A stretch of DNA of 64,000 nucleotides from positions 1-64,000 of the IMG/VR virus record IMGVR_UViG_3300033182_000769. One strand, given 5' to 3'. This document shows positions 1 through 64,000 of this stretch, piece after piece. Numbering within the stretch: the stretch's first letter is position 1; every line of letters begins with the position of its first letter. Below the pieces are notes generated by a model. It was not told the DNA's origin, ran no database searches, and saw only the letters and a list, made by a program, of their open reading frames with translations. The DNA is from a virus. A program made the translations under genes and the position numbers.

Positions 1-19
1 TATTTAGAGGAAAAATATA

Positions 20-316
20 ATGGAAACTAAAACAAGCGAAATCGATACACCTCACGGCCGTGAATGGCTTACTACATTACTACGTGAACAAAAAGTCATT
101 GTTACCTTTAACAAGAAGGACGGCGACAAGCGTGTAATGACCTGTACGCTTAATCAAGACATTATTCCAGAATCAAAACGTCCTAAGGCTAAGCCGGAAG
201 GTGAACAAAAGAAAAAGAACGACAAGGTACTTGCCGTTTATGATATCAATGCAGAAGGTTGGCGTTCGTTTACTTGGGCAAACGTAACCAACGTAGAGTT
301 TTCATTAGGAGAATAA
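20..316 (+). CDS. SH3-like beta-barrel phage protein
   Basis: Small 98-residue protein of the type annotated in T4-like cyanophages as SH3 beta-barrel fold protein (DUF2693-like). It has a short basic/acidic N-terminus, then alternating beta-type segments (VIVTFNKKDGDKR, VMTCTL) and a closing aromatic segment (GWRSFTWANV) typical of this family. A Lys-rich, probably disordered insert (about residues 55-68) separates the strands. No catalytic motif is visible. The role in the phage is unknown; a nucleic-acid or protein-binding role is only inferred from the fold. An AGAGG ribosome site lies 9 bases before the ATG. The next gene starts one base after its stop, so it is the first visible gene of a tight operon. 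Confidence 0.7.
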   Translation: METKTSEIDTPHGREWLTTLLREQKVIVTFNKKDGDKRVMTCTLNQDIIPESKRPKAKPEGEQKKKNDKVLAVYDINAEGWRSFTWANVTNVEFSLGE

Positions 317-317
317 T

Positions 318-905
318 ATGATTAAAAAGAAGTATTACAGTTGGCAAGATGTTGAAAATGCGTGTGTAAACATTGCTCTACAAATGTACAAAGACAACTG
401 GCGACCTGATTACATTGTAGGTATCACACGTGGTGGCAATGTTCCTGCTACTATTTTATCTAATATGTTAAACATTCCAGCACACGCACTTAAAGTTAGT
501 TTGCGTGATGGTGTAGAGCAAGAAGATTGCGAAAGCAACTGTTGGATGAGTGAGGATGCATTCGGTTATCCTAAGCAGGAGGTTGAAGTAGACGATACGT
601 TAGATGCTGTTATGCAGGCTGCTGAGGATCTGCTTGCATTAACAGACAACTATAAAAATATTCTTATTGTAGATGACATTAACGATACCGGTGCTACGTT
701 TAACTGGATTAAACAAGATTGGCAGAGTACCTGTTTGCCAGATGATCCAAGTTGGGACGAAGTATGGGACGGCAACGTTCGTTTCGCTGTTATTACAGAG
801 AACCTAAGTTCAGACTTTGATCAAGTTAGATATTATCACGATATGGTTAATAAGGCTGAAAAAGATGTTTGGTTAGTTTATCCTTGGGAGAATGTAGGAC
901 AATGA
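318..905 (+). CDS. Phosphoribosyltransferase-like protein
   Basis: The PRPP-binding signature of type I phosphoribosyltransferases is present at about residues 115-128 (ILIVDDINDTGATF, the acidic pair followed by D-T-G-A-T). An N-terminal VGITRGG loop (about residues 35-41) fits the same fold. Such enzymes transfer a base to or from 5-phosphoribosyl diphosphate; the specificity (xanthine/hypoxanthine type or a regulatory relative) cannot be told. At 195 residues it is normal for a small purine-type PRTase. It has an acidic insert (about residues 75-100). It overlaps the next gene by ATGA and lies in a run with HIT-like, oxygenase and QueE genes, which suggests nucleotide or base metabolism. 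Confidence 0.85.
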   Translation: MIKKKYYSWQDVENACVNIALQMYKDNWRPDYIVGITRGGNVPATILSNMLNIPAHALKVSLRDGVEQEDCESNCWMSEDAFGYPKQEVEVDDTLDAVMQAAEDLLALTDNYKNILIVDDINDTGATFNWIKQDWQSTCLPDDPSWDEVWDGNVRFAVITENLSSDFDQVRYYHDMVNKAEKDVWLVYPWENVGQ

Positions 906-1135
906 AAGTAGATTTACATTGCACTGATAAAGATCAGTATATTGAAGCAGAGATTATGAATATTCGAGAAGGCGCATATTTAGAAGCAGCCATTCAAGGC
1001 AGTGTCAAACTACATATGGGCTATAACAAACAGCATAAGACATACATTGGAAGTATGGGCGGTTTAGAGTTTACTGTAAAAGAATCTAATATCCCCACAC
1101 AATATTCTTATAAGCCATTTAAAAGGACACGATAA
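902..1135 (+). CDS. Conserved hypothetical small protein
   Basis: A 77-residue protein starting at the ATG that overlaps the upstream TGA (ATGA at 902-905). An upstream in-frame start would overlap the phosphoribosyltransferase by 37 bases and is less likely. The sequence has alternating beta-like segments (VDLHCTDKDQYIEAEI, AYLEAAIQGSVKLHMGY, KTYIGSMGGLEFTV), which suggests a small beta-barrel or beta-sandwich. I recognise no family or catalytic motif. The stop overlaps the next start (TAATG), so it is translationally coupled on both sides. Confidence 0.65.
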   Translation: MKVDLHCTDKDQYIEAEIMNIREGAYLEAAIQGSVKLHMGYNKQHKTYIGSMGGLEFTVKESNIPTQYSYKPFKRTR

Positions 1136-1542
1136 TGAGATTAGCAGGTCAAGAAAAAATCGTAAAAGACGAAGTTCATAATATTGAACAATCGTCGGGT
1201 GCTCCGTGGACAGATAGTGTTCGTGAAGATTATCACGTAAAAGTGTTCCGTGATGGTTACCCTGTAACTGAAGGACATTTGCTATTCGTGCCTAAATATA
1301 ATACTGTAGGCGTACTTAGAGATGCATTTGAAGATGCTGTAAATGAAGGTCTTAGAGGTGTTGCTGACGGTAAATGGGACGGGTTTAACATCGGTCTTAA
1401 TGTAGGTCGTACAGCAGGTCAAACTTGTAGTTGGCCGCACGTACATATGATTCCACGTCGTGAAGGCGATATGGAAGATCCTACCGGCGGTGTAAGACAC
1501 GTCATTCCAGAGAAAGGTAACTATAAAAATGGAAGTTATTAA
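1135..1542 (+). CDS. HIT (histidine triad)-like protein
   Basis: The end of the protein carries GQTCSWPHVHMIPRR (about residues 95-109), which matches the C-terminal signature of HIT nucleotide hydrolases/transferases. The N-terminal half (FRDGYPVTEGHLLFVPK) is the usual HIT strand preceding it. HIT enzymes bind nucleotides and cleave phosphoramidate or phosphoanhydride bonds through the central His of H-x-H-x-H. Here the residue in the first His position is Trp100, while His102 (the expected nucleophile position) and His104 remain, so activity is uncertain. Length (135) is normal. The start overlaps the previous stop by one base, and the end overlaps the oxygenase gene by 14 bases. Confidence 0.8.
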   Translation: MRLAGQEKIVKDEVHNIEQSSGAPWTDSVREDYHVKVFRDGYPVTEGHLLFVPKYNTVGVLRDAFEDAVNEGLRGVADGKWDGFNIGLNVGRTAGQTCSWPHVHMIPRREGDMEDPTGGVRHVIPEKGNYKNGSY

Positions 1543-2134
1543 CTTTGGACCTCACGTTGTTAAGACAAGTCTTAAAGACAGTGAGTTTGGTATTATTAAA
1601 AGTTTAATAAACGAAGCAACAAACCCAATTAACGATACATTGGCAGGCCAAATTAAATACGAAAACCAGTTTTCTCCTGCGGCGGCAACCGCTATATACG
1701 AGATAATGCTACATAAGTTTGTAGACTATTTAGATATTTGGGCGGAAAAAGTTTACGATCAAAAATTAAGATATAGTTTAAAATTAGATAATTTATGGCT
1801 CAATAAAATGGTCGCAGGCGAGTACAATCCTCTACACAATCATAGCGCAGACATTTCCTTTGTGTATTACATTGATGTGCCAGAAGAGATTCATGAAGAA
1901 GAAAATAACACAACAGCAATGGATATGGGTGCTATAGAATTTATATATGGAAAAGGATCTGGTTACGAGCCTAATCATTTCTTAGATCCAATTACTAATT
2001 ATATCCAGGTTCCACAAGCAAACGAATTGTTTATTTTTCCATCATTTTTATACCACCATGTACAACAATTTAAATCAGATGTCGAGCGTATATCAATTGC
2101 AGGTAACCTATTAATGAAAATAGAAGGAAATTAA
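1529..2134 (+). CDS. Putative 2OG-Fe(II) oxygenase
   Basis: A 201-residue protein with the layout of phage-type 2-oxoglutarate/Fe(II) oxygenases. It has a central NPLHNHSADISFVYYID segment (about residues 100-117; His103, His105 and Asp108 are candidate metal ligands) and a distal LFIFPSFLYHHVQQF segment with His ligand candidates. A basic RISIAGNL strand follows, whose Arg would hold 2-oxoglutarate. Such enzymes hydroxylate protein, nucleic acid or small-molecule substrates. The H-x-D spacing is not canonical, so the exact ligands are inferred. The start lies inside the HIT-like gene (14-base overlap), and the next gene begins immediately after its stop. Confidence 0.75.
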   Translation: MEVINFGPHVVKTSLKDSEFGIIKSLINEATNPINDTLAGQIKYENQFSPAAATAIYEIMLHKFVDYLDIWAEKVYDQKLRYSLKLDNLWLNKMVAGEYNPLHNHSADISFVYYIDVPEEIHEEENNTTAMDMGAIEFIYGKGSGYEPNHFLDPITNYIQVPQANELFIFPSFLYHHVQQFKSDVERISIAGNLLMKIEGN

Positions 2135-2332
2135 ATGTCTGAATATCCTAAGAAAACTGGCGAACATAGTTGGACTATCCAAGTTCAAGAAAATAACAAA
2201 ACAAAAGAATTGTTTATCGAGATACCTCCAGAAGCACTTGCCCAAGTAGGTTGGGATATTGGAGACGATCTTATTTGGGAAGATCTAAATAACGGTAGTT
2301 GGTCAATAAAAAAAATTGACAAAGAGCAGTAG
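2135..2332 (+). CDS. AbrB/MazE-like swapped-hairpin protein
   Basis: A 65-residue protein whose second half (LAQVGWDIGDDLIWEDLNNGSWSIKK) resembles the AbrB/MazE/SpoVT swapped-hairpin fold, with the usual 'GW..GD.l.w.d...g...i.k' pattern. Members are DNA-binding transition regulators or antitoxins. No toxin-like gene is adjacent, so a stand-alone regulator or phage structural variant is more likely than a toxin-antitoxin pair. It directly abuts the oxygenase stop. Its last codons contain the -35 box of the queE promoter. Confidence 0.6.
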   Translation: MSEYPKKTGEHSWTIQVQENNKTKELFIEIPPEALAQVGWDIGDDLIWEDLNNGSWSIKKIDKEQ

Positions 2333-2344
2333 AGAAGGTATAAT
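2316..2344 (+). promoter_or_regulatory. Perfect sigma70-type promoter for queE
   Basis: TTGACA at 2316-2321 and TATAAT at 2339-2344 are separated by exactly 17 bases, both identical to the bacterial housekeeping consensus. The expected start of transcription, about 7 bases after the -10 box, is at or next to the queE ATG (2351), so the message would be leaderless or almost so. The -35 box lies inside the last codons of the upstream AbrB-like gene. Confidence 0.8.
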
Positions 2345-2350
2345 AGTAGT

Positions 2351-3199
2351 ATGAGTAAGTTAAAAATAGCAGAACTATTTTATAGTATTCAAGGTGAAGG
2401 ACGTTATATGGGCGTACCTTCTGTTTTCTTGCGTACTTTTGGTTGTAACTTTAAGTGCGGTGGTTTTGGTATGCCTAAGGGCGAATTAAGCACAATGCCA
2501 GATGATATAGCACTAAACGTTGATAAATATGAAAGGTACGAGGAACTTCCAATTGTTGAAGTAGGATGTGACAGTTATGCGAGTTGGCATCCTAAGTTTA
2601 AACACCTTTCACCAACACGAACTTCGGACGAACTTGCAGAGTCAATGACTGCTATGTTACCTGAAGGAAAATGGAACGATGAGCATTTAGTAATTACTGG
2701 AGGCGAGCCGTTGCTTGGTTGGCAACGTTCATATCCAGATCTTTTAAATCATGAAAAAATGCAAGGTCTAAAAGAAATTACGTTTGAAACAAACGGCACA
2801 CAAGAACTAACAAGTGATTTTAAAAATTATTTGGATAGATGGTTATTAGACCATCCCGAAAGAGAGATCACTTTTTCTGTTAGTGCTAAACTAAGTTGTT
2901 CAGGTGAAGCACCCGGAGATGCTATCAAGCCAGAAGTCGTTGTAGAATACGAGAACTACGGATACACATATCTCAAGTTTGTTGTAGCAACAGAAGAAGA
3001 TGCAGAAGAAGCATTAGAGGCTGTTGACATTTATCGTTCCGCAGGCTTTAAAGGCCCTGTGTACTTAATGCCAGTGGGTGGCACCGAAGGTGTTTATAAC
3101 ATGAACGCAAGAGCAGTAGCAGATTATGCTATGAAAAACGGATTGCGTTACAGCGATAGATTACAAGTTCCACTATTTAAAAACGAATGGGGAACTTAA
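2351..3199 (+). CDS. queE: QueE-like 7-carboxy-7-deazaguanine synthase (radical SAM)
   Basis: Radical SAM enzyme of the QueE family, which turns carboxy-tetrahydropterin into 7-carboxy-7-deazaguanine in the preQ0/queuosine pathway. Visible are the N-terminal LFYSIQGEGRYMGVPSVFLR signature, the cluster cysteines Cys32 and Cys36 (GCNFKC), a third candidate Cys73 in GCDSY, and the SAM-binding ITGGEPLL motif near residue 115. The spacing C-x3-C-x36-C is much longer than the usual C-x3-C-x2-C, because an insert lies between the second and third Cys; marine-phage relatives show a similar 'GFGMP' insert. No other queuosine gene is in this window. Phage QueE proteins may serve 7-deazaguanine DNA modification or host tRNA modification. 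The start overlaps nothing upstream and is next to a perfect promoter. Confidence 0.88.
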   Translation: MSKLKIAELFYSIQGEGRYMGVPSVFLRTFGCNFKCGGFGMPKGELSTMPDDIALNVDKYERYEELPIVEVGCDSYASWHPKFKHLSPTRTSDELAESMTAMLPEGKWNDEHLVITGGEPLLGWQRSYPDLLNHEKMQGLKEITFETNGTQELTSDFKNYLDRWLLDHPEREITFSVSAKLSCSGEAPGDAIKPEVVVEYENYGYTYLKFVVATEEDAEEALEAVDIYRSAGFKGPVYLMPVGGTEGVYNMNARAVADYAMKNGLRYSDRLQVPLFKNEWGT

Positions 3200-3480
3200 T
3201 GGATCCGATAAGAAAATTTTTTGCAAAATCTTATCATAGCGATAAGGTAGCATTTGCATTTGAAATGTTTAGTACTGTTGTAACTATTGCAGCCAGTCTA
3301 ACACTTGCTTTGAATGCAGCCGATCCTGACATGCGAATTGTTTATCCTGGTTTCTTTATTGGATCAGTTGCAGCAATTTATGCATATCACAGACGTCATC
3401 TTGCATGGCCGTTTGTTTTGACTACGTATTTTGCTTTTGTTAACGTGCTCGGGTTTAGTCGAGCAATGGGGTGGCTATGA
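3199..3480 (+). CDS. Small membrane protein
   Basis: A 93-residue protein beginning at the ATG that overlaps the queE stop by one base. Three hydrophobic stretches can be seen at about residues 20-40 (FSTVVTIAASLTLALNA), 50-67 (IVYPGFFIGSVAAIYAY) and 72-90 (LAWPFVLTTYFAFVNVLGF), separated by short polar or basic loops. It is therefore very probably an inner-membrane protein of the host cell. No family is recognised beyond similarity to small multi-helix proteins of T4-like marine phages. The TGA stop overlaps the next start. Confidence 0.7.
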   Translation: MDPIRKFFAKSYHSDKVAFAFEMFSTVVTIAASLTLALNAADPDMRIVYPGFFIGSVAAIYAYHRRHLAWPFVLTTYFAFVNVLGFSRAMGWL

Positions 3481-3857
3481 ATTTTATTAAAAAAATGTTT
3501 GGTATCGATAAAAAAGAAGCAGAACTTCAAGAAAGAGAAGATGCCGTTAACACTAAACAAGAAAAAGTAGATCCAAAAGCAGCGGCTACTCGAAAGAAAG
3601 AACCGTGGGTTGGTGTGTTAGATACGCACGTTAATTCACAAAATGTAAGAAATGGCTTTTTTGAACTTGACTGGAACAGGTACTTTATAGTACAATTAAT
3701 AAGTGAAGGATACGGCACTAAAGACGATCCTGAAGAAGAAATTGTCGATCGCTGGTTTAGAGAATTATGTGCTAACGTAGTGGTTGATGGCGATTACGGT
3801 GGTCCTGTTGATACAGGCACTATGGACATTAACGCAGTGAAACGTGACAACCAATGA
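3477..3857 (+). CDS. Conserved hypothetical protein
   Basis: A 126-residue protein taken from the ATG in the ATGA overlap with the membrane gene; a GTG two codons upstream is an alternative. The first 45 residues are strongly charged and helical (KKEAELQEREDAVNTKQEKV), probably a coiled coil. The rest (GFFELDWNRYFIVQLISEGY...) is a compact acidic domain of a type seen in T4-like cyanophage genomes next to RNase H. No catalytic motif was found. Its last 4 bases overlap the exonuclease gene. Confidence 0.65.
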   Translation: MNFIKKMFGIDKKEAELQEREDAVNTKQEKVDPKAAATRKKEPWVGVLDTHVNSQNVRNGFFELDWNRYFIVQLISEGYGTKDDPEEEIVDRWFRELCANVVVDGDYGGPVDTGTMDINAVKRDNQ

Positions 3858-4837
3858 ATTATATTATAGTAGATACAGCAAACACCTTTTTCCGTGCAAG
3901 ACACGTTATCCGCGGCGACGCAGATATCAAACTTGGCATGGCTTTCCACATTACATTAAACTCTGTACGCAAAGCGTGGCAAGACTTCCAAGGTAGTCAT
4001 GTTGTATTTTGCTTAGAAGGACGTTCGTGGCGTAAGGACTTTTACGAGCCATATAAGCGTAATAGACAAGTTGCTCGTGATGCTCTTACTGAGGTAGAGC
4101 AAGAAGAAGATGCAGTATTTTGGGAAGCATTCGATACGTTTAAAGACTTTATCGAAACTAAAACAAACTGTACAGTTATGCGTCATCCTAACTTAGAAGC
4201 AGATGATTTAATCGCAGGTTGGGTACAAAGTCATCCAAATGACAATCATATCATTGTAAGTACAGACACAGACTTCCAACAATTAGTTGCTCCTAATGTA
4301 AAACTATATAATGGCGTACAAGAAGTAACTACTACGCACGAAGGCTTCTTTGATAAGAAAGGCGAGCGGGTAATTGATAGAAAAACTAAAGAACCTAAAG
4401 AAGTAGATCCAGAATGGATGCTATTTGAAAAATGTATGCGTGGAGATAGCAGTGATAATGTATTTTCTGCGTATCCGGGTGTACGTAAAAAAGGTACAAA
4501 AAATAAAGTTGGTTTGTTAGAGGCGTTTGCAGATAAAAGCACAAAAGGTTTTGCTTGGAACAACTTAATGCTACAGCGTTGGACCGATCACAAAGGTAAA
4601 GAACACCGTGTTCTTGAAGACTACGAACGTAATCGTCAATTGATTGATTTATCAGCACAGCCAGATGATGTTAAAGTTATGATTGCTGAAACAATTGCAC
4701 AAGCAACCAATAATCCTAAAGATGTAGGACAAGTTGGAATTAGACTTATGAAGTTCTGCAACCTTTACGATTTACAAAAAATTAGCGAGCAGGCACAAAG
4801 TTATGCTGAGCCTCTCAATGCAAGGTATAGTCTATGA
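3854..4837 (+). CDS. rnh: RNase H / 5'-3' exonuclease (FEN family)
   Basis: T4 RNase H-type flap exonuclease (327 residues, close to T4's 305), which removes RNA primers and DNA flaps on the lagging strand. Metal-binding acidic clusters of the FEN fold are visible: Asp7 in YIIVDTAN, LEADDLIAG near residue 113, STDTDFQQL near 136, and RGDSSDNV near 196. A helix-hairpin-helix-type GVRKKGTKNKV segment follows, in the K+/DNA-binding position. The clamp arch (SWRKDFYEPYKRNR) is present. It overlaps both neighbours by ATGA. Confidence 0.93.
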   Translation: MNYIIVDTANTFFRARHVIRGDADIKLGMAFHITLNSVRKAWQDFQGSHVVFCLEGRSWRKDFYEPYKRNRQVARDALTEVEQEEDAVFWEAFDTFKDFIETKTNCTVMRHPNLEADDLIAGWVQSHPNDNHIIVSTDTDFQQLVAPNVKLYNGVQEVTTTHEGFFDKKGERVIDRKTKEPKEVDPEWMLFEKCMRGDSSDNVFSAYPGVRKKGTKNKVGLLEAFADKSTKGFAWNNLMLQRWTDHKGKEHRVLEDYERNRQLIDLSAQPDDVKVMIAETIAQATNNPKDVGQVGIRLMKFCNLYDLQKISEQAQSYAEPLNARYSL

Positions 4838-4896
4838 AAATTTGTCAGTACAAAGATACGTGTGAATCAAAAACAAAAAACTGTTGGGAGGGTAAA

Positions 4897-5370
4897 ATGG
4901 AACAATTTTATGCAAAGCCAATTATCGATGAAAAATTTTGGATAGTTGAAGAAGAAGGTGTTCGTGTAGGAACATTAAGGAAGAACGACGAAGATCGATT
5001 TGTATTAAGTAACAAAACAGGAATCCAAGTTTTTAAAGACAAGGGAAGCCTTCGAAAAGAATTTGGCAAAGATTTCTTTGTTAAAATTGTAAAAGAAGCA
5101 GATGACGCAGAAGAGTTAGAAGTACACGGATATCCTTCAAGTGTTGTTCCTCATAATCCAATGTTTGATGTTCAACGCAAACTGCCGTTGTTTACAAAGA
5201 GTAAAGATTCTAAAAGTTTATATTGTGCCGGATACTATGTTATTAAATTTGATAAGGGCTGGGTTAAATCTTTCTGTCCAAAATTAATTACAATACAACG
5301 TTATCCTTCTAAAGGTCCATTTAAAACAGAACTTGAGATGAAGCAGGTATTATCAAGTGTCAACAAGTAA
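4897..5370 (+). CDS. Conserved hypothetical protein
   Basis: A 157-residue protein. I place the start at the ATG at 4897 because a strong GGGAGGG ribosome site lies just upstream. The in-frame ATG at 4834 would add 21 residues (Cys/Lys-rich) and overlap the RNase H stop by ATGA, so it cannot be excluded. The protein starts MEQFYAKPIIDEKFWIVEE, a pattern I associate with a conserved T4-like cyanophage protein. It is beta-rich with two lysine-rich segments (FKDKGSLRKEFGKDFF) and no recognisable catalytic motif. Its end overlaps the next gene, which starts at a GTG at 5357. Confidence 0.65.
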   Translation: MEQFYAKPIIDEKFWIVEEEGVRVGTLRKNDEDRFVLSNKTGIQVFKDKGSLRKEFGKDFFVKIVKEADDAEELEVHGYPSSVVPHNPMFDVQRKLPLFTKSKDSKSLYCAGYYVIKFDKGWVKSFCPKLITIQRYPSKGPFKTELEMKQVLSSVNK

Positions 5371-5608
5371 TCTTCCTACTACATTACCTACTATTGAAAA
5401 ACTCATTCAACGTGTTCAAGCGGCTGAACGTAGTCAACAAAGAGATATTCGTATGACTATTCAAGAAGCCCGTGACTTAACCGCTGAACTCGCTATTTTA
5501 ACTTCTCGATTAGGTAAAACAATCACAGAAGTTCATCAGAGTCTTAAAGAACTAAAAGAATCAACAGGCAACATTGATGTTAAATTTGATGGCGGAGGAT
5601 TCAAATAA
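5357..5608 (+). CDS. Small helical conserved hypothetical protein
   Basis: An 83-residue protein starting at GTG, overlapping the upstream gene by 14 bases. It is almost entirely amphipathic helix (residues 12-72: IEKLIQRVQAAERSQQRDI, TIQEARDLTAELAILTSRL) with a glycine-rich tail (VKFDGGGFK). Homologous small proteins are conserved near RNase H in T4-like marine phages, but no function is known to me. It ends the first plus-strand operon; a late-type promoter motif begins just before its stop. Confidence 0.65.
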   Translation: MSTSNLPTTLPTIEKLIQRVQAAERSQQRDIRMTIQEARDLTAELAILTSRLGKTITEVHQSLKELKESTGNIDVKFDGGGFK

Positions 5609-5614
5609 TAAATA
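5607..5614 (+). promoter_or_regulatory. T4-type late promoter motif
   Basis: AATAAATA, one mismatch from the T4 late -10 box TATAAATA, lies on the coding strand 15 bases before the ATG at 5630. The following bases (TACGTA) are shared with the motif at 7960, which supports a common element. Recognition by gp55 is inferred. Confidence 0.5.
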
Positions 5615-5629
5615 TACGTAGGTAATACT

Positions 5630-6682
5630 ATGTACTATTTTGCACATCCTAAATTCATTGAAAAAAATATCCCCGACTTTGATAAAGATTTATTAAAGCT
5701 CATCTCTACATTATCTATAGATTTTAATTCTGCGATTGTCGATCGAACAGGTCATATTAACACCTGTTGTGATATTTTGTCTCCAATACCTCAAAGGACA
5801 AATACAAAAACATTTGAAGAAATTGTTAACGATCGTGCAAAAGAAATTGTCAATTACGTAATTGAAAACAGACTCGAACTTCGTCTAAAGTGGAATGCCG
5901 TCGACCTTCCAATTGTGAATACTTGTATGATAGTTGCTATTGCAGAACACATAAAAACGCTTCCTTCACCAAAGCGTCCGATGCTTCGATTTATATACGA
6001 CGAAAATGAAGAATACCAGTGGCTATCTTTTTTTGAAAACTATATATTAGAAAATAAAACTATTTTTAAAGGAGTTCAAAAAAACTACAAAAAGCATACT
6101 GGAAATCTAAATCATTTGGTAGTATACGGTAACCATGGAAGACTTTTGTCTCCGCAACCATATTTTGCCTATGCTGATCATTTAAAATCTGTAATGTTTA
6201 ATGATGTCTGTGATAACTGGGTTTGGTCTTATATAAAACCTATTGTTAATAAGATGCCCAACTCGTTAGGAGACAAAACTGTACCTGCTGTTATGACTTG
6301 GTTAGATTTTGTACTGTCGTGGCAGTGGAATTCGTTTCGTTCATGGATAAAAGTTCCAAGACCAGACATTGATCAAAAACACAATATGTCCTTTTATGAC
6401 ACAGAAGCATTTCAGAATTGGTTTTTAAACTCGTCGCTTGAGGATATGAATCCAGGTTTATCGCCAACCACAACGGCGTGGCCTTGCAGAGAATATATAA
6501 GAAAATATTTTAATGATAGTGTGTTAGACCAAGAAGAGGGATTTTTGTCAGAAGAGTATTTAGAAAAAATTAACACTTCAAAATTATCACAAAAAGACGA
6601 CAGTCCGTTAATTAGGACCGGAGTGCATGGCACGTATGAAACATTTGCTATTGACACCAAGTTTACAAGGTACACAATATGA
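5630..6682 (+). CDS. Degenerate sister of the PP-loop protein, unknown function
   Basis: A 350-residue protein with no family I can name directly. Its C-terminal region resembles the next gene's product: FYDTEAFQNWF (residues 255-265) matches FYDTPEFNIWS there, and both lie about 95 residues from the C-terminus. By position, VVYGNHGRLLS (164-174) would correspond to the neighbour's IISGGSGDEIFAG, and RFIYDENEEY (about 120) to its SGGIDST loop, but the ATP-binding residues are absent. I infer an inactive or re-purposed paralogue that may form a heteromer with its neighbour. It overlaps that gene by ATGA, so equal translation is likely. Confidence 0.6.
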   Translation: MYYFAHPKFIEKNIPDFDKDLLKLISTLSIDFNSAIVDRTGHINTCCDILSPIPQRTNTKTFEEIVNDRAKEIVNYVIENRLELRLKWNAVDLPIVNTCMIVAIAEHIKTLPSPKRPMLRFIYDENEEYQWLSFFENYILENKTIFKGVQKNYKKHTGNLNHLVVYGNHGRLLSPQPYFAYADHLKSVMFNDVCDNWVWSYIKPIVNKMPNSLGDKTVPAVMTWLDFVLSWQWNSFRSWIKVPRPDIDQKHNMSFYDTEAFQNWFLNSSLEDMNPGLSPTTTAWPCREYIRKYFNDSVLDQEEGFLSEEYLEKINTSKLSQKDDSPLIRTGVHGTYETFAIDTKFTRYTI

Positions 6683-7953
6683 TACGCTATCCTACAAAAC
6701 AAGAAATATTAGACGTTATCAATGAAAATCAAATGAACGAACCGCATCGTTATGGTAAAATGGTTGCAAGGTATCAAAAATATGGTAAACTAATTAAAGA
6801 CTGTAAGACAGACGAAGAAGCATACAAACTTTACTCTAAAAACTTTAGAGGTAATCCACGCCTCAATCCTAATGCAAAATCATTTACAGAACAAAGCGCA
6901 TCTAAAGAATATATTAAATTCTTTGGACATCTTTTTTATCAAGATTATGTTCCTACTATGTTCAACGTAGATAGATCGGATGAAGAATTTATTGTTAATA
7001 AAATTATGCGTGGGCGACCACTGAACAGACTAAATCCTGGAGATAAGTCTGTCTTAACACCAATACCGACAGTTGACAACAATACTCCTAAACTTTCATT
7101 GAAAGAAGTATGCGATTTAAGATCTAAAGAATTTAAAGAACTTTCAGAGACACACATAATCTATCTATTATGGTCAGGAGGTATTGATTCTACACTGGCG
7201 TATTACTCGTTGGTGAATAATAATGTGCCTATTCAGGTAATTTTTAACGAAGATTCAGTAAAAGAGTATCCTAAACTTGCAGAGGAAATAAGGAGCGTTG
7301 GCATCGATGTATTTGAACCAACCATTAAAGAATATCAAGAATTATTAGATAATCCAAATAATGTTATTATTAGCGGCGGTAGCGGAGATGAAATTTTTGC
7401 AGGTGTTGGCGAATGCGAATGGAGAGACATTGACGAAGTTCTAAACTGGGAGCAACCCTATAAAGAACACATTCCGCAACAACTACAAGATACTGTTAGA
7501 CCTTACATACAACAGTTAATTGGAGACAAAGACGATACATTAACTGTAGGTGAATGGCGTTGGGCTTTACACTTTTTATTTAAATATCAACAAATACAAA
7601 TATCAGGTATGTACACGTTAGGATTAGATCTAACAGGACGCAAGAATGGGCATATTGGCAAATTCTTTTATGATACTCCAGAATTTAATATATGGTCTAT
7701 ACAAAACTACGATAAACTATGCGGTGAAGAATGGAAAAATAAGCGTATTGCCAAGTTAGTCATTTTTAAATACAATAACGATAACGATTACCTTAACGAT
7801 AAACGAAAATTTTGCTCTATGCGTAAAACAATGTACAGAGAAGATGTGTTAGAGATTATTACACCTAAAAAACCTATTATAGACTATAGTGGTACTGTTA
7901 AAGGTACCGGAATTACTACTCTTGGCGAGGCAGAAAGAAGAATAATCTTCTAA
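6679..7953 (+). CDS. PP-loop, asparagine-synthase-like amidotransferase
   Basis: A 424-residue protein with two ATP-pyrophosphatase signatures: the PP-loop SGGIDST (residues 166-172) and SGGSGDEIFAG (232-242). Both are typical of the synthetase domain of asparagine synthetase B. Such domains adenylate a carboxylate and pass it to ammonia or another amine. The usual N-terminal glutaminase domain with Cys2 is missing; the N-terminal 150 residues are unrelated (YGKMVARYQKYGKLIKDC). The enzyme would therefore need free ammonia, another amine donor or a partner. Its start overlaps the sister gene by ATGA, which supports a complex. The substrate is unknown; a sugar, peptide or nucleotide amidation is possible. 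Confidence 0.75.
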   Translation: MIRYPTKQEILDVINENQMNEPHRYGKMVARYQKYGKLIKDCKTDEEAYKLYSKNFRGNPRLNPNAKSFTEQSASKEYIKFFGHLFYQDYVPTMFNVDRSDEEFIVNKIMRGRPLNRLNPGDKSVLTPIPTVDNNTPKLSLKEVCDLRSKEFKELSETHIIYLLWSGGIDSTLAYYSLVNNNVPIQVIFNEDSVKEYPKLAEEIRSVGIDVFEPTIKEYQELLDNPNNVIISGGSGDEIFAGVGECEWRDIDEVLNWEQPYKEHIPQQLQDTVRPYIQQLIGDKDDTLTVGEWRWALHFLFKYQQIQISGMYTLGLDLTGRKNGHIGKFFYDTPEFNIWSIQNYDKLCGEEWKNKRIAKLVIFKYNNDNDYLNDKRKFCSMRKTMYREDVLEIITPKKPIIDYSGTVKGTGITTLGEAERRIIF

Positions 7954-7959
7954 AATTCG

Positions 7960-7967
7960 GATAAATA
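7960..7967 (+). promoter_or_regulatory. T4-type late promoter motif
   Basis: GATAAATA on the coding strand, one mismatch from TATAAATA, 31 bases before the ATG at 7999 and just after the PP-loop gene's stop. It is followed by TATACGTA, close to the sequence after the motif at 5607. It probably drives the following run of small conserved genes late in infection. Confidence 0.45.
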
Positions 7968-7998
7968 TATACGTACTTAATTAGGAATATATTTATAC

Positions 7999-8283
7999 AT
8001 GAGTAGACCAAAGCCAAAGGTTATCCTGGAACACGCAAACAGAGAGACCTATAAAATAGAACAAATACTCGAAAGCGAAGCCATCTGGGCAGTATTTTAT
8101 CAAGGTAGGCCTTTTAATCTTAAGAGCGGAAGTCTTCTTGCCAGTTATCCCGGTCCTAAGTACAAAAAAGTGTCCTTTTCTAATCCAGGTCATGCAAGGA
8201 ATCTTGCTAAGAAACTTAACGCTATGTTTAAGACAGAAGACTTCTCTGTTTATAAATTATCAAACGGAGAAGAAGAAAAGTGA
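7999..8283 (+). CDS. Conserved hypothetical protein
   Basis: A 94-residue protein of mixed beta/helix character (WAVFYQGRPFNLKSG, HARNLAKKLNAMFKTEDF). Similar short proteins occur in T4-like marine phages, but I know of no assigned function. It is basic overall with an acidic tail (NGEEEK), which suggests nucleic-acid or protein binding. It follows a 45-base gap containing a late-promoter motif, and starts a block of six small genes all read in the same direction. Confidence 0.65.
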   Translation: MSRPKPKVILEHANRETYKIEQILESEAIWAVFYQGRPFNLKSGSLLASYPGPKYKKVSFSNPGHARNLAKKLNAMFKTEDFSVYKLSNGEEEK

Positions 8284-8286
8284 CCT

Positions 8287-8688
8287 ATGGACGTAAAAGA
8301 TCAATACACTAAAGTATTCTTATCAGCAGCACAATTTCCTACCGATGAAGATATCATAAAAGATCGAAGACCGGTATGGTGGTGGAATGTCCGCAGTAAA
8401 GAGGATGGCGGATTACGTTTAACAAAACCAGCAATAGACTTCATAGAACAGAAAGCAGAAATAAAAACATATAAAATAAAATTTCCAAAAGAGCTATCTA
8501 TTACACCGCAGATACTCGTTTGGCTTGACAATTTTATAGAATCGCCGTATTATATAACTAAGAAATACATCATTGTTATGCGTGAAAAAGCAGCATTTGA
8601 ACTATACCTGTTTAGCGGTGATGTAAGAAAGATGGGATACTCAAAAGCAATGTCAAAAAGACTGAACCAAGATTGTCAAGCAAACTAA
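8287..8688 (+). CDS. Conserved cyanophage-type hypothetical protein
   Basis: A 133-residue protein with the distinctive segment RRPVWWWNVRSKEDGGLRL (about residues 27-45), a pattern I recognise from conserved hypotheticals of T4-like cyanophages. The Trp cluster followed by a GGLRL turn suggests a small structured domain. The C-terminal part (KYIIVMREKAAFELYLFSGD) is beta-rich. No catalytic residues are evident. It begins three bases after the previous stop and overlaps the reading frame of the following gene's longest form. Confidence 0.7.
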   Translation: MDVKDQYTKVFLSAAQFPTDEDIIKDRRPVWWWNVRSKEDGGLRLTKPAIDFIEQKAEIKTYKIKFPKELSITPQILVWLDNFIESPYYITKKYIIVMREKAAFELYLFSGDVRKMGYSKAMSKRLNQDCQAN

Positions 8689-8705
8689 AAATAGGTGGTA
8701 AATAT

Positions 8706-8981
8706 TTGTCGATGTTAGAACTTAACCCTGTAGACGTATTAAAGATTAGAGAAGTAAAGCACATTGTACCTCACTTTTCTAAAATTAAAATATCAGATTC
8801 AGAAAGATTTGATTACAATATTGTAAATTGGATTAAATCGCGTCTGAAAGGAAGATATTACATTGCTAATGCTCCTGCATTGAGCGATGACAAGATCAAA
8901 GTATCTACGTTTGTTGGTTTTGAAGAGCAAAAAGAGCTAACATACTTTATGTTGGCGTGTCCATACTTAAGGAGAAACTAA
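8706..8981 (+). CDS. Conserved hypothetical protein, TTG start
   Basis: A 91-residue protein. I take the TTG at 8706 because an AGGTGG ribosome site (8693-8698) lies 7 bases upstream. An in-frame TTG at 8673 overlaps the upstream gene, and the ATG at 8712 sits farther from the ribosome site. The sequence (LELNPVDVLKIREVKHIVPH) is typical of a small protein conserved in T4-like marine phages next to the two following genes. The body alternates helix and strand and has no known catalytic motif. Confidence 0.6.
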   Translation: MSMLELNPVDVLKIREVKHIVPHFSKIKISDSERFDYNIVNWIKSRLKGRYYIANAPALSDDKIKVSTFVGFEEQKELTYFMLACPYLRRN

Positions 8982-9245
8982 ATGGCAGAAAATAACGAAG
9001 TAGAGGCTACTGTAAAAGAAGGGGCGCCAATGGGTGCACCAGCAGATGCAGCGCCTGAGCAACAAGAAGCAGCAGCAGGTCCAGACCTAAATGTTAGTGA
9101 TCTTGCAGCACTAAAAAGCATCATTGAAGTTGCAACACAAAGAGGAGCGTTCAAGGCAGCGGAACTTGAAACTGTAGGTAAATCTTTTAACAAACTTACA
9201 GCATTTTTAGAGGCCGTTACCAAACAACAAAACCCGGAGGCTTAA
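8982..9245 (+). CDS. Conserved acidic Ala-rich phage protein
   Basis: An 87-residue protein with a low-complexity Ala/Pro/Glu N-terminus (about residues 1-33). A conserved helical domain follows, LNVSDLAALKSIIEVATQRG (about residues 36-55), then an amphipathic helix. I recognise this domain as a core-conserved hypothetical in T4-like cyanophages; its role is not known. It is immediately downstream of the previous stop and one base before the next gene, so it belongs to the same operon. Confidence 0.75.
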   Translation: MAENNEVEATVKEGAPMGAPADAAPEQQEAAAGPDLNVSDLAALKSIIEVATQRGAFKAAELETVGKSFNKLTAFLEAVTKQQNPEA

Positions 9246-9246
9246 A

Positions 9247-9882
9247 ATGGCTAAAACTATGAAACACATCGGTAAACTAAAAAATACAGGAGCAAAAATT
9301 CTTGTTGCTTTTAGAACAGTACCTGGTGAATCAAACCAAGCATTAGTTATTCATGCAGCACAATTACCTGATGCATATCATGATTCAATTATGAAACTTG
9401 TTGAAGAAACACAAGCTCAACAAGCATTTGAGTTTGGAGAAATTCTTTTTATTCGTAAATTCCCAGACGGAAGAAATATGCTTCAAGCATTGCAGCAGGA
9501 TGGCAGACTTCGTAAAGTTCCTACCGATACTGTTATGATGAACCCAACACCTACATCAGAAATCTTGCTTTCTGAGCTTAATCAATTAATTGCAGAACAA
9601 AAGAACGTATCAGTCGACGACTTGTATACACTTGTTAAAGGTGCTCCAAAAGCAGAAAGCAAAGTTGAAGACGTTGCTACGGTCACAGAGACTCCTGCTC
9701 CTGCTCCAGCAGCAGCATCAACAGACGGTGTTCTTTCTGACGAAGACCTTGCTAAGTCGTTACGTAGTCAAGCAGACGCAATGTTTAAAGAAGCTCAACG
9801 TTTGCGTAAAGAAGCAGAAGAGTTGGTTCCTACTAAAAAGAAAACAACTAAAAAGAAAGTAGCAGAAGAGACAAGTGCCTAA
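9247..9882 (+). CDS. Conserved hypothetical protein with coiled-coil tail
   Basis: A 211-residue protein whose first 125 residues (KLKNTGAKILVAFRTVPGES, then LPDAYHDSIMKLVE and FPDGRNMLQALQQDGRLRKV) form a domain conserved in T4-like cyanophages. It pairs there with the preceding acidic protein. An Ala/Pro/Thr linker (about 140-160) leads to a heptad-rich helix (LAKSLRSQADAMFKEAQRL) and a Lys-rich tail (PTKKKTTKKKV). Because of the conserved pairing I infer a virion or assembly role, but nothing in the sequence proves it. The next gene starts at GTG within its last codons. Confidence 0.7.
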   Translation: MAKTMKHIGKLKNTGAKILVAFRTVPGESNQALVIHAAQLPDAYHDSIMKLVEETQAQQAFEFGEILFIRKFPDGRNMLQALQQDGRLRKVPTDTVMMNPTPTSEILLSELNQLIAEQKNVSVDDLYTLVKGAPKAESKVEDVATVTETPAPAPAAASTDGVLSDEDLAKSLRSQADAMFKEAQRLRKEAEELVPTKKKTTKKKVAEETSA

Positions 9883-10180
9883 AAAAATGTTTAAGCCACC
9901 GGCCCATCTTATTAAAAAATGGCCAGAAGTATTTGAAGACATGCATATCGATACAATGCCGGTGGCTTACATGAATCAATTTAGAATAATATTTAACGAC
10001 GGGAGAATTTGGGAGATTGATATTAATTCAAAACTTGCCGAACATCACCCGGAAGATTTAGCATCTTCATTAATTGATATGTTAGAAGAATATCAGAACG
10101 ATATAATTGATATAGACTTTGACATCGATGTAGAACGTCTCAAGCAAGATATTTCAGATAAAACAAAAGACTTACTTTAA
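9875..10180 (+). CDS. Conserved hypothetical protein, GTG start
   Basis: A 101-residue protein starting at GTG 9875 inside the end of the previous gene; the ATG at 9887 is an alternative. It has a Lys/Pro N-terminus, a beta segment (NQFRIIFNDGRIWEIDI) and an acidic helical C-terminus (DIIDIDFDIDVERLKQDI). It resembles a small acidic protein conserved in T4-like marine phages. It is the last gene of the left plus-strand block. Its stop overlaps that of the convergent sugar-dehydrogenase gene by nine bases, leaving no space for a conventional terminator. Confidence 0.65.
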   Translation: MPKKMFKPPAHLIKKWPEVFEDMHIDTMPVAYMNQFRIIFNDGRIWEIDINSKLAEHHPEDLASSLIDMLEEYQNDIIDIDFDIDVERLKQDISDKTKDLL

Positions 10181-11395
10181 TCTTGTATTACCATAATAAA
10201 TTACTTTACTTGCATTTGAAGTAAACTTTCTCCAAGGATCAACTACAACACTTCCAGCAGGAATAGTACAGTATAGTTCATCCTTGTTTTCCTTTCCAGT
10301 ATATTCATAAGTAATAGAAGCAGAATGTGCCAACAAAAATACAGCAGACTCGGTTGGCTCAACGCTATCGCCTGTGTAAGGATCAACATACATTACTTCA
10401 TAACCCATTTCTTTACAGTAATGTCCAACTAATAAACTATAACTACCGTCAAGGTACGGTACACCTGGCTTGTATGCTTTACCGTGAATATAAATTTGCA
10501 TACCATTCATATCTGCTTGTGCTACAAGTTCTTTAGCAAGATTCTTTGCTTGTATTTCACGAGCATTCATAATACTATCAAACAAGTCGTAACCTAAGTT
10601 TAACTCTTTAGCCATATAACGTAAAGCAATATTATCACGTGGATGGCAAGCGCCACCGTCACCCATGCCAGCGGTCATATACTGTTTGCCCATAATACGC
10701 ATTGTGCTTTCAGCAAGTGCTTTAGTTACAACATCAACATCAATATTACCTTGCTTTTCTGCTACGTCTTGCATCATGTTAACAAGACCAATCTTGGCAC
10801 TAATAAATGTGTTGTAGAAAACTTTAATACATTCACATTCGTCCCAAGTGCCAATGACATAACGTGGGTCATTTTCCATTACAGTCTTATAAAAGTCTAC
10901 AAGTTGTTTAGCATCGCCTGTTTTGGTGCCATCTTCTGTACCAATCATTACCATCTCTGGATTTACCATATCCCAAGCAACACTGCCCATAGCAATCAAG
11001 TAAGGATTGTATATAAAACGAGTATTATCAACTAACTGTACAAACTGTCTACGAGTAGTTCCAGGCAATACTGTACTAATTAAAACAAGCAATTGATCAT
11101 CAGTCATAAACCTGTTTGCTTCTGCTAATACTTCTTTAACAATATCATAACTAAAGTCTTTTGGTTCTAAGTGAGCAGTAGGAGCATTGCCGTCGTATAG
11201 CGGATCATGTGGAGTAGGTACAGCAATAAACACAATTTCCTTATTTGATACCGCTTCTTCAATTGAACTTACTACGTTTACATATTCACTGCTTACCGGC
11301 GCAACGTCATATCCATCTACAGTATGTCCTTTCTGTACGACTGCTTCTGCGCAAGGCATACCTAATTTACCTACGCCAATAAACCCTATATTCAT
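10172..11395 (-). CDS. ugd: UDP-glucose/nucleotide-sugar 6-dehydrogenase-like
   Basis: A 407-residue member of the UDP-glucose/GDP-mannose dehydrogenase family, which oxidises a nucleotide sugar at C6 with NAD+ to give a uronic acid donor. It has the N-terminal Rossmann motif G7-V-G-K-L-G12, a VFIAVPTPHDP strand, a central dimerisation helix, and GDGGACHPRDN with the catalytic Cys250. The C-terminal sugar-binding domain begins IYIHGKAYKPGV. The 'GACHPRD' form differs slightly from the common GGSCFPKD, and the N-terminal half is rather short, so the substrate is uncertain. A strong GGAGGG ribosome site precedes the ATG. It heads the minus-strand sugar island. Confidence 0.88.
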   Translation of the reverse strand: MNIGFIGVGKLGMPCAEAVVQKGHTVDGYDVAPVSSEYVNVVSSIEEAVSNKEIVFIAVPTPHDPLYDGNAPTAHLEPKDFSYDIVKEVLAEANRFMTDDQLLVLISTVLPGTTRRQFVQLVDNTRFIYNPYLIAMGSVAWDMVNPEMVMIGTEDGTKTGDAKQLVDFYKTVMENDPRYVIGTWDECECIKVFYNTFISAKIGLVNMMQDVAEKQGNIDVDVVTKALAESTMRIMGKQYMTAGMGDGGACHPRDNIALRYMAKELNLGYDLFDSIMNAREIQAKNLAKELVAQADMNGMQIYIHGKAYKPGVPYLDGSYSLLVGHYCKEMGYEVMYVDPYTGDSVEPTESAVFLLAHSASITYEYTGKENKDELYCTIPAGSVVVDPWRKFTSNASKVIYYGNTRLK

Positions 11396-11405
11396 GTACC
11401 CTCCA

Positions 11406-11413
11406 AATAAATA
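11406..11413 (+). promoter_or_regulatory. T4-type late promoter motif (plus)
   Basis: AATAAATA on the plus strand, 33 bases before the GTG start of the gene at 11447. Together with a late motif on the opposite strand at 11423 it makes a divergent late-promoter pair in the 51-base gap between the dehydrogenase and the glycosyltransferase-like gene. Confidence 0.45.
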
Positions 11414-11422
11414 TTACAGCAC

Positions 11423-11430
11423 TATTTATG
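11423..11430 (-). promoter_or_regulatory. T4-type late promoter motif (minus)
   Basis: On the minus strand the bases read CATAAATA, one mismatch from TATAAATA, 27 bases before the dehydrogenase ATG at 11395. It is followed by AGTGCT, the same bases that follow the perfect late motif at 20715. Confidence 0.5.
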
Positions 11431-11446
11431 GCAGGGTAGCATCACC

Positions 11447-12679
11447 GTGAAAAAAATTCAAAATGCTCTAAGTAATGAAGAGTACGTGCGAAATGTTGAT
11501 GATACTGTTTTTACAGTATTTGTAACTCAGATATTTGCACAAAATACAGAAAACTTTAAAACACTGCAAAACTATGAGTATGTTCACGGGCTGTTGTGTT
11601 ACCCTCAGTGGACTTCCGAAACCGATATCTTTCAGTATATTGATTATAAGTCATTGAGAAAAATACAAAAAGGAAAGGCGTTTTTTGTATTCGATTCAAG
11701 TACAGAAGGGTTTAGTCCTGTTCATACTTTTCCTTTCTTTGATGTATTATATTACAATTGTCAGAAATATAATGTTGACCCGTTTAATGTGATATATGTA
11801 TCGTCTAACTTACGTGACGAAGAGACAATTATAAAGTATAGCAAAGAAAGAAATTTAAAACCTTTACAGGTTATATCCTTCTTATCGTTTGAACGTGTTT
11901 TAACTCATGATGACAGAGCAGGCTATGACGGATCAGGAACCCGTTTAAGGTCTGTAATTGAAGACACCCATGCTACATTTAACAATACAAAATATTTTAC
12001 AAGCCTTAGCCGTGTAAATCGACCTTATAGAACATTAGGACAATTTTTACTGAGTCATAGCGACATTAAAGATAAAGCACTAATGAGCCACGATACTGTT
12101 AACTTTCATAGTTTAGAGCATTGGAGAACAATTAATCATATACCAGAAGAATACTCAGATGAGCAAGTTCAACAATGGATTGATAACTTACCATTAATTG
12201 CAGATCGAGATGACTTTAATGTAAACTGGGCACTGAATACTCCTTACAAGCACTTGTTTGACCAAACCCTTTTTGCTGTAGTTAATGAAACATTAGTAGA
12301 CGACGATCAAGAAACTTCGATGTTTTTTAGCGAAAAGTCGTTTAGGCCAATGTCTTATTTCCAACCATTTTTAATATGGGGGCAACCGGGCTGTAATCAC
12401 TGGTTAGGAAAAGTTGGTTATGAATTATACGACCACTGGTTTGACTTGAGTTTTGATTTTGAAAAAGATCACAAACTACGATATCAAGGATTGTTAGAGT
12501 CGATTAAAGAAACTTGTAGTAAATTAGATAACATGACGCAAACTCAAAAAGTAAAATGGCGATTCAAAAGGGTGCAAACTTTACAACGCAACTTTAATGT
12601 TATGACTAAAAGTTCGTTCTCAAGACAAAAAATATTAAATTTTTTAGTTGGTATAGATAATGAAATTAATAACCCGTGA
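11447..12679 (+). CDS. Glycosyltransferase-like protein
   Basis: A 410-residue protein starting at GTG. The best clue is the segment FFSEKSFRPMSYFQPFLIWG (about residues 288-307) followed by GKVGYELYDHWFDLSFD. It matches the 'SEKTFKP...QPF...G..lGf...ID' pattern found in phage and bacterial glycosyltransferase-like proteins. It lies oppositely oriented inside the sugar island, which supports a sugar-transfer role. No DXD motif or Rossmann signature is clear, so the donor and acceptor are unknown. The stop is TGA, and the same frame stays open for 32 further codons. Its end faces the radical SAM gene on the other strand. Confidence 0.55.
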   Translation: MKKIQNALSNEEYVRNVDDTVFTVFVTQIFAQNTENFKTLQNYEYVHGLLCYPQWTSETDIFQYIDYKSLRKIQKGKAFFVFDSSTEGFSPVHTFPFFDVLYYNCQKYNVDPFNVIYVSSNLRDEETIIKYSKERNLKPLQVISFLSFERVLTHDDRAGYDGSGTRLRSVIEDTHATFNNTKYFTSLSRVNRPYRTLGQFLLSHSDIKDKALMSHDTVNFHSLEHWRTINHIPEEYSDEQVQQWIDNLPLIADRDDFNVNWALNTPYKHLFDQTLFAVVNETLVDDDQETSMFFSEKSFRPMSYFQPFLIWGQPGCNHWLGKVGYELYDHWFDLSFDFEKDHKLRYQGLLESIKETCSKLDNMTQTQKVKWRFKRVQTLQRNFNVMTKSSFSRQKILNFLVGIDNEINNP

Positions 12680-12778
12680 ACCAAAAAGTTTGCTGTATAT
12701 GATTTGTCTGATCTAAAAAGAAAAGAACTGGAAACACTTACTTTGATCAAATCTTCAGAAAATTTAGAAATTTTCTAA
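12680..12778 (+). other. In-frame 32-codon extension after TGA (12677-12679)
   Basis: Directly after the glycosyltransferase-like gene's TGA the same frame continues for 32 sense codons (TKKFAVYDLSDLKRKELETL and twelve more residues) to a TAA at 12776-12778. The encoded peptide is charged and helical. It could be a C-terminal extension made by stop-codon readthrough, a remnant of a longer ancestral gene, or chance. Its last 15 bases overlap the convergent radical SAM gene's 3' end. The 84-base gap between the two genes shows nothing else. Confidence 0.3.
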
Positions 12779-13933
12779 TTCTGGAAAGGTTTTATTAAAA
12801 TCTCTGTTTCTGATAGTATCAAAGTACATATTAGCATCTTCAAAGTCGATTCTTAAGTTACTGTTAAATTTCACCGTCTGTAACGCTGTAATTACGCTTC
12901 TAAGCGGTTCTTTTGCGTTACTGTTACATTTTCCTATGTAGTCATTTAAATTGCTTATAATACGTTCTTTTAGGTCTGGTTGTATTGCAGCAAAACTATA
13001 TTCTTTTGGCTGTTTAATAACGTATAACTGTGGTTCTAATTGGTCGCCAAATACGTCGTACATCCGGTCTAAAAATTCAGGAAGGGTTGCTACATTAAAA
13101 ACACTAATTACAGAACTTGTAGCGATATATGCACGTGGAAGTTCTTTTCGTATAATTCTAATATTTTCTTCAATTTGGTTCCAATTAGTACCTTCTCTAA
13201 TATATTCAGCTCTATCTCCCCAACTATCAATACTAACATAGATCTGCACGGTCCAAAATTGATTCCATAAATCAACAATTGATTTCTTTTTATAATACAA
13301 TGTACTAAGATTTGTACTATAACGCAATTTTACATCTTTACGCCCGAGCTCTAATAGTCTAATTAAAATATTATAATGGGCATCCATTAATAGTGGTTCG
13401 CCTCCAGCAAAATATATCTCATCTAAATATTCAAGTTGTGCTTCTAATTCTTCATATAACTTATCGTTGTTTCCCCCGCCAGCAAATATAAAAATTTTCT
13501 TGTCGTTATTTTCAGTTGCCCAACTTGAGCTAAACGTACTATTACAGGTTCTACATTTAAAATTACAAATGTTACTCCACCTAATATCAAGATATCTAAA
13601 CTTCATCTCATCAAGATACCCAACAGGAGTAGTTTTTTCTACAACATCATAATAAACCTTAAAGCGTTCGTTAATTTCATTTCTAAAACTTTTACGACCG
13701 GTATCCTCATCTTTGTAACAAGATTTACATTCGTCGCATCTCTGACCGCTCAACATATTAACACGCAGTTGTCTGTAAGATGCGCTGTTCCAAATATCTT
13801 GCAAGGAATTATTCTGTACATTGCCCATTTTATTACCTTGGTCAGCAATGCAACACGGAAGTACATTGCCATCTGAGCCAATGTATGTGTGTATCCAAGG
13901 AAGGATGCAAAATGTGTTACTTTTGGTACTCAT
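12764..13933 (-). CDS. Radical SAM protein with N-terminal SPASM/twitch-like cluster
   Basis: A 389-residue radical SAM protein. The core cysteines are Cys123-x3-Cys127-x2-Cys130 (ICNFKCRTC), followed by FAGGEPLL (SAM binding) and SIDSWG. Unlike most SPASM enzymes, the auxiliary cysteines come first: Cys9, Cys27, Cys28, Cys66, Cys69 and Cys72, with the 'PW...DGNVLPCC...GN...IWN' pattern and CDECKSC, as in twitch-domain radical SAM proteins. They can bind an extra iron-sulphur cluster. The C-terminus ends DFNKTFPELENF, a tail shared with the other radical SAM protein here. The natural substrate is unknown. The N-terminus overlaps the SGNH-like gene. Confidence 0.8.
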   Translation of the reverse strand: MSTKSNTFCILPWIHTYIGSDGNVLPCCIADQGNKMGNVQNNSLQDIWNSASYRQLRVNMLSGQRCDECKSCYKDEDTGRKSFRNEINERFKVYYDVVEKTTPVGYLDEMKFRYLDIRWSNICNFKCRTCNSTFSSSWATENNDKKIFIFAGGGNNDKLYEELEAQLEYLDEIYFAGGEPLLMDAHYNILIRLLELGRKDVKLRYSTNLSTLYYKKKSIVDLWNQFWTVQIYVSIDSWGDRAEYIREGTNWNQIEENIRIIRKELPRAYIATSSVISVFNVATLPEFLDRMYDVFGDQLEPQLYVIKQPKEYSFAAIQPDLKERIISNLNDYIGKCNSNAKEPLRSVITALQTVKFNSNLRIDFEDANMYFDTIRNRDFNKTFPELENF

Positions 13934-14762
13934 TATATAATTTATATGCCCAAAGACTATGTGCTATTTGATTAGGATGATTATGATGTAAATAACAACC
14001 ATTTATAAACTCGTTAGACTTTTCAATTAAGTCTAACTGTTTATTGAGTTCATGCACATCAAATTTAAATTTATAAGTATTTTGAAAATCGTCAAACCAC
14101 CCAACTGACTGGAACTTTTGCATTTCTAAATCAACACCTAACACCATTCCAGAAAATTGAATCCAACTTTGTTCGACGATTTGTAAATTACGATACGGTT
14201 TTTTATGTTGAAATCCGCAAAAGTTTTTCCAAACCATTACATCTACATTGAATTTGGTTTGTATGGTAGATAACTCATCTAAGAAAATTTCATCATAGCG
14301 TGTTAACCATGTATTAAAATCTCTAAACTTGTCGTAAATTTTTTTATAGTTTCCTGTTAACTTATGCTGTATGGCAAACTCTCTACCAGGTTCTGTTAGT
14401 TGTACACACAGGTTAATTTGTTTATACGAAAAATTTTCTTGTAAGTGCTTCAGTATTCTTGGAATACTTGAAACCATATAAAAATTACAATTGCCAGGAA
14501 CAGCATATTGATATAGATCTTGTTTTAGCATTGTTGCTAACTTAGGTCCTACACCGTGAAGTATTTGAGAATCTAATGAATAACGTTGTAATCCTGTAGC
14601 AACACCTGGCAACGACTCGCCATAGGTCCAACTTTCACCAATAACAACTAATACTTCGTCATTATTATTAACTAAATGAAATTCGGTGTTTTCTGCAGAG
14701 TGTTGTACCCAATCAGGTTTTAAATTGTCGTCATTTGTATGTATAGCCTTATAGTCCATCAC
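13917..14762 (-). CDS. SGNH/GDSL-like hydrolase
   Basis: A 281-residue protein with the block layout of SGNH hydrolases: VVIGESWTYG (residues 39-48; nucleophile Ser44), YAVPGNCNFYM (86-96; Asn91) and the C-terminal HHNHPNQ (259-265; His262). SGNH enzymes deacetylate or esterify sugars and peptides. Two differences from the textbook motifs are visible: Glu43 replaces Asp in GDS, and the expected Asp three residues before the C-terminal His is His259. Activity is therefore likely but altered. Either of the two adjacent ATGs could start it. It sits between the two radical SAM genes and overlaps both, so it is probably part of the same modification pathway. Confidence 0.7.
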   Translation of the reverse strand: MMDYKAIHTNDDNLKPDWVQHSAENTEFHLVNNNDEVLVVIGESWTYGESLPGVATGLQRYSLDSQILHGVGPKLATMLKQDLYQYAVPGNCNFYMVSSIPRILKHLQENFSYKQINLCVQLTEPGREFAIQHKLTGNYKKIYDKFRDFNTWLTRYDEIFLDELSTIQTKFNVDVMVWKNFCGFQHKKPYRNLQIVEQSWIQFSGMVLGVDLEMQKFQSVGWFDDFQNTYKFKFDVHELNKQLDLIEKSNEFINGCYLHHNHPNQIAHSLWAYKLYNEYQK

Positions 14763-16113
14763 AAAACTCCTTAAATGGAACTAATTCTGGAAACGTTTTA
14801 TTGAAGTCTAATTTGCGGCGGCGATCATACTCGCTAAACCATTTAGAAAAATCTTTACGTCCTTCTAATAATTTCTGATCATCATATGTTGTACTTTCCA
14901 TATATTTTACAACACGTTTAAATTTTTCATATTCCATTTCGCTAAATTGTGTACGATTTTTATCATCCATATTATCTTGTATAAATTGTAAATGATCGTA
15001 CATATATGACATATAATCTTTAGGAAGAATATTCATATCGTACTGTAATGGTTCTTTTAAAAAGGGAGTATCAAAGCGTATACGTTGCCATTTGTTTTGT
15101 TTATCTCCGTTATACATAGAACGCCATTCTAATATCTTTTTAAGTAACTGTTGAAAATTTGTTACTGTTAAGATATTAAATGTTACCATAAAAGTGATAG
15201 GCAAAGATGTATTAGACAAATAAGTATCTAAATTCTTTTCCCAGGTATCTACATCTAATCCTGTACGAATATATTCTGCCTGCTCCCCCCAAGTATCCAT
15301 ACTTGTAAAAATTTTAAAATCTTTAATTTTGTTATTGTTTACAAGATTATTAACTTTTTCTACTAAGCGGTTAATTAATATAGGTTTAACACCAAAATTA
15401 CTATTAATGTTAAGTTCTAAATTAGGAAGAGGATTTTCCTCGAGGTCTTCAAGCAAACGCCAGGTACTTTGTTGTAGTAATGGTTCACCCCCAGTAATAC
15501 GTAGAATAGTTAATGTTTCTCTTACAGAGGGCCACCAACGCCACCACGCATCTACATAAGGGTTATTTTCTTCCTCATATATTTTAAACCAGTCAATATC
15601 GTTGCGATGATTCAACACCATATCGTACGGGCCATGCTGTTCAATTTCTTTGTAGTAACTACTGCTATGTTTAGGATGGCAATAACCGCACTTAAAGTTA
15701 CATTCGTTACCGAATGAAATTTCAATGTATTGCGGATTGATATTTTGATCCCAATCACCGTCTTTGATTTGTTGGAGACGTTCTGGTGTATAAATTGTAC
15801 TGTTACGTTCTTTACGATCGCTAATAATATCTTCGCCAAGTGCTTCTAACTTCCAACAGTAATTGCATCCTTTGGGTTTTTCACCATTAAGCATTGCTAA
15901 TCGTTCGTGTTTTTTTTGTTCAGTATTATGTAACGCACTTGGATCGGTTAAAATTTCCTCTACTGAAATTTCATGTGGCGGTGGATGGTAACAACTATGT
16001 GTTTGTCCTGTTTGTAAATAAATTGTCGTGTGATGCCATTTCGCCAAACAAAATGTTGGAGAAATTTCATTCATGATAGGAATGAACTTTTGTATACGTT
16101 CCTTATCCTTCAC
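14749..16113 (-). CDS. Radical SAM protein with N-terminal cysteine cluster
   Basis: A 454-residue radical SAM protein. The cluster motif is Cys138-x3-Cys142-x2-Cys145 (ECNFKCGYC), followed by RITGGEPLL and SMDTWG segments in the positions expected for SAM binding and the barrel. Before the barrel is a cysteine region (Cys22, Cys41, Cys83 and Cys86, with FCLAKW and GCNYCW) that could hold an auxiliary cluster. The tail (residues 438-447) reads DFNKTFPELV, matching the other radical SAM protein in this island. The two are likely paralogues or partners acting on the same kind of substrate. Both ends overlap neighbouring genes. Confidence 0.8.
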   Translation of the reverse strand: MKDKERIQKFIPIMNEISPTFCLAKWHHTTIYLQTGQTHSCYHPPPHEISVEEILTDPSALHNTEQKKHERLAMLNGEKPKGCNYCWKLEALGEDIISDRKERNSTIYTPERLQQIKDGDWDQNINPQYIEISFGNECNFKCGYCHPKHSSSYYKEIEQHGPYDMVLNHRNDIDWFKIYEEENNPYVDAWWRWWPSVRETLTILRITGGEPLLQQSTWRLLEDLEENPLPNLELNINSNFGVKPILINRLVEKVNNLVNNNKIKDFKIFTSMDTWGEQAEYIRTGLDVDTWEKNLDTYLSNTSLPITFMVTFNILTVTNFQQLLKKILEWRSMYNGDKQNKWQRIRFDTPFLKEPLQYDMNILPKDYMSYMYDHLQFIQDNMDDKNRTQFSEMEYEKFKRVVKYMESTTYDDQKLLEGRKDFSKWFSEYDRRRKLDFNKTFPELVPFKEFCDGL

Positions 16114-17158
16114 TGTTTTCGAACTCCTCTTTTAACCACTCAAAATCATTTATCAAACGTAATTGGTCAGGACTATTGCTGTAAGTGCGACCAAAATTGC
16201 GACCAGCGATAGCACCAGCGATCGCTTCTCTGCCAAACTGTCTGTCGCCGCCCACTGTTGTCCAGATGTTGAGTCTTTCTTCTGTTTCATTACTTATTTG
16301 CCCTTTAATTGTTTTACTTGCTAACTTAGCACATTCTCTGAATGCTGATTTCCAGGTTTCAAATGGTCCTGTATTAAATGCTGTAATGTTACTAACTGTA
16401 GGCATAACTTTAAAACTATCAGAAATGCTTGTTGTCATATCGGGACTATCTTCATCTACAGCCATAGTTAATTCTCTTGGAAATAATTTTACACCGCCGT
16501 AACCGTATTCGAGATCGTTAATAGGATTACGACTTCTCCATACGTGAACTGTTTTACGAGAATAAAAATCATAGTACGGAATTTGCATATCAAAATTAAA
16601 TTCATCTAAAATGTGTGCATCTGCATCTACAATATAAACCATATCTGTTTTACACATTTTAGCGGCGTCAATGTGAGCTCGGTGTATACCTTTCACGCCA
16701 TATACCCAATTAATAGGGCGATTTAACTTTTCCATTAAACGGAAATAATTTTCTTTTGCTTCAGGTTCGTAATAAGAAATAAAAGCAACATCGTATTCAT
16801 AGAATTTACTTGCTTCAATGTCTATTTCTTTTTTCTTTGTAAAAAATCTATATTCCCATTCTCTGCCTAATACTTTGGCACTTTTAGGAAATATACATAC
16901 ACCGTCATAATATTTTCCATTGCGGAATACGTGAATATATTCTTCGTCCCATTTAGGAATTCTATAATCAAAGTTAAAGTCTTTAGAAACGTATAGATGA
17001 TCCCAAACAACCCAGAAGTGTTTAGTAAATGACTTATGCTTTACATCCTCAAACGATTTAGCATTCTCTACTAATTGTGCATTAGGATACCGTTGTTTGA
17101 AATCGTTCCAAACAACTTCATTTGCTTTATCTTTACATACATAAAAAATATCATACAT
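16103..17158 (-). CDS. Glycosyltransferase-like protein (GT-A), two-domain
   Basis: A 351-residue protein. A GT-A-type domain starts near residue 120 (YDVAFISYYEPEAKENY, then VKGIHRAHIDAAKMC) and carries the metal/donor motif DADA at about 177-180. These segments match the next gene (17151-18047), so the two are tandem paralogues. This copy has an extra N-terminal domain of about 115 residues (DIFYVCKDKANEVVWNDF, HFWVVWDHLYV) that itself resembles phage glycosyltransferase segments. The donor and acceptor sugars are unknown. It overlaps both neighbours, which points to a single transcript. Confidence 0.72.
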   Translation of the reverse strand: MYDIFYVCKDKANEVVWNDFKQRYPNAQLVENAKSFEDVKHKSFTKHFWVVWDHLYVSKDFNFDYRIPKWDEEYIHVFRNGKYYDGVCIFPKSAKVLGREWEYRFFTKKKEIDIEASKFYEYDVAFISYYEPEAKENYFRLMEKLNRPINWVYGVKGIHRAHIDAAKMCKTDMVYIVDADAHILDEFNFDMQIPYYDFYSRKTVHVWRSRNPINDLEYGYGGVKLFPRELTMAVDEDSPDMTTSISDSFKVMPTVSNITAFNTGPFETWKSAFRECAKLASKTIKGQISNETEERLNIWTTVGGDRQFGREAIAGAIAGRNFGRTYSNSPDQLRLINDFEWLKEEFENSEG

Positions 17159-18047
17159 CGTCTGGCATCTTAAAATATGTCAATCCAAGATTTATTGTTT
17201 CATCGTATAAATCTAACACATATTTACTTTGTATAGAATTTAAATACGGCCATTCAAATCCTAAATTATAATGTATCTTTTCTCCTAAATCTAATACTTC
17301 AGTATATACATCATTTATAGGTGTTACTATTTCCTTATATAAATCTGTAAGATAATCAAAATCGCGAACCTGAACATAATCCCAATCAGTGCAATTAGTC
17401 ATATATGTGCCTTGCCTTGCACCTAAAATAGAATAAATGCCATTTTCTTCGTGATCGCCAACTGTTGACCACATACGCAATCTGTGAATATTATGCCACC
17501 ATATGCGTTCTTTAATTTCTTGAGGAGGAACTTTAACTCCGTCGAGCAATGTCATCTTAACACCTTCGCGAAATCCTGCTCTCCATGCTTGAAAGGCACT
17601 ACCGGTTATAATGCTGTCGCTATAGACCTTAGGAAAATTTCTATAGCCATCTTCCCAACAAAAGTCTACCTGCGCTCGTTCGCTATCTGCATTTTCGTGT
17701 GTACGCATATTAAGGACAAAATCTTTATTCCAGATTTTTAATCCACCATTACCATACCGTAGTCCGTTGATGTTGTTACGACCGCACCAGCCATACACTT
17801 GTATTTTAGGATCGTCCATTTTTAGATCTACGTTGAAAAATTCTGGATCTACAATGTTGTCAGCATCTACAGTAATGAACCAATCTGTTTCACTCATTTC
17901 TGCGGCCATCTTATGTGCGTGGTCTGAACCTTTTACACCGTGTACACGTTTTGCCCACGGTACTTTATTACACAAATCAGCATAATGCTCCTCTGCATTT
18001 GGTTCATCGTAACTTAAAAATACTACATCAAACTCAACTACTTTCAT
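17151..18047 (-). CDS. Glycosyltransferase-like protein (GT-A)
   Basis: A 298-residue protein with the GT-A start FDVVFLSYDEPNAEEHY and the donor/metal-binding motif Asp61-Ala-Asp63 (ITVDADN). A VHGVKGSDHAHKMAAEM segment lies between them, as in its tandem paralogue upstream. The later part (GWCGRNNINGLRYGNGGLK, WWHNIHRLRMWSTVGDHEENG) also matches that gene (ERLNIWTTVGGDRQFG). The enzyme would transfer a sugar from a nucleotide donor; the acceptor is unknown. Ends overlap the adjacent genes. Confidence 0.75.
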   Translation of the reverse strand: MKVVEFDVVFLSYDEPNAEEHYADLCNKVPWAKRVHGVKGSDHAHKMAAEMSETDWFITVDADNIVDPEFFNVDLKMDDPKIQVYGWCGRNNINGLRYGNGGLKIWNKDFVLNMRTHENADSERAQVDFCWEDGYRNFPKVYSDSIITGSAFQAWRAGFREGVKMTLLDGVKVPPQEIKERIWWHNIHRLRMWSTVGDHEENGIYSILGARQGTYMTNCTDWDYVQVRDFDYLTDLYKEIVTPINDVYTEVLDLGEKIHYNLGFEWPYLNSIQSKYVLDLYDETINLGLTYFKMPDDV

Positions 18048-18658
18048 TTAACTTCCAACATATATTTTTTAAATACTCGCCTTGTGTACACACTAAATCG
18101 ATTTCCAACATCTTCAATTTTAAAGAACTGCCTTTGTCCTTTTAGATCATCAATTGTAAATGAAAACACATCGTAAATAATATGAGGATCGTTATACCCT
18201 GTAATCATAAAATTTAAAACTGTATCTCCATTCCAAAACATATTACGAGTACGATCTGTTCCAGTATCATTTGTTCCGCCATACTCTTTTGATAATTCTA
18301 TTGTTATAATACTATCTTCTTCACTATATGTCAAGAGAATATCTGGATTAACTATGTCCGACCACTGCGATTCGGTAATTCTATGTAGTACATCATCAAT
18401 TTTGAATAAGTTATGTATCTCAGTTACTTCTAATTTTTCAGAATCAAAATCAATAAAACAATTAACAATCTTAATTCTACCTTCTAAAATATCCATTGCA
18501 GTTTCAACAGGAATGTCTACCTTATTTTGTTCAGGAAATGCAGCAGTTGGACCTACTCTTAATACTTGTCCTGAATCTGTATCAAATACCGCTGAATAAG
18601 TTTGTTGTTCAGTTTGCGCCTGTTGAAACCAAGTATCAAAATCCATTATTTCTTCCAT
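18044..18658 (-). CDS. Conserved hypothetical phage protein
   Basis: A 204-residue acidic protein (TYSAVFDTDSGQVLRVGPTA, IPVETAMDILEGRIKIVNCF). The start at 18658 has a strong GGAGGA ribosome site; an inner ATG at 18646 also has GGAAG. The beginning resembles a conserved hypothetical of T4-like cyanophages in which 'YAVYDP.TG.V..VGP' recurs. No enzyme motif is visible, and the beta-rich character suggests a structural or binding protein. It overlaps the glycosyltransferases on both sides, so it is co-expressed with them. Confidence 0.6.
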   Translation of the reverse strand: MEEIMDFDTWFQQAQTEQQTYSAVFDTDSGQVLRVGPTAAFPEQNKVDIPVETAMDILEGRIKIVNCFIDFDSEKLEVTEIHNLFKIDDVLHRITESQWSDIVNPDILLTYSEEDSIITIELSKEYGGTNDTGTDRTRNMFWNGDTVLNFMITGYNDPHIIYDVFSFTIDDLKGQRQFFKIEDVGNRFSVYTRRVFKKYMLEVK

Positions 18659-19488
18659 ACACTATCCTCCAACAAGCTCAGAATCTCGTCAGTAATTAGA
18701 TCTTTTTCAACATAATGTACAATACTATGTTGTTGATAATTACCTATCTTTACTTTACAATCTTCATCAACATAAAATCCTAAATGATCGGATACTTTAT
18801 CAGCCGGCCATGCAAAGTTTTGTACCTGTCCTTTGTTATGAACTACTTTAGGAAACTCTAACGGGTATGAAATTTCGTCACTTATATCGAGTATTTTAGC
18901 ACTTAATGAAAATGCTTCGTCGGTTCCAATTACTCTGGGCTTATATTTAGAAAGGAATGCATTTGCATACTCTTTAGGATTTTTAAGAATACTGCGACCA
19001 AGTTCAAAGAACTCTTTTGCAAAGTTACTGTTCTTTTTAAAGAACGTAAAAAAACTATAAAGATTTGGTAGGTTATTTTCAGTAAAAGTTCTTCTATAAT
19101 AATCACTTGTAATGAGCTCTCCTCGATATGTATATGCGTTATTTGCTACATACAATTCGGTGTTGGACTCAATAAAGTATTCAATCCAGTGACTATAATC
19201 TCTTGTGAACAACATATCTGCATCTAAACATACAGTATAATCAAAAGGGGATAGCTCGTCCATCCATGATCGACCGTCCCAGAACGTTTCTTTATCCCAC
19301 TCGATAATATAATTAAAAACCCACGTAGACTTTAACGTATCTAAACGAGATGGGTCATCAATAACCAGTGCTACTTTATCATATCCTTCTTTTTGAGTAT
19401 TTTTAATGCTTAAAGCAAGAGCATAAGCAAGTTTATCGTAATTAACCTTGTCGCATTTTGAAACTACTATTAAATATCCAAAGCTCAT
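18646..19488 (-). CDS. Glycosyltransferase-like protein (DXD)
   Basis: A 280-residue protein with a nucleotide-sugar-transferase-like layout. It has an N-terminal strand (GYLIVVSKC), a helix-strand repeat, and the motif Asp89-Ala-Asp91 in TVCLDADMLF, the usual metal/donor site of GT-A enzymes such as family 8. A later VIGTDEAFSLSAKI segment is typical of the same group. The protein downstream (19485-20342) has a similar plan with DCD, so the two look like diverged paralogues. It starts inside the end of that gene (ATGA-type overlap). Confidence 0.65.
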   Translation of the reverse strand: MSFGYLIVVSKCDKVNYDKLAYALALSIKNTQKEGYDKVALVIDDPSRLDTLKSTWVFNYIIEWDKETFWDGRSWMDELSPFDYTVCLDADMLFTRDYSHWIEYFIESNTELYVANNAYTYRGELITSDYYRRTFTENNLPNLYSFFTFFKKNSNFAKEFFELGRSILKNPKEYANAFLSKYKPRVIGTDEAFSLSAKILDISDEISYPLEFPKVVHNKGQVQNFAWPADKVSDHLGFYVDEDCKVKIGNYQQHSIVHYVEKDLITDEILSLLEDSVWKK

Positions 19489-20342
19489 ATTAACTCCATA
19501 AGTGCATCAATGTTTCTCACAATACTTTTCTTATTCATGATATGAACATCTACACCGTTTGTTGACAAAGCAATAAATTTTTCATTTACGTTTGGCGATG
19601 ACAAGAACACTAATCTATCTTTTTCGACTGAATGTAGTATATCCTTATCTGGGATTGACAACACTGGCGGTAATTCAATTCCTGTTCCTTCTTCAAAACC
19701 ATTAAAAATGTGTTTCGCTACACTAAATGATATATCATTCCTATAGATCCTGTCATCAAATCTATATAAATCTGCTAAAACTTTATAATTATCTCTTACA
19801 TACTCAATTAAGTCAAAAAACTTTTTAGTTTCACTGTTTTTTGTAAACATTACCATTGTTGCCCAATATAATTTTATGCCAGTGTCTGAAACATACCTAT
19901 CATGATAACCAATTCTATTCCCTAAAATATCATTATAAGATTGAGATATAATAATATCTTCATCAATATCCCAGTACTCGCCAATTTGATTTGAAAAAAT
20001 TAAAAAATCGCAGTCAATCATTAACGTTCTATCATAAGGAGTAATGTCCCATACCGAACATCTATTGCCATTGTTAAACGGAACAACAACATTGGATGTT
20101 CCGTCGTGCAGTTTTCTTGTATTATCTGCATCTGGTCGGTCAACTATAATGATGTGTTCAAATACTTCCTGTGCTTTACTGTAAATATTTGATTCTTTCA
20201 TCCAATCAATTGTCGACTCGTCTGTTGCGAGAGAGACTGGAACTTTTAAATTCTTCTTTGCTAACCCACCTGCTACTGTTGCCATTAGGGCGTAATCGAT
20301 TTCACGATTATTATGTGCAAAAATTAATACACCTTTATTCAT
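19485..20342 (-). CDS. Glycosyltransferase-like protein (DXD)
   Basis: A 285-residue protein beginning KGVLIFAHNNREIDYALMA, typical of phage nucleotide-diphospho-sugar transferase-like proteins. The candidate metal/donor motif is Asp110-Cys-Asp112 (LMIDCDFLIF), and the later FDDRIYRNDISFSVAKHIF segment resembles GT-A acceptor-site regions. It probably acts with the other glycosyltransferases of the island on the same glycan. The donor sugar might be the uronic acid made by the dehydrogenase at 10172, but this is inference. It overlaps its two neighbours by a few bases. Confidence 0.65.
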   Translation of the reverse strand: MNKGVLIFAHNNREIDYALMATVAGGLAKKNLKVPVSLATDESTIDWMKESNIYSKAQEVFEHIIIVDRPDADNTRKLHDGTSNVVVPFNNGNRCSVWDITPYDRTLMIDCDFLIFSNQIGEYWDIDEDIIISQSYNDILGNRIGYHDRYVSDTGIKLYWATMVMFTKNSETKKFFDLIEYVRDNYKVLADLYRFDDRIYRNDISFSVAKHIFNGFEEGTGIELPPVLSIPDKDILHSVEKDRLVFLSSPNVNEKFIALSTNGVDVHIMNKKSIVRNIDALMELI

Positions 20343-20685
20343 TGATCAACTTTTCTACCGAACGTGCCTTTTTAATTTTCTGATATTCTTCAAAATATTC
20401 ATTAGTTGCTGTAAAATATCGATCAAACACTTCGTTTTTAAAATTTTCCAAATCGTCAACTAAAACAGGATTGTCATTCACATCTAATAAAATAACACCA
20501 GATGTTCTTCCTGCGTCGCATAACATTTGTACAAATGTTAATAATGTTCTATCAATCTTAAATAGTCCGCCTCCGTAACCAAATGTTAATCTTGCATCGA
20601 TTTTTTCTTTAAGAGTTTTACGTTGTACAGATAATGTCTGTCTATAATTTGAAAATTCAAGGGCTTCTTTGAGTTGAGTATGCAT
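20335..20685 (-). CDS. Conserved T4-like phage hypothetical protein
   Basis: A 116-residue protein. The start is placed at 20685 because AGGAG lies 5 bases upstream and because a longer ORF start would lie between the gene and its late promoter motif. The core LTFGYGGGLFKIDRTLLTFV, with FDRYFTATNEYFEEY after it, is a pattern I recognise from proteins conserved in T4-like cyanophages near tail genes. Helical, with no catalytic motif; role unknown. It is the first gene after the late promoter at 20715 and probably leads the transcript running through the glycosyltransferase genes. Confidence 0.7.
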   Translation of the reverse strand: MHTQLKEALEFSNYRQTLSVQRKTLKEKIDARLTFGYGGGLFKIDRTLLTFVQMLCDAGRTSGVILLDVNDNPVLVDDLENFKNEVFDRYFTATNEYFEEYQKIKKARSVEKLINE

Positions 20686-20707
20686 GGATTCTCCTAAATA
20701 TAATAAT

Positions 20708-20733
20708 AGCACTTTATTTATAGGAGTAGTGCT
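20708..20733 (-). terminator. Hairpin with late promoter in its loop
   Basis: AGCACT (20708-20713) and AGTGCT (20728-20733) can pair as a 6-base stem around a loop that contains the late promoter motif. The minus-strand RNA of the structural gene ending at 20749 would carry it just after its stop. A terminator or processing role is possible, but the T-tract is weak. Confidence 0.3.
20715..20722 (-). promoter_or_regulatory. Perfect T4 late promoter (TATAAATA)
   Basis: On the minus strand the bases read TATAAATA, identical to the T4 late -10 box recognised by the gp55 sigma factor. It lies 30 bases before the ATG at 20685 and would drive the conserved hypothetical gene and the sugar-island genes downstream of it. 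Confidence 0.75.
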
Positions 20734-20748
20734 TTCAGGAGAAAATTT

Positions 20749-21690
20749 TTACTCAGTTGTGAAAGAAAGAAATGTAACTTGCGGAGTTTCTACCGTAAAC
20801 CATCCAGTGCCTGGCGGTTGTAACGTTCCGAATGCTTCGACTGTTTGACAAGATACAGTAAATGTGCCATCAACAGTGTCTGGTCCAGCGCCTACAGCAT
20901 AGTGACCATCGTAGAATGAAACTTTAAATACAATTGTTGCGGCTTCACCGTCTGAGTTAATGGCAATTCCTGGCGTTGACGAATAAATTCTGTATTGGTT
21001 ATCACCATACGGTGTTGTTGAATTTGTAGAATACCAAGGACTAATTGGATTATCTGTATTTCTAAAAAAGTTCTGTCCATCTGCAGGACTTGTGCCACCA
21101 GCAGGAAATGCGCCGCCAAACCCTTGTGTTCCGGCAGCATTTAATAAATTAGTCCATGATGTATTTTGGTTGTGTGTCGAACCGCCTGTTCTTGATGCAC
21201 TGAAACTTACATATGAACCTGTATTGAAAAAGAATCTTGCCGCGTCTGCTGAAGACCACGTAACACTAACATAACACACTAATTCGTCGGCATTTGCTCC
21301 AACACCCCAGGTACCATTATATGTTGATGATCCGTGGTTTGTTGAAGTTTGCTGACTAAGAGGGGGGACAGATAATCGATCCGCAACTAACGAATCGGCA
21401 ATTTGATCCCAATATGTTACAGGAGCATCTGATAAGTTATATCTTATTTTTCCGCCTTCGATTACAGGAGGAAGTGTTGGGGGTGAACCGTTTTGATGAG
21501 TATAGGCATTAATAATATCGTATTTTAATGCTCCCCATTCGTTGATTGTAATTCTGTCGCCTTCTACAACTGATGGACTTAGAACTGTTTGGCCGTAACC
21601 TGTATTGCTCACACCGGTTCCGAGTACGCTAATGACTTTATTGCGTATTGTGTTATACTCATTTTCGGTGATAATGTCATTAACTGCCAT
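20749..21690 (-). CDS. Virion structural protein (paralogue of next gene)
   Basis: A 313-residue protein, Thr/Ser/Gly/Asn-rich and beta-sheet-like. It is clearly homologous to the product of 21717-22622: both start with an 'EYNTIRNKVISVLGTG...GYGQ' helix, share RFFFNTG/RFFFNSG and SRTGG segments, and end with beta strands. Its position just beyond the tail fibres and its composition suggest a tail or tail-fibre accessory structural protein. No catalytic motif. It is the last gene of the tail-fibre transcript. Confidence 0.65.
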   Translation of the reverse strand: MAVNDIITENEYNTIRNKVISVLGTGVSNTGYGQTVLSPSVVEGDRITINEWGALKYDIINAYTHQNGSPPTLPPVIEGGKIRYNLSDAPVTYWDQIADSLVADRLSVPPLSQQTSTNHGSSTYNGTWGVGANADELVCYVSVTWSSADAARFFFNTGSYVSFSASRTGGSTHNQNTSWTNLLNAAGTQGFGGAFPAGGTSPADGQNFFRNTDNPISPWYSTNSTTPYGDNQYRIYSSTPGIAINSDGEAATIVFKVSFYDGHYAVGAGPDTVDGTFTVSCQTVEAFGTLQPPGTGWFTVETPQVTFLSFTTE

Positions 21691-21716
21691 CTTTCCTCCT
21701 GTTATATTTACCCGGA

Positions 21717-22622
21717 TTAAGTGGCTGTAATACTGCTAAGTGAATATGACGTAGGCGGTGCAACTGTAAATGTACCCGTTGGTTGTAAATATCCTGAAGC
21801 AAGAATTTCTTGCACGTATAAAGTTAATGTTCCGTCGACTAAATCGCCCGGAGCAGGTGGCCCTTCATCTTGATAACTGTCATCCCATGTTACTCTAATC
21901 GTAACTTGTTTTGCAGTTCCAGTAGCGTTATTTGCAACATCGCATTTTGCTTCTAATCGAAATGCGTTTGCCGAATACGGCGTAGTTGCTGTTTCTTGAT
22001 AATAAGTTTGATAGTTATTTGTTAATGTAAAATAATGTACGTCTTGTGTTGTACTCGCACCAAAATCTTGCTCACCTACTGTTGAAAGTAAGTTAGTCCA
22101 AGCATTATTTTGCTGAGAGGAAGTTCCACCTGTTCGTGTAGAACTTAAACGCACCTTTCCTCCTGAGTTAAAAAAGAATCTTGCTTGTTCTGATGTAGCA
22201 AAGTCCACAGTAACAGTCATTGAAGCATTTGTGCTCCATGATGAAGTATATGTTTCCGAACCTTTGCTTGATAAAATATACTGGCCTGTAGCCAGTGTAA
22301 ATCTATTCTGTCTTGCTGCGTCAATTAATGTATTATAATTGACATACGCATCTGCTGCGCTATATCTAACAACACCACCTGTTACGGTACCTGCTTCAAC
22401 AATTGTAGGAAACACACCGTTTTGGTGGACCTTAATATTAACAATGTCGTAACGTAGCCCGTCCCACTGAGACTTAAGAACGGTCTGCCCTTGGAGGACA
22501 GATTGGCTCTTTACGCTTTGTCCATAACCATAAGATCCAGCACCCGTTCCAATAACTTCAATAATCTTGTTTCGGAGGGTGTTATAATCTAATGCTGTAA
22601 TTTGAGTGTTTATACCAGCCAT
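21717..22622 (-). CDS. Virion structural protein (paralogue of previous gene)
   Basis: A 301-residue Thr/Ser-rich beta protein homologous to the neighbouring product at 20749. The shared pieces are YNTLRNKIIEVIGTG with GYGQ, VHQNG, ARFFFNSGGKVRLSS and SSTRTGG. The two look like an old tandem duplication with diverged loops. It overlaps the adjacent tail-fibre gene by one base (TAATG), which ties its synthesis to fibre production and suggests it decorates or caps the fibre; this is inferred from position. Confidence 0.65.
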   Translation of the reverse strand: MAGINTQITALDYNTLRNKIIEVIGTGAGSYGYGQSVKSQSVLQGQTVLKSQWDGLRYDIVNIKVHQNGVFPTIVEAGTVTGGVVRYSAADAYVNYNTLIDAARQNRFTLATGQYILSSKGSETYTSSWSTNASMTVTVDFATSEQARFFFNSGGKVRLSSTRTGGTSSQQNNAWTNLLSTVGEQDFGASTTQDVHYFTLTNNYQTYYQETATTPYSANAFRLEAKCDVANNATGTAKQVTIRVTWDDSYQDEGPPAPGDLVDGTLTLYVQEILASGYLQPTGTFTVAPPTSYSLSSITAT

Positions 22623-24388
22623 TATAATACCGCTACTTCAATCAGTTTGATTCCTTCTTCGTTGTTACTTTCTAACGCAATGCCAAATACATTTTCGCCG
22701 GATCCTGCAACGGCATAACCGTTACTTCCTGCTACTAACCGTTGTCCTTTCTTAATTGCTCCACCTACTTTACAAGGTACACGCCCCTTAAGTGCAATGT
22801 ACTGTCCTTCTGCTTCGCTATTCATCATGTATGCTGGATTTGTTGATACAACACCAAGTGCTCTATCTCCTGCTTTACAGGCTTCAACATCATGTCCTTC
22901 GTAATCGCAAATACTAACAACTGTTCCTGCATCATAGTGTTTGTCTGTAGAGTATTTTTCTGCTAAGTCAGCGTAACGTGCTGCTGTTGCAGTGCCTTCA
23001 AATAAAACAGCAAGTAAGTTTCCTGAACCGTCTCTGGCAGCAATTGAGTTTGCTGTTGCAGTTGTTTTTGCTGTTCTGTACGACGGATCAGTATCTGTTG
23101 CTGTATTATCAATCTTAATTCTATCTGCTTTATCGGTTGTACCAATAAATTGTGTTGCATATAAATTACCATATGCATCACGTATAGGAACAGATGTTTT
23201 ATCAGGATCAGTTGGAATTGCTTGTGCCGGAGCAATTGAATTTAACTTATCTGAGTTTGATGCAGTACCGGTTAAGTTACCAATAACTGATCCTGTTAGT
23301 GTTCCTTGTAAACTTGCGCCCGAGTAACCAATAATCTTAGTATCGGCGTTAACCATAATGGTTGTGTCATTTGCTAACAAATTACCTTTACTTGTGCCTG
23401 TGCTATTACCAGTAACATTACCAATAATATCACCGTGGAATGTTGTAGCGTATGCGTCAGTCCACTTTAAATCTTCACTTCCAAAAGTAAAGTATTCGTC
23501 TGTTCCTGGAAAAATGCCGTCTTGTGTGATGTTTACAACATTTCTGATGTCTGTAGGACTTACTGTAATTCTAAAACGAAGCGGATTACCTAAGCGACTT
23601 TCAAAATAGATTTCGTCATCGTTCTCAACACGTAAACGAAAATCTGGAGCATTACCTAAGGTATAGCCTGTGTCTTGGAAGTTAATTTCTTCGTCAAAAC
23701 TAATGCTACCTTTTTGTAGATAGTTCTCAGCAAGAATACCTCCTAACCTTAAAGAGTTAGATGCAGAACCCCAATAAACATAATCTGTGCTAACACCGGA
23801 AGAGTTAGTTTTAGCAAGAGTGATACCTTTCTTAATTTCTGTAAAGTCATCAATTGGGTTCAACGTAGGGTTAAGAGTAAATGCTGTTTGGCTAATAATT
23901 CCTACTGTTTTACCAGCAGCAATCATCTTTAAGATAGTGTGGTTGGTATTTGTAATATCTTTAACAACTTGAGCGGAAACTAAACTTGCACCAAGTGATG
24001 ATGATGCTTCAGGACCAACAAGAATAAATTCTGTACCTGACCAAGTATACAATTGTTTAGCAGAGCTATCCCACCAAAATTCACCAACGCTTAAATCAGT
24101 TGGTGCTGAATCCGAAACTTCTGCACCGTTAACAACCTTCCACTTAGAACCGTCATAAAATCTTAACTTTTTATTACCACTATCATACCAAATTTGGCCT
24201 GTTACAGCCTTTGGCGGAGCAGTTGTGTTAGCAAAATGCTCCATCATATGTAAAAAGTTTTCGTTCTGTACTTCACCGTAACCGGCGTAGTTTTTACCTA
24301 CGAAACGAATATCAGTAGTGGTATCAATTGTACCATCTTCTACTGACGCTAAAAACGTCCCGTTAAATCTATCAACTTGATATGCCAT
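22622..24388 (-). CDS. Tail fibre protein A
   Basis: A 588-residue fibre protein. The N-terminal ~130 residues carry the attachment module shared by four tandem fibres here: a VDRFNGTFLASVEDGTID beta start, GYGEVQNENFLHMMEHF, then GQIWYDS and FILVGPE. The middle is repetitive Gly/Asn/Thr-rich beta sequence (DIIGNVTGNSTGTSKGNLL), typical of a trimeric shaft. The C-terminus contains the module RYADLAEKYSTDKHYDAGTV, known in cyanophage fibres, probably a tip or chaperone-like domain. It should bind the host surface. A late promoter motif lies 28 bases upstream of the start. Confidence 0.85.
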   Translation of the reverse strand: MAYQVDRFNGTFLASVEDGTIDTTTDIRFVGKNYAGYGEVQNENFLHMMEHFANTTAPPKAVTGQIWYDSGNKKLRFYDGSKWKVVNGAEVSDSAPTDLSVGEFWWDSSAKQLYTWSGTEFILVGPEASSSLGASLVSAQVVKDITNTNHTILKMIAAGKTVGIISQTAFTLNPTLNPIDDFTEIKKGITLAKTNSSGVSTDYVYWGSASNSLRLGGILAENYLQKGSISFDEEINFQDTGYTLGNAPDFRLRVENDDEIYFESRLGNPLRFRITVSPTDIRNVVNITQDGIFPGTDEYFTFGSEDLKWTDAYATTFHGDIIGNVTGNSTGTSKGNLLANDTTIMVNADTKIIGYSGASLQGTLTGSVIGNLTGTASNSDKLNSIAPAQAIPTDPDKTSVPIRDAYGNLYATQFIGTTDKADRIKIDNTATDTDPSYRTAKTTATANSIAARDGSGNLLAVLFEGTATAARYADLAEKYSTDKHYDAGTVVSICDYEGHDVEACKAGDRALGVVSTNPAYMMNSEAEGQYIALKGRVPCKVGGAIKKGQRLVAGSNGYAVAGSGENVFGIALESNNEEGIKLIEVAVL

Positions 24389-24415
24389 TTTAGTTCTCTT
24401 CCTGGTTGCTCTTTA

Positions 24416-24423
24416 TATTTATT
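24416..24423 (-). promoter_or_regulatory. T4-type late promoter motif
   Basis: On the minus strand: AATAAATA, one mismatch from TATAAATA, in the gap between the fibre-chaperone-like gene and tail fibre A, 28 bases before the fibre's ATG. Confidence 0.5.
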
Positions 24424-24784
24424 ACAAATCTACCACTCGTTGGGCAGCATCTTCTCTTTGCTGTTCTAACGCCAAATATTCCGCTTCTGACATTGTAGTA
24501 GTGATTCCTAATGCTTTCTGTCTAATGTGCCTTAACACTTTCCAGTCAGTGCTATTTAAGAATTCTCTCTCTTGACCATTGGCAACTTCGGTTGCTTTTT
24601 GTTCAATTACTTCGGCACTAACCGAAACCACACTCCTTGATTCTACATCAAAATAATGAGTCTGGTCTACAATACTATTATGCTCTTCATCAGTAATTGT
24701 TACAATTGTTACTGTTTCGGGAACATTTGGCTCATAATTTAAAATTGATGCAATCTCATTATTTTCTATGCAAACGTAATACAT
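24422..24784 (-). CDS. Tail fibre assembly chaperone-like protein
   Basis: A 120-residue protein. Its end (LNSTDWKVLRHIRQKALG, then MSEAEYLALEQQREDAAQ) resembles phage tail-fibre assembly/chaperone proteins, which help fibre trimers fold. The start is at the ATG at 24784, two bases after the upstream fibre's stop, with GGAG five bases before it. A longer ORF form would overlap that fibre. It sits directly between fibres A and B, which supports a fibre-folding role. No enzyme motif. Confidence 0.6.
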   Translation of the reverse strand: MYYVCIENNEIASILNYEPNVPETVTIVTITDEEHNSIVDQTHYFDVESRSVVSVSAEVIEQKATEVANGQEREFLNSTDWKVLRHIRQKALGITTTMSEAEYLALEQQREDAAQRVVDL

Positions 24785-24785
24785 A

Positions 24786-27035
24786 TTAACTCCATACTGC
24801 CAACCAGTTTGCGGCCGGTGTGCTTCTTTGCTCTGTATTCTGTACATATACTCTAATTCTGTCTCCTAAATTAGACCATGTACAACGTAAACTATCGTTG
24901 CCGTCTACACCGCCTGCGTAATGAATTACAGCAATCGACGGCATGAACGCAATTAAGTTGCCCATTGATTTTCCACTTGGCGGAAACACATCAAAATAGT
25001 TTCTACTATTATTCCAACTACCTACTTGGTTTGTATAGCCCGAAGTACTATATTGTGTATTACCGTATGTAATGTTTGAAGTAGATGCTACGCTGTCGAC
25101 ATATTGTTTTGTTGCAGCGTGTAAGTTATTAACCGGATTACCGTTTAATGTTAGATAACCGCTCATTGAGCCGCCGCTCAACGCAACTTTATTTGGATCA
25201 GTAGCATTAATTGTAATATTGCCAGTGCCATCAAACGGCACGCCGTTTATTGATCTTGGTGTTTGTAATCTTGTAGCGGTAGTTGAATTGCCAGTAACAT
25301 TACCTACCAAGTCCGCTGTAATTCTACGAGCAGAGAAATCTCCGTTGCCGTCTCTGGCTACAACCTTTAAACCTACGTTGCTTGGTGTAGCATCAACTGA
25401 CCATGTAGTTGAAGTGTTACCATCATAATCTAAACCTGTTAGATAATTACCTCTATCAAGCGTGGCAAACACTGTGGCACCCCAAACCGGTGCGCCTGTT
25501 CCGCTACAACGTAAAACTTGTCCCGGTGCACCCGGTGCAACAAATGCTGTTGTACTTGCCGCTGACTGGTATGGTAACGCACCTGCCGCACCACCGTTAA
25601 CATTATTAGCATAGGTAGCAACTGTTGCTGTATCTGCATTACCGGTCAAGTCTCCAACCACATCGGTAGCATATAATTTGTTAAATGGCTTAGCACTATG
25701 GCCTAAATTAATATTAGACCCGGCAGCAATTGAAGGTAGATTTTCTCCCCCTTGAGACAGTGCAGTAGGCGCTGACCATAATTGTAAGAATGTACTTGAA
25801 TCAGGGCCTTCGATTGTTAATCCCGACGGCGCTGAAATTGTAGCACCTGATCCAGTACTAATTGATAACTGTCCTAAACCTACATTAATACCTGTATCTG
25901 CAACATTTAAATGCGTCAAAGTTCCAAGAACTTCTAAACTTGATTTAGTTACAGTATTTTTAATTGTATCTCCCACCAGTGTATTTGCATCTGCAGGCAC
26001 ATTAATATTGCTTGTACCGTCAAACGGTACGCCATTAATTGTTCTGGTGGTTTGTAATTTAGTAGCACTAAAAGCATTACCGCTTAATGATGCTCCAATG
26101 AATTCGTTTGCTCTAACAATACCAAATGTGCTTGTACCTGAACTGGTAACATTACCTTGCAAGTTACCTAAAACGTCTGCTGTAATTGTTCCTGCTTTAA
26201 AATTACCACTTGAATCACGTGCAACAACAGTACCAATAATGTTATTTGGTGTTGCATCAACATCCCAGCGCACAGGATTGTAACCATTAAAATCTGTACC
26301 TCTTACATAATCACCCGCTTCAAGGTATCCGTGTGTAGTAGCACTTATGGTAATATCTGCTGTTCCATTAAAACCTACACCGTTAATTTGCCTGGTTTTG
26401 TCTAACTGTGCAGCTCTTGTTGCTACACCATCTAAGTTTCCTTTATAGGTATTTGCAATGTCTGATAATGTAAAGCCTTGTGCAATTACATCAAATCCTG
26501 GAATGGCTTCTTCTGGAGAAATACTAAATGGATTGGATGAAAATATTGCTGTTACTAACCCGTTAACAATAATTTGAATAACAGGATAGCGTCTATTATC
26601 TTTACCTAAAATTGTAGTAGAATGAGCCTGTGTAGTGTCAAACCCTTCAGCAACTTCTGGTCCAACTAATAACCAATCAGTACCTGTCCATACGTGTAAA
26701 GATAAGTCTGGTTGTTTTAACCAAAAACTACCTTCTGCTGGATTTTCAGGAGCAGCATCAGCAGGTACAGCATTGCCAACAGGTGACCAATACTGTCCAT
26801 CATACACATATAAGTTATTAGTTGATGTATTAAACCAAGTTTGTCCTGACACAGGTCTGCTTGGTGAAATTTCATTTGAGAAATTTTCTAATAAGTACAG
26901 AAAATTCTCATTCTGTAGTTCACCGTATCCAATATAATTTCTTCCAACAAGACTTATGCTTGTAGAAGTATCTACAGTTGCATCGGCAAGTGAAGTTAAC
27001 TCTGCTCCACTATACCTGTTTATAATATATGCCAT
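24786..27035 (-). CDS. Tail fibre protein B
   Basis: A 749-residue fibre protein, the longest of the four. It carries the shared N-terminal module (IINRYSGAELTSLADATVD, GYGELQNENFLYLLENFSN, GQTWFNTS). The shaft contains a duplicated unit: residues about 242-343 and 530-607 share 'GTDFNGYN...DVDATP' / 'GLDYDGNT...SVDATP' and 'TRTINGVPFDGTSNINV'. The motif TRxINGVxFxGT appears a third time near 205. The C-terminal part ends with an ATKQYVD helix (a fibre trimerisation/registration motif) and a Trp-ending tip. Likely a host-binding fibre. Confidence 0.85.
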   Translation of the reverse strand: MAYIINRYSGAELTSLADATVDTSTSISLVGRNYIGYGELQNENFLYLLENFSNEISPSRPVSGQTWFNTSTNNLYVYDGQYWSPVGNAVPADAAPENPAEGSFWLKQPDLSLHVWTGTDWLLVGPEVAEGFDTTQAHSTTILGKDNRRYPVIQIIVNGLVTAIFSSNPFSISPEEAIPGFDVIAQGFTLSDIANTYKGNLDGVATRAAQLDKTRQINGVGFNGTADITISATTHGYLEAGDYVRGTDFNGYNPVRWDVDATPNNIIGTVVARDSSGNFKAGTITADVLGNLQGNVTSSGTSTFGIVRANEFIGASLSGNAFSATKLQTTRTINGVPFDGTSNINVPADANTLVGDTIKNTVTKSSLEVLGTLTHLNVADTGINVGLGQLSISTGSGATISAPSGLTIEGPDSSTFLQLWSAPTALSQGGENLPSIAAGSNINLGHSAKPFNKLYATDVVGDLTGNADTATVATYANNVNGGAAGALPYQSAASTTAFVAPGAPGQVLRCSGTGAPVWGATVFATLDRGNYLTGLDYDGNTSTTWSVDATPSNVGLKVVARDGNGDFSARRITADLVGNVTGNSTTATRLQTPRSINGVPFDGTGNITINATDPNKVALSGGSMSGYLTLNGNPVNNLHAATKQYVDSVASTSNITYGNTQYSTSGYTNQVGSWNNSRNYFDVFPPSGKSMGNLIAFMPSIAVIHYAGGVDGNDSLRCTWSNLGDRIRVYVQNTEQRSTPAANWLAVWS

Positions 27036-27053
27036 CCAAACGCTCCTAATCTA

Positions 27054-28916
27054 TTATGGTGGAAGTACCGTGTCAGAAATATGTGTCCAAACATTGGCTA
27101 CAATTCTAAACTCTTTAATAATACGTGTTGTTGATATCGAAGCCGGTGAAACATTTGCTTGCGCAATCGCAACGTTTGTAACCGCAGGGGCTGTACCAGT
27201 TGGTGTTACAAATGTTGCTGTACTTTGGCTTACTAACGGATCGATATCTAAATTTGTTGAAGAATTTGACAAAAGTGTACATAAAATTCTTGCTATTGTT
27301 CCATCTCTATATTCCGAAACAGGGGCAATATTGTTTAAAATATTTGTAACAATATAACTATTTGGTTTACCGTCTGTTAAGTCCATACTTAAGACAATTG
27401 ATCGTGTTTCTGCAACATCATCAACATATTCTTTTGTAGCAGCATCTTGCTGATCTACAGGATTCTGAAGACCGGTAATTTTTGGACTTCCTAAAAGAGC
27501 AATATTACCAGTTCCGTCTGGTTGTAACTCTAAATCTAAATTGCCTTTAGTTGTATAGATTGTATTTCCTACCAAACGCATTTCTGTGTTTGCAGGCGGA
27601 ACCGATGGTGTAGTTACGCCATCCGGACCAATGTCAACCCAAACCTGAGGACCAAAGTTGCTTACATTTGGAATAGATGTGCCGTAGAATGTGGTTGAAT
27701 CTAATACATCGTTTCCGTCAATTTTAAACTTCTTATTAATGGCTAAATTTATATGTTCTGAACTTGTCCATGCCGAACTTGCTAATGCAGGCACGTCTCC
27801 GTCTGCTGCCTCTCCGTTTTGAGACCATAATAAAATATGAGGAGTCGCGCCATCAAGTATGATACCGCCACCGTCTGCTGCTTCGTCTGTAGGAGTAACG
27901 CCTTCTTGCCTTGCTAACTGAATATTTTTATCTTCAATTGTTAAAGTTTCTGCGTTAACTGTTGTAGTTTCACCGTTAACTGTTAAGTCGCCTTCAATCG
28001 TTACATTGCCGCCAAAGTTAGCATTACTATCCGCTGCTCCTTCGTAGAAGTCAATTGTTCTCAAACCTGCTTGAATTAGAATAGCATTTTCTTGGGTAAT
28101 TCCTCGTCTAACGTTTATTGATAAGTTTTTATCAGATGCTGCGTTTGAAAGGAAAACATTACCAGCAGTAACAGTTAAGTTTGCTTGGCCTGCACTTCCA
28201 ACAACAATACCCAGGTCAGTGTTAATACGAACCTGTCCTTCAATTTGGTTTGAAGTATCTTTTCGTACATAAGTAACAGCCGGAATACCACCTAACTGCT
28301 CTGAATTTGTTGATGTTACGTTAAATTTAATACCTGCTAATGTTCCTGCATTGAAACCAGGATAAATGTTTCCGCTAAAACCTTCAATTAAGTTCTTAGG
28401 TGTAAATGTGTCTTTTGCAAAAATACCTAATAGTATACCATTAGTATACATATAAGTTACAACACGAGTTTGGTTTAGCGTATCAAGGATGCTGTCAACT
28501 TTAAATCCCGACACTCCTTGAGTTTCGGAATATGCAGGTCCTAAAAGAATAGTTTCTGTGCCGTCAAAGAAATATAATTGTTTTGATGTATCATTGAACC
28601 ACAGGTCTCCAACACCGAGCGTAGTAGGTTGTGTATTTGCAATTGTTGCAGAGCTAACTGGCAAAAATGCCTGACCGCTATAAACTTTTAACTTCAGCTC
28701 TGAAGCGTCAAACCACACCTGTCCTCTAACAGGATGTAATGGCTCTGATGTACCTGAAAAATTTTCAAGTAACTTAATAAAGTTTTCGTTAAAATATTCA
28801 CCGTAACCGCTATAGTTTTTACCAACTAACGTTAAGTCTGTTGACAATGTATCAATTTGGCCGTCAGCCACTGTAGCAATTATAGTTCCATCTGTTTTAT
28901 TAATTTGATATGCCAT
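27054..28916 (-). CDS. Tail fibre protein C
   Basis: A 620-residue fibre with the shared N-terminal module (INKTDGTIIATVADGQID, GYGEYFNENFIKLLENFSG, GQVWFDA). The middle has the parallel-beta unit GGNVTIEGDLTVNGETTTV followed by DKNIQLA, commonly seen in cyanophage fibres. A D-A-A-T-K-E-Y-V-D registration helix lies near the end. The C-terminal about 110 residues are beta-rich and differ from the other fibres. Co-transcribed with fibres B and D with gaps of under 20 bases. Confidence 0.83.
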   Translation of the reverse strand: MAYQINKTDGTIIATVADGQIDTLSTDLTLVGKNYSGYGEYFNENFIKLLENFSGTSEPLHPVRGQVWFDASELKLKVYSGQAFLPVSSATIANTQPTTLGVGDLWFNDTSKQLYFFDGTETILLGPAYSETQGVSGFKVDSILDTLNQTRVVTYMYTNGILLGIFAKDTFTPKNLIEGFSGNIYPGFNAGTLAGIKFNVTSTNSEQLGGIPAVTYVRKDTSNQIEGQVRINTDLGIVVGSAGQANLTVTAGNVFLSNAASDKNLSINVRRGITQENAILIQAGLRTIDFYEGAADSNANFGGNVTIEGDLTVNGETTTVNAETLTIEDKNIQLARQEGVTPTDEAADGGGIILDGATPHILLWSQNGEAADGDVPALASSAWTSSEHINLAINKKFKIDGNDVLDSTTFYGTSIPNVSNFGPQVWVDIGPDGVTTPSVPPANTEMRLVGNTIYTTKGNLDLELQPDGTGNIALLGSPKITGLQNPVDQQDAATKEYVDDVAETRSIVLSMDLTDGKPNSYIVTNILNNIAPVSEYRDGTIARILCTLLSNSSTNLDIDPLVSQSTATFVTPTGTAPAVTNVAIAQANVSPASISTTRIIKEFRIVANVWTHISDTVLPP

Positions 28917-28930
28917 TTATCTTCTCTACC

Positions 28931-31057
28931 TTAATACGCTGTTGTAAACTTAGCCGGTCCTGATCTAATAATATAATTTAATGTCTGGAATGGGTTCATA
29001 ATACCTATTGGAGTTCCTAATAAGAAATCTGTACTTGGTGTTTTAATACCGCCCGACTCATTCAAATATTGTGCTTGGCCTGGCGCTGTTGGGCCTAAGC
29101 CTGTTACACCCGGAGGACTAATAGCAGTATCAATACGTAATCCAGCATACTGTACACCATTTGCTGTCATATCGTGGCTGTGTTCTGGCAAGTTACCAAG
29201 TGTTAACGATACAGAGTTCTGACCTGCGGTTGCTGCTAATGTACTTCCTTCAATACCTTCAACACGAGCAGGACTTGGTTCGCCGCCGCCTGCATCAACG
29301 AAGCCGCCGGTTGCGTTTGGTACTGTTTGGCCATTATCCATATTATGTTTACCGAGTGGGAATCTGCCTCGTAAGTCTGGTATTCTGTATGTACCAACTC
29401 CACTTAACGTTGCCAAACCATTGAACTTAGTTCCAATAACATCGTATAGATCTGGATATTTACTACGTTCAACTTCGGAGCCATCACAAAGCAGGTATCC
29501 ATACGGTGCAGAGGTTCCTGCAAACGGCATAATAGTTCCAATTGGTACGCCTAAATCTCCTACAAATACATCTCGTGTTTCTTTAATAAGACCTGTACTT
29601 CCTCTATATACAAGAACATAATCGCCTTTTTCCGAAACATTAGGATTTGGAGTGTCTTTACTGCTAATAATATTTGCAGTTAATGATGTATTAAATACTT
29701 TAGTATAACTACCAACTTGTCCGTCAAATGTGATAGCAGGAGCAATTACGTCTCCTGTCATTGAAAAACTTGTAACGTTTTTTAAGTTTGTTGCAGTATT
29801 CGCATTACCTGTAATATTACCGTCAATTGTACCGACAATAGTGTCTGCAATAATTGACTTTGCTCGTACATTATTCCAACGTAACTCTTCAGTACCTAAA
29901 TCATAAGTATCTAACGCTGACGGAACAACATTTTTAGTTTGTGTTACACCGTCAACTAATAAACCATTACCAACGATGATACTCTTTGAAACCGAAAGGC
30001 CGCCTGCTGTTCTAATTGAACCGCTGTTTAAACTTAAACTTTCGTCAGTGTTTGTAACAACAATATTTCCAGTAAACGCTGCATCACCGTCTACATCTAA
30101 TGTACTATCAGGCGATGCCTTGTTAATTCCTACTCTATCTTCAATAACACGAAGAACAGTTGCTGGAATTCCATCTCGGTTTGTTTGTAAGTCTAATGAG
30201 CTACCTGCTGCTGAATTATAAATTTTTGCAGAGGTTGTAGATGTTGAAATGTTTAAGTTACCGTCAACACCAACAATGATGCCGCTATTGTTTCTAACGT
30301 TAAAGCCGTATTCAGTTGTATTGATTTGGTCTGTACGTAAGAACTTTCCTGCTTCAACTTCGGTTCCATTTACATTTAATGCATCTGCATTTTGTGCTGT
30401 GCCAATTAACTTAGGTAAGTTTCCACCTGCAAATATTGACGCAAATTCAGTTGCTTCTGTAGTTGTTGCAGGCTGTGCAATATTAATACCAGACTTAACT
30501 GTTGTAAATCCGCTAATACCAATTTTTGGCGTAAACGAATCTTTAGAAACAATTGCAACAGGAATATCTGCAATATAAAAAATTAAAATACTTTTATCGA
30601 GGTTGTCAGAGTCAGCAATTGTTTCTACCGCTGGGCCGTAACGTAACCCGTCAATAGTACTTTCGCTCGGACCAACAAGCAACCAACGTGTACCGGTGTA
30701 AATTCTTAACTGTTGGTTAGTTGTGTCAACCCATAGTTCACCAACTTTTGAGTTTTCAACTGACGGTTCAGTTGGTGACTTTTGAATGTTAGATGCTGCT
30801 TTCCAGTTTGTATTATCCCAAATCTGTAACACACCGTTTTCAGTATCAAACCACAACTGCCCCTCAATTGGATTAATTGGCGCAGTGTCGCTTGCAAAAT
30901 TTTCTAATAGGTGTAAAAAGTTTTCGCCTATGATCTGACCATAACCGGTAACATTACGTCCTGGCAACGTAATACTTGTATCTTGACTTGAAGTATTATC
31001 GTATACTGTTATTGGTGTTTTGTTTTCGCTGTCTGTAAAATTAACAATATATGGCAT
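28931..31057 (-). CDS. Tail fibre protein D with tail-collar domain
   Basis: A 708-residue fibre with the shared N-terminal module (DSENKTPITVYDNTSSQDT, GYGQIIGENFLHLLENFAS, GQLWFDT). The C-terminal 200 residues contain a phage tail-collar domain (Pfam PF07484 type) near residue 505: VPIGTIMPFAGTSAPYGYLL, then CDGSEVERSKYPDLYDVIGT and YRIPDLRGRFPLGK. T4 short tail fibre gp12 has the same domain. It therefore probably acts in irreversible adsorption, while fibres A-C may serve reversible binding. Located just downstream of the virion protein at 31060. Confidence 0.88.
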   Translation of the reverse strand: MPYIVNFTDSENKTPITVYDNTSSQDTSITLPGRNVTGYGQIIGENFLHLLENFASDTAPINPIEGQLWFDTENGVLQIWDNTNWKAASNIQKSPTEPSVENSKVGELWVDTTNQQLRIYTGTRWLLVGPSESTIDGLRYGPAVETIADSDNLDKSILIFYIADIPVAIVSKDSFTPKIGISGFTTVKSGINIAQPATTTEATEFASIFAGGNLPKLIGTAQNADALNVNGTEVEAGKFLRTDQINTTEYGFNVRNNSGIIVGVDGNLNISTSTTSAKIYNSAAGSSLDLQTNRDGIPATVLRVIEDRVGINKASPDSTLDVDGDAAFTGNIVVTNTDESLSLNSGSIRTAGGLSVSKSIIVGNGLLVDGVTQTKNVVPSALDTYDLGTEELRWNNVRAKSIIADTIVGTIDGNITGNANTATNLKNVTSFSMTGDVIAPAITFDGQVGSYTKVFNTSLTANIISSKDTPNPNVSEKGDYVLVYRGSTGLIKETRDVFVGDLGVPIGTIMPFAGTSAPYGYLLCDGSEVERSKYPDLYDVIGTKFNGLATLSGVGTYRIPDLRGRFPLGKHNMDNGQTVPNATGGFVDAGGGEPSPARVEGIEGSTLAATAGQNSVSLTLGNLPEHSHDMTANGVQYAGLRIDTAISPPGVTGLGPTAPGQAQYLNESGGIKTPSTDFLLGTPIGIMNPFQTLNYIIRSGPAKFTTAY

Positions 31058-31059
31058 CG

Positions 31060-31701
31060 TTATACCTCAGTAAATCCAGTTAAACTTTGTACACGGATTG
31101 TATAGTCAATCTGTAATAATCTGTTCAGTGATTTCTGAACAGGGTGGAAAACAACATGAGTTAGTAACTTTCCAGTTCCGGTTGGATTAAACGATTTTAA
31201 TCCTAACTCGTCAAACACAAAGTTACCGTCCATATCTACACTATTATCAAACGCTTCTTGGTCTGTAGGCTCGCCGTAATCGAGCACACACGAAATAATA
31301 ATATCACTGTAGGTTGCACCAGCAACGTGTCGAATTTCCATCTTATTTCTTACCGGATCTGTATTTTCAACAGCATTTTGGTCTACTACTTTAGTGTATG
31401 TTTGATTATATAAGTTAGAATTTACGCCAACTGTATTAGGTGTAAGATATGTAATAAGGCCTGTTGGATCTACACTGGTACCTCCAGTTCCAAATGCCAT
31501 TTCATATATTGTACCCTGACCTTGATTTGAAAGACTGTTCACCATTGCAACACTCATATTTTCATAATGTATAGCGTTGCGTTTGTCAATAAAGACTTCG
31601 CCTGATTTAGGATCGAAAATCTTTATATGACCTTCAAAGTGAAAACCTCCTGTTTCGTTTGGACGGGTTTCTTGTTTTACGGGTTTTTCTGTGTTTGCCA
31701 T
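31060..31701 (-). CDS. Virion/baseplate structural protein
   Basis: A 213-residue protein taken from the ATG at 31701 (MANTEKPVKQETRPNETGG). An ATG at 31722 is an in-frame alternative but lies at the predicted late transcription start. The sequence (GGFHFEGHIKIFDPKSGEVF, then NAIHYENMSVAMVNSL and DYTIRVQSLTGFTEV) is characteristic of a virion protein conserved in T4-like marine phages beside gp7. It has no enzyme motif. Between gp7 and the fibres it is likely a baseplate or fibre-joint component. A late promoter motif lies just upstream. Confidence 0.7.
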   Translation of the reverse strand: MANTEKPVKQETRPNETGGFHFEGHIKIFDPKSGEVFIDKRNAIHYENMSVAMVNSLSNQGQGTIYEMAFGTGGTSVDPTGLITYLTPNTVGVNSNLYNQTYTKVVDQNAVENTDPVRNKMEIRHVAGATYSDIIISCVLDYGEPTDQEAFDNSVDMDGNFVFDELGLKSFNPTGTGKLLTHVVFHPVQKSLNRLLQIDYTIRVQSLTGFTEV

Positions 31702-31726
31702 TTTCGTCTCTTTGGTTTCCATAGTG

Positions 31727-31734
31727 TATTTATT
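31727..31734 (-). promoter_or_regulatory. T4-type late promoter motif
   Basis: On the minus strand AATAAATA, 26 bases before the ATG at 31701 and overlapping the end of gp7. It may drive the virion protein and the fibre genes. Confidence 0.45.
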
Positions 31735-34700
31735 CGGGTAGTTTCGATGTCTTATCTGCAATGAATTTAGCAATTGCAGATTTGTTTTCTAACAGAGTTT
31801 CGCCGGTTGTCGCTGTCTCAGATCCTCTATCATACCACGTTTTTCCTGATCGTGAAATAATCAGTATTCTTGTTCCTGCAGGTGGCGGCTCTGTTAATCT
31901 AATGTATTCGTCGGTGCCATTAACACTAAATTGGGCTTCTACTTCTATGTCGCCCTGTGGACTTGTTGCGCCTAAATCTTCGTGATAAACACTCATAGGT
32001 GCTTTTCTTAACCTACTTCCGCCTGCAAATACTTCAAGAGTATCGCACTGTCCGTATTCTGCAGGAATAGTATCTCTATGCCAGTTAGAAATATTACTCT
32101 TTGTTGGAACAAATCCAAGAGGTCCAATTAGCGTACTGCTGCCGTCGCTATAGAAATCATATCTTTCCTGGGTCTCTTTATAAGGAAGTGTTTCTGATAC
32201 ACCACCATTTGTAACTAATGTTCCAACTTTTGATATATCTTTAATTGCTGTTCCAAATGCACCACGTCTTAACTGTGAAAGAATATTTCCAGTTTTCTGC
32301 ATATATTCGATCTTCTCGTTATTAATAATAACAACGCCCGGTTGGTTCTTACTCGGGACAGGATCATCTAACTCTGTAGCATCGTTGACTTCAATTGTCA
32401 AGTCATAATAAAGTAAATCTTTAGCAAGCTCTACGTCTGCTGCAGAATAACGTTTATAATGGTAAACATTTAACATATCCTTTTGAATCTCAAATGCACT
32501 TGGAAGTCTGTAAATTTTAGATCCAAAAACTACTGTTTTAATTAAATCAGTGTCTACACTATCAACTAACAAATAAACTACGTTCTTACCCCTGTCTACA
32601 GAATAATCAATATCCTGAGTCAAACGTTCTCCATTTTTATACACCCATACATATGAAACATCTAATGGAGTTCTTGCTAATTGATAGAAGACTTTACCAC
32701 CGGTAGTTTCGTCGGAGATCATATCCATAGATGGATACTCGCCAAACCAAATAATTGATATTTCATCACCTAAGTTCATGTTAACATTGTCGTGAATTAG
32801 AATGTTGTTACCAAATAACTCAAACTCAGCTCTAAAGTTATTTTCAATCTTAATACTGTCGCCGACAGTTACCGCTGTTTCTTCAATCGTTAATTCTTTA
32901 GTTGTACCATCATATACATAGTCTTGAATAAATGTTAATCTTTCATTATTAACAAACACTTTAATGTTTTCAGGAAGTATTGCGCCAGGTGCTTCGTACG
33001 GATCGTTACCGAGTGTAAATTTACGGTTAGTGCCGTCATATACTTCAAAAATAGTATCCGGACCTTGTAATGCTCTGCCATTAACTTCAGCAATAATTGA
33101 CGAAAGTGCAGATCCTCTCGACAAGTCAACAAACGTGTCAATATCAACACTTCGTGTACTACCTTCATACTGTGTAACTTGTTGTCCAACCCTAACAATA
33201 GATTGCTGACTTGAATCAACATCTAATGCTGCTCCCAAACAAACAATTTTAATTGCTGCAAGATTTGGGGGATTCTCTGCAAACTGTACTAAAGTCTTAT
33301 CTACAGCATCAGTAACATCTGTACTATTAATAAAACCAGCATCAACTGATACACCATTAACTGTAACAAATACAGATGATGTTTTATCATATGGTGCATT
33401 TGTCTGGAATAACGAAGTGTCACCGTCTGCTTCAAACTTTTGATAGTCTAATATTTCAATACCGCCAATATTTACTGATAGTATTTCGATTACCTCGCCT
33501 TCAAGTGGAGCATTTACTAATACAATTCTATTTGTATTCAAATCAACATCATAATCTGTATTAAGAACCTGTTGAACTTTATTAACGTAAACCATTACAG
33601 ATTTACTTTCTAAAATATTTTGACCTACTTCATACTCTCTTGTTGAGCCGTCTGACAATATTGTCTTAGATTTTAATGCAGCCGTGCCATAGATTGAACT
33701 ATGGAATACTTTAATACTAACACTATCAAGAACTTGCCCTGGAACGTTTTCTTCCGGAGACTGTATTTGATCTGGACTAATGAACTTATCGCCGTCGACA
33801 ACAATCTCTTCAGATGTTTTACCAGTAGCGGTACTATATGCGCCGCTCATTGTAGAAAGTGTACCGCCCGATACTCGAGCGTCAATCAAGTTAGGGTCTG
33901 TAATAGTTACAGAACCATCCGACTCTTCTGGTCTAAATATTAAAATATCACCGGGATCTGTTTGGACATACTGGCCAATTTCAATTACAGCAGTAGAACC
34001 GTCACCTATAAAGGTTGGCATTTGAGCGTGTGGGTTGGTTGTTGAAGTACTATCCCAGTTATCGCTATAAGCAGGATCGTCAATTCTTAAAATAGGAGTA
34101 TCATCGATGCCTTCATCCCACTGTAAATCATTAATTGACGGAGGAGAAGTTCTTCTATATTTTTTCAAATAGATTGTAATTATCTTTCCATCTAACGGTA
34201 TATATGGCAATGTTACAAACGTTGTACTACCGTCACAAATAACATAGTAATCACTTGCTGCATCAACACTATCCCATCCATCAGTAAACCAAGGCAAAGC
34301 GTCCCAACCGCCAGTTACTTCAAATGTTGTACCTTGAACTTGTACTCCGCCAAAGTCGATGCCAGTCATTAATTGACCTAACTCTTTACCTTTCATTCCT
34401 GATGACGGATTATAGTACTTGTCTATTCTATTAACGCTATCTAATATCTGATCGTTTTTCTCGTAAAAAATTTCAATCACATCTCCTTTTACAGGAGCAA
34501 TATTAAATTTTAAATTTCCTTCAAGCATACTGTAACCAGTATTTGTAGACAAAGAGTACAAATTAATTGTATACTCGCTACTTAAAACAACCTGTCCATT
34601 ATTAGTAATAACAATTTTACTTTTATCTCTTGACGGCGGATATGTTAATTTGAAAATTGCCGTTTGTCCAGTGGCGATAAATGTCTCATTGAAATTAAAT

Positions 34701-37700
34701 TCTCTATAGGTACCTTCTTTGTTTATCCTGTCAAACTTAACACCTAAATTAAATGTTCTCGCTGTAGAGTTACCTAATATTGCCACAGCGGTTGCAACTT
34801 CTGCACCGTTTGGATTTCCGCCTACTAAAGTAATTGTAGCGTATGTGTAACCTTTACCTGGTTTTGTAACCTTAATTCCGCCTACTTTACTATTTGTAAC
34901 GTATGCTATTGCCTCGGCGCCAGTGCCGTCACCTTCAATTAGCACTCTTGGTACGCTGCTATATTCGGCGCCGGATGATGAAAGTTGAATATTTGTTATT
35001 TCATAACCTTTATTATCTAACCAGAACTTCCAAGGATAATTATTAATCTCATCATTCTTCTGTGTTACAGGAATCACTGCGCCTACAGACTCAAGATATG
35101 CAGGAGGTAGATCAAAATCACTAAATGCTGTTGGAATGTCTGCTACATCTTCGTACTTACTTGTATATTTTCTAATACTCGTTCTGTACGGTTTAACCTC
35201 TTCAATGTACTGTCTAAAATAATCAAGCCCGTCGCTCTTATAATTTGTTCTGCGACAGAAACAACCAACTGTGTGGGTTGCATTTAAGAAACTTGTTTTA
35301 AATACCCAATCAATATATGTCTGTTCTGCTAATGCATATCGAATTGATGTAAAGAATAACTCATTCCACTTGATTTCGTATTCGTGTAAGAACACATCCT
35401 CTTTAAGTGCCGCTAAAAGAAAACGTAATTCTTTTGAATTCTCAATATCATACAACCCTGTATCAAACGACTTTGCATTATCGTAACCAATACCAGACAA
35501 TGACGAATCGTAAATTGCCGGAAGTATTTCAATAGTTCCTTGATATCGTCCGACTAACGAATAATTATCAAACGGTGTAGTTGGCGATTCTGCAATTTTT
35601 TCAAATACTGCCCATCCACCTGCGCCATATTCTTTAATTTTAATCAAATCACCAACTTTGGTCTTAATTTTGGCTTCATCTGATACAAACATTAATTCCT
35701 TTGTAATACGAGAAGAATTGTTGTAGCCGGCTTTCCACCAATCTTTAAACTGCCAGTATCGTGTAGTATCGTATGCTTGTGAACGTGTCCTATAAAACGT
35801 TTGTCTTGCTGAATCCCAAGCATAAATTCCCCAAAAACCATTTGAGTTTTCGTCTGCTTCAACAAGAACGCTAAACGGTCTTACTTTTGCTCTTGCTACA
35901 GAGTATTTTTTACCGGATGTTATCACAGTTACGCTATTAATTCTTCCTTGATTGTCAATAGTTAACTCTGCAGACGCTCCTGAACCATCACCTTCCCACT
36001 CGATCTGAGGTGCAACTTTGTATCCATATCCAGGATTAATAATATCAATGCTGGTTACTGCACCATCAATAATATTAACTCTTAAAATTGCTTGTCTAAC
36101 ACGAGTTGTACCAACAGTTTGTAAATCAATATAAGACGGGACAACCGTATCATAATTTCTCAATAACGGGTCTGGTGCTTGTTCTACCTGATTTAAATTA
36201 TCAAAACTAATAGTATTTGCAAACGGCTGCTCCATTAATATTACATTAACCTTATCAACAAGCATTTCTAACAATGGCAGTCGATTAACAAACATACTTT
36301 GTCTTGGTCTAAAGGCTAACCCATATTTTTGTTTGGCAGGTAAGTATGGATCTGGTACTGTATTGCCTTCTTTATCGTAACCGGCTAAACTATCAATCCA
36401 TTTTTCTTCTAATTTACCAGTAGGTCTGCTTTCTGCAATGCCTTCAGTTAATAACTGATACTCGTTATGAATATTATTTTCCGATTCTATATTCTTATAC
36501 AATTGAATATTCAATAACGCGGTATCATTCTGCATAATAGAATTAATATTGTAAGTAAAAATCTTATCGCTATCTGCTAATACTGCAAATACATAACCTT
36601 GGCCTGCAGGATCATTAATAGCATTTGCCACCTGAGCTGCGGATATTCTGCGACCTACAACGTCTTGAGGTACTACTACGGTGTTCTTAACCCAATAGTA
36701 GTACATTCTACCAATTACTGCTCCTGTTTGAGGATTATACGTCTCTTTAACACTATAAACAATATTATCAATATTTTTTGGCGTTCCTGAAATTCCTTCT
36801 GCTAAACCTTCAGTAATGTCAGCAAGCCCGTACCACTCGCTTGGTAATAGAGGAGACTCAACCCACTCGTAAACGTCAATGACTGAGCCTTCGGCCTGTG
36901 TATTCCAATTACCTAATCTATAAGACAAATCGCCTTGTTCGTAATGTAGCCATTTAACAGTGCTTAAATCCCACCATAACTGACCAACATTTTTAGTTGT
37001 CCATGCAGTGTCTGCATCAACATTTACATCGTCAGTTCCAACTGTATAAGTTGCTGGGTCGTACGGTGTCTGGAATCGTATTTCTTGATCTGCTGCTCGA
37101 AGAATACGCATTTTAACAGGATCTATTATTTCAATGTCTTGTATTTTAATGTTATCTACGTTATCATACAATTCAATACTCTTAATTTTATCAATCCAAA
37201 CAAGCGGCTTCTTGCTTTCCATAGTAGCCCACGAGTTAACTGTTAAACTCTTCTTAAATGTTCTTACGGTACCTGTTTCGGAGCCATACTCGAGTACATT
37301 TTCGTCATCTCTATCTCTGTAAGTAGGAGAGCCTACTGCAATTACGGAGTCTGAGCAATCAACACTCCATCCGAATGATTCATTAAGGCTGAGGTTGTCT
37401 TCTAATTTTTCAGTTAAGAAATACTTATTTCCACGTAACTCAAATACATAAACACTTCCAGCAAAGCCAGCCTCACTAATAAACGATGTTCTCTCTTCGT
37501 CGAATGAGGTATTAAACCCATCAAAGCGTGTTATTGATGTGTAAGGAGTATTGTTCGCTCCAATAACAATCCTACCCGACGTTGGGCTAATAGAAACACT
37601 TTGTCCAAAATACTCGCTTGGGAACTGTTCGTAACTTTCAATCTTTTGTTTTAGTCTAAACTGCATAAACGAACTATCTGATTCGTATTTAAAGATGTAT

Positions 37701-40700
37701 GCAGAGCCTTGATTTTGATAGTTAATATCTGCTTTAGGACTTGAAACAATAAACGTTGTTCCAGAAAAGTCGATATCTAACGAATGTCCAAATCTATCAC
37801 CTGAGTTTATTGATTCTCCTTCTACATCGCTAATATCATCTAAACTATCAGTAGTAATAGTTTGTTCTAACGCATAGAATCCAAAATCGTTACGTCTATA
37901 AACAAAAACTTTACCTGCTTCTACTCTTGTACTATCGCCAATCTCCTCCCAAGGCATTCCGCCCGGCTCTTGATTATAACTTGTTGCTACGCCTTCGGAT
38001 AATCTTTGATATGTAGTATCGTACGCAACGACATCGCCTTCTTTATATTCTAAGTCTGGTCTCCATACTCCTCTAAAGTTTGGAAAATGCTGACCGTCTG
38101 CTTTAGGTGCGCTAACCAATAGAACCGATCCGTCATAGTTCATTTTAACTCGTGTACCAAACTCATCGCCATACTTGAGTAGTTCGGATAATTGGTTGTC
38201 GTCTAATACACCAGACATTAATGTAGATCCGTCGTCGTGTATTGATAAACTATGTGGCAACGAATTCTGAGTTGCCACAGGATCCATTGGCACCCAGTCA
38301 ACCGGTGCCGCACTAATTAAATTATCGTAATCATTACTGTATAAATCTTTTGCGGCATAGTAAGTTTGCTCTTCCCAATAAACAACGCTACCTTTCGGAT
38401 AGAACGATACTGCCATAACTTCTGTTGTGATTGGCGGAACTTCTTGGTTAAGTATGTATACTCCATTTCCTTTTGTCGCACCACTATATTGAGAAATAAT
38501 AGTAGTGCCATCTGTAACGCCAGGTCCTGATAAAATCATACCTAACTCTATTGAGTCAATTGTTGAATCTGTGCCTAATTCCTCAACTGTTACTGATGGT
38601 GTTCCATCTGGCATTGTAGCAAACGTGCCTGTAAAATAGGCGCCGGGATTATAAATTCCTTTATAATTTTTATTTTCTTTAAAATGCCACTTAATAGCAG
38701 TATTGTAATCAAACAAATAAACTCGACCAGTATTTTCTACTGCGCCAATTGCTGACACTGCCATTGTGTAACCCGTTGATGTTTTAGATAATGTTATATC
38801 CGAACCAAAGAATTCGTTGTTAGTAGGTCTTGGACTTACAATATTATATCTGTGATTCCATTGTTCTTCTGCATATTCATACAACATAACCACACCCTGC
38901 TGAGTGTATCCTGATTTGGTTGCTGTTTCGTAAGATTCTATAACTGTTGCTACTGCCCAGTCTTCACTATACACGTTGATTGAACTTCCGTCGCCTGTAA
39001 TATCTCGTTGTGCCTTCCAAAGTTTTCCATCGTAGTAAACAATGTCGCCTTCTGCATAATATAATTCAGGATCGAATGGTCCTTGGAAGTAGGTTCTCAT
39101 ATCACTTGCTTTAGGGGCACCTACTGCTAACCACTTGTTGTCTGGACTTAGTGCCATTGATAGTCCAAATGATCCTAACATCTTAGAAGTATACCCCGAC
39201 GGCGGCGCAATGATCTGCTTCATTTCCAACCCGCCTCTGATATCAATATAACTCATCACAAAGCCTGATCCTGGCATTGAAACTAAAGTGTTAGTTGTAG
39301 TTGAATTATATAAGACCTTGTAGCCTACTTGTTTTGGGTCAGTAATTCCAAAATCAGTTATATTGGTTGGTTCGTATTGCTTTTGCTTCTTCACAACCTC
39401 CCAGAGACCATTTCCGTTATTGTCTATAAACAATTTAGAGCCGTTCTTTAAGATTGCAGATGCCTCTTCTGGTACATCATCGTATGATGCAAATCGTGCA
39501 GTATCTAACCTATACAGTGTTGTATAAGAACTGTCTTCAATTTCAGGTTCCAACGTTCCTTTTTCAACAGCAATTACAATAGAAAATTTTCCATCAACAA
39601 CAGGTGTACTTAAAACTTTAAAGAATCCATTGATATTAGTTACGCTTTTAATACCAATAATTTCCCCAGCGGTAATAGAGTGGGGCTTGTTCATTTGTAA
39701 AGTTACAGAAATCTTATCATCGTTTAATGCTGCATGAGATACCAACAAGTCTTCTGCCAGGCGAACTCTTAGAACAGTCCACTCGTACCCTTCTTCAAAT
39801 GTTACCCAAATATGATCGTTGTCATATACAGAATTAATATTAATATCTAAAATATCATCACGTCTGGCAACTGCCCAGTCGACTTGCGATAACTTAACGT
39901 ACCCTGCGGTTAAATTTTCTTCAACTTCACTCGATGTTGGGATTATATCTGTAGTGAATGGAATTTGTTTAATTGTAAAATTAGACTCAGGTACTCTATA
40001 GATCTTATCAAAATAATTACCAGATGCATCTTTTACAATTTGTACAGGCTGAGGATTTAGTTCAAAGTTTTCTTTATAAATCTCAACTTCAATTTCTTGG
40101 TGTTGATCTACTCCACCTAACTGTCCAACGCGGAATGCCCATTCTTCGTGCAACGCAACTGCTCCGCCGGCGCTTCTAACACTTAACTTATCAAATACTT
40201 TAGAAACAGAATTAGGAGTTCCCTTTTCTCTAATAAATCCTTGATATAGTTGGAATTGTGTTACGGGATCTTCTGCAAGATTTTCTAAATAGTTTCTCTG
40301 TTGGTAACCAATAGTGTGTCTTGCCAGATCTCTCTGAGACTGGCTTATTCCATCTGTAGACACATCGTAAAAATCTTCAAACTCGTTGATTTTAAAATCA
40401 AAGTTTGGAAGCAACTGTCTTTGCGGATCAGAATCTAATAACGTCCAATTACGTTCACTGAAATTTTCAGTTCCTGTATGATTAAATCTCGAAGTCCAGT
40501 ACTTTGATTTATGCGAAACAATATCGCCTAATCTATAATCTGTATATGGAGACCACGATGCAATGTTAACATTGTCAAAGATAAAGCCCGGTGATGTATA
40601 ATCACCATCCCAGTCTGATGTTCTATAACCTTGCGTTTTAATTCTATCTTGTCTATATCCAGTTTCTTTATTATAAATTACATCGTTAAATACCGACTTG

Positions 40701-43700
40701 TGATCAAAAACTGCCACGTGCTCTTTTAACACATAATAGAATTTAATAAAATATAAACCTTCAGTTGTGTTTGTAGTAGAAATAGTAACTTTCTTAAAAT
40801 CTCTTTTAACATCAATCAACTTTGGATCCAGTGGTTGGCCGTCGCCACGCAATATATTATATTGATAAAAACTATCTAATAAGTTATCTGCAACACCAAC
40901 TTCTATGTTGATCTGCGCAACTTGGGCTGCCGGACTGATTGTGATAATTGAATTATTTGCCCAGTTGTGGCTGGTCCAAAACATAAACTCTTTTGCTGCC
41001 GAAATAAAGTCTTGAGCTACTTTATTTTCATAATCATAGTTTTCAAATACGAATCCTTCTCCTTTTAGATATTGTTCGTATCCTAACATAAAATCAACTA
41101 CATCTTGAATATTTGTAAGTTTCTGACCGTAGCTCAAACGCTGAACCTGAGTTTTGTCAAAAGTTCTACGCCTAAATGCTTCAATCGCTCCCCTTAGAGG
41201 CAACTTAGCAAGTTTTTGCCATTTATTAGTTTCAAATGTTTCTGTTTGATGCGTTTCTAATGCCCTATAATAATCTTGTCTGTACTGTACAATAATACCG
41301 TTATTATACTTCTTATTGCTTGTCCATACAGTAAAGCCTTCACTTACGCCGCCAACGCTTAGTAACGGATCTTTTTGACTTGGCACTGGCTTATAATAAT
41401 TAAACCATGGTTGAATATCATCGTACCCGTTAATAGTCCAGCCGCCAGTTATCTTTGTGATAACCAAACCGCTATAAGTAACACTCTTGATAGGCGCACT
41501 AACATTAAAAATTACATCATAGTTTTCATAAGGAATGTAGATGCTACTATTTGACGCTGACGGGTTTTTACTATCTAACAAATATCTTTGTTTTTCTTTA
41601 TCTACGAATCCTGATAATCTTGTAGATAACATAACATCTGTGTTTAAAATTCTATCTTTAATCTCTTGGACATTGAGCCCATTAGATTTTAAGTAAGCGG
41701 TTAAGTAATTAATCAATCCGCTTGAAAGTGTCTCACCGGCTTTAGGAACATCAAACGTGTCTTTCGTTTGGAACATATTAGTTTCTATGTCAACTAACTG
41801 TCCTGCTAAGTTTCTTGTTGTTGTAGCTCTATTAAGATTCGATGTAATAAAATCAAAAGGACGTAATAATGCCATTGCAGTAGTTATTGCATACGGAAAT
41901 TCAGAACTTGTTCTCCAGGCATACTCTGCCGGAGATATATCGCCAAGTTTAAAACTACCTTGGTTATTAATAAGAGTAAAGTTAGTAACCATACCCGAAT
42001 CTAATGGACTTACTACATTTCCATCATAATCGACTGGGATATACGATGTTAATCCTGGTCTCTTATAACGATCGTATGTGCCTGCTCTGTGCCCGTGTCT
42101 AACAATACCATCTTCTAAGTCTTGCCATAACACTAAGTTACCCTTTGTATAAGGTGCTTTACCGTATTCTTCATCCCACCAGTCGGGCTTCTCTGAAAAC
42201 CCTAACATTTCCCAAGGAGTTAAATTAGGACGAGTTGTGTCATAGAACCAGTCGTAAACACCTCTCCACCAACCTGGCAGGTTAACTTTTGACGCAGGGT
42301 CTGTCATGTTTGAATATGTATATGTGAAACTATTTTCACTATCAAAGTATTCATTAATGGTGTAGTTGATATTAGTATTATTAACCCACTTTAAAAACTC
42401 TTGACTTACAATGTCATCAAGGTCTTGCTTGTCATATAGTCCTTTATAATAATACCCTCCAACTACTTCGTCGTTATCAAATACTTCTACATTATATTCT
42501 ACTTTAATATTATTATAAATTCTATATTCTAATTCTAATAATATATCGTCTCGATAATCACCATACGCTGATACTAAACTACCGTCGTGCCCTTGTATCA
42601 TATTCCTTGGCTCGATGTAAGTGTTATCTGCATACATCATTGGTGTATACTTTTTATACATTCCTAATTTTGTTGGCGTCGGAGGGATATGACAAAATGC
42701 TGTAGATCCGTATTCTCTAATTTGAATTGTATCAAATTCTGCCAAGTCAATAGTAAGTGTAATGAAGCCAAATGTGGCATTAAATGTATAATCTCTGTTA
42801 TGTAATAACTGTTTTCCGTTATGATAAACATAAACAGCACGTCGACTTAGTTCTGTAAGATCAAACTTTTCAGTCAGAGCAAATGTTTTTATACCTTCAT
42901 CTTCTACTACATAATCAATAGAATTATAAGCACCACTACCGATCATATCCATGTCAGCAAATGGACTTTTTATACTCTTGGCAAGAGTCATACTATTCAT
43001 AATTTCATCCACAAAATCTGGAATGTTTTCATTGAATTCTAACTCAAGTGCTCTGGATAAAAAGTTGTTCTTAAATGTAACATAGGCCTGTTTTGCATAC
43101 TGAATTGCCTTTACAACACTATCAGTTTTACTACAAAGCATATTAACAGAGATTGGTGTTAAACCAGCGTGTTTCATAAAACGCTTTGAATGTTGCCGAT
43201 AATCACCCAAGTCTCTTAAATTTGAGTTTCCTGGCAATTTTCCAACAAACTCGTCATTAAACTCTAAAGCAGACGCAATGTGATCAGTTGCTTGCCCTAA
43301 TGTAAAACTTGTTAAACTGTCGTTCAGCGGGTTTTTTTCTAATCCTACAGGAAATTCATAATATCCATCTTCAGGATCTACATCTCCAATAATTTTAACA
43401 CTAACTACATCGTTTTCAACAAACGTTGTACTATCAAACGTAAAAGTATTTCTAACTCTTGTATAAGTGTCATGGAGCCTTTCGCCATTAAGATAAAAAT
43501 TAATCTTCCTATTAGGATCTTTATCTAACTCGTCCCAGTCGACAGAAAATAAAGTTGCTCCTGATGTTTCACGAATTAATACAGTGCTATCAAGAATAGG
43601 TTGAATAAAATCGTTACTCGTTCTTATCCAGCCGTTCTGATACTCGTTCTCCATTTTATAGAAGCCAGTAGCAACTTTCTTAGAATACTCTTTTTGCAAT

Positions 43701-45709
43701 ATCGTCCAGTTAACTGTATCAGTATCCCAGTTCCAGTTAAACTCAATATCTCCTACATTATTAATGTTAAGATAACTTAAAGGAAATCCTAACTCAGAAT
43801 CATTAGGTCCATTACCTTCTTTGTAACTTACTAACTTTGATCCTTTAAATGTACTACTTGGATATGTTTCTTCATTGCTAAAACTTACACCATCGTTATC
43901 AAATACATCATATAATGGTGGTTGATTAACTTTAGTCTTTTCTTGACTTTTAACCCAATGCGTTCCGTCAAAGTGATACATTTTTCCAGCATTTTCATTT
44001 CCACGTTTTATAAGAACACACTCACCAATCGTTGAAGTTGAATCTTCAACTTCTTTTAGATTGATGGTTCTTTTATTGTTATGAGTTATGAAATTTACTT
44101 CGTAAATTTTATTATTTGCCAGACTATCTGTATCTGCAATAATAAGAATTCTTGCTCCTTGGAACAAATATTCGCCGTCTACATTATAACTCTTACTACC
44201 TTCAATTTTAGAAAAAGCATCTTTTGTATAGGTGTCTACGTAATCTACAGGGGCCTTTGCTACAGATCCATGATTAAACATCTGTATGTTAGGTAAGAAT
44301 TCAATAATAGGTCTTTTTGCTCTTGCTTCTTCTGAACCTTCAAACGTTAGGCCTCTCTCGGTATAGGCTGTGTTAATAGTTGACTTATGGAACCAACGAT
44401 TGTATCGTGCCCATGGATTAGTATCTTTACTGTGTCTGGAAACAGTGATATAATCTTTGCTGTACGGAAACGCAGTAGCATCGTCAAACGGCTGTGTGTC
44501 AAATCCGTCGTTATCATATAAAATCTCAGGAGTTTCTTCTGACAACACTGGCGGTGTTAATTCATCTAAATTAATTAGTGCGATTTCGTTGCCGACACCT
44601 TCTACTAACCATTTTGATGATGCATATTTTTGAGGGCTCACTCCTCCCATAAATTCTACAACTAAACCATTTGTAAACTCTATACCATTACTTGATGTGT
44701 AGTTTTGTTTTCCGATAACTTCTTTTTCAACATCGATAAACGTGTTTTCTTCAATATCAGCAATTATAAACTTACCAAGCCTTGTTGGGTCGGCAGCACT
44801 TTGATAATATAAAATATCAGGAGCGTCTAATGGAACTTCAAAAGTAATTGTTCCTTTCTTTGCTCCGTTATTAGTAATTCCTTTAATAAAATCTAATGCA
44901 GAAGTATCTCTGGCATTAGTATCTACTAACTCCCAATCTTGGCTATTAATATCAATAGTACTGTGGTCAGCAATTTCAATGGTTCTCAATGCTTTCCATA
45001 GTTCCCCGTCAAATACAGCAAGGTCGCCTTCAAAGTAAGCACGGCCTGGATTAAATAACAAAGAACCTGTATCGTAATTTTTTCTAATTACAAACCCTTC
45101 AGTAGAGTTTACTTTAAATTCGTAAGTTTGGCCTCTATATAAAATAAGATCCGGGTTATCAGTATATCCATCTGGTGTAAAGATCCAACTTGAAACTGTT
45201 CCTGCTTTGACTTTATATGTACTTAGAACTTCTTGTGTTTGGCCTTTAACGGAAACCGGAACTGGTCCTAACGGTAGCCAATAGTATTCGCGATAGTTTA
45301 CAAACTTATCCCAGTCAATCGGAGGGCTCCATGAATAGTGTTCTTGGAAATTTAATTTATCGTCTCTGTCGGAATTACTACCAAAGAATTTAAGTTGACT
45401 TTTTAAATCTAAATAATCGCTAAACGATACAATATTATTATTTTCATCTTTAATAACAACACCAGGCTCTAACTGATATGCACTTCTTAATGTGTTATCA
45501 GTATCGAGATACGTGCTTTGTCCATTGTACGTTTTTCCGTAACGACGACCAATATAACCAACAGTGCGTTCAAGCTCTCCGGGTTGTATTAATGGGTCAA
45601 ATGTTCCTGCAAAAAACTTCTCATTTGCAGGTGTCTTAAATACCGTAGGTAAAAAGTCTACTGTTCGTCTAATAGGTAATCCACTTTGTGGAAAAGACTT
45701 ATCTTCCAT
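31730..45709 (-). CDS. gp7: Baseplate wedge initiator gp7 (very large)
   Basis: A single uninterrupted 4659-residue frame, far larger than T4 gp7 (about 1030). The N-terminus (GLPIRRTVDFLPTVFKTPAN, then FFAGTFDPLIQPGELERTVG and VNYREYYWLPLGPVP) matches the gp7-like baseplate wedge proteins of T4-like marine phages. About residues 2180-2810 hold repeated SFGLSMALSPDNKWLAVGAP-type units ('FG.sv.is.....vvGaP'), an FG-GAP-like beta-propeller. The C-terminal half has repeated 'F.l...P.d...v.VY.NG......DY.v....i.....P..GD.I.I' sandwich modules. The start overlaps the gp6 stop by one base. It should link wedge and tail fibres; the propeller may be an extra adhesion or fibre-docking part. Confidence 0.88.
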   Translation of the reverse strand: MEDKSFPQSGLPIRRTVDFLPTVFKTPANEKFFAGTFDPLIQPGELERTVGYIGRRYGKTYNGQSTYLDTDNTLRSAYQLEPGVVIKDENNNIVSFSDYLDLKSQLKFFGSNSDRDDKLNFQEHYSWSPPIDWDKFVNYREYYWLPLGPVPVSVKGQTQEVLSTYKVKAGTVSSWIFTPDGYTDNPDLILYRGQTYEFKVNSTEGFVIRKNYDTGSLLFNPGRAYFEGDLAVFDGELWKALRTIEIADHSTIDINSQDWELVDTNARDTSALDFIKGITNNGAKKGTITFEVPLDAPDILYYQSAADPTRLGKFIIADIEENTFIDVEKEVIGKQNYTSSNGIEFTNGLVVEFMGGVSPQKYASSKWLVEGVGNEIALINLDELTPPVLSEETPEILYDNDGFDTQPFDDATAFPYSKDYITVSRHSKDTNPWARYNRWFHKSTINTAYTERGLTFEGSEEARAKRPIIEFLPNIQMFNHGSVAKAPVDYVDTYTKDAFSKIEGSKSYNVDGEYLFQGARILIIADTDSLANNKIYEVNFITHNNKRTINLKEVEDSTSTIGECVLIKRGNENAGKMYHFDGTHWVKSQEKTKVNQPPLYDVFDNDGVSFSNEETYPSSTFKGSKLVSYKEGNGPNDSELGFPLSYLNINNVGDIEFNWNWDTDTVNWTILQKEYSKKVATGFYKMENEYQNGWIRTSNDFIQPILDSTVLIRETSGATLFSVDWDELDKDPNRKINFYLNGERLHDTYTRVRNTFTFDSTTFVENDVVSVKIIGDVDPEDGYYEFPVGLEKNPLNDSLTSFTLGQATDHIASALEFNDEFVGKLPGNSNLRDLGDYRQHSKRFMKHAGLTPISVNMLCSKTDSVVKAIQYAKQAYVTFKNNFLSRALELEFNENIPDFVDEIMNSMTLAKSIKSPFADMDMIGSGAYNSIDYVVEDEGIKTFALTEKFDLTELSRRAVYVYHNGKQLLHNRDYTFNATFGFITLTIDLAEFDTIQIREYGSTAFCHIPPTPTKLGMYKKYTPMMYADNTYIEPRNMIQGHDGSLVSAYGDYRDDILLELEYRIYNNIKVEYNVEVFDNDEVVGGYYYKGLYDKQDLDDIVSQEFLKWVNNTNINYTINEYFDSENSFTYTYSNMTDPASKVNLPGWWRGVYDWFYDTTRPNLTPWEMLGFSEKPDWWDEEYGKAPYTKGNLVLWQDLEDGIVRHGHRAGTYDRYKRPGLTSYIPVDYDGNVVSPLDSGMVTNFTLINNQGSFKLGDISPAEYAWRTSSEFPYAITTAMALLRPFDFITSNLNRATTTRNLAGQLVDIETNMFQTKDTFDVPKAGETLSSGLINYLTAYLKSNGLNVQEIKDRILNTDVMLSTRLSGFVDKEKQRYLLDSKNPSASNSSIYIPYENYDVIFNVSAPIKSVTYSGLVITKITGGWTINGYDDIQPWFNYYKPVPSQKDPLLSVGGVSEGFTVWTSNKKYNNGIIVQYRQDYYRALETHQTETFETNKWQKLAKLPLRGAIEAFRRRTFDKTQVQRLSYGQKLTNIQDVVDFMLGYEQYLKGEGFVFENYDYENKVAQDFISAAKEFMFWTSHNWANNSIITISPAAQVAQINIEVGVADNLLDSFYQYNILRGDGQPLDPKLIDVKRDFKKVTISTTNTTEGLYFIKFYYVLKEHVAVFDHKSVFNDVIYNKETGYRQDRIKTQGYRTSDWDGDYTSPGFIFDNVNIASWSPYTDYRLGDIVSHKSKYWTSRFNHTGTENFSERNWTLLDSDPQRQLLPNFDFKINEFEDFYDVSTDGISQSQRDLARHTIGYQQRNYLENLAEDPVTQFQLYQGFIREKGTPNSVSKVFDKLSVRSAGGAVALHEEWAFRVGQLGGVDQHQEIEVEIYKENFELNPQPVQIVKDASGNYFDKIYRVPESNFTIKQIPFTTDIIPTSSEVEENLTAGYVKLSQVDWAVARRDDILDININSVYDNDHIWVTFEEGYEWTVLRVRLAEDLLVSHAALNDDKISVTLQMNKPHSITAGEIIGIKSVTNINGFFKVLSTPVVDGKFSIVIAVEKGTLEPEIEDSSYTTLYRLDTARFASYDDVPEEASAILKNGSKLFIDNNGNGLWEVVKKQKQYEPTNITDFGITDPKQVGYKVLYNSTTTNTLVSMPGSGFVMSYIDIRGGLEMKQIIAPPSGYTSKMLGSFGLSMALSPDNKWLAVGAPKASDMRTYFQGPFDPELYYAEGDIVYYDGKLWKAQRDITGDGSSINVYSEDWAVATVIESYETATKSGYTQQGVVMLYEYAEEQWNHRYNIVSPRPTNNEFFGSDITLSKTSTGYTMAVSAIGAVENTGRVYLFDYNTAIKWHFKENKNYKGIYNPGAYFTGTFATMPDGTPSVTVEELGTDSTIDSIELGMILSGPGVTDGTTIISQYSGATKGNGVYILNQEVPPITTEVMAVSFYPKGSVVYWEEQTYYAAKDLYSNDYDNLISAAPVDWVPMDPVATQNSLPHSLSIHDDGSTLMSGVLDDNQLSELLKYGDEFGTRVKMNYDGSVLLVSAPKADGQHFPNFRGVWRPDLEYKEGDVVAYDTTYQRLSEGVATSYNQEPGGMPWEEIGDSTRVEAGKVFVYRRNDFGFYALEQTITTDSLDDISDVEGESINSGDRFGHSLDIDFSGTTFIVSSPKADINYQNQGSAYIFKYESDSSFMQFRLKQKIESYEQFPSEYFGQSVSISPTSGRIVIGANNTPYTSITRFDGFNTSFDEERTSFISEAGFAGSVYVFELRGNKYFLTEKLEDNLSLNESFGWSVDCSDSVIAVGSPTYRDRDDENVLEYGSETGTVRTFKKSLTVNSWATMESKKPLVWIDKIKSIELYDNVDNIKIQDIEIIDPVKMRILRAADQEIRFQTPYDPATYTVGTDDVNVDADTAWTTKNVGQLWWDLSTVKWLHYEQGDLSYRLGNWNTQAEGSVIDVYEWVESPLLPSEWYGLADITEGLAEGISGTPKNIDNIVYSVKETYNPQTGAVIGRMYYYWVKNTVVVPQDVVGRRISAAQVANAINDPAGQGYVFAVLADSDKIFTYNINSIMQNDTALLNIQLYKNIESENNIHNEYQLLTEGIAESRPTGKLEEKWIDSLAGYDKEGNTVPDPYLPAKQKYGLAFRPRQSMFVNRLPLLEMLVDKVNVILMEQPFANTISFDNLNQVEQAPDPLLRNYDTVVPSYIDLQTVGTTRVRQAILRVNIIDGAVTSIDIINPGYGYKVAPQIEWEGDGSGASAELTIDNQGRINSVTVITSGKKYSVARAKVRPFSVLVEADENSNGFWGIYAWDSARQTFYRTRSQAYDTTRYWQFKDWWKAGYNNSSRITKELMFVSDEAKIKTKVGDLIKIKEYGAGGWAVFEKIAESPTTPFDNYSLVGRYQGTIEILPAIYDSSLSGIGYDNAKSFDTGLYDIENSKELRFLLAALKEDVFLHEYEIKWNELFFTSIRYALAEQTYIDWVFKTSFLNATHTVGCFCRRTNYKSDGLDYFRQYIEEVKPYRTSIRKYTSKYEDVADIPTAFSDFDLPPAYLESVGAVIPVTQKNDEINNYPWKFWLDNKGYEITNIQLSSSGAEYSSVPRVLIEGDGTGAEAIAYVTNSKVGGIKVTKPGKGYTYATITLVGGNPNGAEVATAVAILGNSTARTFNLGVKFDRINKEGTYREFNFNETFIATGQTAIFKLTYPPSRDKSKIVITNNGQVVLSSEYTINLYSLSTNTGYSMLEGNLKFNIAPVKGDVIEIFYEKNDQILDSVNRIDKYYNPSSGMKGKELGQLMTGIDFGGVQVQGTTFEVTGGWDALPWFTDGWDSVDAASDYYVICDGSTTFVTLPYIPLDGKIITIYLKKYRRTSPPSINDLQWDEGIDDTPILRIDDPAYSDNWDSTSTTNPHAQMPTFIGDGSTAVIEIGQYVQTDPGDILIFRPEESDGSVTITDPNLIDARVSGGTLSTMSGAYSTATGKTSEEIVVDGDKFISPDQIQSPEENVPGQVLDSVSIKVFHSSIYGTAALKSKTILSDGSTREYEVGQNILESKSVMVYVNKVQQVLNTDYDVDLNTNRIVLVNAPLEGEVIEILSVNIGGIEILDYQKFEADGDTSLFQTNAPYDKTSSVFVTVNGVSVDAGFINSTDVTDAVDKTLVQFAENPPNLAAIKIVCLGAALDVDSSQQSIVRVGQQVTQYEGSTRSVDIDTFVDLSRGSALSSIIAEVNGRALQGPDTIFEVYDGTNRKFTLGNDPYEAPGAILPENIKVFVNNERLTFIQDYVYDGTTKELTIEETAVTVGDSIKIENNFRAEFELFGNNILIHDNVNMNLGDEISIIWFGEYPSMDMISDETTGGKVFYQLARTPLDVSYVWVYKNGERLTQDIDYSVDRGKNVVYLLVDSVDTDLIKTVVFGSKIYRLPSAFEIQKDMLNVYHYKRYSAADVELAKDLLYYDLTIEVNDATELDDPVPSKNQPGVVIINNEKIEYMQKTGNILSQLRRGAFGTAIKDISKVGTLVTNGGVSETLPYKETQERYDFYSDGSSTLIGPLGFVPTKSNISNWHRDTIPAEYGQCDTLEVFAGGSRLRKAPMSVYHEDLGATSPQGDIEVEAQFSVNGTDEYIRLTEPPPAGTRILIISRSGKTWYDRGSETATTGETLLENKSAIAKFIADKTSKLPE

Positions 45710-48700
45710 TATGATCTACTCACTACTGAATTTGTACTTTGGTTAATTTCAGATGCTGTAATTGATTGAACAATTTCAATATCGTCTACAGTTGCTCCGC
45801 TAATAAAAATTTCATCTGGTCTGCTTTGTATTTCAAATAAACTACCAAATACTTGGCTTGCCTGGCGAGGTACAATTACTAAGTTTGTAACGTCAGGAGC
45901 AATTTTGTTTAAGATATAAGTTGATAACTCACTTAAATAAAACCTATCGCCAAAGTCCCAGTTATTAATGTTAAAGAAGGTATTAATGGCGGTAATTATT
46001 CTTACCTTTAAATCGTTATCATTAATAACCCTTCCTGGATTTTTAACTACTTTAAACTGGGCTTGGAGTTTTTGTTCTGCAGTTTGTCCAAATAGCACTT
46101 TGTAATTAACTGGGTGATATACAATTTCATCACTAATTGATTTAATACCATTTAATTTTCCACCAAACGAGACACGTAAACTATCAGTTGTAGGTGCTTC
46201 TGGCTTTGATGTTGCACCAATTAGATACCTTCTATACGCAGTATCGTACGATCTTGTTAACAAGAATATATCGATGATATTACTTACGCTTGGGTCAATG
46301 CGTCTATCTTCACTGGCGTTATGAATGTACTGGAATTTTAATCCAGAACGACCAAGATTGGCCTTGTACTTACTTTCTAAAATTAGTGTGTTTGTAGTTT
46401 TGTCGACACGCTTAACACGATTTTCGTTACTATCGTAAAAATAAATTAAATCGCCGTCATTATAACTATTAACATTAATTTGCGACTCTCTTTGTTGCAC
46501 GTCAATTGGAGTGGACTCAGTATCAACTAATGTATAAATTGTTGATCCATAATTATCTGTTTCTTCATAAAAGAACAAATAACTCAAATCAAGATCTTCG
46601 CCTACAATATCCTCAAATGCTTCAGGGTTATCAATTACGCCGTCTCTGTCAGTATCAGAGAATGCAATCTTAACTTGCTCATTACTTTCATAGCCATCAT
46701 CAAATTTAATAGTATCGTCTATTTCAAAACTAATATCCCTTACTAACGGGGTGATCATGTCTTTAGTGGTGTTAATTCCTAAAACTCGTACATGGTCTTT
46801 GATAACTGTTCCGGTAGTGGGGTTATAAGCTCTGTCGTTCCTGTCAAAATAGAACCTATTCTGTTCTACGCTTCCGAATACATAATCCATAGTACGGATT
46901 CTAACAACATATTCGTTGGCTTGTTTAACGAATGACATCATCCATGACGAATCTAAATTTTCGTTTGACGTATCTCCCGACTTACCTAAACTAAACGCCG
47001 CCGTAAGATTTAAATTAGACGCTTGGATTATCTTCCATGAAGCAGATTCTCTATCATACCTTAAACCAAAGTTTTGGGATAGGTAGGCATAGTTTGCAAT
47101 TTCTGCCTCTAAAGAACTTGGTATATCATTTACAAACTTAGCAACAATTCTTGAAGCAATTGCACCAGTAGGTATGTGATCGCTAAACTTAATAGCACCT
47201 TGTCCAGAAGATATTACTCCTCTTCCGGCGTTTGTTCCGTCGCCCGAAACGTTTACTACCTTTGTCCATAGATACAATGTTTGATTTGGATCTAATGGAT
47301 TAGCATCAACAATAGTACCTTTCTTAAAGGCCTTACCAGAAGGTGCCACAAATTTAACATTGGCTCCTTCTGCTACAAATCTTAAGTTGTTTGTTGCATA
47401 CGCACCTACTTTAAGTAGGCTACCATCAACAACGTTTTCAAAGTATCCTGTGCTTTCATTAACATTTTTAGTAATCTGTGTCCATACTGTATTTTGATCA
47501 GTGAATAAAATCTTATTAAACTTTGTTAGATAAAAATTATAAAAATCTGTATCTGTAAACACAGGTTCTAAAAATTTCTTAACAAAAGAAATAACTTCTG
47601 TTCGGGTTGTAAATTTAAATGTTAAACTACGTTCATTCTCTTCTTTATAGATGTAGCCGTCGTCAGCAAAAACATTTACTGCACTATATTTTCCAGTAGC
47701 ATCAATAATATCTAAATTTCTTGAAATACCACTTGAAGTTCTGTTAATAGATTTTACCTTTAAAATATCTTGAGAACTTGAAAGAGGTGCTAAGTTATAA
47801 TCCTCAGCAGTAATCATTCTATTTTGTGTATAATATTGTGCAGGAGCATTGCGTTTAATGCTATCCATTGATTCAGTTGCAGTTGCATTAGAAACAGTAG
47901 CCTGTAATCCTAACCCAATAGTTAACGTGTGCTCAACGCCATTCTTATTAAGATATTTAACGCTGATATTAATACCTTTCATTTCTGAAGGTGAAATGGC
48001 GTAAGTTAAACCGTTACTAACACGGTAATAAGTTCTAAATGGGCCTTGAGGTAAGTTTCCATACACGCCGTCTGCAAAGACTAATTCTACACGATCGTCT
48101 TCTTTTGTTTGAACTGCATAGAAATTACGTATGCTGTTTTCTAAACTGTTATAGGCAATGTTATTTCCTGTTAAACTTGAAACTTTTGTCCATTGGTTAG
48201 TTTGCGCACCTGTAGATGATAGTTTAAACAACCAAAGATCGTCGTCGTTAATATTTGTGCTATCAATAGCAATTTTCTCGTTTGACGATGGAACTGATAT
48301 TGAAAAATCTGCAAGTTCTAACGAACCTTGTTTAAACATCATAAAGAAACCAGTATTTGCACTACCTGGTCCTTTGCCGTCTTGTCTATAAACAAACCCA
48401 AACTGATTGCCAGGAGTAGGTGCTTCTTCGTAAATTTCTTCACTATCTTTAAACGTTGTTGAAACAATCTCAAACGTCATACCTTTACCTGCAACTGTTT
48501 TGCTAAAAGTAAAAATAGGAACATCAGTAGTATTTGTTCTGATACGATACTGTTCTGTTGGAATAGATTGAATAGTAGCAGAACCTTGACTACGGCCAAA
48601 TTCAGTGTTATCCGACATTGCAGAATTTAAAATTGTAATAAACTGATCTGCCCAGTTAGGATTTGTTGGATCGTTCCACGAAACAACTTGATTTGCTAAA

Positions 48701-49107
48701 TTTCTACCGTTGTTATCAAGAATTCCTTCAGTGGTTGAAACTGAGGTAAATTTTAATAATCCTTTTGCTGCTTTATTACGCTTTGGGTTATACGAAAGCA
48801 TACGAGCAATACGTAAAACGCTTTCTTTACGCTCTGCTAATTCTAAGAAATTATCACGACTTGCTAAATCAACACGGAATGCTAACGACTGGCCTAAGAA
48901 TGCAATTGCATCAATGAGCGCCATATATTCAGAACTTTCAATGTAATCGTTAAAATCTTCAGGATAATTTTCCCTTAGATATGTAATAATTACACGACGG
49001 AGGTTCTCAAAATCATAAGATTTAAAATCAGCATTACGAAAAGTCTGATATATGCGAGTCCAGTCTTGATTTAAAATTAAGTTATTTTGTCTTGCAGTAA
49101 CGCTCAT
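45709..49107 (-). CDS. gp6: Baseplate wedge protein gp6
   Basis: An 1132-residue protein (T4 gp6 is 660), identified by its N-terminus: QDWTRIYQTFRNADFKSYDF, then LRRVIITYLRENYPEDFNDY and YMALIDAIAFLGQSLAFRVD, the well-conserved gp6/Baseplate_J-like helical region. A middle beta-rich region and the C-terminal dimerisation part (INTFFNINNWDFGDRFYLSE, IAPDVTNLVIVPR) follow. gp6 forms the inner ring of the baseplate with gp7 and gp53. It lies between gp25 and gp7 as in T4. The AGGGA ribosome site precedes the start. Confidence 0.93.
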   Translation of the reverse strand: MSVTARQNNLILNQDWTRIYQTFRNADFKSYDFENLRRVIITYLRENYPEDFNDYIESSEYMALIDAIAFLGQSLAFRVDLASRDNFLELAERKESVLRIARMLSYNPKRNKAAKGLLKFTSVSTTEGILDNNGRNLANQVVSWNDPTNPNWADQFITILNSAMSDNTEFGRSQGSATIQSIPTEQYRIRTNTTDVPIFTFSKTVAGKGMTFEIVSTTFKDSEEIYEEAPTPGNQFGFVYRQDGKGPGSANTGFFMMFKQGSLELADFSISVPSSNEKIAIDSTNINDDDLWLFKLSSTGAQTNQWTKVSSLTGNNIAYNSLENSIRNFYAVQTKEDDRVELVFADGVYGNLPQGPFRTYYRVSNGLTYAISPSEMKGINISVKYLNKNGVEHTLTIGLGLQATVSNATATESMDSIKRNAPAQYYTQNRMITAEDYNLAPLSSSQDILKVKSINRTSSGISRNLDIIDATGKYSAVNVFADDGYIYKEENERSLTFKFTTRTEVISFVKKFLEPVFTDTDFYNFYLTKFNKILFTDQNTVWTQITKNVNESTGYFENVVDGSLLKVGAYATNNLRFVAEGANVKFVAPSGKAFKKGTIVDANPLDPNQTLYLWTKVVNVSGDGTNAGRGVISSGQGAIKFSDHIPTGAIASRIVAKFVNDIPSSLEAEIANYAYLSQNFGLRYDRESASWKIIQASNLNLTAAFSLGKSGDTSNENLDSSWMMSFVKQANEYVVRIRTMDYVFGSVEQNRFYFDRNDRAYNPTTGTVIKDHVRVLGINTTKDMITPLVRDISFEIDDTIKFDDGYESNEQVKIAFSDTDRDGVIDNPEAFEDIVGEDLDLSYLFFYEETDNYGSTIYTLVDTESTPIDVQQRESQINVNSYNDGDLIYFYDSNENRVKRVDKTTNTLILESKYKANLGRSGLKFQYIHNASEDRRIDPSVSNIIDIFLLTRSYDTAYRRYLIGATSKPEAPTTDSLRVSFGGKLNGIKSISDEIVYHPVNYKVLFGQTAEQKLQAQFKVVKNPGRVINDNDLKVRIITAINTFFNINNWDFGDRFYLSELSTYILNKIAPDVTNLVIVPRQASQVFGSLFEIQSRPDEIFISGATVDDIEIVQSITASEINQSTNSVVSRS

Positions 49108-49149
49108 GGTTTATTCCCTATACCGTATTTACCTGTATTCATTAACTGG

Positions 49150-49587
49150 TCAGTTTATAGTCGAAGTAGATCTGTCAAAATTAAACTTCATGTTTTCTTT
49201 CATATTAAACGGCAAATATGTAATAATTGCTTCAATTCGTATACCTTGATCTGTACTATCAACAGAAACAGATTCTACATTAATTCGAGGATCGTAATTA
49301 ATAATTTCTTCTACATTCTTGGCAATTTTTTCTTTCACTTCATTAGTAAAAGGTTCAAATAACATATCCCAAATAATGGTTCCAAAACTTGGGTTTTCTA
49401 ACTTCTCTCCCTTTTTTATATAGAAGTGATTTAAAATATCTTGCTTAACTAAATCAATGTCATACTGCTTAAATCCCTTAGTAGCATTCTTTGAATTAAA
49501 TCCTTTATATGTAAAGACATTTGCTCCGTTTGTACCAGCGGATGCTTTTCCTTTTGATAGTGTCCTTGTTTGATACATTTTTGCCAT
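49150..49587 (-). CDS. gp25: Baseplate wedge protein gp25
   Basis: A 145-residue protein of the gp25/gpW lysozyme-like baseplate family. The conserved core is FGTIIWDMLFEPF (about residues 63-75), then VKEKIAKNVEEIINYDPRIN, typical of the wedge protein that joins the sheath. The N-terminus is a short basic extension. It starts one base into the gp5 stop (TAATG), and gp6 starts 42 bases downstream of its end. Confidence 0.92.
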   Translation of the reverse strand: MAKMYQTRTLSKGKASAGTNGANVFTYKGFNSKNATKGFKQYDIDLVKQDILNHFYIKKGEKLENPSFGTIIWDMLFEPFTNEVKEKIAKNVEEIINYDPRINVESVSVDSTDQGIRIEAIITYLPFNMKENMKFNFDRSTSTIN

Positions 49588-51278
49588 TACTCTTCTCCAG
49601 TTAATTCTCTATCTGTGCTCGCTGGGCTCTGTAGTTCAGGAGCAAAGTTCTCGTGTAACGCCCACGGCTCGTGCATCGGAACACGCTTCATTATTGTTTC
49701 TAATGCCTCTTCTTTAATATATTTGGTTTCAGACCATTTTAATGTTCCGTCTGTTTCAACTACTTGGTGTGTAGGTAAATCTTCAACCGGATCTGCTAAA
49801 ATTGCCTTTGTTGCTTCCGGACCGTTCATATGAATTTGTGGAGCAGTTTCAATATGTTTCCCGCCACTATTAATATGTGTCTCTTTACCTGCTGTAAAAG
49901 CATTTTGTCCTGTTGTATTTAAATCTAAATCTTCACCGGTACTAAACCTGGTTGCTCCTGCTACCTTGATATCTAACGATCCATTTGAACTTGCATCAAA
50001 CTCATCTGTATGCGTCCTGGTTTCTATTTTTCCATTAGCACCTATTAAAATATTTGTGTTGAATGCACTTTCTATTTGTATACGGCCGCATTCGTAAAAG
50101 TTTTCTTGTTCTAAAATTTTTCCGTCATTCCATTGAGCAGTTGCTTTCATATTAATGTTGCGTCCTGCTTCAATATTAACATCTCTATCTGCACGGAAAT
50201 TAAAATCTGTTTTTGTATGTACGCTTACGCTATCTTCGGCATAAATGTCTATCTTACCATTAGAACTTAATTCAATCCAAGCGGTTCCTCTACTATTTGT
50301 AATGTAAATTAAATCTTCTGAATTATGCATTAAGAACTGATGTCCGGTTCTTGTTCTAATTCTAAAGTACTCGCTGGACGGTATAGTACCATCCCCTTTT
50401 TCGCCATTTAAAATATCAGCATACGCATTTCCTTGGCCTAATTCGCTGGCGTGGGCCTTACGTTGATATTGATCGTTGCCATCGTCCATAACAATAGTTG
50501 TACCACCAAGACGACTAACGTGTACTGGTTCTGTGGTTTGGTTTTGAATTGTTCCAATCTTTGCTTTTTTTGCTCCAAGTCTTTTGTCTAACGGTCCTGG
50601 TGTACTGATACCAAAAACAGAGCTTGGAACTTCTCTCCTTGCTGTAGACGAATGTACACCCCTTACATCGTCTTGTAACAGACCCTGAACCATTAATCTA
50701 TCAGCAAACGGATGTACTGCTTTTTTTACTCTATCTAATAAATGTGTTTGCCGGTCTTTATTCAACAGACGATTAACTTCAGCAACAGGAAGCGGCAACG
50801 TGCTGCCACTTGGATCTTTCATAGAACCGTATTTGTCTTTGTCTTCTGGGGTCATTTCATAATTAGGAGATGCAGCAATACCAGGAACCATATGATTAGC
50901 AAATCTTGGAGGCACGCATCCTAACCAATACCCTTCTGACGGGTCACCATCTACAAAGAACACTAAAACAGTAACACCAACATCTGGCGGAATCATCCAC
51001 ATACCGTATGATTTTTGAGTGTCGTTGAAATCGGTAGCATTACTGCCCATGTGTTCAAATGCAGTATTGCCAAAGAAGGGCGGCGCTGCTCTAACAACAA
51101 ACGATTGATTTTCATCGCCCATTGTATTGCCTTGGTGTCGCAATAATGTTACTTTTACCGCTCCCATAAATGATGGATCTAAATGACTTATAATGCGAGC
51201 AAGGTGAGGTCCTGGTGATAACGAAATTGATGTTTTCGTTTGCTGTATGTTTGATGGTGTTCTTTTATTTTGTGCCAT
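49587..51278 (-). CDS. gp5: Baseplate hub/spike protein gp5-like
   Basis: A 563-residue protein. The N-terminal region (about 20-125: LARIISHLDPSFMGAVKVTL, MWMIPPDVGVTVLVFFVDGD, GYWLGCVPP) is the OB-fold hub domain of gp5/Gp45. The C-terminal half is a repetitive beta-helix (DRDVNIEAGRNINMKA, GQNAFTAGKETHINSGGK), as in the T4 tail spike. The T4 lysozyme insert between them is not recognisable: no E-x8-D-x5-T type pattern is clear. Lytic activity may therefore reside elsewhere or be absent. Located between gp25 and the hub-like gene. Confidence 0.85.
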   Translation of the reverse strand: MAQNKRTPSNIQQTKTSISLSPGPHLARIISHLDPSFMGAVKVTLLRHQGNTMGDENQSFVVRAAPPFFGNTAFEHMGSNATDFNDTQKSYGMWMIPPDVGVTVLVFFVDGDPSEGYWLGCVPPRFANHMVPGIAASPNYEMTPEDKDKYGSMKDPSGSTLPLPVAEVNRLLNKDRQTHLLDRVKKAVHPFADRLMVQGLLQDDVRGVHSSTARREVPSSVFGISTPGPLDKRLGAKKAKIGTIQNQTTEPVHVSRLGGTTIVMDDGNDQYQRKAHASELGQGNAYADILNGEKGDGTIPSSEYFRIRTRTGHQFLMHNSEDLIYITNSRGTAWIELSSNGKIDIYAEDSVSVHTKTDFNFRADRDVNIEAGRNINMKATAQWNDGKILEQENFYECGRIQIESAFNTNILIGANGKIETRTHTDEFDASSNGSLDIKVAGATRFSTGEDLDLNTTGQNAFTAGKETHINSGGKHIETAPQIHMNGPEATKAILADPVEDLPTHQVVETDGTLKWSETKYIKEEALETIMKRVPMHEPWALHENFAPELQSPASTDRELTGEE

Positions 51279-51286
51279 TGTTTACC

Positions 51287-53875
51287 TTACTCTTGGTTTA
51301 AAAAACCATCTCCATAATACTGATCGTCAAACTGGTCAGTTCCCTGTGAACTTCCGGTTGTGGTCTCTTCGCCGCCGGGCGAGACCGGGGCAGGCGCAAC
51401 ACCAGAATTATTGTCTGTTGTATTCTTCTTAGGATTAGGTGCTGTCGATGTTGGCGGTTCTTTCTTATTACCAACTTTTGTAGGCATAGTGTTTTTCTTA
51501 TCAGGTTCAGCAAGAGATTGTTTTCCGTCATAGTCTTGTGCTTGTCCTGGCATTCTTATACAGTGTAAGGACTGTGTAAACTTTCCTTGGTTGAAGTGAT
51601 TTTCAACTGTTACAACTTTGTAAATTCCACTAAACGGACTTTCTTTTTGTTCTGGCGAAAATTTATACAAACCTTCTGTAAGATCTATATCTGCAGGTGT
51701 TCTAAAAGATAGGTAAATGAAAACGTCACCGTCTTCACAATTTGCCGTTCCGTCTACTGTCATTTGTTCAAACCCAAGCGCAGGTGCAGCGTGATAATTT
51801 GCAATACCATTATCAACGATCCAATAAGGGTCTCCTAAGATCTCTAAGTCAACTTTAACTAAGTCAGCACTTGTTCCATCAATAAATGCTTGATGGAACG
51901 CCTCGGCAACCATCTGCTCTGTGTCTCCTGTGGCTGCACCGCCTTTGTTTACTTTTTTCAACAAAGCAGGATTATTTCTAACTCTTGCTCTTCCTAAATT
52001 TGCCGTTTGTGCTTCCGGTGCGGTTCCTTGAGGAGCGGTTGTTTCTTTTCCTACGTCAGGAGCAGGACCTTGCTGATCAGGATTTACAACAGTTCTTGTA
52101 TTTGATTCTGGTGACGGGTTGCCACCTACGTAGAATAAATTATCTATCTGTATATCAAACCCAATTATGTCTGCATTCTGCCCCGTATAGATGTAGTCGT
52201 ATGACTTTGTAATTTTCTTCGCTAACTCTCCGTATCCAATTGGCATACTTGTTGGGTTAGAAAAAACTGTATGATGTACTTTGTACGGAACAACTCTGTA
52301 GATTATCTTACGAGCATAATCTCCAATAATGGGGTCAAAATCTAAGTACTCCATCTGGCCGTCAATCCTAAACCATGTAATCATACCGGCAGCATCAATT
52401 TCTGCATTAGTAATTGTTCGTTTTGCAAACAACGATGTTGTTACTACAGAATTAATAATTTCCATTATTGTCTGCGACTGGGAGAAATAGAAAGTTCGTT
52501 TTTCAACATCTATTTCCATCTTATCTCGTTTTAGTCGACCTGTCTTTTCGTCGACTACATCTTCAGGATGTTTAAAAACAAAGTTGCCGCCTGTTGTAGC
52601 ATCAAATCCAAAACCAGACTGGCCAAATGGGTTTTGACCGTATTGACCCGATAATCCTTCGTATGTACTTGCTGCTACTGCCGACCCTTTAATTGTAGTT
52701 GTTGAACTTGGAGTACTTGATGTTGTTGCTCCTTTTGTATCCGGTAGTGTTAAAACTGTAATCTCTGATGAGGCAGATGTTGGAAAATGAATTTCGTAAA
52801 CATCTGGTGAACCTATTTTTCCTTCATCCACTAAATTTTGTTCATTTTGATTAAGTTGCGCACACAGACTTTTTTCTCCAGAAACTAAAATTTCATCAAC
52901 AGTTCCGGTTCTTGTTGCTGTTAAACTGATGTCTTTATACATAGTTGCCATAACATCTGACATAGTTTGATGATTAGTTGGCACTGCCTGGATTGAATAA
53001 ACACATCCTCCTTCGTTGACATTAAATGTTGCTTTTGTTATGTACAAAACAAAATATTTAGGTTTTACAGTACTCAAAATTTTTCCTGTCTCACTCCATC
53101 CTTTGATGTCAAGTCTAAGTAGGAACGGTGCTGAAAAGTAATCCGGCCAGCCTGCTTTAATTGCGGCCACTTGTAAACTTTGAAGTAGCAATCCCATACT
53201 ATACGGTTCAATAACTTCAAAGTCAAACTTTATGGCGTTGGTGTTACCGGTTTTCGGTCCAGGAGCAATAACTGTTTTCATTTTAAAATTTTCAATATAG
53301 TACTCAGGTGAACCGTGTTTTGTATTTGTTCTAAGGTTGTCGCCACGTCCAGCACTTGAAAAAATAATGCTTGATTCAGAAACTGATCCTGTATCAATAT
53401 TGATATCAAAAAAGTCAGCAAACGATAAATCATCTGTTCTATATAACGACGGATTATTAAACTGTTCAGGTGTTAATACAGCCAGTGTCCATAAAGGTGA
53501 AAAAGATGCAAAGTGTTCTAATGGATTTTCAACAAGATTTTGTAGATTGTGTCTTGGGTTAGGGTGTGTCATGCCTAACTCTGCTTCTTCTACAGTTGGT
53601 TTTCCACCTACTATTTTATTAACTGCACTTTCAAAAACAGACCCTGTGGTAATTTTTGCTAATGCTTCGGGAAGATTTTTAGGAACTGCTGCAGGTATGT
53701 TTGGAGTTCCGTCTGGTTTTTTATTCTGATAAGCATCTAACTGAGATTGTGTACCATATACTCTTGCTTTTTGTCCGCTAATTGTTGTTTCAATATACGG
53801 CTTAGTTCTATCTATATTGAAGTTTACTGTTTGGCCATTACTTTGTAATCTACGTTCGATAAATTCGTCGGCCAT
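51287..53875 (-). CDS. Baseplate hub-like structural protein
   Basis: An 862-residue protein in the hub region next to gp5 and gp53. Features include VTPEFIERR-like N-terminus, hub-like beta segments (DFEVIEPYSMGLLLQSLQVA; LLRLDIKGWSETGKIL; VYSIQAVPTNHQT) and a later YLDFDPIIGDYARKIIYRVV segment with VPYKVHHTVFSNP. The C-terminal 80 residues are low-complexity Pro/Thr/Gly/Asn, probably disordered. I infer a gp27-like central hub protein from position and composition; family assignment is not certain. Confidence 0.6.
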   Translation of the reverse strand: MADEFIERRLQSNGQTVNFNIDRTKPYIETTISGQKARVYGTQSQLDAYQNKKPDGTPNIPAAVPKNLPEALAKITTGSVFESAVNKIVGGKPTVEEAELGMTHPNPRHNLQNLVENPLEHFASFSPLWTLAVLTPEQFNNPSLYRTDDLSFADFFDINIDTGSVSESSIIFSSAGRGDNLRTNTKHGSPEYYIENFKMKTVIAPGPKTGNTNAIKFDFEVIEPYSMGLLLQSLQVAAIKAGWPDYFSAPFLLRLDIKGWSETGKILSTVKPKYFVLYITKATFNVNEGGCVYSIQAVPTNHQTMSDVMATMYKDISLTATRTGTVDEILVSGEKSLCAQLNQNEQNLVDEGKIGSPDVYEIHFPTSASSEITVLTLPDTKGATTSSTPSSTTTIKGSAVAASTYEGLSGQYGQNPFGQSGFGFDATTGGNFVFKHPEDVVDEKTGRLKRDKMEIDVEKRTFYFSQSQTIMEIINSVVTTSLFAKRTITNAEIDAAGMITWFRIDGQMEYLDFDPIIGDYARKIIYRVVPYKVHHTVFSNPTSMPIGYGELAKKITKSYDYIYTGQNADIIGFDIQIDNLFYVGGNPSPESNTRTVVNPDQQGPAPDVGKETTAPQGTAPEAQTANLGRARVRNNPALLKKVNKGGAATGDTEQMVAEAFHQAFIDGTSADLVKVDLEILGDPYWIVDNGIANYHAAPALGFEQMTVDGTANCEDGDVFIYLSFRTPADIDLTEGLYKFSPEQKESPFSGIYKVVTVENHFNQGKFTQSLHCIRMPGQAQDYDGKQSLAEPDKKNTMPTKVGNKKEPPTSTAPNPKKNTTDNNSGVAPAPVSPGGEETTTGSSQGTDQFDDQYYGDGFLNQE

Positions 53876-53876
53876 G

Positions 53877-54176
53877 TTAAACTCCTAAGTATTTTTCTAA
53901 GTTGCTCTTCTTTGGCAGATAAATTTGTGTTCCTGGAATAAAATCAAAAATAGGGTCTTTTAAAATGCTCATGTTTCTTTGAGCAAACACCCACCATAAC
54001 TTTTCATTTTCATATAAATCATATGCTAACAAGTCTGGTCTAAATTTGTATTGATTTTCAATAACGTATTTGTAATCACTATCTTCTGAGGGCACCGGGC
54101 GAATTCTTAATAGATCCAAGTATAATGCTGTTTCGCTTGTATTACTCCATGGTGAAGATTTTTTATAGGTTGCCAT
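53877..54176 (-). CDS. gp53: Baseplate wedge protein gp53
   Basis: A 99-residue protein with the gp53 signature: FRPDLLAYDLYENEKLWWVF, then AQRNMSILKDPIFDFIPGTQ and IYLPKK, a LysM-like fold. gp53 joins adjacent wedges around the hub. T4 gp53 is 196 residues, so this is a compact marine-phage form. The gene is one base from each neighbour, which confirms co-transcription with gp48. Confidence 0.92.
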   Translation of the reverse strand: MATYKKSSPWSNTSETALYLDLLRIRPVPSEDSDYKYVIENQYKFRPDLLAYDLYENEKLWWVFAQRNMSILKDPIFDFIPGTQIYLPKKSNLEKYLGV

Positions 54177-54177
54177 A

Positions 54178-55473
54178 TTATAAGTATCCTATTCTTCCAT
54201 TTTGAGCCATCTTTCCTGAAGCAAAATCTGCCAAGTTGAACTTTCTCATTCCTGCTCTGTTGTAAATTGGCGCTAATTGAACATTAATTGTGCTCAATGT
54301 AGGAACCATTGTGTTTGTTCCAAATGTATCACATTTAATATATTGTACATCTGGTGGTAAATCTACTGAAAAACTCTTTACAACAACAGGAACCCTGTCA
54401 AAAACACTTGCTCCGTATCCTGACAAATAACAAATTATTGGCGGGTTTCCTACTAAATCGCCCTGTCCATAAAACATCTTTGTTGCTGTACGGAAAAATG
54501 TTGTTGCGGCAATCCAGTACGCTGCATCCGCTGATGTCTCTGATGGGAACTGTCCGGAAATATTAATATCGTCCACTTGTGAGTTCTTATATGCGAGGAA
54601 AGGATAATTATTATGTGTAGGATCAATGCTTGAATAATTTGCACTTGTCGCAAGGTCTATAGTTGGCAGTATTGGAAATACAACACCGCCTGTTGATGAT
54701 AACCTGCTGAACAACGGGTTTTGGCCAAAATAAGACCACTCGCAAGTAATTTTAACACGCCAGTCGTCTTTAGTGCCGGGTGTTAATTTTATTTCTTGTC
54801 CTGAACTGTCAAATAATTCAGCGCCACTTGGGAGATTTATACCTCTTTTGAGACTTAATATATCATTTAACGAGCCTGCGGCTTTAGACAATCCAGAAGC
54901 AATGCCTTTTATCCCACCGGCTAAATCGCCGCCAGTTAGTTTACTTAAAGACGACGTTATTTCTGCGCCTCCCGGAAACTTTGATGCCAACGCAGAAGCA
55001 TCCGATGCAAGAGAAGATAAGGAAAATCCGTTACCGCTCGGTAAAGCAGACGACACAGGGTTAGAATCTGCTGCCAGGTATGAAGCATCACCCCAATCTA
55101 CATCTTCATCCCAATCGTCTTCATCGGACCCTGTAGCGCCGTTTAAGCCTGATCCAACACCGCCCGATAGTCTTGTAACTGCTTCATCTAACTTTACTTT
55201 GGATTCTGCTACGCCTGCGTCAATTGCGGCTGGTGCTTCTGATGCTACTGTCTGCACTTGTTCTGTGATTCCAGAAACAAGTTTAGCAAAAGGGTTTCCA
55301 GACAAACTAAATCCGCTACCGCCTTCGCCAAAGCCAAGGGCGTTAGTTAAACTTTCATTGAGCGCACGATTAGATGCCACTTGCTCTGCTGTGATTCCAT
55401 TCGGATCACCTGATTGTGCATTAATTCGTGCTGCTTCTTCTGCAGGAGTATTTGGATATGTTTTTTTGGCCAT
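54178..55473 (-). CDS. gp48: Baseplate tail-tube cap gp48-like
   Basis: A 431-residue protein. The C-terminal half (WRVKITCEWSYFGQNPLFSR, then VVFPILPTIDLATSANYSS, THNNYPFLAYKNSQVDDINI, SGQFPSETSADAAYWIAA) is the conserved gp48-like tail-tube cap of T4-like cyanophages. It connects the baseplate to the tail tube. The N-terminal ~200 residues are an Ala/Ser/Gly-rich low-complexity region (LASDASALASKFPGGAEITS). It is the first gene of the minus-strand baseplate transcript, 28 bases downstream of a late promoter motif. Confidence 0.82.
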   Translation of the reverse strand: MAKKTYPNTPAEEAARINAQSGDPNGITAEQVASNRALNESLTNALGFGEGGSGFSLSGNPFAKLVSGITEQVQTVASEAPAAIDAGVAESKVKLDEAVTRLSGGVGSGLNGATGSDEDDWDEDVDWGDASYLAADSNPVSSALPSGNGFSLSSLASDASALASKFPGGAEITSSLSKLTGGDLAGGIKGIASGLSKAAGSLNDILSLKRGINLPSGAELFDSSGQEIKLTPGTKDDWRVKITCEWSYFGQNPLFSRLSSTGGVVFPILPTIDLATSANYSSIDPTHNNYPFLAYKNSQVDDINISGQFPSETSADAAYWIAATTFFRTATKMFYGQGDLVGNPPIICYLSGYGASVFDRVPVVVKSFSVDLPPDVQYIKCDTFGTNTMVPTLSTINVQLAPIYNRAGMRKFNLADFASGKMAQNGRIGYL

Positions 55474-55500
55474 TTTGGTAAAATTTCTTCCTTATTACTC

Positions 55501-55508
55501 TATTTATT
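55501..55508 (-). promoter_or_regulatory. T4-type late promoter motif
   Basis: Minus-strand AATAAATA (one mismatch from TATAAATA) 28 bases before the gp48 start, in the 84-base divergent gap with the gp55 gene. It probably drives the baseplate operon late in infection. Confidence 0.55.
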
Positions 55509-55526
55509 TCAGTAATAATGTGCTAT

Positions 55527-55532
55527 TATAAT
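55527..55532 (+). promoter_or_regulatory. TATAAT -10 box before the gp55 gene
   Basis: A perfect TATAAT 25 bases before the gp55 ATG at 55558, without a good -35 match 16-18 bases upstream. It could be a middle-type promoter that needs an activator; this is uncertain. AGGAG lies at 55539-55543. Confidence 0.45.
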
Positions 55533-55557
55533 AACCTTAGGAGATTAATTAGAGACC

Positions 55558-56403
55558 ATGCAAAAAAGAGTAAACTATTTAAATAACAAAGACCTGTTAA
55601 AAGAAATACACAATTCTAAGAATACATTTTGTTCCTTTACAGAACCAGAATACCATAGATTTGATATTATCTTAGATGATATTGATAAAATTAATGTCAG
55701 AACAACTGCTGAAGCAAAACGTGCTCGAGCAAAACGACTATCACAAATTGCACACGAAGAAGCAATGATTGCTGCGGGTAAAAAATTACCTGCTAAAGAG
55801 TTTGAAATCGATTATAAAAAAGTTGCCAAGACTGATGTGATATTTCGTATCATGACGTTTGATCATATCCCAGAAGATCCTAAACGTAAAAAAACTAAAA
55901 AAACTGTTGCGGATCATCATGTCAAATTAAATTTTCCACCGTTTCAACACTGGAAGTTTGACGAAAACGACAATCTTATCTGTGTAGGTAAAAGTCACTG
56001 GGAGGGCGGTATGCACAACGGTCACTTCAATCCTAAAAAAGGACAAGCAACTAACGAACTTGCTAAGATGTGGATGAAATTGTGTGAAAGATACGCAACA
56101 CGTGGTAATGTTCGTGGTTATACCTATAATGACGAAATGCGAGGGCAGGCTATTTTACAATTAGCACAAATTGGTTTGCAATTTGACGAGTCTAAGTCAG
56201 ACAATCCATTTGCTTATTATACAGCCGCAGTTACTAATTCATTTGTTAGAATTATTAACATTGAAAAACGTAACCAAAACATACGTGACGATATTTTAGA
56301 AATGAATGGCTTAAATCCAAGTTGGACCAGACAAAATCAAGGTGTTGATGAGCGTGCCGCAGAACGTGCATACGCCGGAACAGATTCTTCCAATAACGAT
56401 TGA
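55558..56403 (+). CDS. gp55: Late-transcription sigma factor gp55
   Basis: A 281-residue protein (T4 gp55: 185). The C-terminal 120 residues match the conserved phage late sigma domain: ELAKMWMKLCERYATRGNVR, YNDEMRGQAILQLAQIGLQF, NPFAYYTAAVTNSFVRIINI and EKRNQNIRDDILEMNG. It replaces the host sigma on RNA polymerase and recognises TATAAATA boxes, which explains the motifs listed here. The N-terminal extension is Lys/Arg-rich. It is divergent from the baseplate operon, so its promoter region is shared with gp48. Confidence 0.93.
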   Translation: MQKRVNYLNNKDLLKEIHNSKNTFCSFTEPEYHRFDIILDDIDKINVRTTAEAKRARAKRLSQIAHEEAMIAAGKKLPAKEFEIDYKKVAKTDVIFRIMTFDHIPEDPKRKKTKKTVADHHVKLNFPPFQHWKFDENDNLICVGKSHWEGGMHNGHFNPKKGQATNELAKMWMKLCERYATRGNVRGYTYNDEMRGQAILQLAQIGLQFDESKSDNPFAYYTAAVTNSFVRIINIEKRNQNIRDDILEMNGLNPSWTRQNQGVDERAAERAYAGTDSSNND

Positions 56404-56428
56404 CAAACAACTATTTTGATAGTATAAT
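56400..56428 (+). promoter_or_regulatory. Perfect sigma70-type promoter for gp47/gp46
   Basis: TTGACA at 56400-56405 and TATAAT at 56423-56428 with a 17-base spacer, identical to consensus. The -35 box overlaps the gp55 stop. The predicted start, about 56435, leaves a short leader with GGAG before the gp47 ATG. Confidence 0.85.
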
Positions 56429-56448
56429 ATTATAAGAATGGAGTAACT

Positions 56449-57462
56449 ATGCCATTATTTAAAAAAGCGGCTTGCTTTACAGATATACACTTTGGTATGA
56501 AAAGTGGTAGCCGCACACATAATAACGATTGTGAAAACTTTGTAAAATGGTTTTGCAAAGAAGCAAAAGATGCAGGTGCTGAAACTTGCATCTTTCTTGG
56601 TGACTGGCATCATAACCGTGCTACTACCGACGTAAGCACAATGAACTACACAGTTTCAAATCTCGAAAGACTAAATGAAACATTTGAAAAAGTATATTTC
56701 ATTTTAGGAAATCACGACCTATTCTACAAGGAAAAGAGAGAGATTAACTCTGTAGAATTTATGCGACTGTTTCCAAACATTATTCCTATTAGAGAACCGT
56801 TCACAGAAGGCGATGTTACTATCCTTCCGTGGCTTGTAGGTGATGAATGGAAAACTGTTGAAAAAGATACAAGCAAATATATGTTTGGGCATTTTGAATT
56901 ACCATCATTCTATATGAATGCTATGGTGCAGATGCCAGATCACGGAACACTACAAAAAACACATTTTAAAAATCAAGACTATGTCTTTAGTGGTCACTTC
57001 CATAAGAGACAAAGCAATAATAATATTCACTATATTGGTAATGCGTTTCCGCACAACTATGCAGATGCATGGGATGATGATCGCGGTATGATGTTGCTCG
57101 ATTGGGGCGGTGAACCAGAGTTTCGTACTTGGCCAAAGCAGCCTGTATATAGAACATATAAATTAAGTCGTTTGTTAGACGATCCTGACAGTGAGTTACG
57201 TGAAGGAATGCATTGTCGTGTCACTATTGATGTTCCTATTAGTTTTGAAGAAGCAAACTTTATTAAAGAAACATTAATTCCTCAATACAACTTAAGAGAA
57301 CTAATGCTTATCCCTGAAAAGGTAGAAGTTGAAGAACAAAACTCTACTCCTGTTGATATTAACTTTGAAAGCGTTGATACAATTGTTATGAATCAGATCG
57401 AAGCAATTGAATCAGATGCTTTTGACAAGAAAATGCTATTGGACATTTATAGACACCTATGA
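56449..57462 (+). CDS. gp47: Recombination endonuclease subunit gp47 (Mre11-like)
   Basis: A 337-residue calcineurin-like nuclease of the Mre11/SbcD family (T4 gp47: 339). The metal motifs are Asp12-Ile-His14 (FTDIHFG), Gly51-Asp52 (LGDWHH), Gly87-Asn-His-Asp90 and the later SGHFHKRQ. With gp46 it resects DNA ends for recombination-dependent replication and host DNA degradation. It overlaps gp46 by ATGA and is driven by a perfect promoter. Confidence 0.95.
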   Translation: MPLFKKAACFTDIHFGMKSGSRTHNNDCENFVKWFCKEAKDAGAETCIFLGDWHHNRATTDVSTMNYTVSNLERLNETFEKVYFILGNHDLFYKEKREINSVEFMRLFPNIIPIREPFTEGDVTILPWLVGDEWKTVEKDTSKYMFGHFELPSFYMNAMVQMPDHGTLQKTHFKNQDYVFSGHFHKRQSNNNIHYIGNAFPHNYADAWDDDRGMMLLDWGGEPEFRTWPKQPVYRTYKLSRLLDDPDSELREGMHCRVTIDVPISFEEANFIKETLIPQYNLRELMLIPEKVEVEEQNSTPVDINFESVDTIVMNQIEAIESDAFDKKMLLDIYRHL

Positions 57463-59234
57463 TCAAAATTAAGAATTTAACCGTAAAAAACTTTATGAGC
57501 GTGGGCAATCAAACTCAGGCCATTGACTTTGATAGAGGACATTTAACTCTTGTTTTAGGCGAGAATTTAGATTTAGGCGGAGATGACAGCGGTAGCCGTA
57601 ATGGCACTGGTAAAACTACAATCATCAATAGTTTAAGTTACGCAATATACGGTCAAGCACTTACAAACATTAAGCGTGATAATCTTGTCAACAAGATTAA
57701 CAACAAAGCAATGCTTGTTACTTGTACTTTTGAAAAAGACGGTGTTGAATATCATATTGAACGCGGTCGTAAACCTAATACACTTAATTTGTACATTAAC
57801 GGCCAGGAACAAGAAAATGACGATAGTGAAAGTCAGGGCGATAGTAGAGAAACACAGAAAGAAATTGAACAAATCTTTGGCATGAGCCATGATATGTTTA
57901 AACATTTAGTTGCCTTAAACACTTACACAGAACCATTTTTAAGTATGCGAGCAAATGATCAACGTATGATTATCGAACAGTTGCTTGGTATTACTATGCT
58001 GTCTGAAAAAGCAGACAACTTAAAAGAGCAAATTAAGCAAACAAAAGATGCTATTACTACAGAAAACACTCGCATCGAAACAATTAAAGCAAGTAATGAC
58101 AGAATTTCAGAAAGCATTGCTGGTTTAGAACGTAAGCAATCCTTATGGAAAACAACAAAAGAGAAATCAATCTTAGATTTACAAAAAGCAATTAAAGCCT
58201 TAGAGGCTATCAACATTGATGCAGAGATTGATGCTCACAGATGTTTAGATGATTACAACGAAAAGAAAAAACTAATTACCGAAGCGCAACGTTGGATTGC
58301 CAGCATTGAGGCAGATAACACAAAACAAGAAAATACTATTGCAAAATTAGATAAAGAGATTGCATTATTAAAAGAACACAAGTGTCATACTTGTGGACAA
58401 GAACTGCACGACCAGCAACAAGAAGAAATTTTAAAAAGTAAAGACGAACAAAAACAAGAAGCCGCATTACAACTTCTTGCTAATGAAACACAATGGCAAG
58501 AGCACACTGATGTTATTTCAAAGATTGGTGAATTAGAGCCATGTCCTGCTACTCAATACGACACACTCGAAGAAGCACTCAATCATCGCAGCACATTAGA
58601 AAGTTTACAAAAAGAAATTGAAACAAAACAATCAGAAACTAATCCTTATACAGAACAAATTGAAGAATTAAAAGAAAGCGCCATTCAAGAAGTTAGTTGG
58701 GATACTGTAAACGAACTTACTCGTGTTAAAGAACACCAAGACTTCTTGTTAAAACTGCTTACAAACAAAGATTCATTTGTACGTAAACGTATTATTGATC
58801 AGAACTTAGCATTCTTAAATCAGCGTTTAACGTATTACTTGGCAAAGATCGGTTTGCCACATATAGTGGAGTTTAATAATGATTTAACTGTGATAATTAC
58901 ACAGTTAGGTCAAGATTTAGACTTCGATAATCTATCAAGAGGGGAACGAAACAGACTCGTTTTAGCAATGAGTTGGGCATTCCGTGATGTATGGGAGAAT
59001 CTATATCAAAGCATTAACCTCTTATTCATTGACGAATTAGTCGACAGCGGTATGGATAGTGCCGGCGTTGAAAGTGCCATTGCGGTACTTAAAAAGATGA
59101 CTCGTGAAAGAGAGAAGAATGTTTTCTTAATTTCACACAAAGACGAGTTAATCAGTCGTGTAAACCAAGTTCTAAAAGTTATTAAGGAAAATGGTTTTAC
59201 AAATTATAGTACGGATGTAGAAATTTTGGAATGA
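57459..59234 (+). CDS. gp46: Recombination endonuclease subunit gp46 (Rad50-like)
   Basis: A 591-residue SMC/Rad50-type ATPase (T4 gp46: 560). The Walker A motif GSRNGTGKT (residues 45-53) is preceded by the phage-typical acidic GENLDLGGDD insert. Two coiled coils flank a zinc-hook CHTCGQ (Cys309 and Cys312). The signature LSRGERNRLVLAMSWAF (about 492) and Walker B LLFIDELVDSG (about 520) follow. It forms the gp46/47 complex. It overlaps gp47 and the next small gene by ATGA. Confidence 0.95.
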   Translation: MIKIKNLTVKNFMSVGNQTQAIDFDRGHLTLVLGENLDLGGDDSGSRNGTGKTTIINSLSYAIYGQALTNIKRDNLVNKINNKAMLVTCTFEKDGVEYHIERGRKPNTLNLYINGQEQENDDSESQGDSRETQKEIEQIFGMSHDMFKHLVALNTYTEPFLSMRANDQRMIIEQLLGITMLSEKADNLKEQIKQTKDAITTENTRIETIKASNDRISESIAGLERKQSLWKTTKEKSILDLQKAIKALEAINIDAEIDAHRCLDDYNEKKKLITEAQRWIASIEADNTKQENTIAKLDKEIALLKEHKCHTCGQELHDQQQEEILKSKDEQKQEAALQLLANETQWQEHTDVISKIGELEPCPATQYDTLEEALNHRSTLESLQKEIETKQSETNPYTEQIEELKESAIQEVSWDTVNELTRVKEHQDFLLKLLTNKDSFVRKRIIDQNLAFLNQRLTYYLAKIGLPHIVEFNNDLTVIITQLGQDLDFDNLSRGERNRLVLAMSWAFRDVWENLYQSINLLFIDELVDSGMDSAGVESAIAVLKKMTREREKNVFLISHKDELISRVNQVLKVIKENGFTNYSTDVEILE

Positions 59235-59458
59235 GCACTGAATCGCACGACGAAATGATCCATGCATTCCAAGAATATTTTAAATGGCAGGATCGATTTG
59301 AGTACCATGGCTCGGATGAGGCAGGTATTAAAGCACGATTTTGGCTCAGCGAAATACGAAATCAGGCGAGTATCAGGCGAGTAGAAATACAAGAAAAACG
59401 TAAGGCAAGAAAAGCAGCCAGAAAAGGCATGGTAGGGAGACCAAAAAAGCATAACTAA
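59231..59458 (+). CDS. Small basic hypothetical protein
   Basis: A 75-residue protein starting in the gp46 stop (ATGA). It has an acidic helical start (SHDEMIHAFQEYFKWQDRF) and a very basic tail (EKRKARKAARKGMVGRPKKH) that could bind nucleic acid; GRPKK resembles an AT-hook. Conserved small proteins of similar plan follow gp46 in marine T4-like phages, but no function is known to me. Its basic tail hints at a DNA-binding cofactor of gp46/47. Confidence 0.6.
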   Translation: MSTESHDEMIHAFQEYFKWQDRFEYHGSDEAGIKARFWLSEIRNQASIRRVEIQEKRKARKAARKGMVGRPKKHN

Positions 59459-59465
59459 TAGCGTT

Positions 59466-59921
59466 ATGCATTGGACCCACGAAGGCAAAATAGTAGACTC
59501 GATTTCCGACGAATACGAAGGTTTCGTCTATCTCATAACAAATCTAAAAACCGGGCAAAAATATATAGGCAAAAAACTTGCTAAATTTAAAACTACTAAA
59601 CCACCACTCAAAGGACGAAAAAACAAACGTCGAGGCACAAAAGAAAGCGATTGGAAAACCTATTGGGGTTCTTCAGATCGTTTAAACGCAGATGTCCAAG
59701 CATTAGGCCCGGAAAACTTTACCAGAGAAATACTTTATTTTTGCAAAAACAAGGCAGAGATGTCCTACATAGAGGCAAGAGAACAGTTTGACCGCCGTGT
59801 ATTAGAAACAGATGATTATTATAACGGTATTATAGCAGTGAAAGTAGGCGGTTCAGATAAACTTAGAAAAGCACTTTTAGAACAATCAATCAAACAAAAG
59901 GCAAAAAACACTACCAAATAA
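59466..59921 (+). CDS. GIY-YIG endonuclease-like protein
   Basis: A 151-residue protein with a GIY-YIG domain: GFVYLITNLKTGQKYIGKKL (about residues 19-38; 'VYLI...YIGKK'), followed by a basic segment (LKGRKNKRRGTKESDWKTYW) and an EAREQFDRRVL helix with the metal-binding Glu. The Arg in the central helix region could complete the site. T4-like phages carry similar Seg-type enzymes, some homing, some repair or segregation factors. It directly precedes the structured noncoding region, and no disrupted gene flanks it. It could be free-standing and homing is not shown. Confidence 0.8.
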   Translation: MHWTHEGKIVDSISDEYEGFVYLITNLKTGQKYIGKKLAKFKTTKPPLKGRKNKRRGTKESDWKTYWGSSDRLNADVQALGPENFTREILYFCKNKAEMSYIEAREQFDRRVLETDDYYNGIIAVKVGGSDKLRKALLEQSIKQKAKNTTK

Positions 59922-60189
59922 GCCCGCACCGGCGCAGTTATGGTGCCCTGAATCCCTTCTGATGTGAGAGGGTAAGGAATCTGGTTGGTAGCAGAGAACT
60001 CAGCCACTACCCGTAATGGATGAGGATCGCTTAAACCCTGCGATTTGGCTGTTTGATAGGAATGTTAAAAGGTAAAAAGAGAGTAGAGAATACTCAGGCT
60101 TATTATAGAAGTCAGCGTTTTTATAATAAGTTGCCGTTGTACGTAAGATACGAGGACGGGTTGAGCAGGTAACGGACAACCGCCTGCGC

Positions 60190-60253
60190 AATGTGCAATA
60201 ATTTGCACATTATAGTACAAAAAGTACATTAATGTGCATATTTTTGCACATTA
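60190..60253 (+). repeat. Inverted and direct TGCACATT repeats
   Basis: Two hairpins with the same arms: AATGTGCAA/TTGCACATT (60190-60211, loop TAAT) and AATGTGCA/TGCACATT (60231-60252, extendable by T/A). Between them is a GTAC/GTAC hairpin. The 14 bases TTTGCACATTATAG occur directly at 60202-60215 and 60243-60256, 41 bases apart. The repeats could bind a dimeric protein or form a regulatory RNA module. Confidence 0.7.
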
Positions 60254-60460
60254 TAGACCTAACGCTGTTGTGAACTGGGGAACACAGATAATGTTCAAAA
60301 CCCTTTGAGCCCGGCAACGGGCTTATTGTGACTGAAGAATCAAGATAATGCTAAAACTGCTTCGCAGTTAATATTTCTCCCACATAAAACATTTCACATC
60401 TTGCACATCTTGCTAATTATTAGAGAAGAGAAAGTGGCGCTTGAGCAAAGCGAAAAGCGC

Positions 60461-60482
60461 AAGCGAGCTTTAGCTCGCTTTT
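60461..60482 (+). terminator. Rho-independent terminator-like hairpin
   Basis: Perfect 8-base stem AAGCGAGC / GCTCGCTT with a TTTA loop, followed by TT; the stem also ends in TT, giving a short U-run. It closes the noncoding region and lies just before the late promoter motif at 60485. Confidence 0.75.
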
Positions 60483-60484
60483 AA

Positions 60485-60492
60485 AATAAATA
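60485..60492 (+). promoter_or_regulatory. T4-type late promoter motif
   Basis: AATAAATA, one mismatch from TATAAATA, directly after the terminator and 26 bases before the first 'MRI' gene. It fits late expression of the virion-internal candidates. Confidence 0.55.
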
Positions 60493-60518
60493 ACACATAT
60501 GTTAGGAACACTTTAATA

Positions 60519-61895
60519 ATGCGTATTAATGATTTAATCTCTGAAAATAATGTAGAGCTCGATGAAAAAGCACAAGGTATGTTATCTCGTATGGGTAACA
60601 AACTTCTTAAGAAGATGCCTGGACAAATGGGTGCTAATGCAGATGTTCGTTTACAAATTGGAGATGAAGCCAACGCATTACAAAAAGATTATTATCGCTA
60701 TCTTGCAGGAACAAAACAGCAGCCAACTTCAGATAATGTACTTGCATTTCTTAGAAAGCGTGGTTATCCTACAGGAAACGTTGAAAAACTCATTGGAGTT
60801 GAAACAACTTCAAGCAAAGTTGGTAAAGCAGTGGGCAAAGGCGCGGTTAATGTTGCTAAAGGTGTAAAAGCAGCAGCATCTGGTATTGCTGACTTAGGAA
60901 AAGCAGCAGTTGACGGTGCTAAAGCAGGCATGGCTGCACAAGATAATAAGCAAGGTCCACAAGCAGATGCTCCTAAAGCAGAACCTACACAACAAGTAGC
61001 AGCACCTAAACAAGATATTGCTGCGGCTAACGCTGATCGATCGCAAAATGCGGCTCCTGCTCCGCAGGCTGCTAAACCTGCACCTGACAAGAGTGCAGAA
61101 CAACCAACCAAGGCTGTTCCAAGTGGTGACGGTATTAAAATTGCCGCTGCTAAGAAAAAGCCATCAGGTAACGTACAACCAAAAATAGCCGCCGGTGAAA
61201 GTGTTGATTATACTATTGAAGCACTTATGGAAAAACTGTCAGGCGGTCAACTTGATAAAATCTTTATGTTGGCTGTGCAAGATGCTGTACGTAGAGACTA
61301 CGGCGGTGAAAAAGTTGACACGGGCACAGGCTCTGCTCCAGAAGGTGATAACAGTTTCTTTGGTGGGGTTAAGAAAGGTGCTGATGCTGCTAAAGATACT
61401 CCAACAGCAGCAAGCAAGCCTGAACCAGCAGCAGATGAACCTGAGCAAGAAGCACCGGCTGAGCCAAAATATAAAGCAGGTGATGTTGTTACTTGGAAAA
61501 ATAAAAACGACCAAGACGTTAAGGCATACGTTATTCACGCTAACGACAAAGAAATTGAATATGCTCAGAGTGTTGCAGGCCAACGTCATTCAAAATTGCC
61601 TCTTGATGCACACCCTGAACTTAAAGTAATTGACAATCAACCGCAAGCAGCCAAGGCATTACTACAAAAGTTTCCAGAGCCGCAGTTAATTAAACAAACT
61701 GCACCACAACCTACACAAAGCGATACAAGTCAGAGTGGCGCTGCCGTTAAGGATAATGGGCAGCAGCAGACGCAACCTGCGCAGGACCAAAAGGTTGGCG
61801 CCACACCATCACAACAACCGTTGCCAACGAATGTTAAAAATATACTTGATAAATTAACGCAGGCAGAAAAGTCATCGCTATTAGGAATGTTATAA
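60519..61895 (+). CDS. Candidate internal virion protein 1
   Basis: A 458-residue protein that starts MRINDLISE, like its downstream neighbour (MRITNV). An N-terminal helical domain (VRLQIGDEANALQKDYYRYL) is followed by Ala/Lys-rich helices and low-complexity Pro/Ala/Gln linkers. A segment ESVDYTIEALMEKLSGGQ with DKIFMLAVQDAVRR follows, then an SH3/KOW-like stretch near 318-370 (YKAGDVVTWKNKNDQDVKAY). No enzyme motif. Size, composition and late promoter suggest an internal head or ejected protein. Glu-containing sites suited to a prohead protease (L-x-E type) are suggestive only. The stop overlaps the next start (TAATG). Confidence 0.55.
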   Translation: MRINDLISENNVELDEKAQGMLSRMGNKLLKKMPGQMGANADVRLQIGDEANALQKDYYRYLAGTKQQPTSDNVLAFLRKRGYPTGNVEKLIGVETTSSKVGKAVGKGAVNVAKGVKAAASGIADLGKAAVDGAKAGMAAQDNKQGPQADAPKAEPTQQVAAPKQDIAAANADRSQNAAPAPQAAKPAPDKSAEQPTKAVPSGDGIKIAAAKKKPSGNVQPKIAAGESVDYTIEALMEKLSGGQLDKIFMLAVQDAVRRDYGGEKVDTGTGSAPEGDNSFFGGVKKGADAAKDTPTAASKPEPAADEPEQEAPAEPKYKAGDVVTWKNKNDQDVKAYVIHANDKEIEYAQSVAGQRHSKLPLDAHPELKVIDNQPQAAKALLQKFPEPQLIKQTAPQPTQSDTSQSGAAVKDNGQQQTQPAQDQKVGATPSQQPLPTNVKNILDKLTQAEKSSLLGML

Positions 61896-63931
61896 TGAGA
61901 ATTACAAACGTTACAGAACAAGTTTTAACAGAGCAAATGATTGCAGAACGTTTTGTTAAAGACATTGAGCATTATGTTATTGAAGCAAACTTAACTGCTG
62001 ATCAAATTAACGATATTTTTACAGCCGCTGAAACAGGCCAAACAAACGCAGGCAATAATAGAACCGCAATCGGCAAAGGTAAAGACGCAGCAGACTTTAT
62101 TAATAACAAAATGAAAGAGTTAACCAAAGCAGTGGCTAACTCGGGTCCAGTACAAAACATGGATCAAAAGTTTGAAGAACTAAAAACAAAAATTACAGCA
62201 GAAAATCCAAAAGTAGCAGGAGCAATTCAGCAAGTAAGCGACTGGGCAAAAGCAAACCCCGGTAAGGCTTCAATTGCGGTTATGATATTAACTACTGCCG
62301 CCGGTATGGTAGGCGGACCACTCGGTGGTGCTATTGGTGGTTTCCTTGCAAGAGCAACTAAAGACCTACTAAAAGGCGACAAACTTTCAACAGCAGTTGG
62401 TAAGAGTGCTAAGACAGCAATGATTGGTGCGTTAATTGGTATGGCATCAGACTACATCGCTAAAGATGAAATTGAAGCAATTGCTACTGCCGGTAACGAT
62501 GAGATTGCTGACATTAAAGCAGCGATGTCAGACGCAAACTTTGGCGATGCTGTTGATAATATGCCACCTGATCTAAAGGCAGCATGGGAAGCAAATCCTA
62601 ATTTAGATCTTTATGATACAACCTACCGTCAAAGTATTACATTTGGCACAGGGTATGGTGCAAGTTACGACGGTGTACTAATGCCTGATCAAAAAGATAT
62701 GTTGTATTCGCTAAGTAAAACAATGGATGCAGCATGGGATGTTGATCCATTCAGTGTTGAAACACGCCAGGCAGCAATTAAGTATGTCGAATATCTTCGT
62801 AGTTTAAAAGATACAAACGCAACATTAAATGATGTGTCGGGTTGGTTGGCAGGTGCTAAAGATTTAACACCTGCACAATTGGAAATTGTAAGAACACACG
62901 AAGGTAGTTTAAAAAGTCTTGTTGACAACTTGAAAGCAGCATCAGATGCAGGTAGTGCGGCAGCACAAGGTGTTGCCACTGGAGCACTTGGTAATAAAAA
63001 GAAACCACAAGAAAGTTTTGTACCAGGTAAGAAACTATCAGAAGGACAAATCTACTTATTATTCAAAAGGTTAGCAACGGTAAACCAACAATGGTTAGAC
63101 GAAGGTATTATTTTTGAAAGTGTATTTGATGCTGTTAGAAAACAACAAATAAATGAAGAAGATTGGTTAGATACAATTAAAAAGACTGTAGGCGGTACAA
63201 TATCAAATATTAAAACAGCACGAGATATTGCACCTGACTGGGATGCTGCAATAAAAAGTAAAGACCCTGCACAAATCGAAAAAGGCATTTCTAACATGGC
63301 CGATAAGATGGGTATAGATAAAAATGATCCGGGATACAAAAACTGGGCAGGCAGCCAGAGATATAAAGCATATAAAGCCGCTGACATTATGCACGACGTA
63401 ACAAGTGCAGCCGAAAAGAAAGTTGCCCCAATGTCTACTATAGAAGTACCTGGAGTAAAAGACGACGAGTGGGTTAAATTTGGTGAACATTCTATTGAAG
63501 AAGGTCCTATGGACGCTATCAAAAAAGGTGTTGGTGCAGTTAAAGGTGCAGTCAAAGGAGCGGCAGGATTTGTCGGAGACAAATTAAAAACAGCAGGAAA
63601 AAATTTAACTACTAAAGTTACCGCTGACAAATTAAAGAAAGCATGGAAGAAAGCAGGATCTCCAACAGATTCAAATGCTGTTGCTGCTATTTTAGCACAA
63701 GCAGGTGTTAACGCAGAAGTTGTTAACACTGTTTATAAAGACATGGGTATTGAAGCACCTAAAGCCGTTCCGTCAAAACAACCTGCATCAGATGCACAAG
63801 GTGCAAGTGATACAGGTTCTCCACAAGGTTCAGAAGTAGCGAGCAGCGGAATTAATATTCAAGATTTGGCAGATACTATTAAACGTAAAGGTTATACTGC
63901 ACAGGTAAAAGCATATCTTGGCGCTGCTTAA
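61895..63931 (+). CDS. Candidate internal virion protein 2
   Basis: A 678-residue protein starting MRITNVTEQVLTEQ. A long helical N-terminus is followed at about residues 125-190 by an unusually hydrophobic, Gly/Ala-rich segment (SIAVMILTTAAGMVGGPLGG, AMIGALIGMASDYIA) that could insert in a membrane. A C-terminal Ala/Lys-rich part (GAVKGAVKGAAGFVGDKL) and a final helix (IQDLADTIKRKGYTAQVKAY) follow. Near 370 it has a 'LSEGQIYLLFKRLATVNQQW' / 'IFESVFDAVRKQQINEE' piece parallel to one in the upstream protein. I infer a partner virion-internal protein, perhaps used in DNA entry. No enzyme motif seen. Confidence 0.55.
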   Translation: MRITNVTEQVLTEQMIAERFVKDIEHYVIEANLTADQINDIFTAAETGQTNAGNNRTAIGKGKDAADFINNKMKELTKAVANSGPVQNMDQKFEELKTKITAENPKVAGAIQQVSDWAKANPGKASIAVMILTTAAGMVGGPLGGAIGGFLARATKDLLKGDKLSTAVGKSAKTAMIGALIGMASDYIAKDEIEAIATAGNDEIADIKAAMSDANFGDAVDNMPPDLKAAWEANPNLDLYDTTYRQSITFGTGYGASYDGVLMPDQKDMLYSLSKTMDAAWDVDPFSVETRQAAIKYVEYLRSLKDTNATLNDVSGWLAGAKDLTPAQLEIVRTHEGSLKSLVDNLKAASDAGSAAAQGVATGALGNKKKPQESFVPGKKLSEGQIYLLFKRLATVNQQWLDEGIIFESVFDAVRKQQINEEDWLDTIKKTVGGTISNIKTARDIAPDWDAAIKSKDPAQIEKGISNMADKMGIDKNDPGYKNWAGSQRYKAYKAADIMHDVTSAAEKKVAPMSTIEVPGVKDDEWVKFGEHSIEEGPMDAIKKGVGAVKGAVKGAAGFVGDKLKTAGKNLTTKVTADKLKKAWKKAGSPTDSNAVAAILAQAGVNAEVVNTVYKDMGIEAPKAVPSKQPASDAQGASDTGSPQGSEVASSGINIQDLADTIKRKGYTAQVKAYLGAA

Positions 63932-64000
63932 AAGAACGGTAAGTTTGTTTTCTTAGTAGTTTCTATATTATCTTTAATAATCTCACCAATAATTTCTCTT
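63928..64000 (-). CDS. Partial minus-strand gene, C-terminal end only
   Basis: The last 69 bases of the window read on the minus strand as an open frame ending at TAA (63928-63930). It encodes EIIGEIIKDNIETTKKTNLP followed by two Phe. It is convergent with and overlaps the stop of the preceding plus-strand gene by three bases. The gene begins outside the window, so the product is unknown. Confidence 0.6.
   Translation of the reverse strand, partial: REIIGEIIKDNIETTKKTNLPFF

What the first reader, a model, noticed from the sequence alone, without database searches (positions are those of the whole stretch)
59922..60482. Hairpin-rich noncoding region of ~560 bases after a GIY-YIG gene
In a genome where most gaps are below 50 bases, this stretch has no supportable ORF, at least ten strong hairpins, GNRA-like and UUC loops, and a terminator at its end. 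I could not match it to known RNA families by eye. It might be a phage structured RNA, a relic of a mobile intron or a regulatory RNA. The neighbouring GIY-YIG gene makes a mobile origin possible, but no split host gene is visible.
Basis: partly seen in the sequence, partly recalled or inferred. Interest (0 to 1): 0.75.

Follow-up and report, generated by a model that had tools for sequence, protein, structure and literature searches.

The report
Large phage RNA behind GIY-YIG gene
The gap is a real, roughly 560-base structured RNA whose first quarter is a known but unexplained RNA (Polynucleobacter-1) and whose whole belongs to a mostly undescribed RNA carried by hundreds of uncultured aquatic viruses of bacteria, with two short identical sequence tags that always change together.

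Summary
In detail: 59922-60518 has no supportable ORF and folds far better than shuffled sequence (z -5.6). The claim that nothing known matches does not: 59921-60054 is Rfam RF01718, Polynucleobacter-1 (78 bits, cut-off 37). That family covers only the 5' quarter. On seven relatives the helices beyond RF01718, including an H-type pseudoknot, covary strongly (score 0.52; 0.17 shuffled; at most 0.16 slid). The same slot, behind a SegE-type GIY-YIG gene, holds an RNA of about 350-600 nt in a large group of uncultured phages: all 165 core-bearing loci with GIY-YIG in reach have it upstream. Most have no Rfam match. The 5' domain is swapped between phages; core, 3' domain and terminal hairpins persist. 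Two 6-nt direct repeats (window: AGATAA twice) are identical within each RNA in 110/110 distinct 3' domains, 38/38 found prospectively and 7/7 window-type RNAs, yet differ between phages; no complement is found in cis. It is no intron and no leader of the next gene. Most likely it is a stand-alone structured phage RNA whose two tags bind one trans partner; transcription and function are unproven.

The parts
59466..59921 (+). GIY-YIG gene, SegE type (PF19835), directly upstream of the RNA
   Evidence: Pfam E 9.9e-35; at least 597 relatives in viral contigs
59922..60482 (+). whole phage RNA, about 560 nt (5' end inferred from conservation, 3' end from terminator)
59921..60054 (+). 5' domain = Rfam RF01718 Polynucleobacter-1
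   Evidence: 78.1 bits, gathering 37, model 1-141/141
60081..60095 (+). hairpin 1 (GAGTA/TACTC), 4 of 5 pairs with two-sided changes
   Evidence: helix 1
60099..60130 (+). hairpin 2 (CTTATTATA/TATAATAAG), 8 of 9 pairs with two-sided changes
   Evidence: helix 2
60136..60140 (+). pseudoknot helix A, 5' strand GTTGT (pairs 60176-60180 ACAAC)
   Evidence: 100% paired in 7 relatives, two-sided changes (helix 3)
60165..60169 (+). pseudoknot helix B, 5' strand GCAGG (pairs 60183-60187 CCTGC)
   Evidence: 100% of cells with letters paired (helix 4)
60176..60180 (+). pseudoknot helix A, 3' strand
60183..60187 (+). pseudoknot helix B, 3' strand
60190..60252 (+). variable A+T-rich long hairpin, different or absent in relatives
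60286..60291 (+). direct repeat copy 1 (AGATAA)
   Evidence: identity rule; window type:
60307..60324 (+). 3'-domain hairpin with GCAA loop between the two repeats
   Evidence: helix 5
60343..60348 (+). direct repeat copy 2 (AGATAA)
60355..60369 (+). UUCG hairpin
60437..60460 (+). terminal hairpin with inner GAGC-AAA-GCGA motif, conserved in relatives
60461..60482 (+). terminator-like hairpin AAGCGAGC-TTTA-GCTCGCTT + T
   Evidence: equivalent hairpin in relatives

Best explanation
A phage-encoded, stand-alone large structured RNA. Shown by sequence: a module of about 560 nt made of a swappable 5' domain (here RF01718), hairpins, a conserved H-type pseudoknot, a 3' domain holding two identical 6-nt tags around a hairpin, and terminal hairpins ending in a terminator-like hairpin; it has a fixed position downstream of the SbcC-like gene and a SegE-type GIY-YIG gene in a large group of uncultured T4-like phages. 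Inferred: it is made by read-through from that operon or from an unrecognised internal promoter, ends at its terminator, folds around the pseudoknot, and presents the two identical tags (RNRURA) as paired binding sites for one trans-acting partner, a protein or a nucleic acid whose specificity differs between phage lineages, so that it works as a scaffold or decoy during infection.
For: RF01718 hit over its full model and in other loci of the slot. Two-sided compensation in 17 of 31 pairs on 7 relatives, pseudoknot helix A 100% paired, no shuffle of 500 as good, slid structures fail. In 62 diverse core-type relatives the long-range helix pairs with its own strand in 53 of 62 against 22% with foreign strands, in 13 distinct stems. 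GIY-YIG upstream in 165 of 165 loci where it is within reach. Repeats identical in 110 of 110; in a prospective search on copy 2 alone, copy 1 was identical in 38 of 38, control 0.5%; no cis complement; no other alignment column tracks positions 1 and 3 of the repeat; 27 changes of repeat type at the least on the GIY-YIG tree. A 3'-domain model from the core class hits the window class at the right place, L206 E 0.006, L030 E 0.012.
Against: No transcript data. The partner is unknown and the repeat type may track something other than binding. The window's own match to the core-class 3' model is weak (E 0.21 over 143 kb), so common descent of the window class with the core class rests on position, pseudoknot topology, the repeat rule and the stronger sister matches. 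Changes of repeat type may partly be transfers of whole 3' domains rather than new mutations. No promoter could be assigned.
Confidence: 0.5

Rival explanations
1. A GOLLD/ROOL-like RNA whose function is to assemble into RNA-only complexes; the repeats would serve assembly or cargo binding.
For: Phage origin, size, elaborate fold with pseudoknot, and a conserved 3' part with a less conserved 5' part as described for GOLLD (PMC12286853).
Against: No Rfam match to GOLLD, ROOL or OLE; the repeats have no complement in the RNA, so they cannot be kissing contacts between copies.
Confidence: 0.17
2. An RNA partner of the neighbouring GIY-YIG protein: the nuclease binds, is held by, or cuts the RNA at the two identical tags, and protein and tags co-evolve.
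For: Gene upstream of the RNA in 165 of 165 loci; two identical 6-nt sites whose sequence changes in step fit a sequence-specific nuclease or binder.
Against: In several loci another gene lies between; GIY-YIG relatives in cultured phages occur without such a gap behind them; shared position may only reflect a conserved operon.
Confidence: 0.15
3. A structured 3' UTR that protects or regulates the SbcC-like/GIY-YIG messenger.
For: It lies at the end of that operon and ends in a terminator-like hairpin; no promoter found.
Against: Larger, more conserved and more modular than such elements need be; the repeat rule is unexplained.
Confidence: 0.13
4. Relic of a group I or II intron left by the GIY-YIG gene.
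For: GIY-YIG genes often ride on introns (general knowledge).
Against: No intron family in Rfam scans of the window or of two relatives up to E 5-10; no split gene; such strong constraint is not what a relic shows.
Confidence: 0.02

Closest known systems
Polynucleobacter-1 RNA, Rfam RF01718 (Weinberg et al. 2010, PMC2864571)
   Same: The first 134 nt of the window match the full 141-nt model at 78.1 bits; other loci of the same slot also match.
   Different: RF01718 describes only the 5' domain, is listed from Burkholderiales and fresh water/estuary, and does not cover the 3' 430 nt, the pseudoknot core or the paired repeats. Most relatives of the whole RNA carry another 5' domain and are not matched by it.
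GOLLD and ROOL RNAs
   Same: Large, ornate, phage-borne RNAs with complex folds; GOLLD too has a constant 3' and a variable 5' part (PMC12286853).
   Different: No covariance match; shorter; placed behind a recombination operon rather than near tRNA islands; has co-changing direct repeats.
Omega RNA / HEARO next to IscB-type nucleases
   Same: A large structured RNA beside a nuclease gene.
   Different: Different nuclease fold (GIY-YIG), no guide-like variable end found, relatives of the nuclease occur without such an RNA behind them.
Type III toxin-antitoxin RNAs (ToxI)
   Same: Pseudoknot and repeats matched to a partner protein (general knowledge).
   Different: Only two short repeats 54-69 nt apart inside one large fold; no toxin of that type identified beside it.

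Membership tests
Polynucleobacter-1 (RF01718) | covariance score above the gathering cut-off | tested here: met
   78.1 bits against 37 for window 59921-60054
Polynucleobacter-1 (RF01718) | full-length match to model positions 1-141 with its helices | tested here: met
   1-141/141, alignment; one stem has several non-standard pairs
Polynucleobacter-1 (RF01718) | whole RNA explained by the family | tested here: not met
   60055-60482 lies outside the model yet is conserved and covaries
Group I / group II intron | catalytic core recognised by Rfam intron models | tested here: not met
   absent from matches up to E 10 and up to E 5 in two relatives
Group I / group II intron | interrupts a gene | tested here: not met
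   lies between complete genes; follows the GIY-YIG gene in all classes
GOLLD / ROOL / OLE | match to the family models | tested here: not met
   no match
GOLLD / ROOL / OLE | forms RNA-only oligomers | not testable with these tools
   needs biochemistry or cryo-EM
tmRNA / tRNA | ARAGORN or Rfam match | tested here: not met
cis-regulatory leader or riboswitch of the downstream gene | downstream gene on the same strand in all members | tested here: not met
   convergent next ORF in 31 of 106 distinct loci by a simple ORF rule; same strand in the window itself
Omega / guide RNA | variable guide next to a conserved scaffold and an RNA-guided nuclease | tested here: inconclusive
   no hypervariable end seen in alignments; GIY-YIG is not a known RNA-guided fold

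The most novel reading that the evidence does not exclude
A large class of aquatic phage RNAs with an unusual principle: two identical 6-nt tags inside one fold must match each other, not pair with each other, because both are read by the same changing trans partner; whenever the partner's specificity changes, both tags change. Rfam holds only the 5' domain of one sub-class.
Probability: 0.5. Interest if true: 0.85.

Novelty: new variant of a known kind. Interest (0 to 1): 0.73.

Why it matters
It turns an orphan 141-nt Rfam motif into the 5' domain of a much larger RNA found in hundreds of uncultured aquatic phage contigs, most of which existing RNA libraries miss. The concerted direct repeats give a sharp handle: whatever molecule reads both tags should be identifiable by pull-down, and the ten or so natural repeat types offer ready-made comparisons.

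Tried and rejected
Intron relic: no Rfam match and no split gene. tRNA/tmRNA: none. Leader of the next gene: next gene often convergent. Cis pairing of the repeats: own complement is no commoner than foreign ones and no column tracks positions 1 and 3. Template jumping by a phage reverse transcriptase: no RVT_1 in seven records. Repeat motif as a genome-wide site: AGATAATGNT occurs 9 times in the 160-kb record, two of them in the RNA, against 4 for the reversed control, not convincing. Cultured phages: no DNA match to window or core RNA; Melnitz phage has neither RF01718 nor the 3' model. Bacterial genomes: the core pattern occurs only on two phage-like contigs binned as Neomarinimicrobiota; the RF01718-like pattern found none. 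Literature in the open library: RF01718 appears only in the 2010 paper; no paper on this large RNA found, but subscription journals are not held.

Full report
What is in the window. The gap 59922-60518 separates a SegE-type GIY-YIG gene (59466-59921, PF19835 E 9.9e-35) from the next gene (ATG at 60519). Upstream on the same strand are relatives of the SbcC-like and SbcD-like subunits (phrog_77, phrog_100) and of a late sigma factor (phrog_12791), so this looks like a T4-like phage; the record is 160,009 bases. The gap holds only chance ORFs up to 63 aa. It folds at -178.5 kcal/mol, z -5.6. Part of that comes from one A+T-rich hairpin at 60190-60252 (z -6.2) that relatives vary or lack.

Known part. 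cmscan against Rfam 15 finds one match in the 64-kb window: RF01718 Polynucleobacter-1 at 59921-60054, 78.1 bits, cut-off 37, full model. The rest of the gap has no credible match. RF01718 comes from the 2010 survey of 104 candidate RNAs (PMC2864571), listed there as Burkholderiales and fresh water/estuary, rated probably cis-regulatory, without known function.

The window class. A degenerate pattern and the neighbour gene gave further RNAs with the same 5' domain: L017/L205, L030, L033, L074, L206, L207, L208/L209; L017, L030, L033, L074, L206, L207 and L209 pass the RF01718 cut-off. Aligned over the part beyond RF01718, without the variable hairpin, seven sequences support hairpins 60081-60095 and 60099-60130, an H-type pseudoknot (60136-60140 with 60176-60180; 60165-60169 with 60183-60187) and the hairpin 60307-60324: 96.7% of cells paired against 79.2% shuffled and 37-48% slid; 17 pairs with two-sided changes; covariation score 0.516 against 0.170 shuffled and at most 0.155 slid. 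The structure was drawn partly from these sequences, so the slid control alone would flatter it; the shuffles agree.

The wider family. Of 80 close GIY-YIG loci in viral contigs and the window, 54 gave at least 450 nt downstream. The core sequence GTCGACGTAGGTTGGGAAAGGTCAGAGCCC, or its most conserved part, is in 50 of the 54; the window, L017 and L030 are RF01718-type and L064 is divergent. L032 has an inserted coding-like stretch before its RNA. Among all loci that carry the core, GIY-YIG lies upstream in 165; the other nine have at most 267 nt of upstream sequence. In some (L104, L116, L217, L223, L225) a small gene lies between, and the RNA then starts at the same motif, so it is a unit of its own. 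The core class has no Rfam match and none in 50,697 phage records by DNA. GIY-YIG relatives in cultured phages (Melnitz, cyanophages, Sinorhizobium and Rhizobium phages) have no comparable gap behind them. The 5' domain comes in several types while hairpin, core and 3' domain persist. In 62 diverse members the long-range helix pairs with its own partner in 53 cases and with foreign partners in 22%, in 13 distinct stems; the hairpin stem before it does so in 55 of 62 against 56%, a weak contrast because many members share stems, but with 15 distinct stems. The long-range helix and the GTAGG/CCTAC pairing form a pseudoknot of the same topology as in the window class; this is my comparison, and GTAGG/CCTAC hardly varies in the core class, so there it is not tested by covariation.

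Is the window class the same family? A model of the core-class 3' domain (mostly sequence, 9 pairs) finds L064 at E 0.0008, L206 at 0.006, L030 at 0.012, L209 at 0.12, the window at 0.21 and L017 at 0.39, each over its full length and at the expected place. With shared position, pseudoknot topology, the GAGC..GCGA terminal hairpin, the terminator and the repeat rule I regard common descent as likely, not proven.

The paired repeats. In the 3' domain two 6-nt direct repeats, 54-69 nt apart, follow ACTC and ATCT. They were identical in 110 of 110 distinct domains although the sequence differs between phages. I then searched the collection for RNAs chosen only by an unusual second copy: the first copy was identical in 38 of 38 new distinct RNAs; a foreign 6-mer is found in the same stretch in 0.5%. 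The seven window-type RNAs obey it too (AGATAA, AGATGA, GCATAA, GAATAA). Position 8 is free, so the boundary is sharp. The complement of the repeat is not enriched in the RNA, and for positions 1 and 3 no column other than the two copies tracks the type. Parsimony needs 27 changes of type on the GIY-YIG tree, some of which may be transfers of the domain. Identity without complementarity points to selection for sameness. The simplest reading is one trans partner that must read both copies. I found no candidate partner.

Function. Not a leader of the next gene (convergent in 31 of 106 loci by a simple ORF rule), not an intron, not a tRNA or tmRNA. No promoter is evident, so read-through from the operon is assumed. 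I commit to a stand-alone structured RNA with paired binding tags as most likely, with the GOLLD/ROOL-like, GIY-YIG-partner and 3'-UTR readings as rivals. Nothing here shows transcription, binding or a phenotype.

Noticed in passing
window 60190-60252; L035 near 5680-5790: Long A+T-rich hairpins with TGTGCA..TGCACA-like arms sit at different places of the RNA in different phages, or are absent, as if such hairpins insert and move within it.
   Followed up: partly
window 59466-59921: PHROG 447 and many GenBank records call this GIY-YIG (SegE, PF19835) protein 'NAD synthetase', which looks like a propagated misannotation.
   Followed up: partly
L104, L116, L217, L223, L225, L226, L249, L255, L260, L273, between GIY-YIG and RNA: A small gene, several with C-x2-C pairs (for example VCNTCN), inserted between GIY-YIG and the RNA.
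   Followed up: no
L210, L211 (contigs PBPT01000016.1 and PBPT01000082.1): Phage-like sequence carrying this RNA is binned in a Neomarinimicrobiota genome; the two contigs carry near-identical copies.
   Followed up: partly
window 31730-45709 (-): A single ORF of 4659 aa, very large for a phage.
   Followed up: no
RNA 3' end in all classes (window 60437-60460): Terminal hairpin with GAGC-GNNA-GCGA inner part, consistent with tandem G.A pairs; C-G to U-A change seen in L088 and L100.
   Followed up: partly
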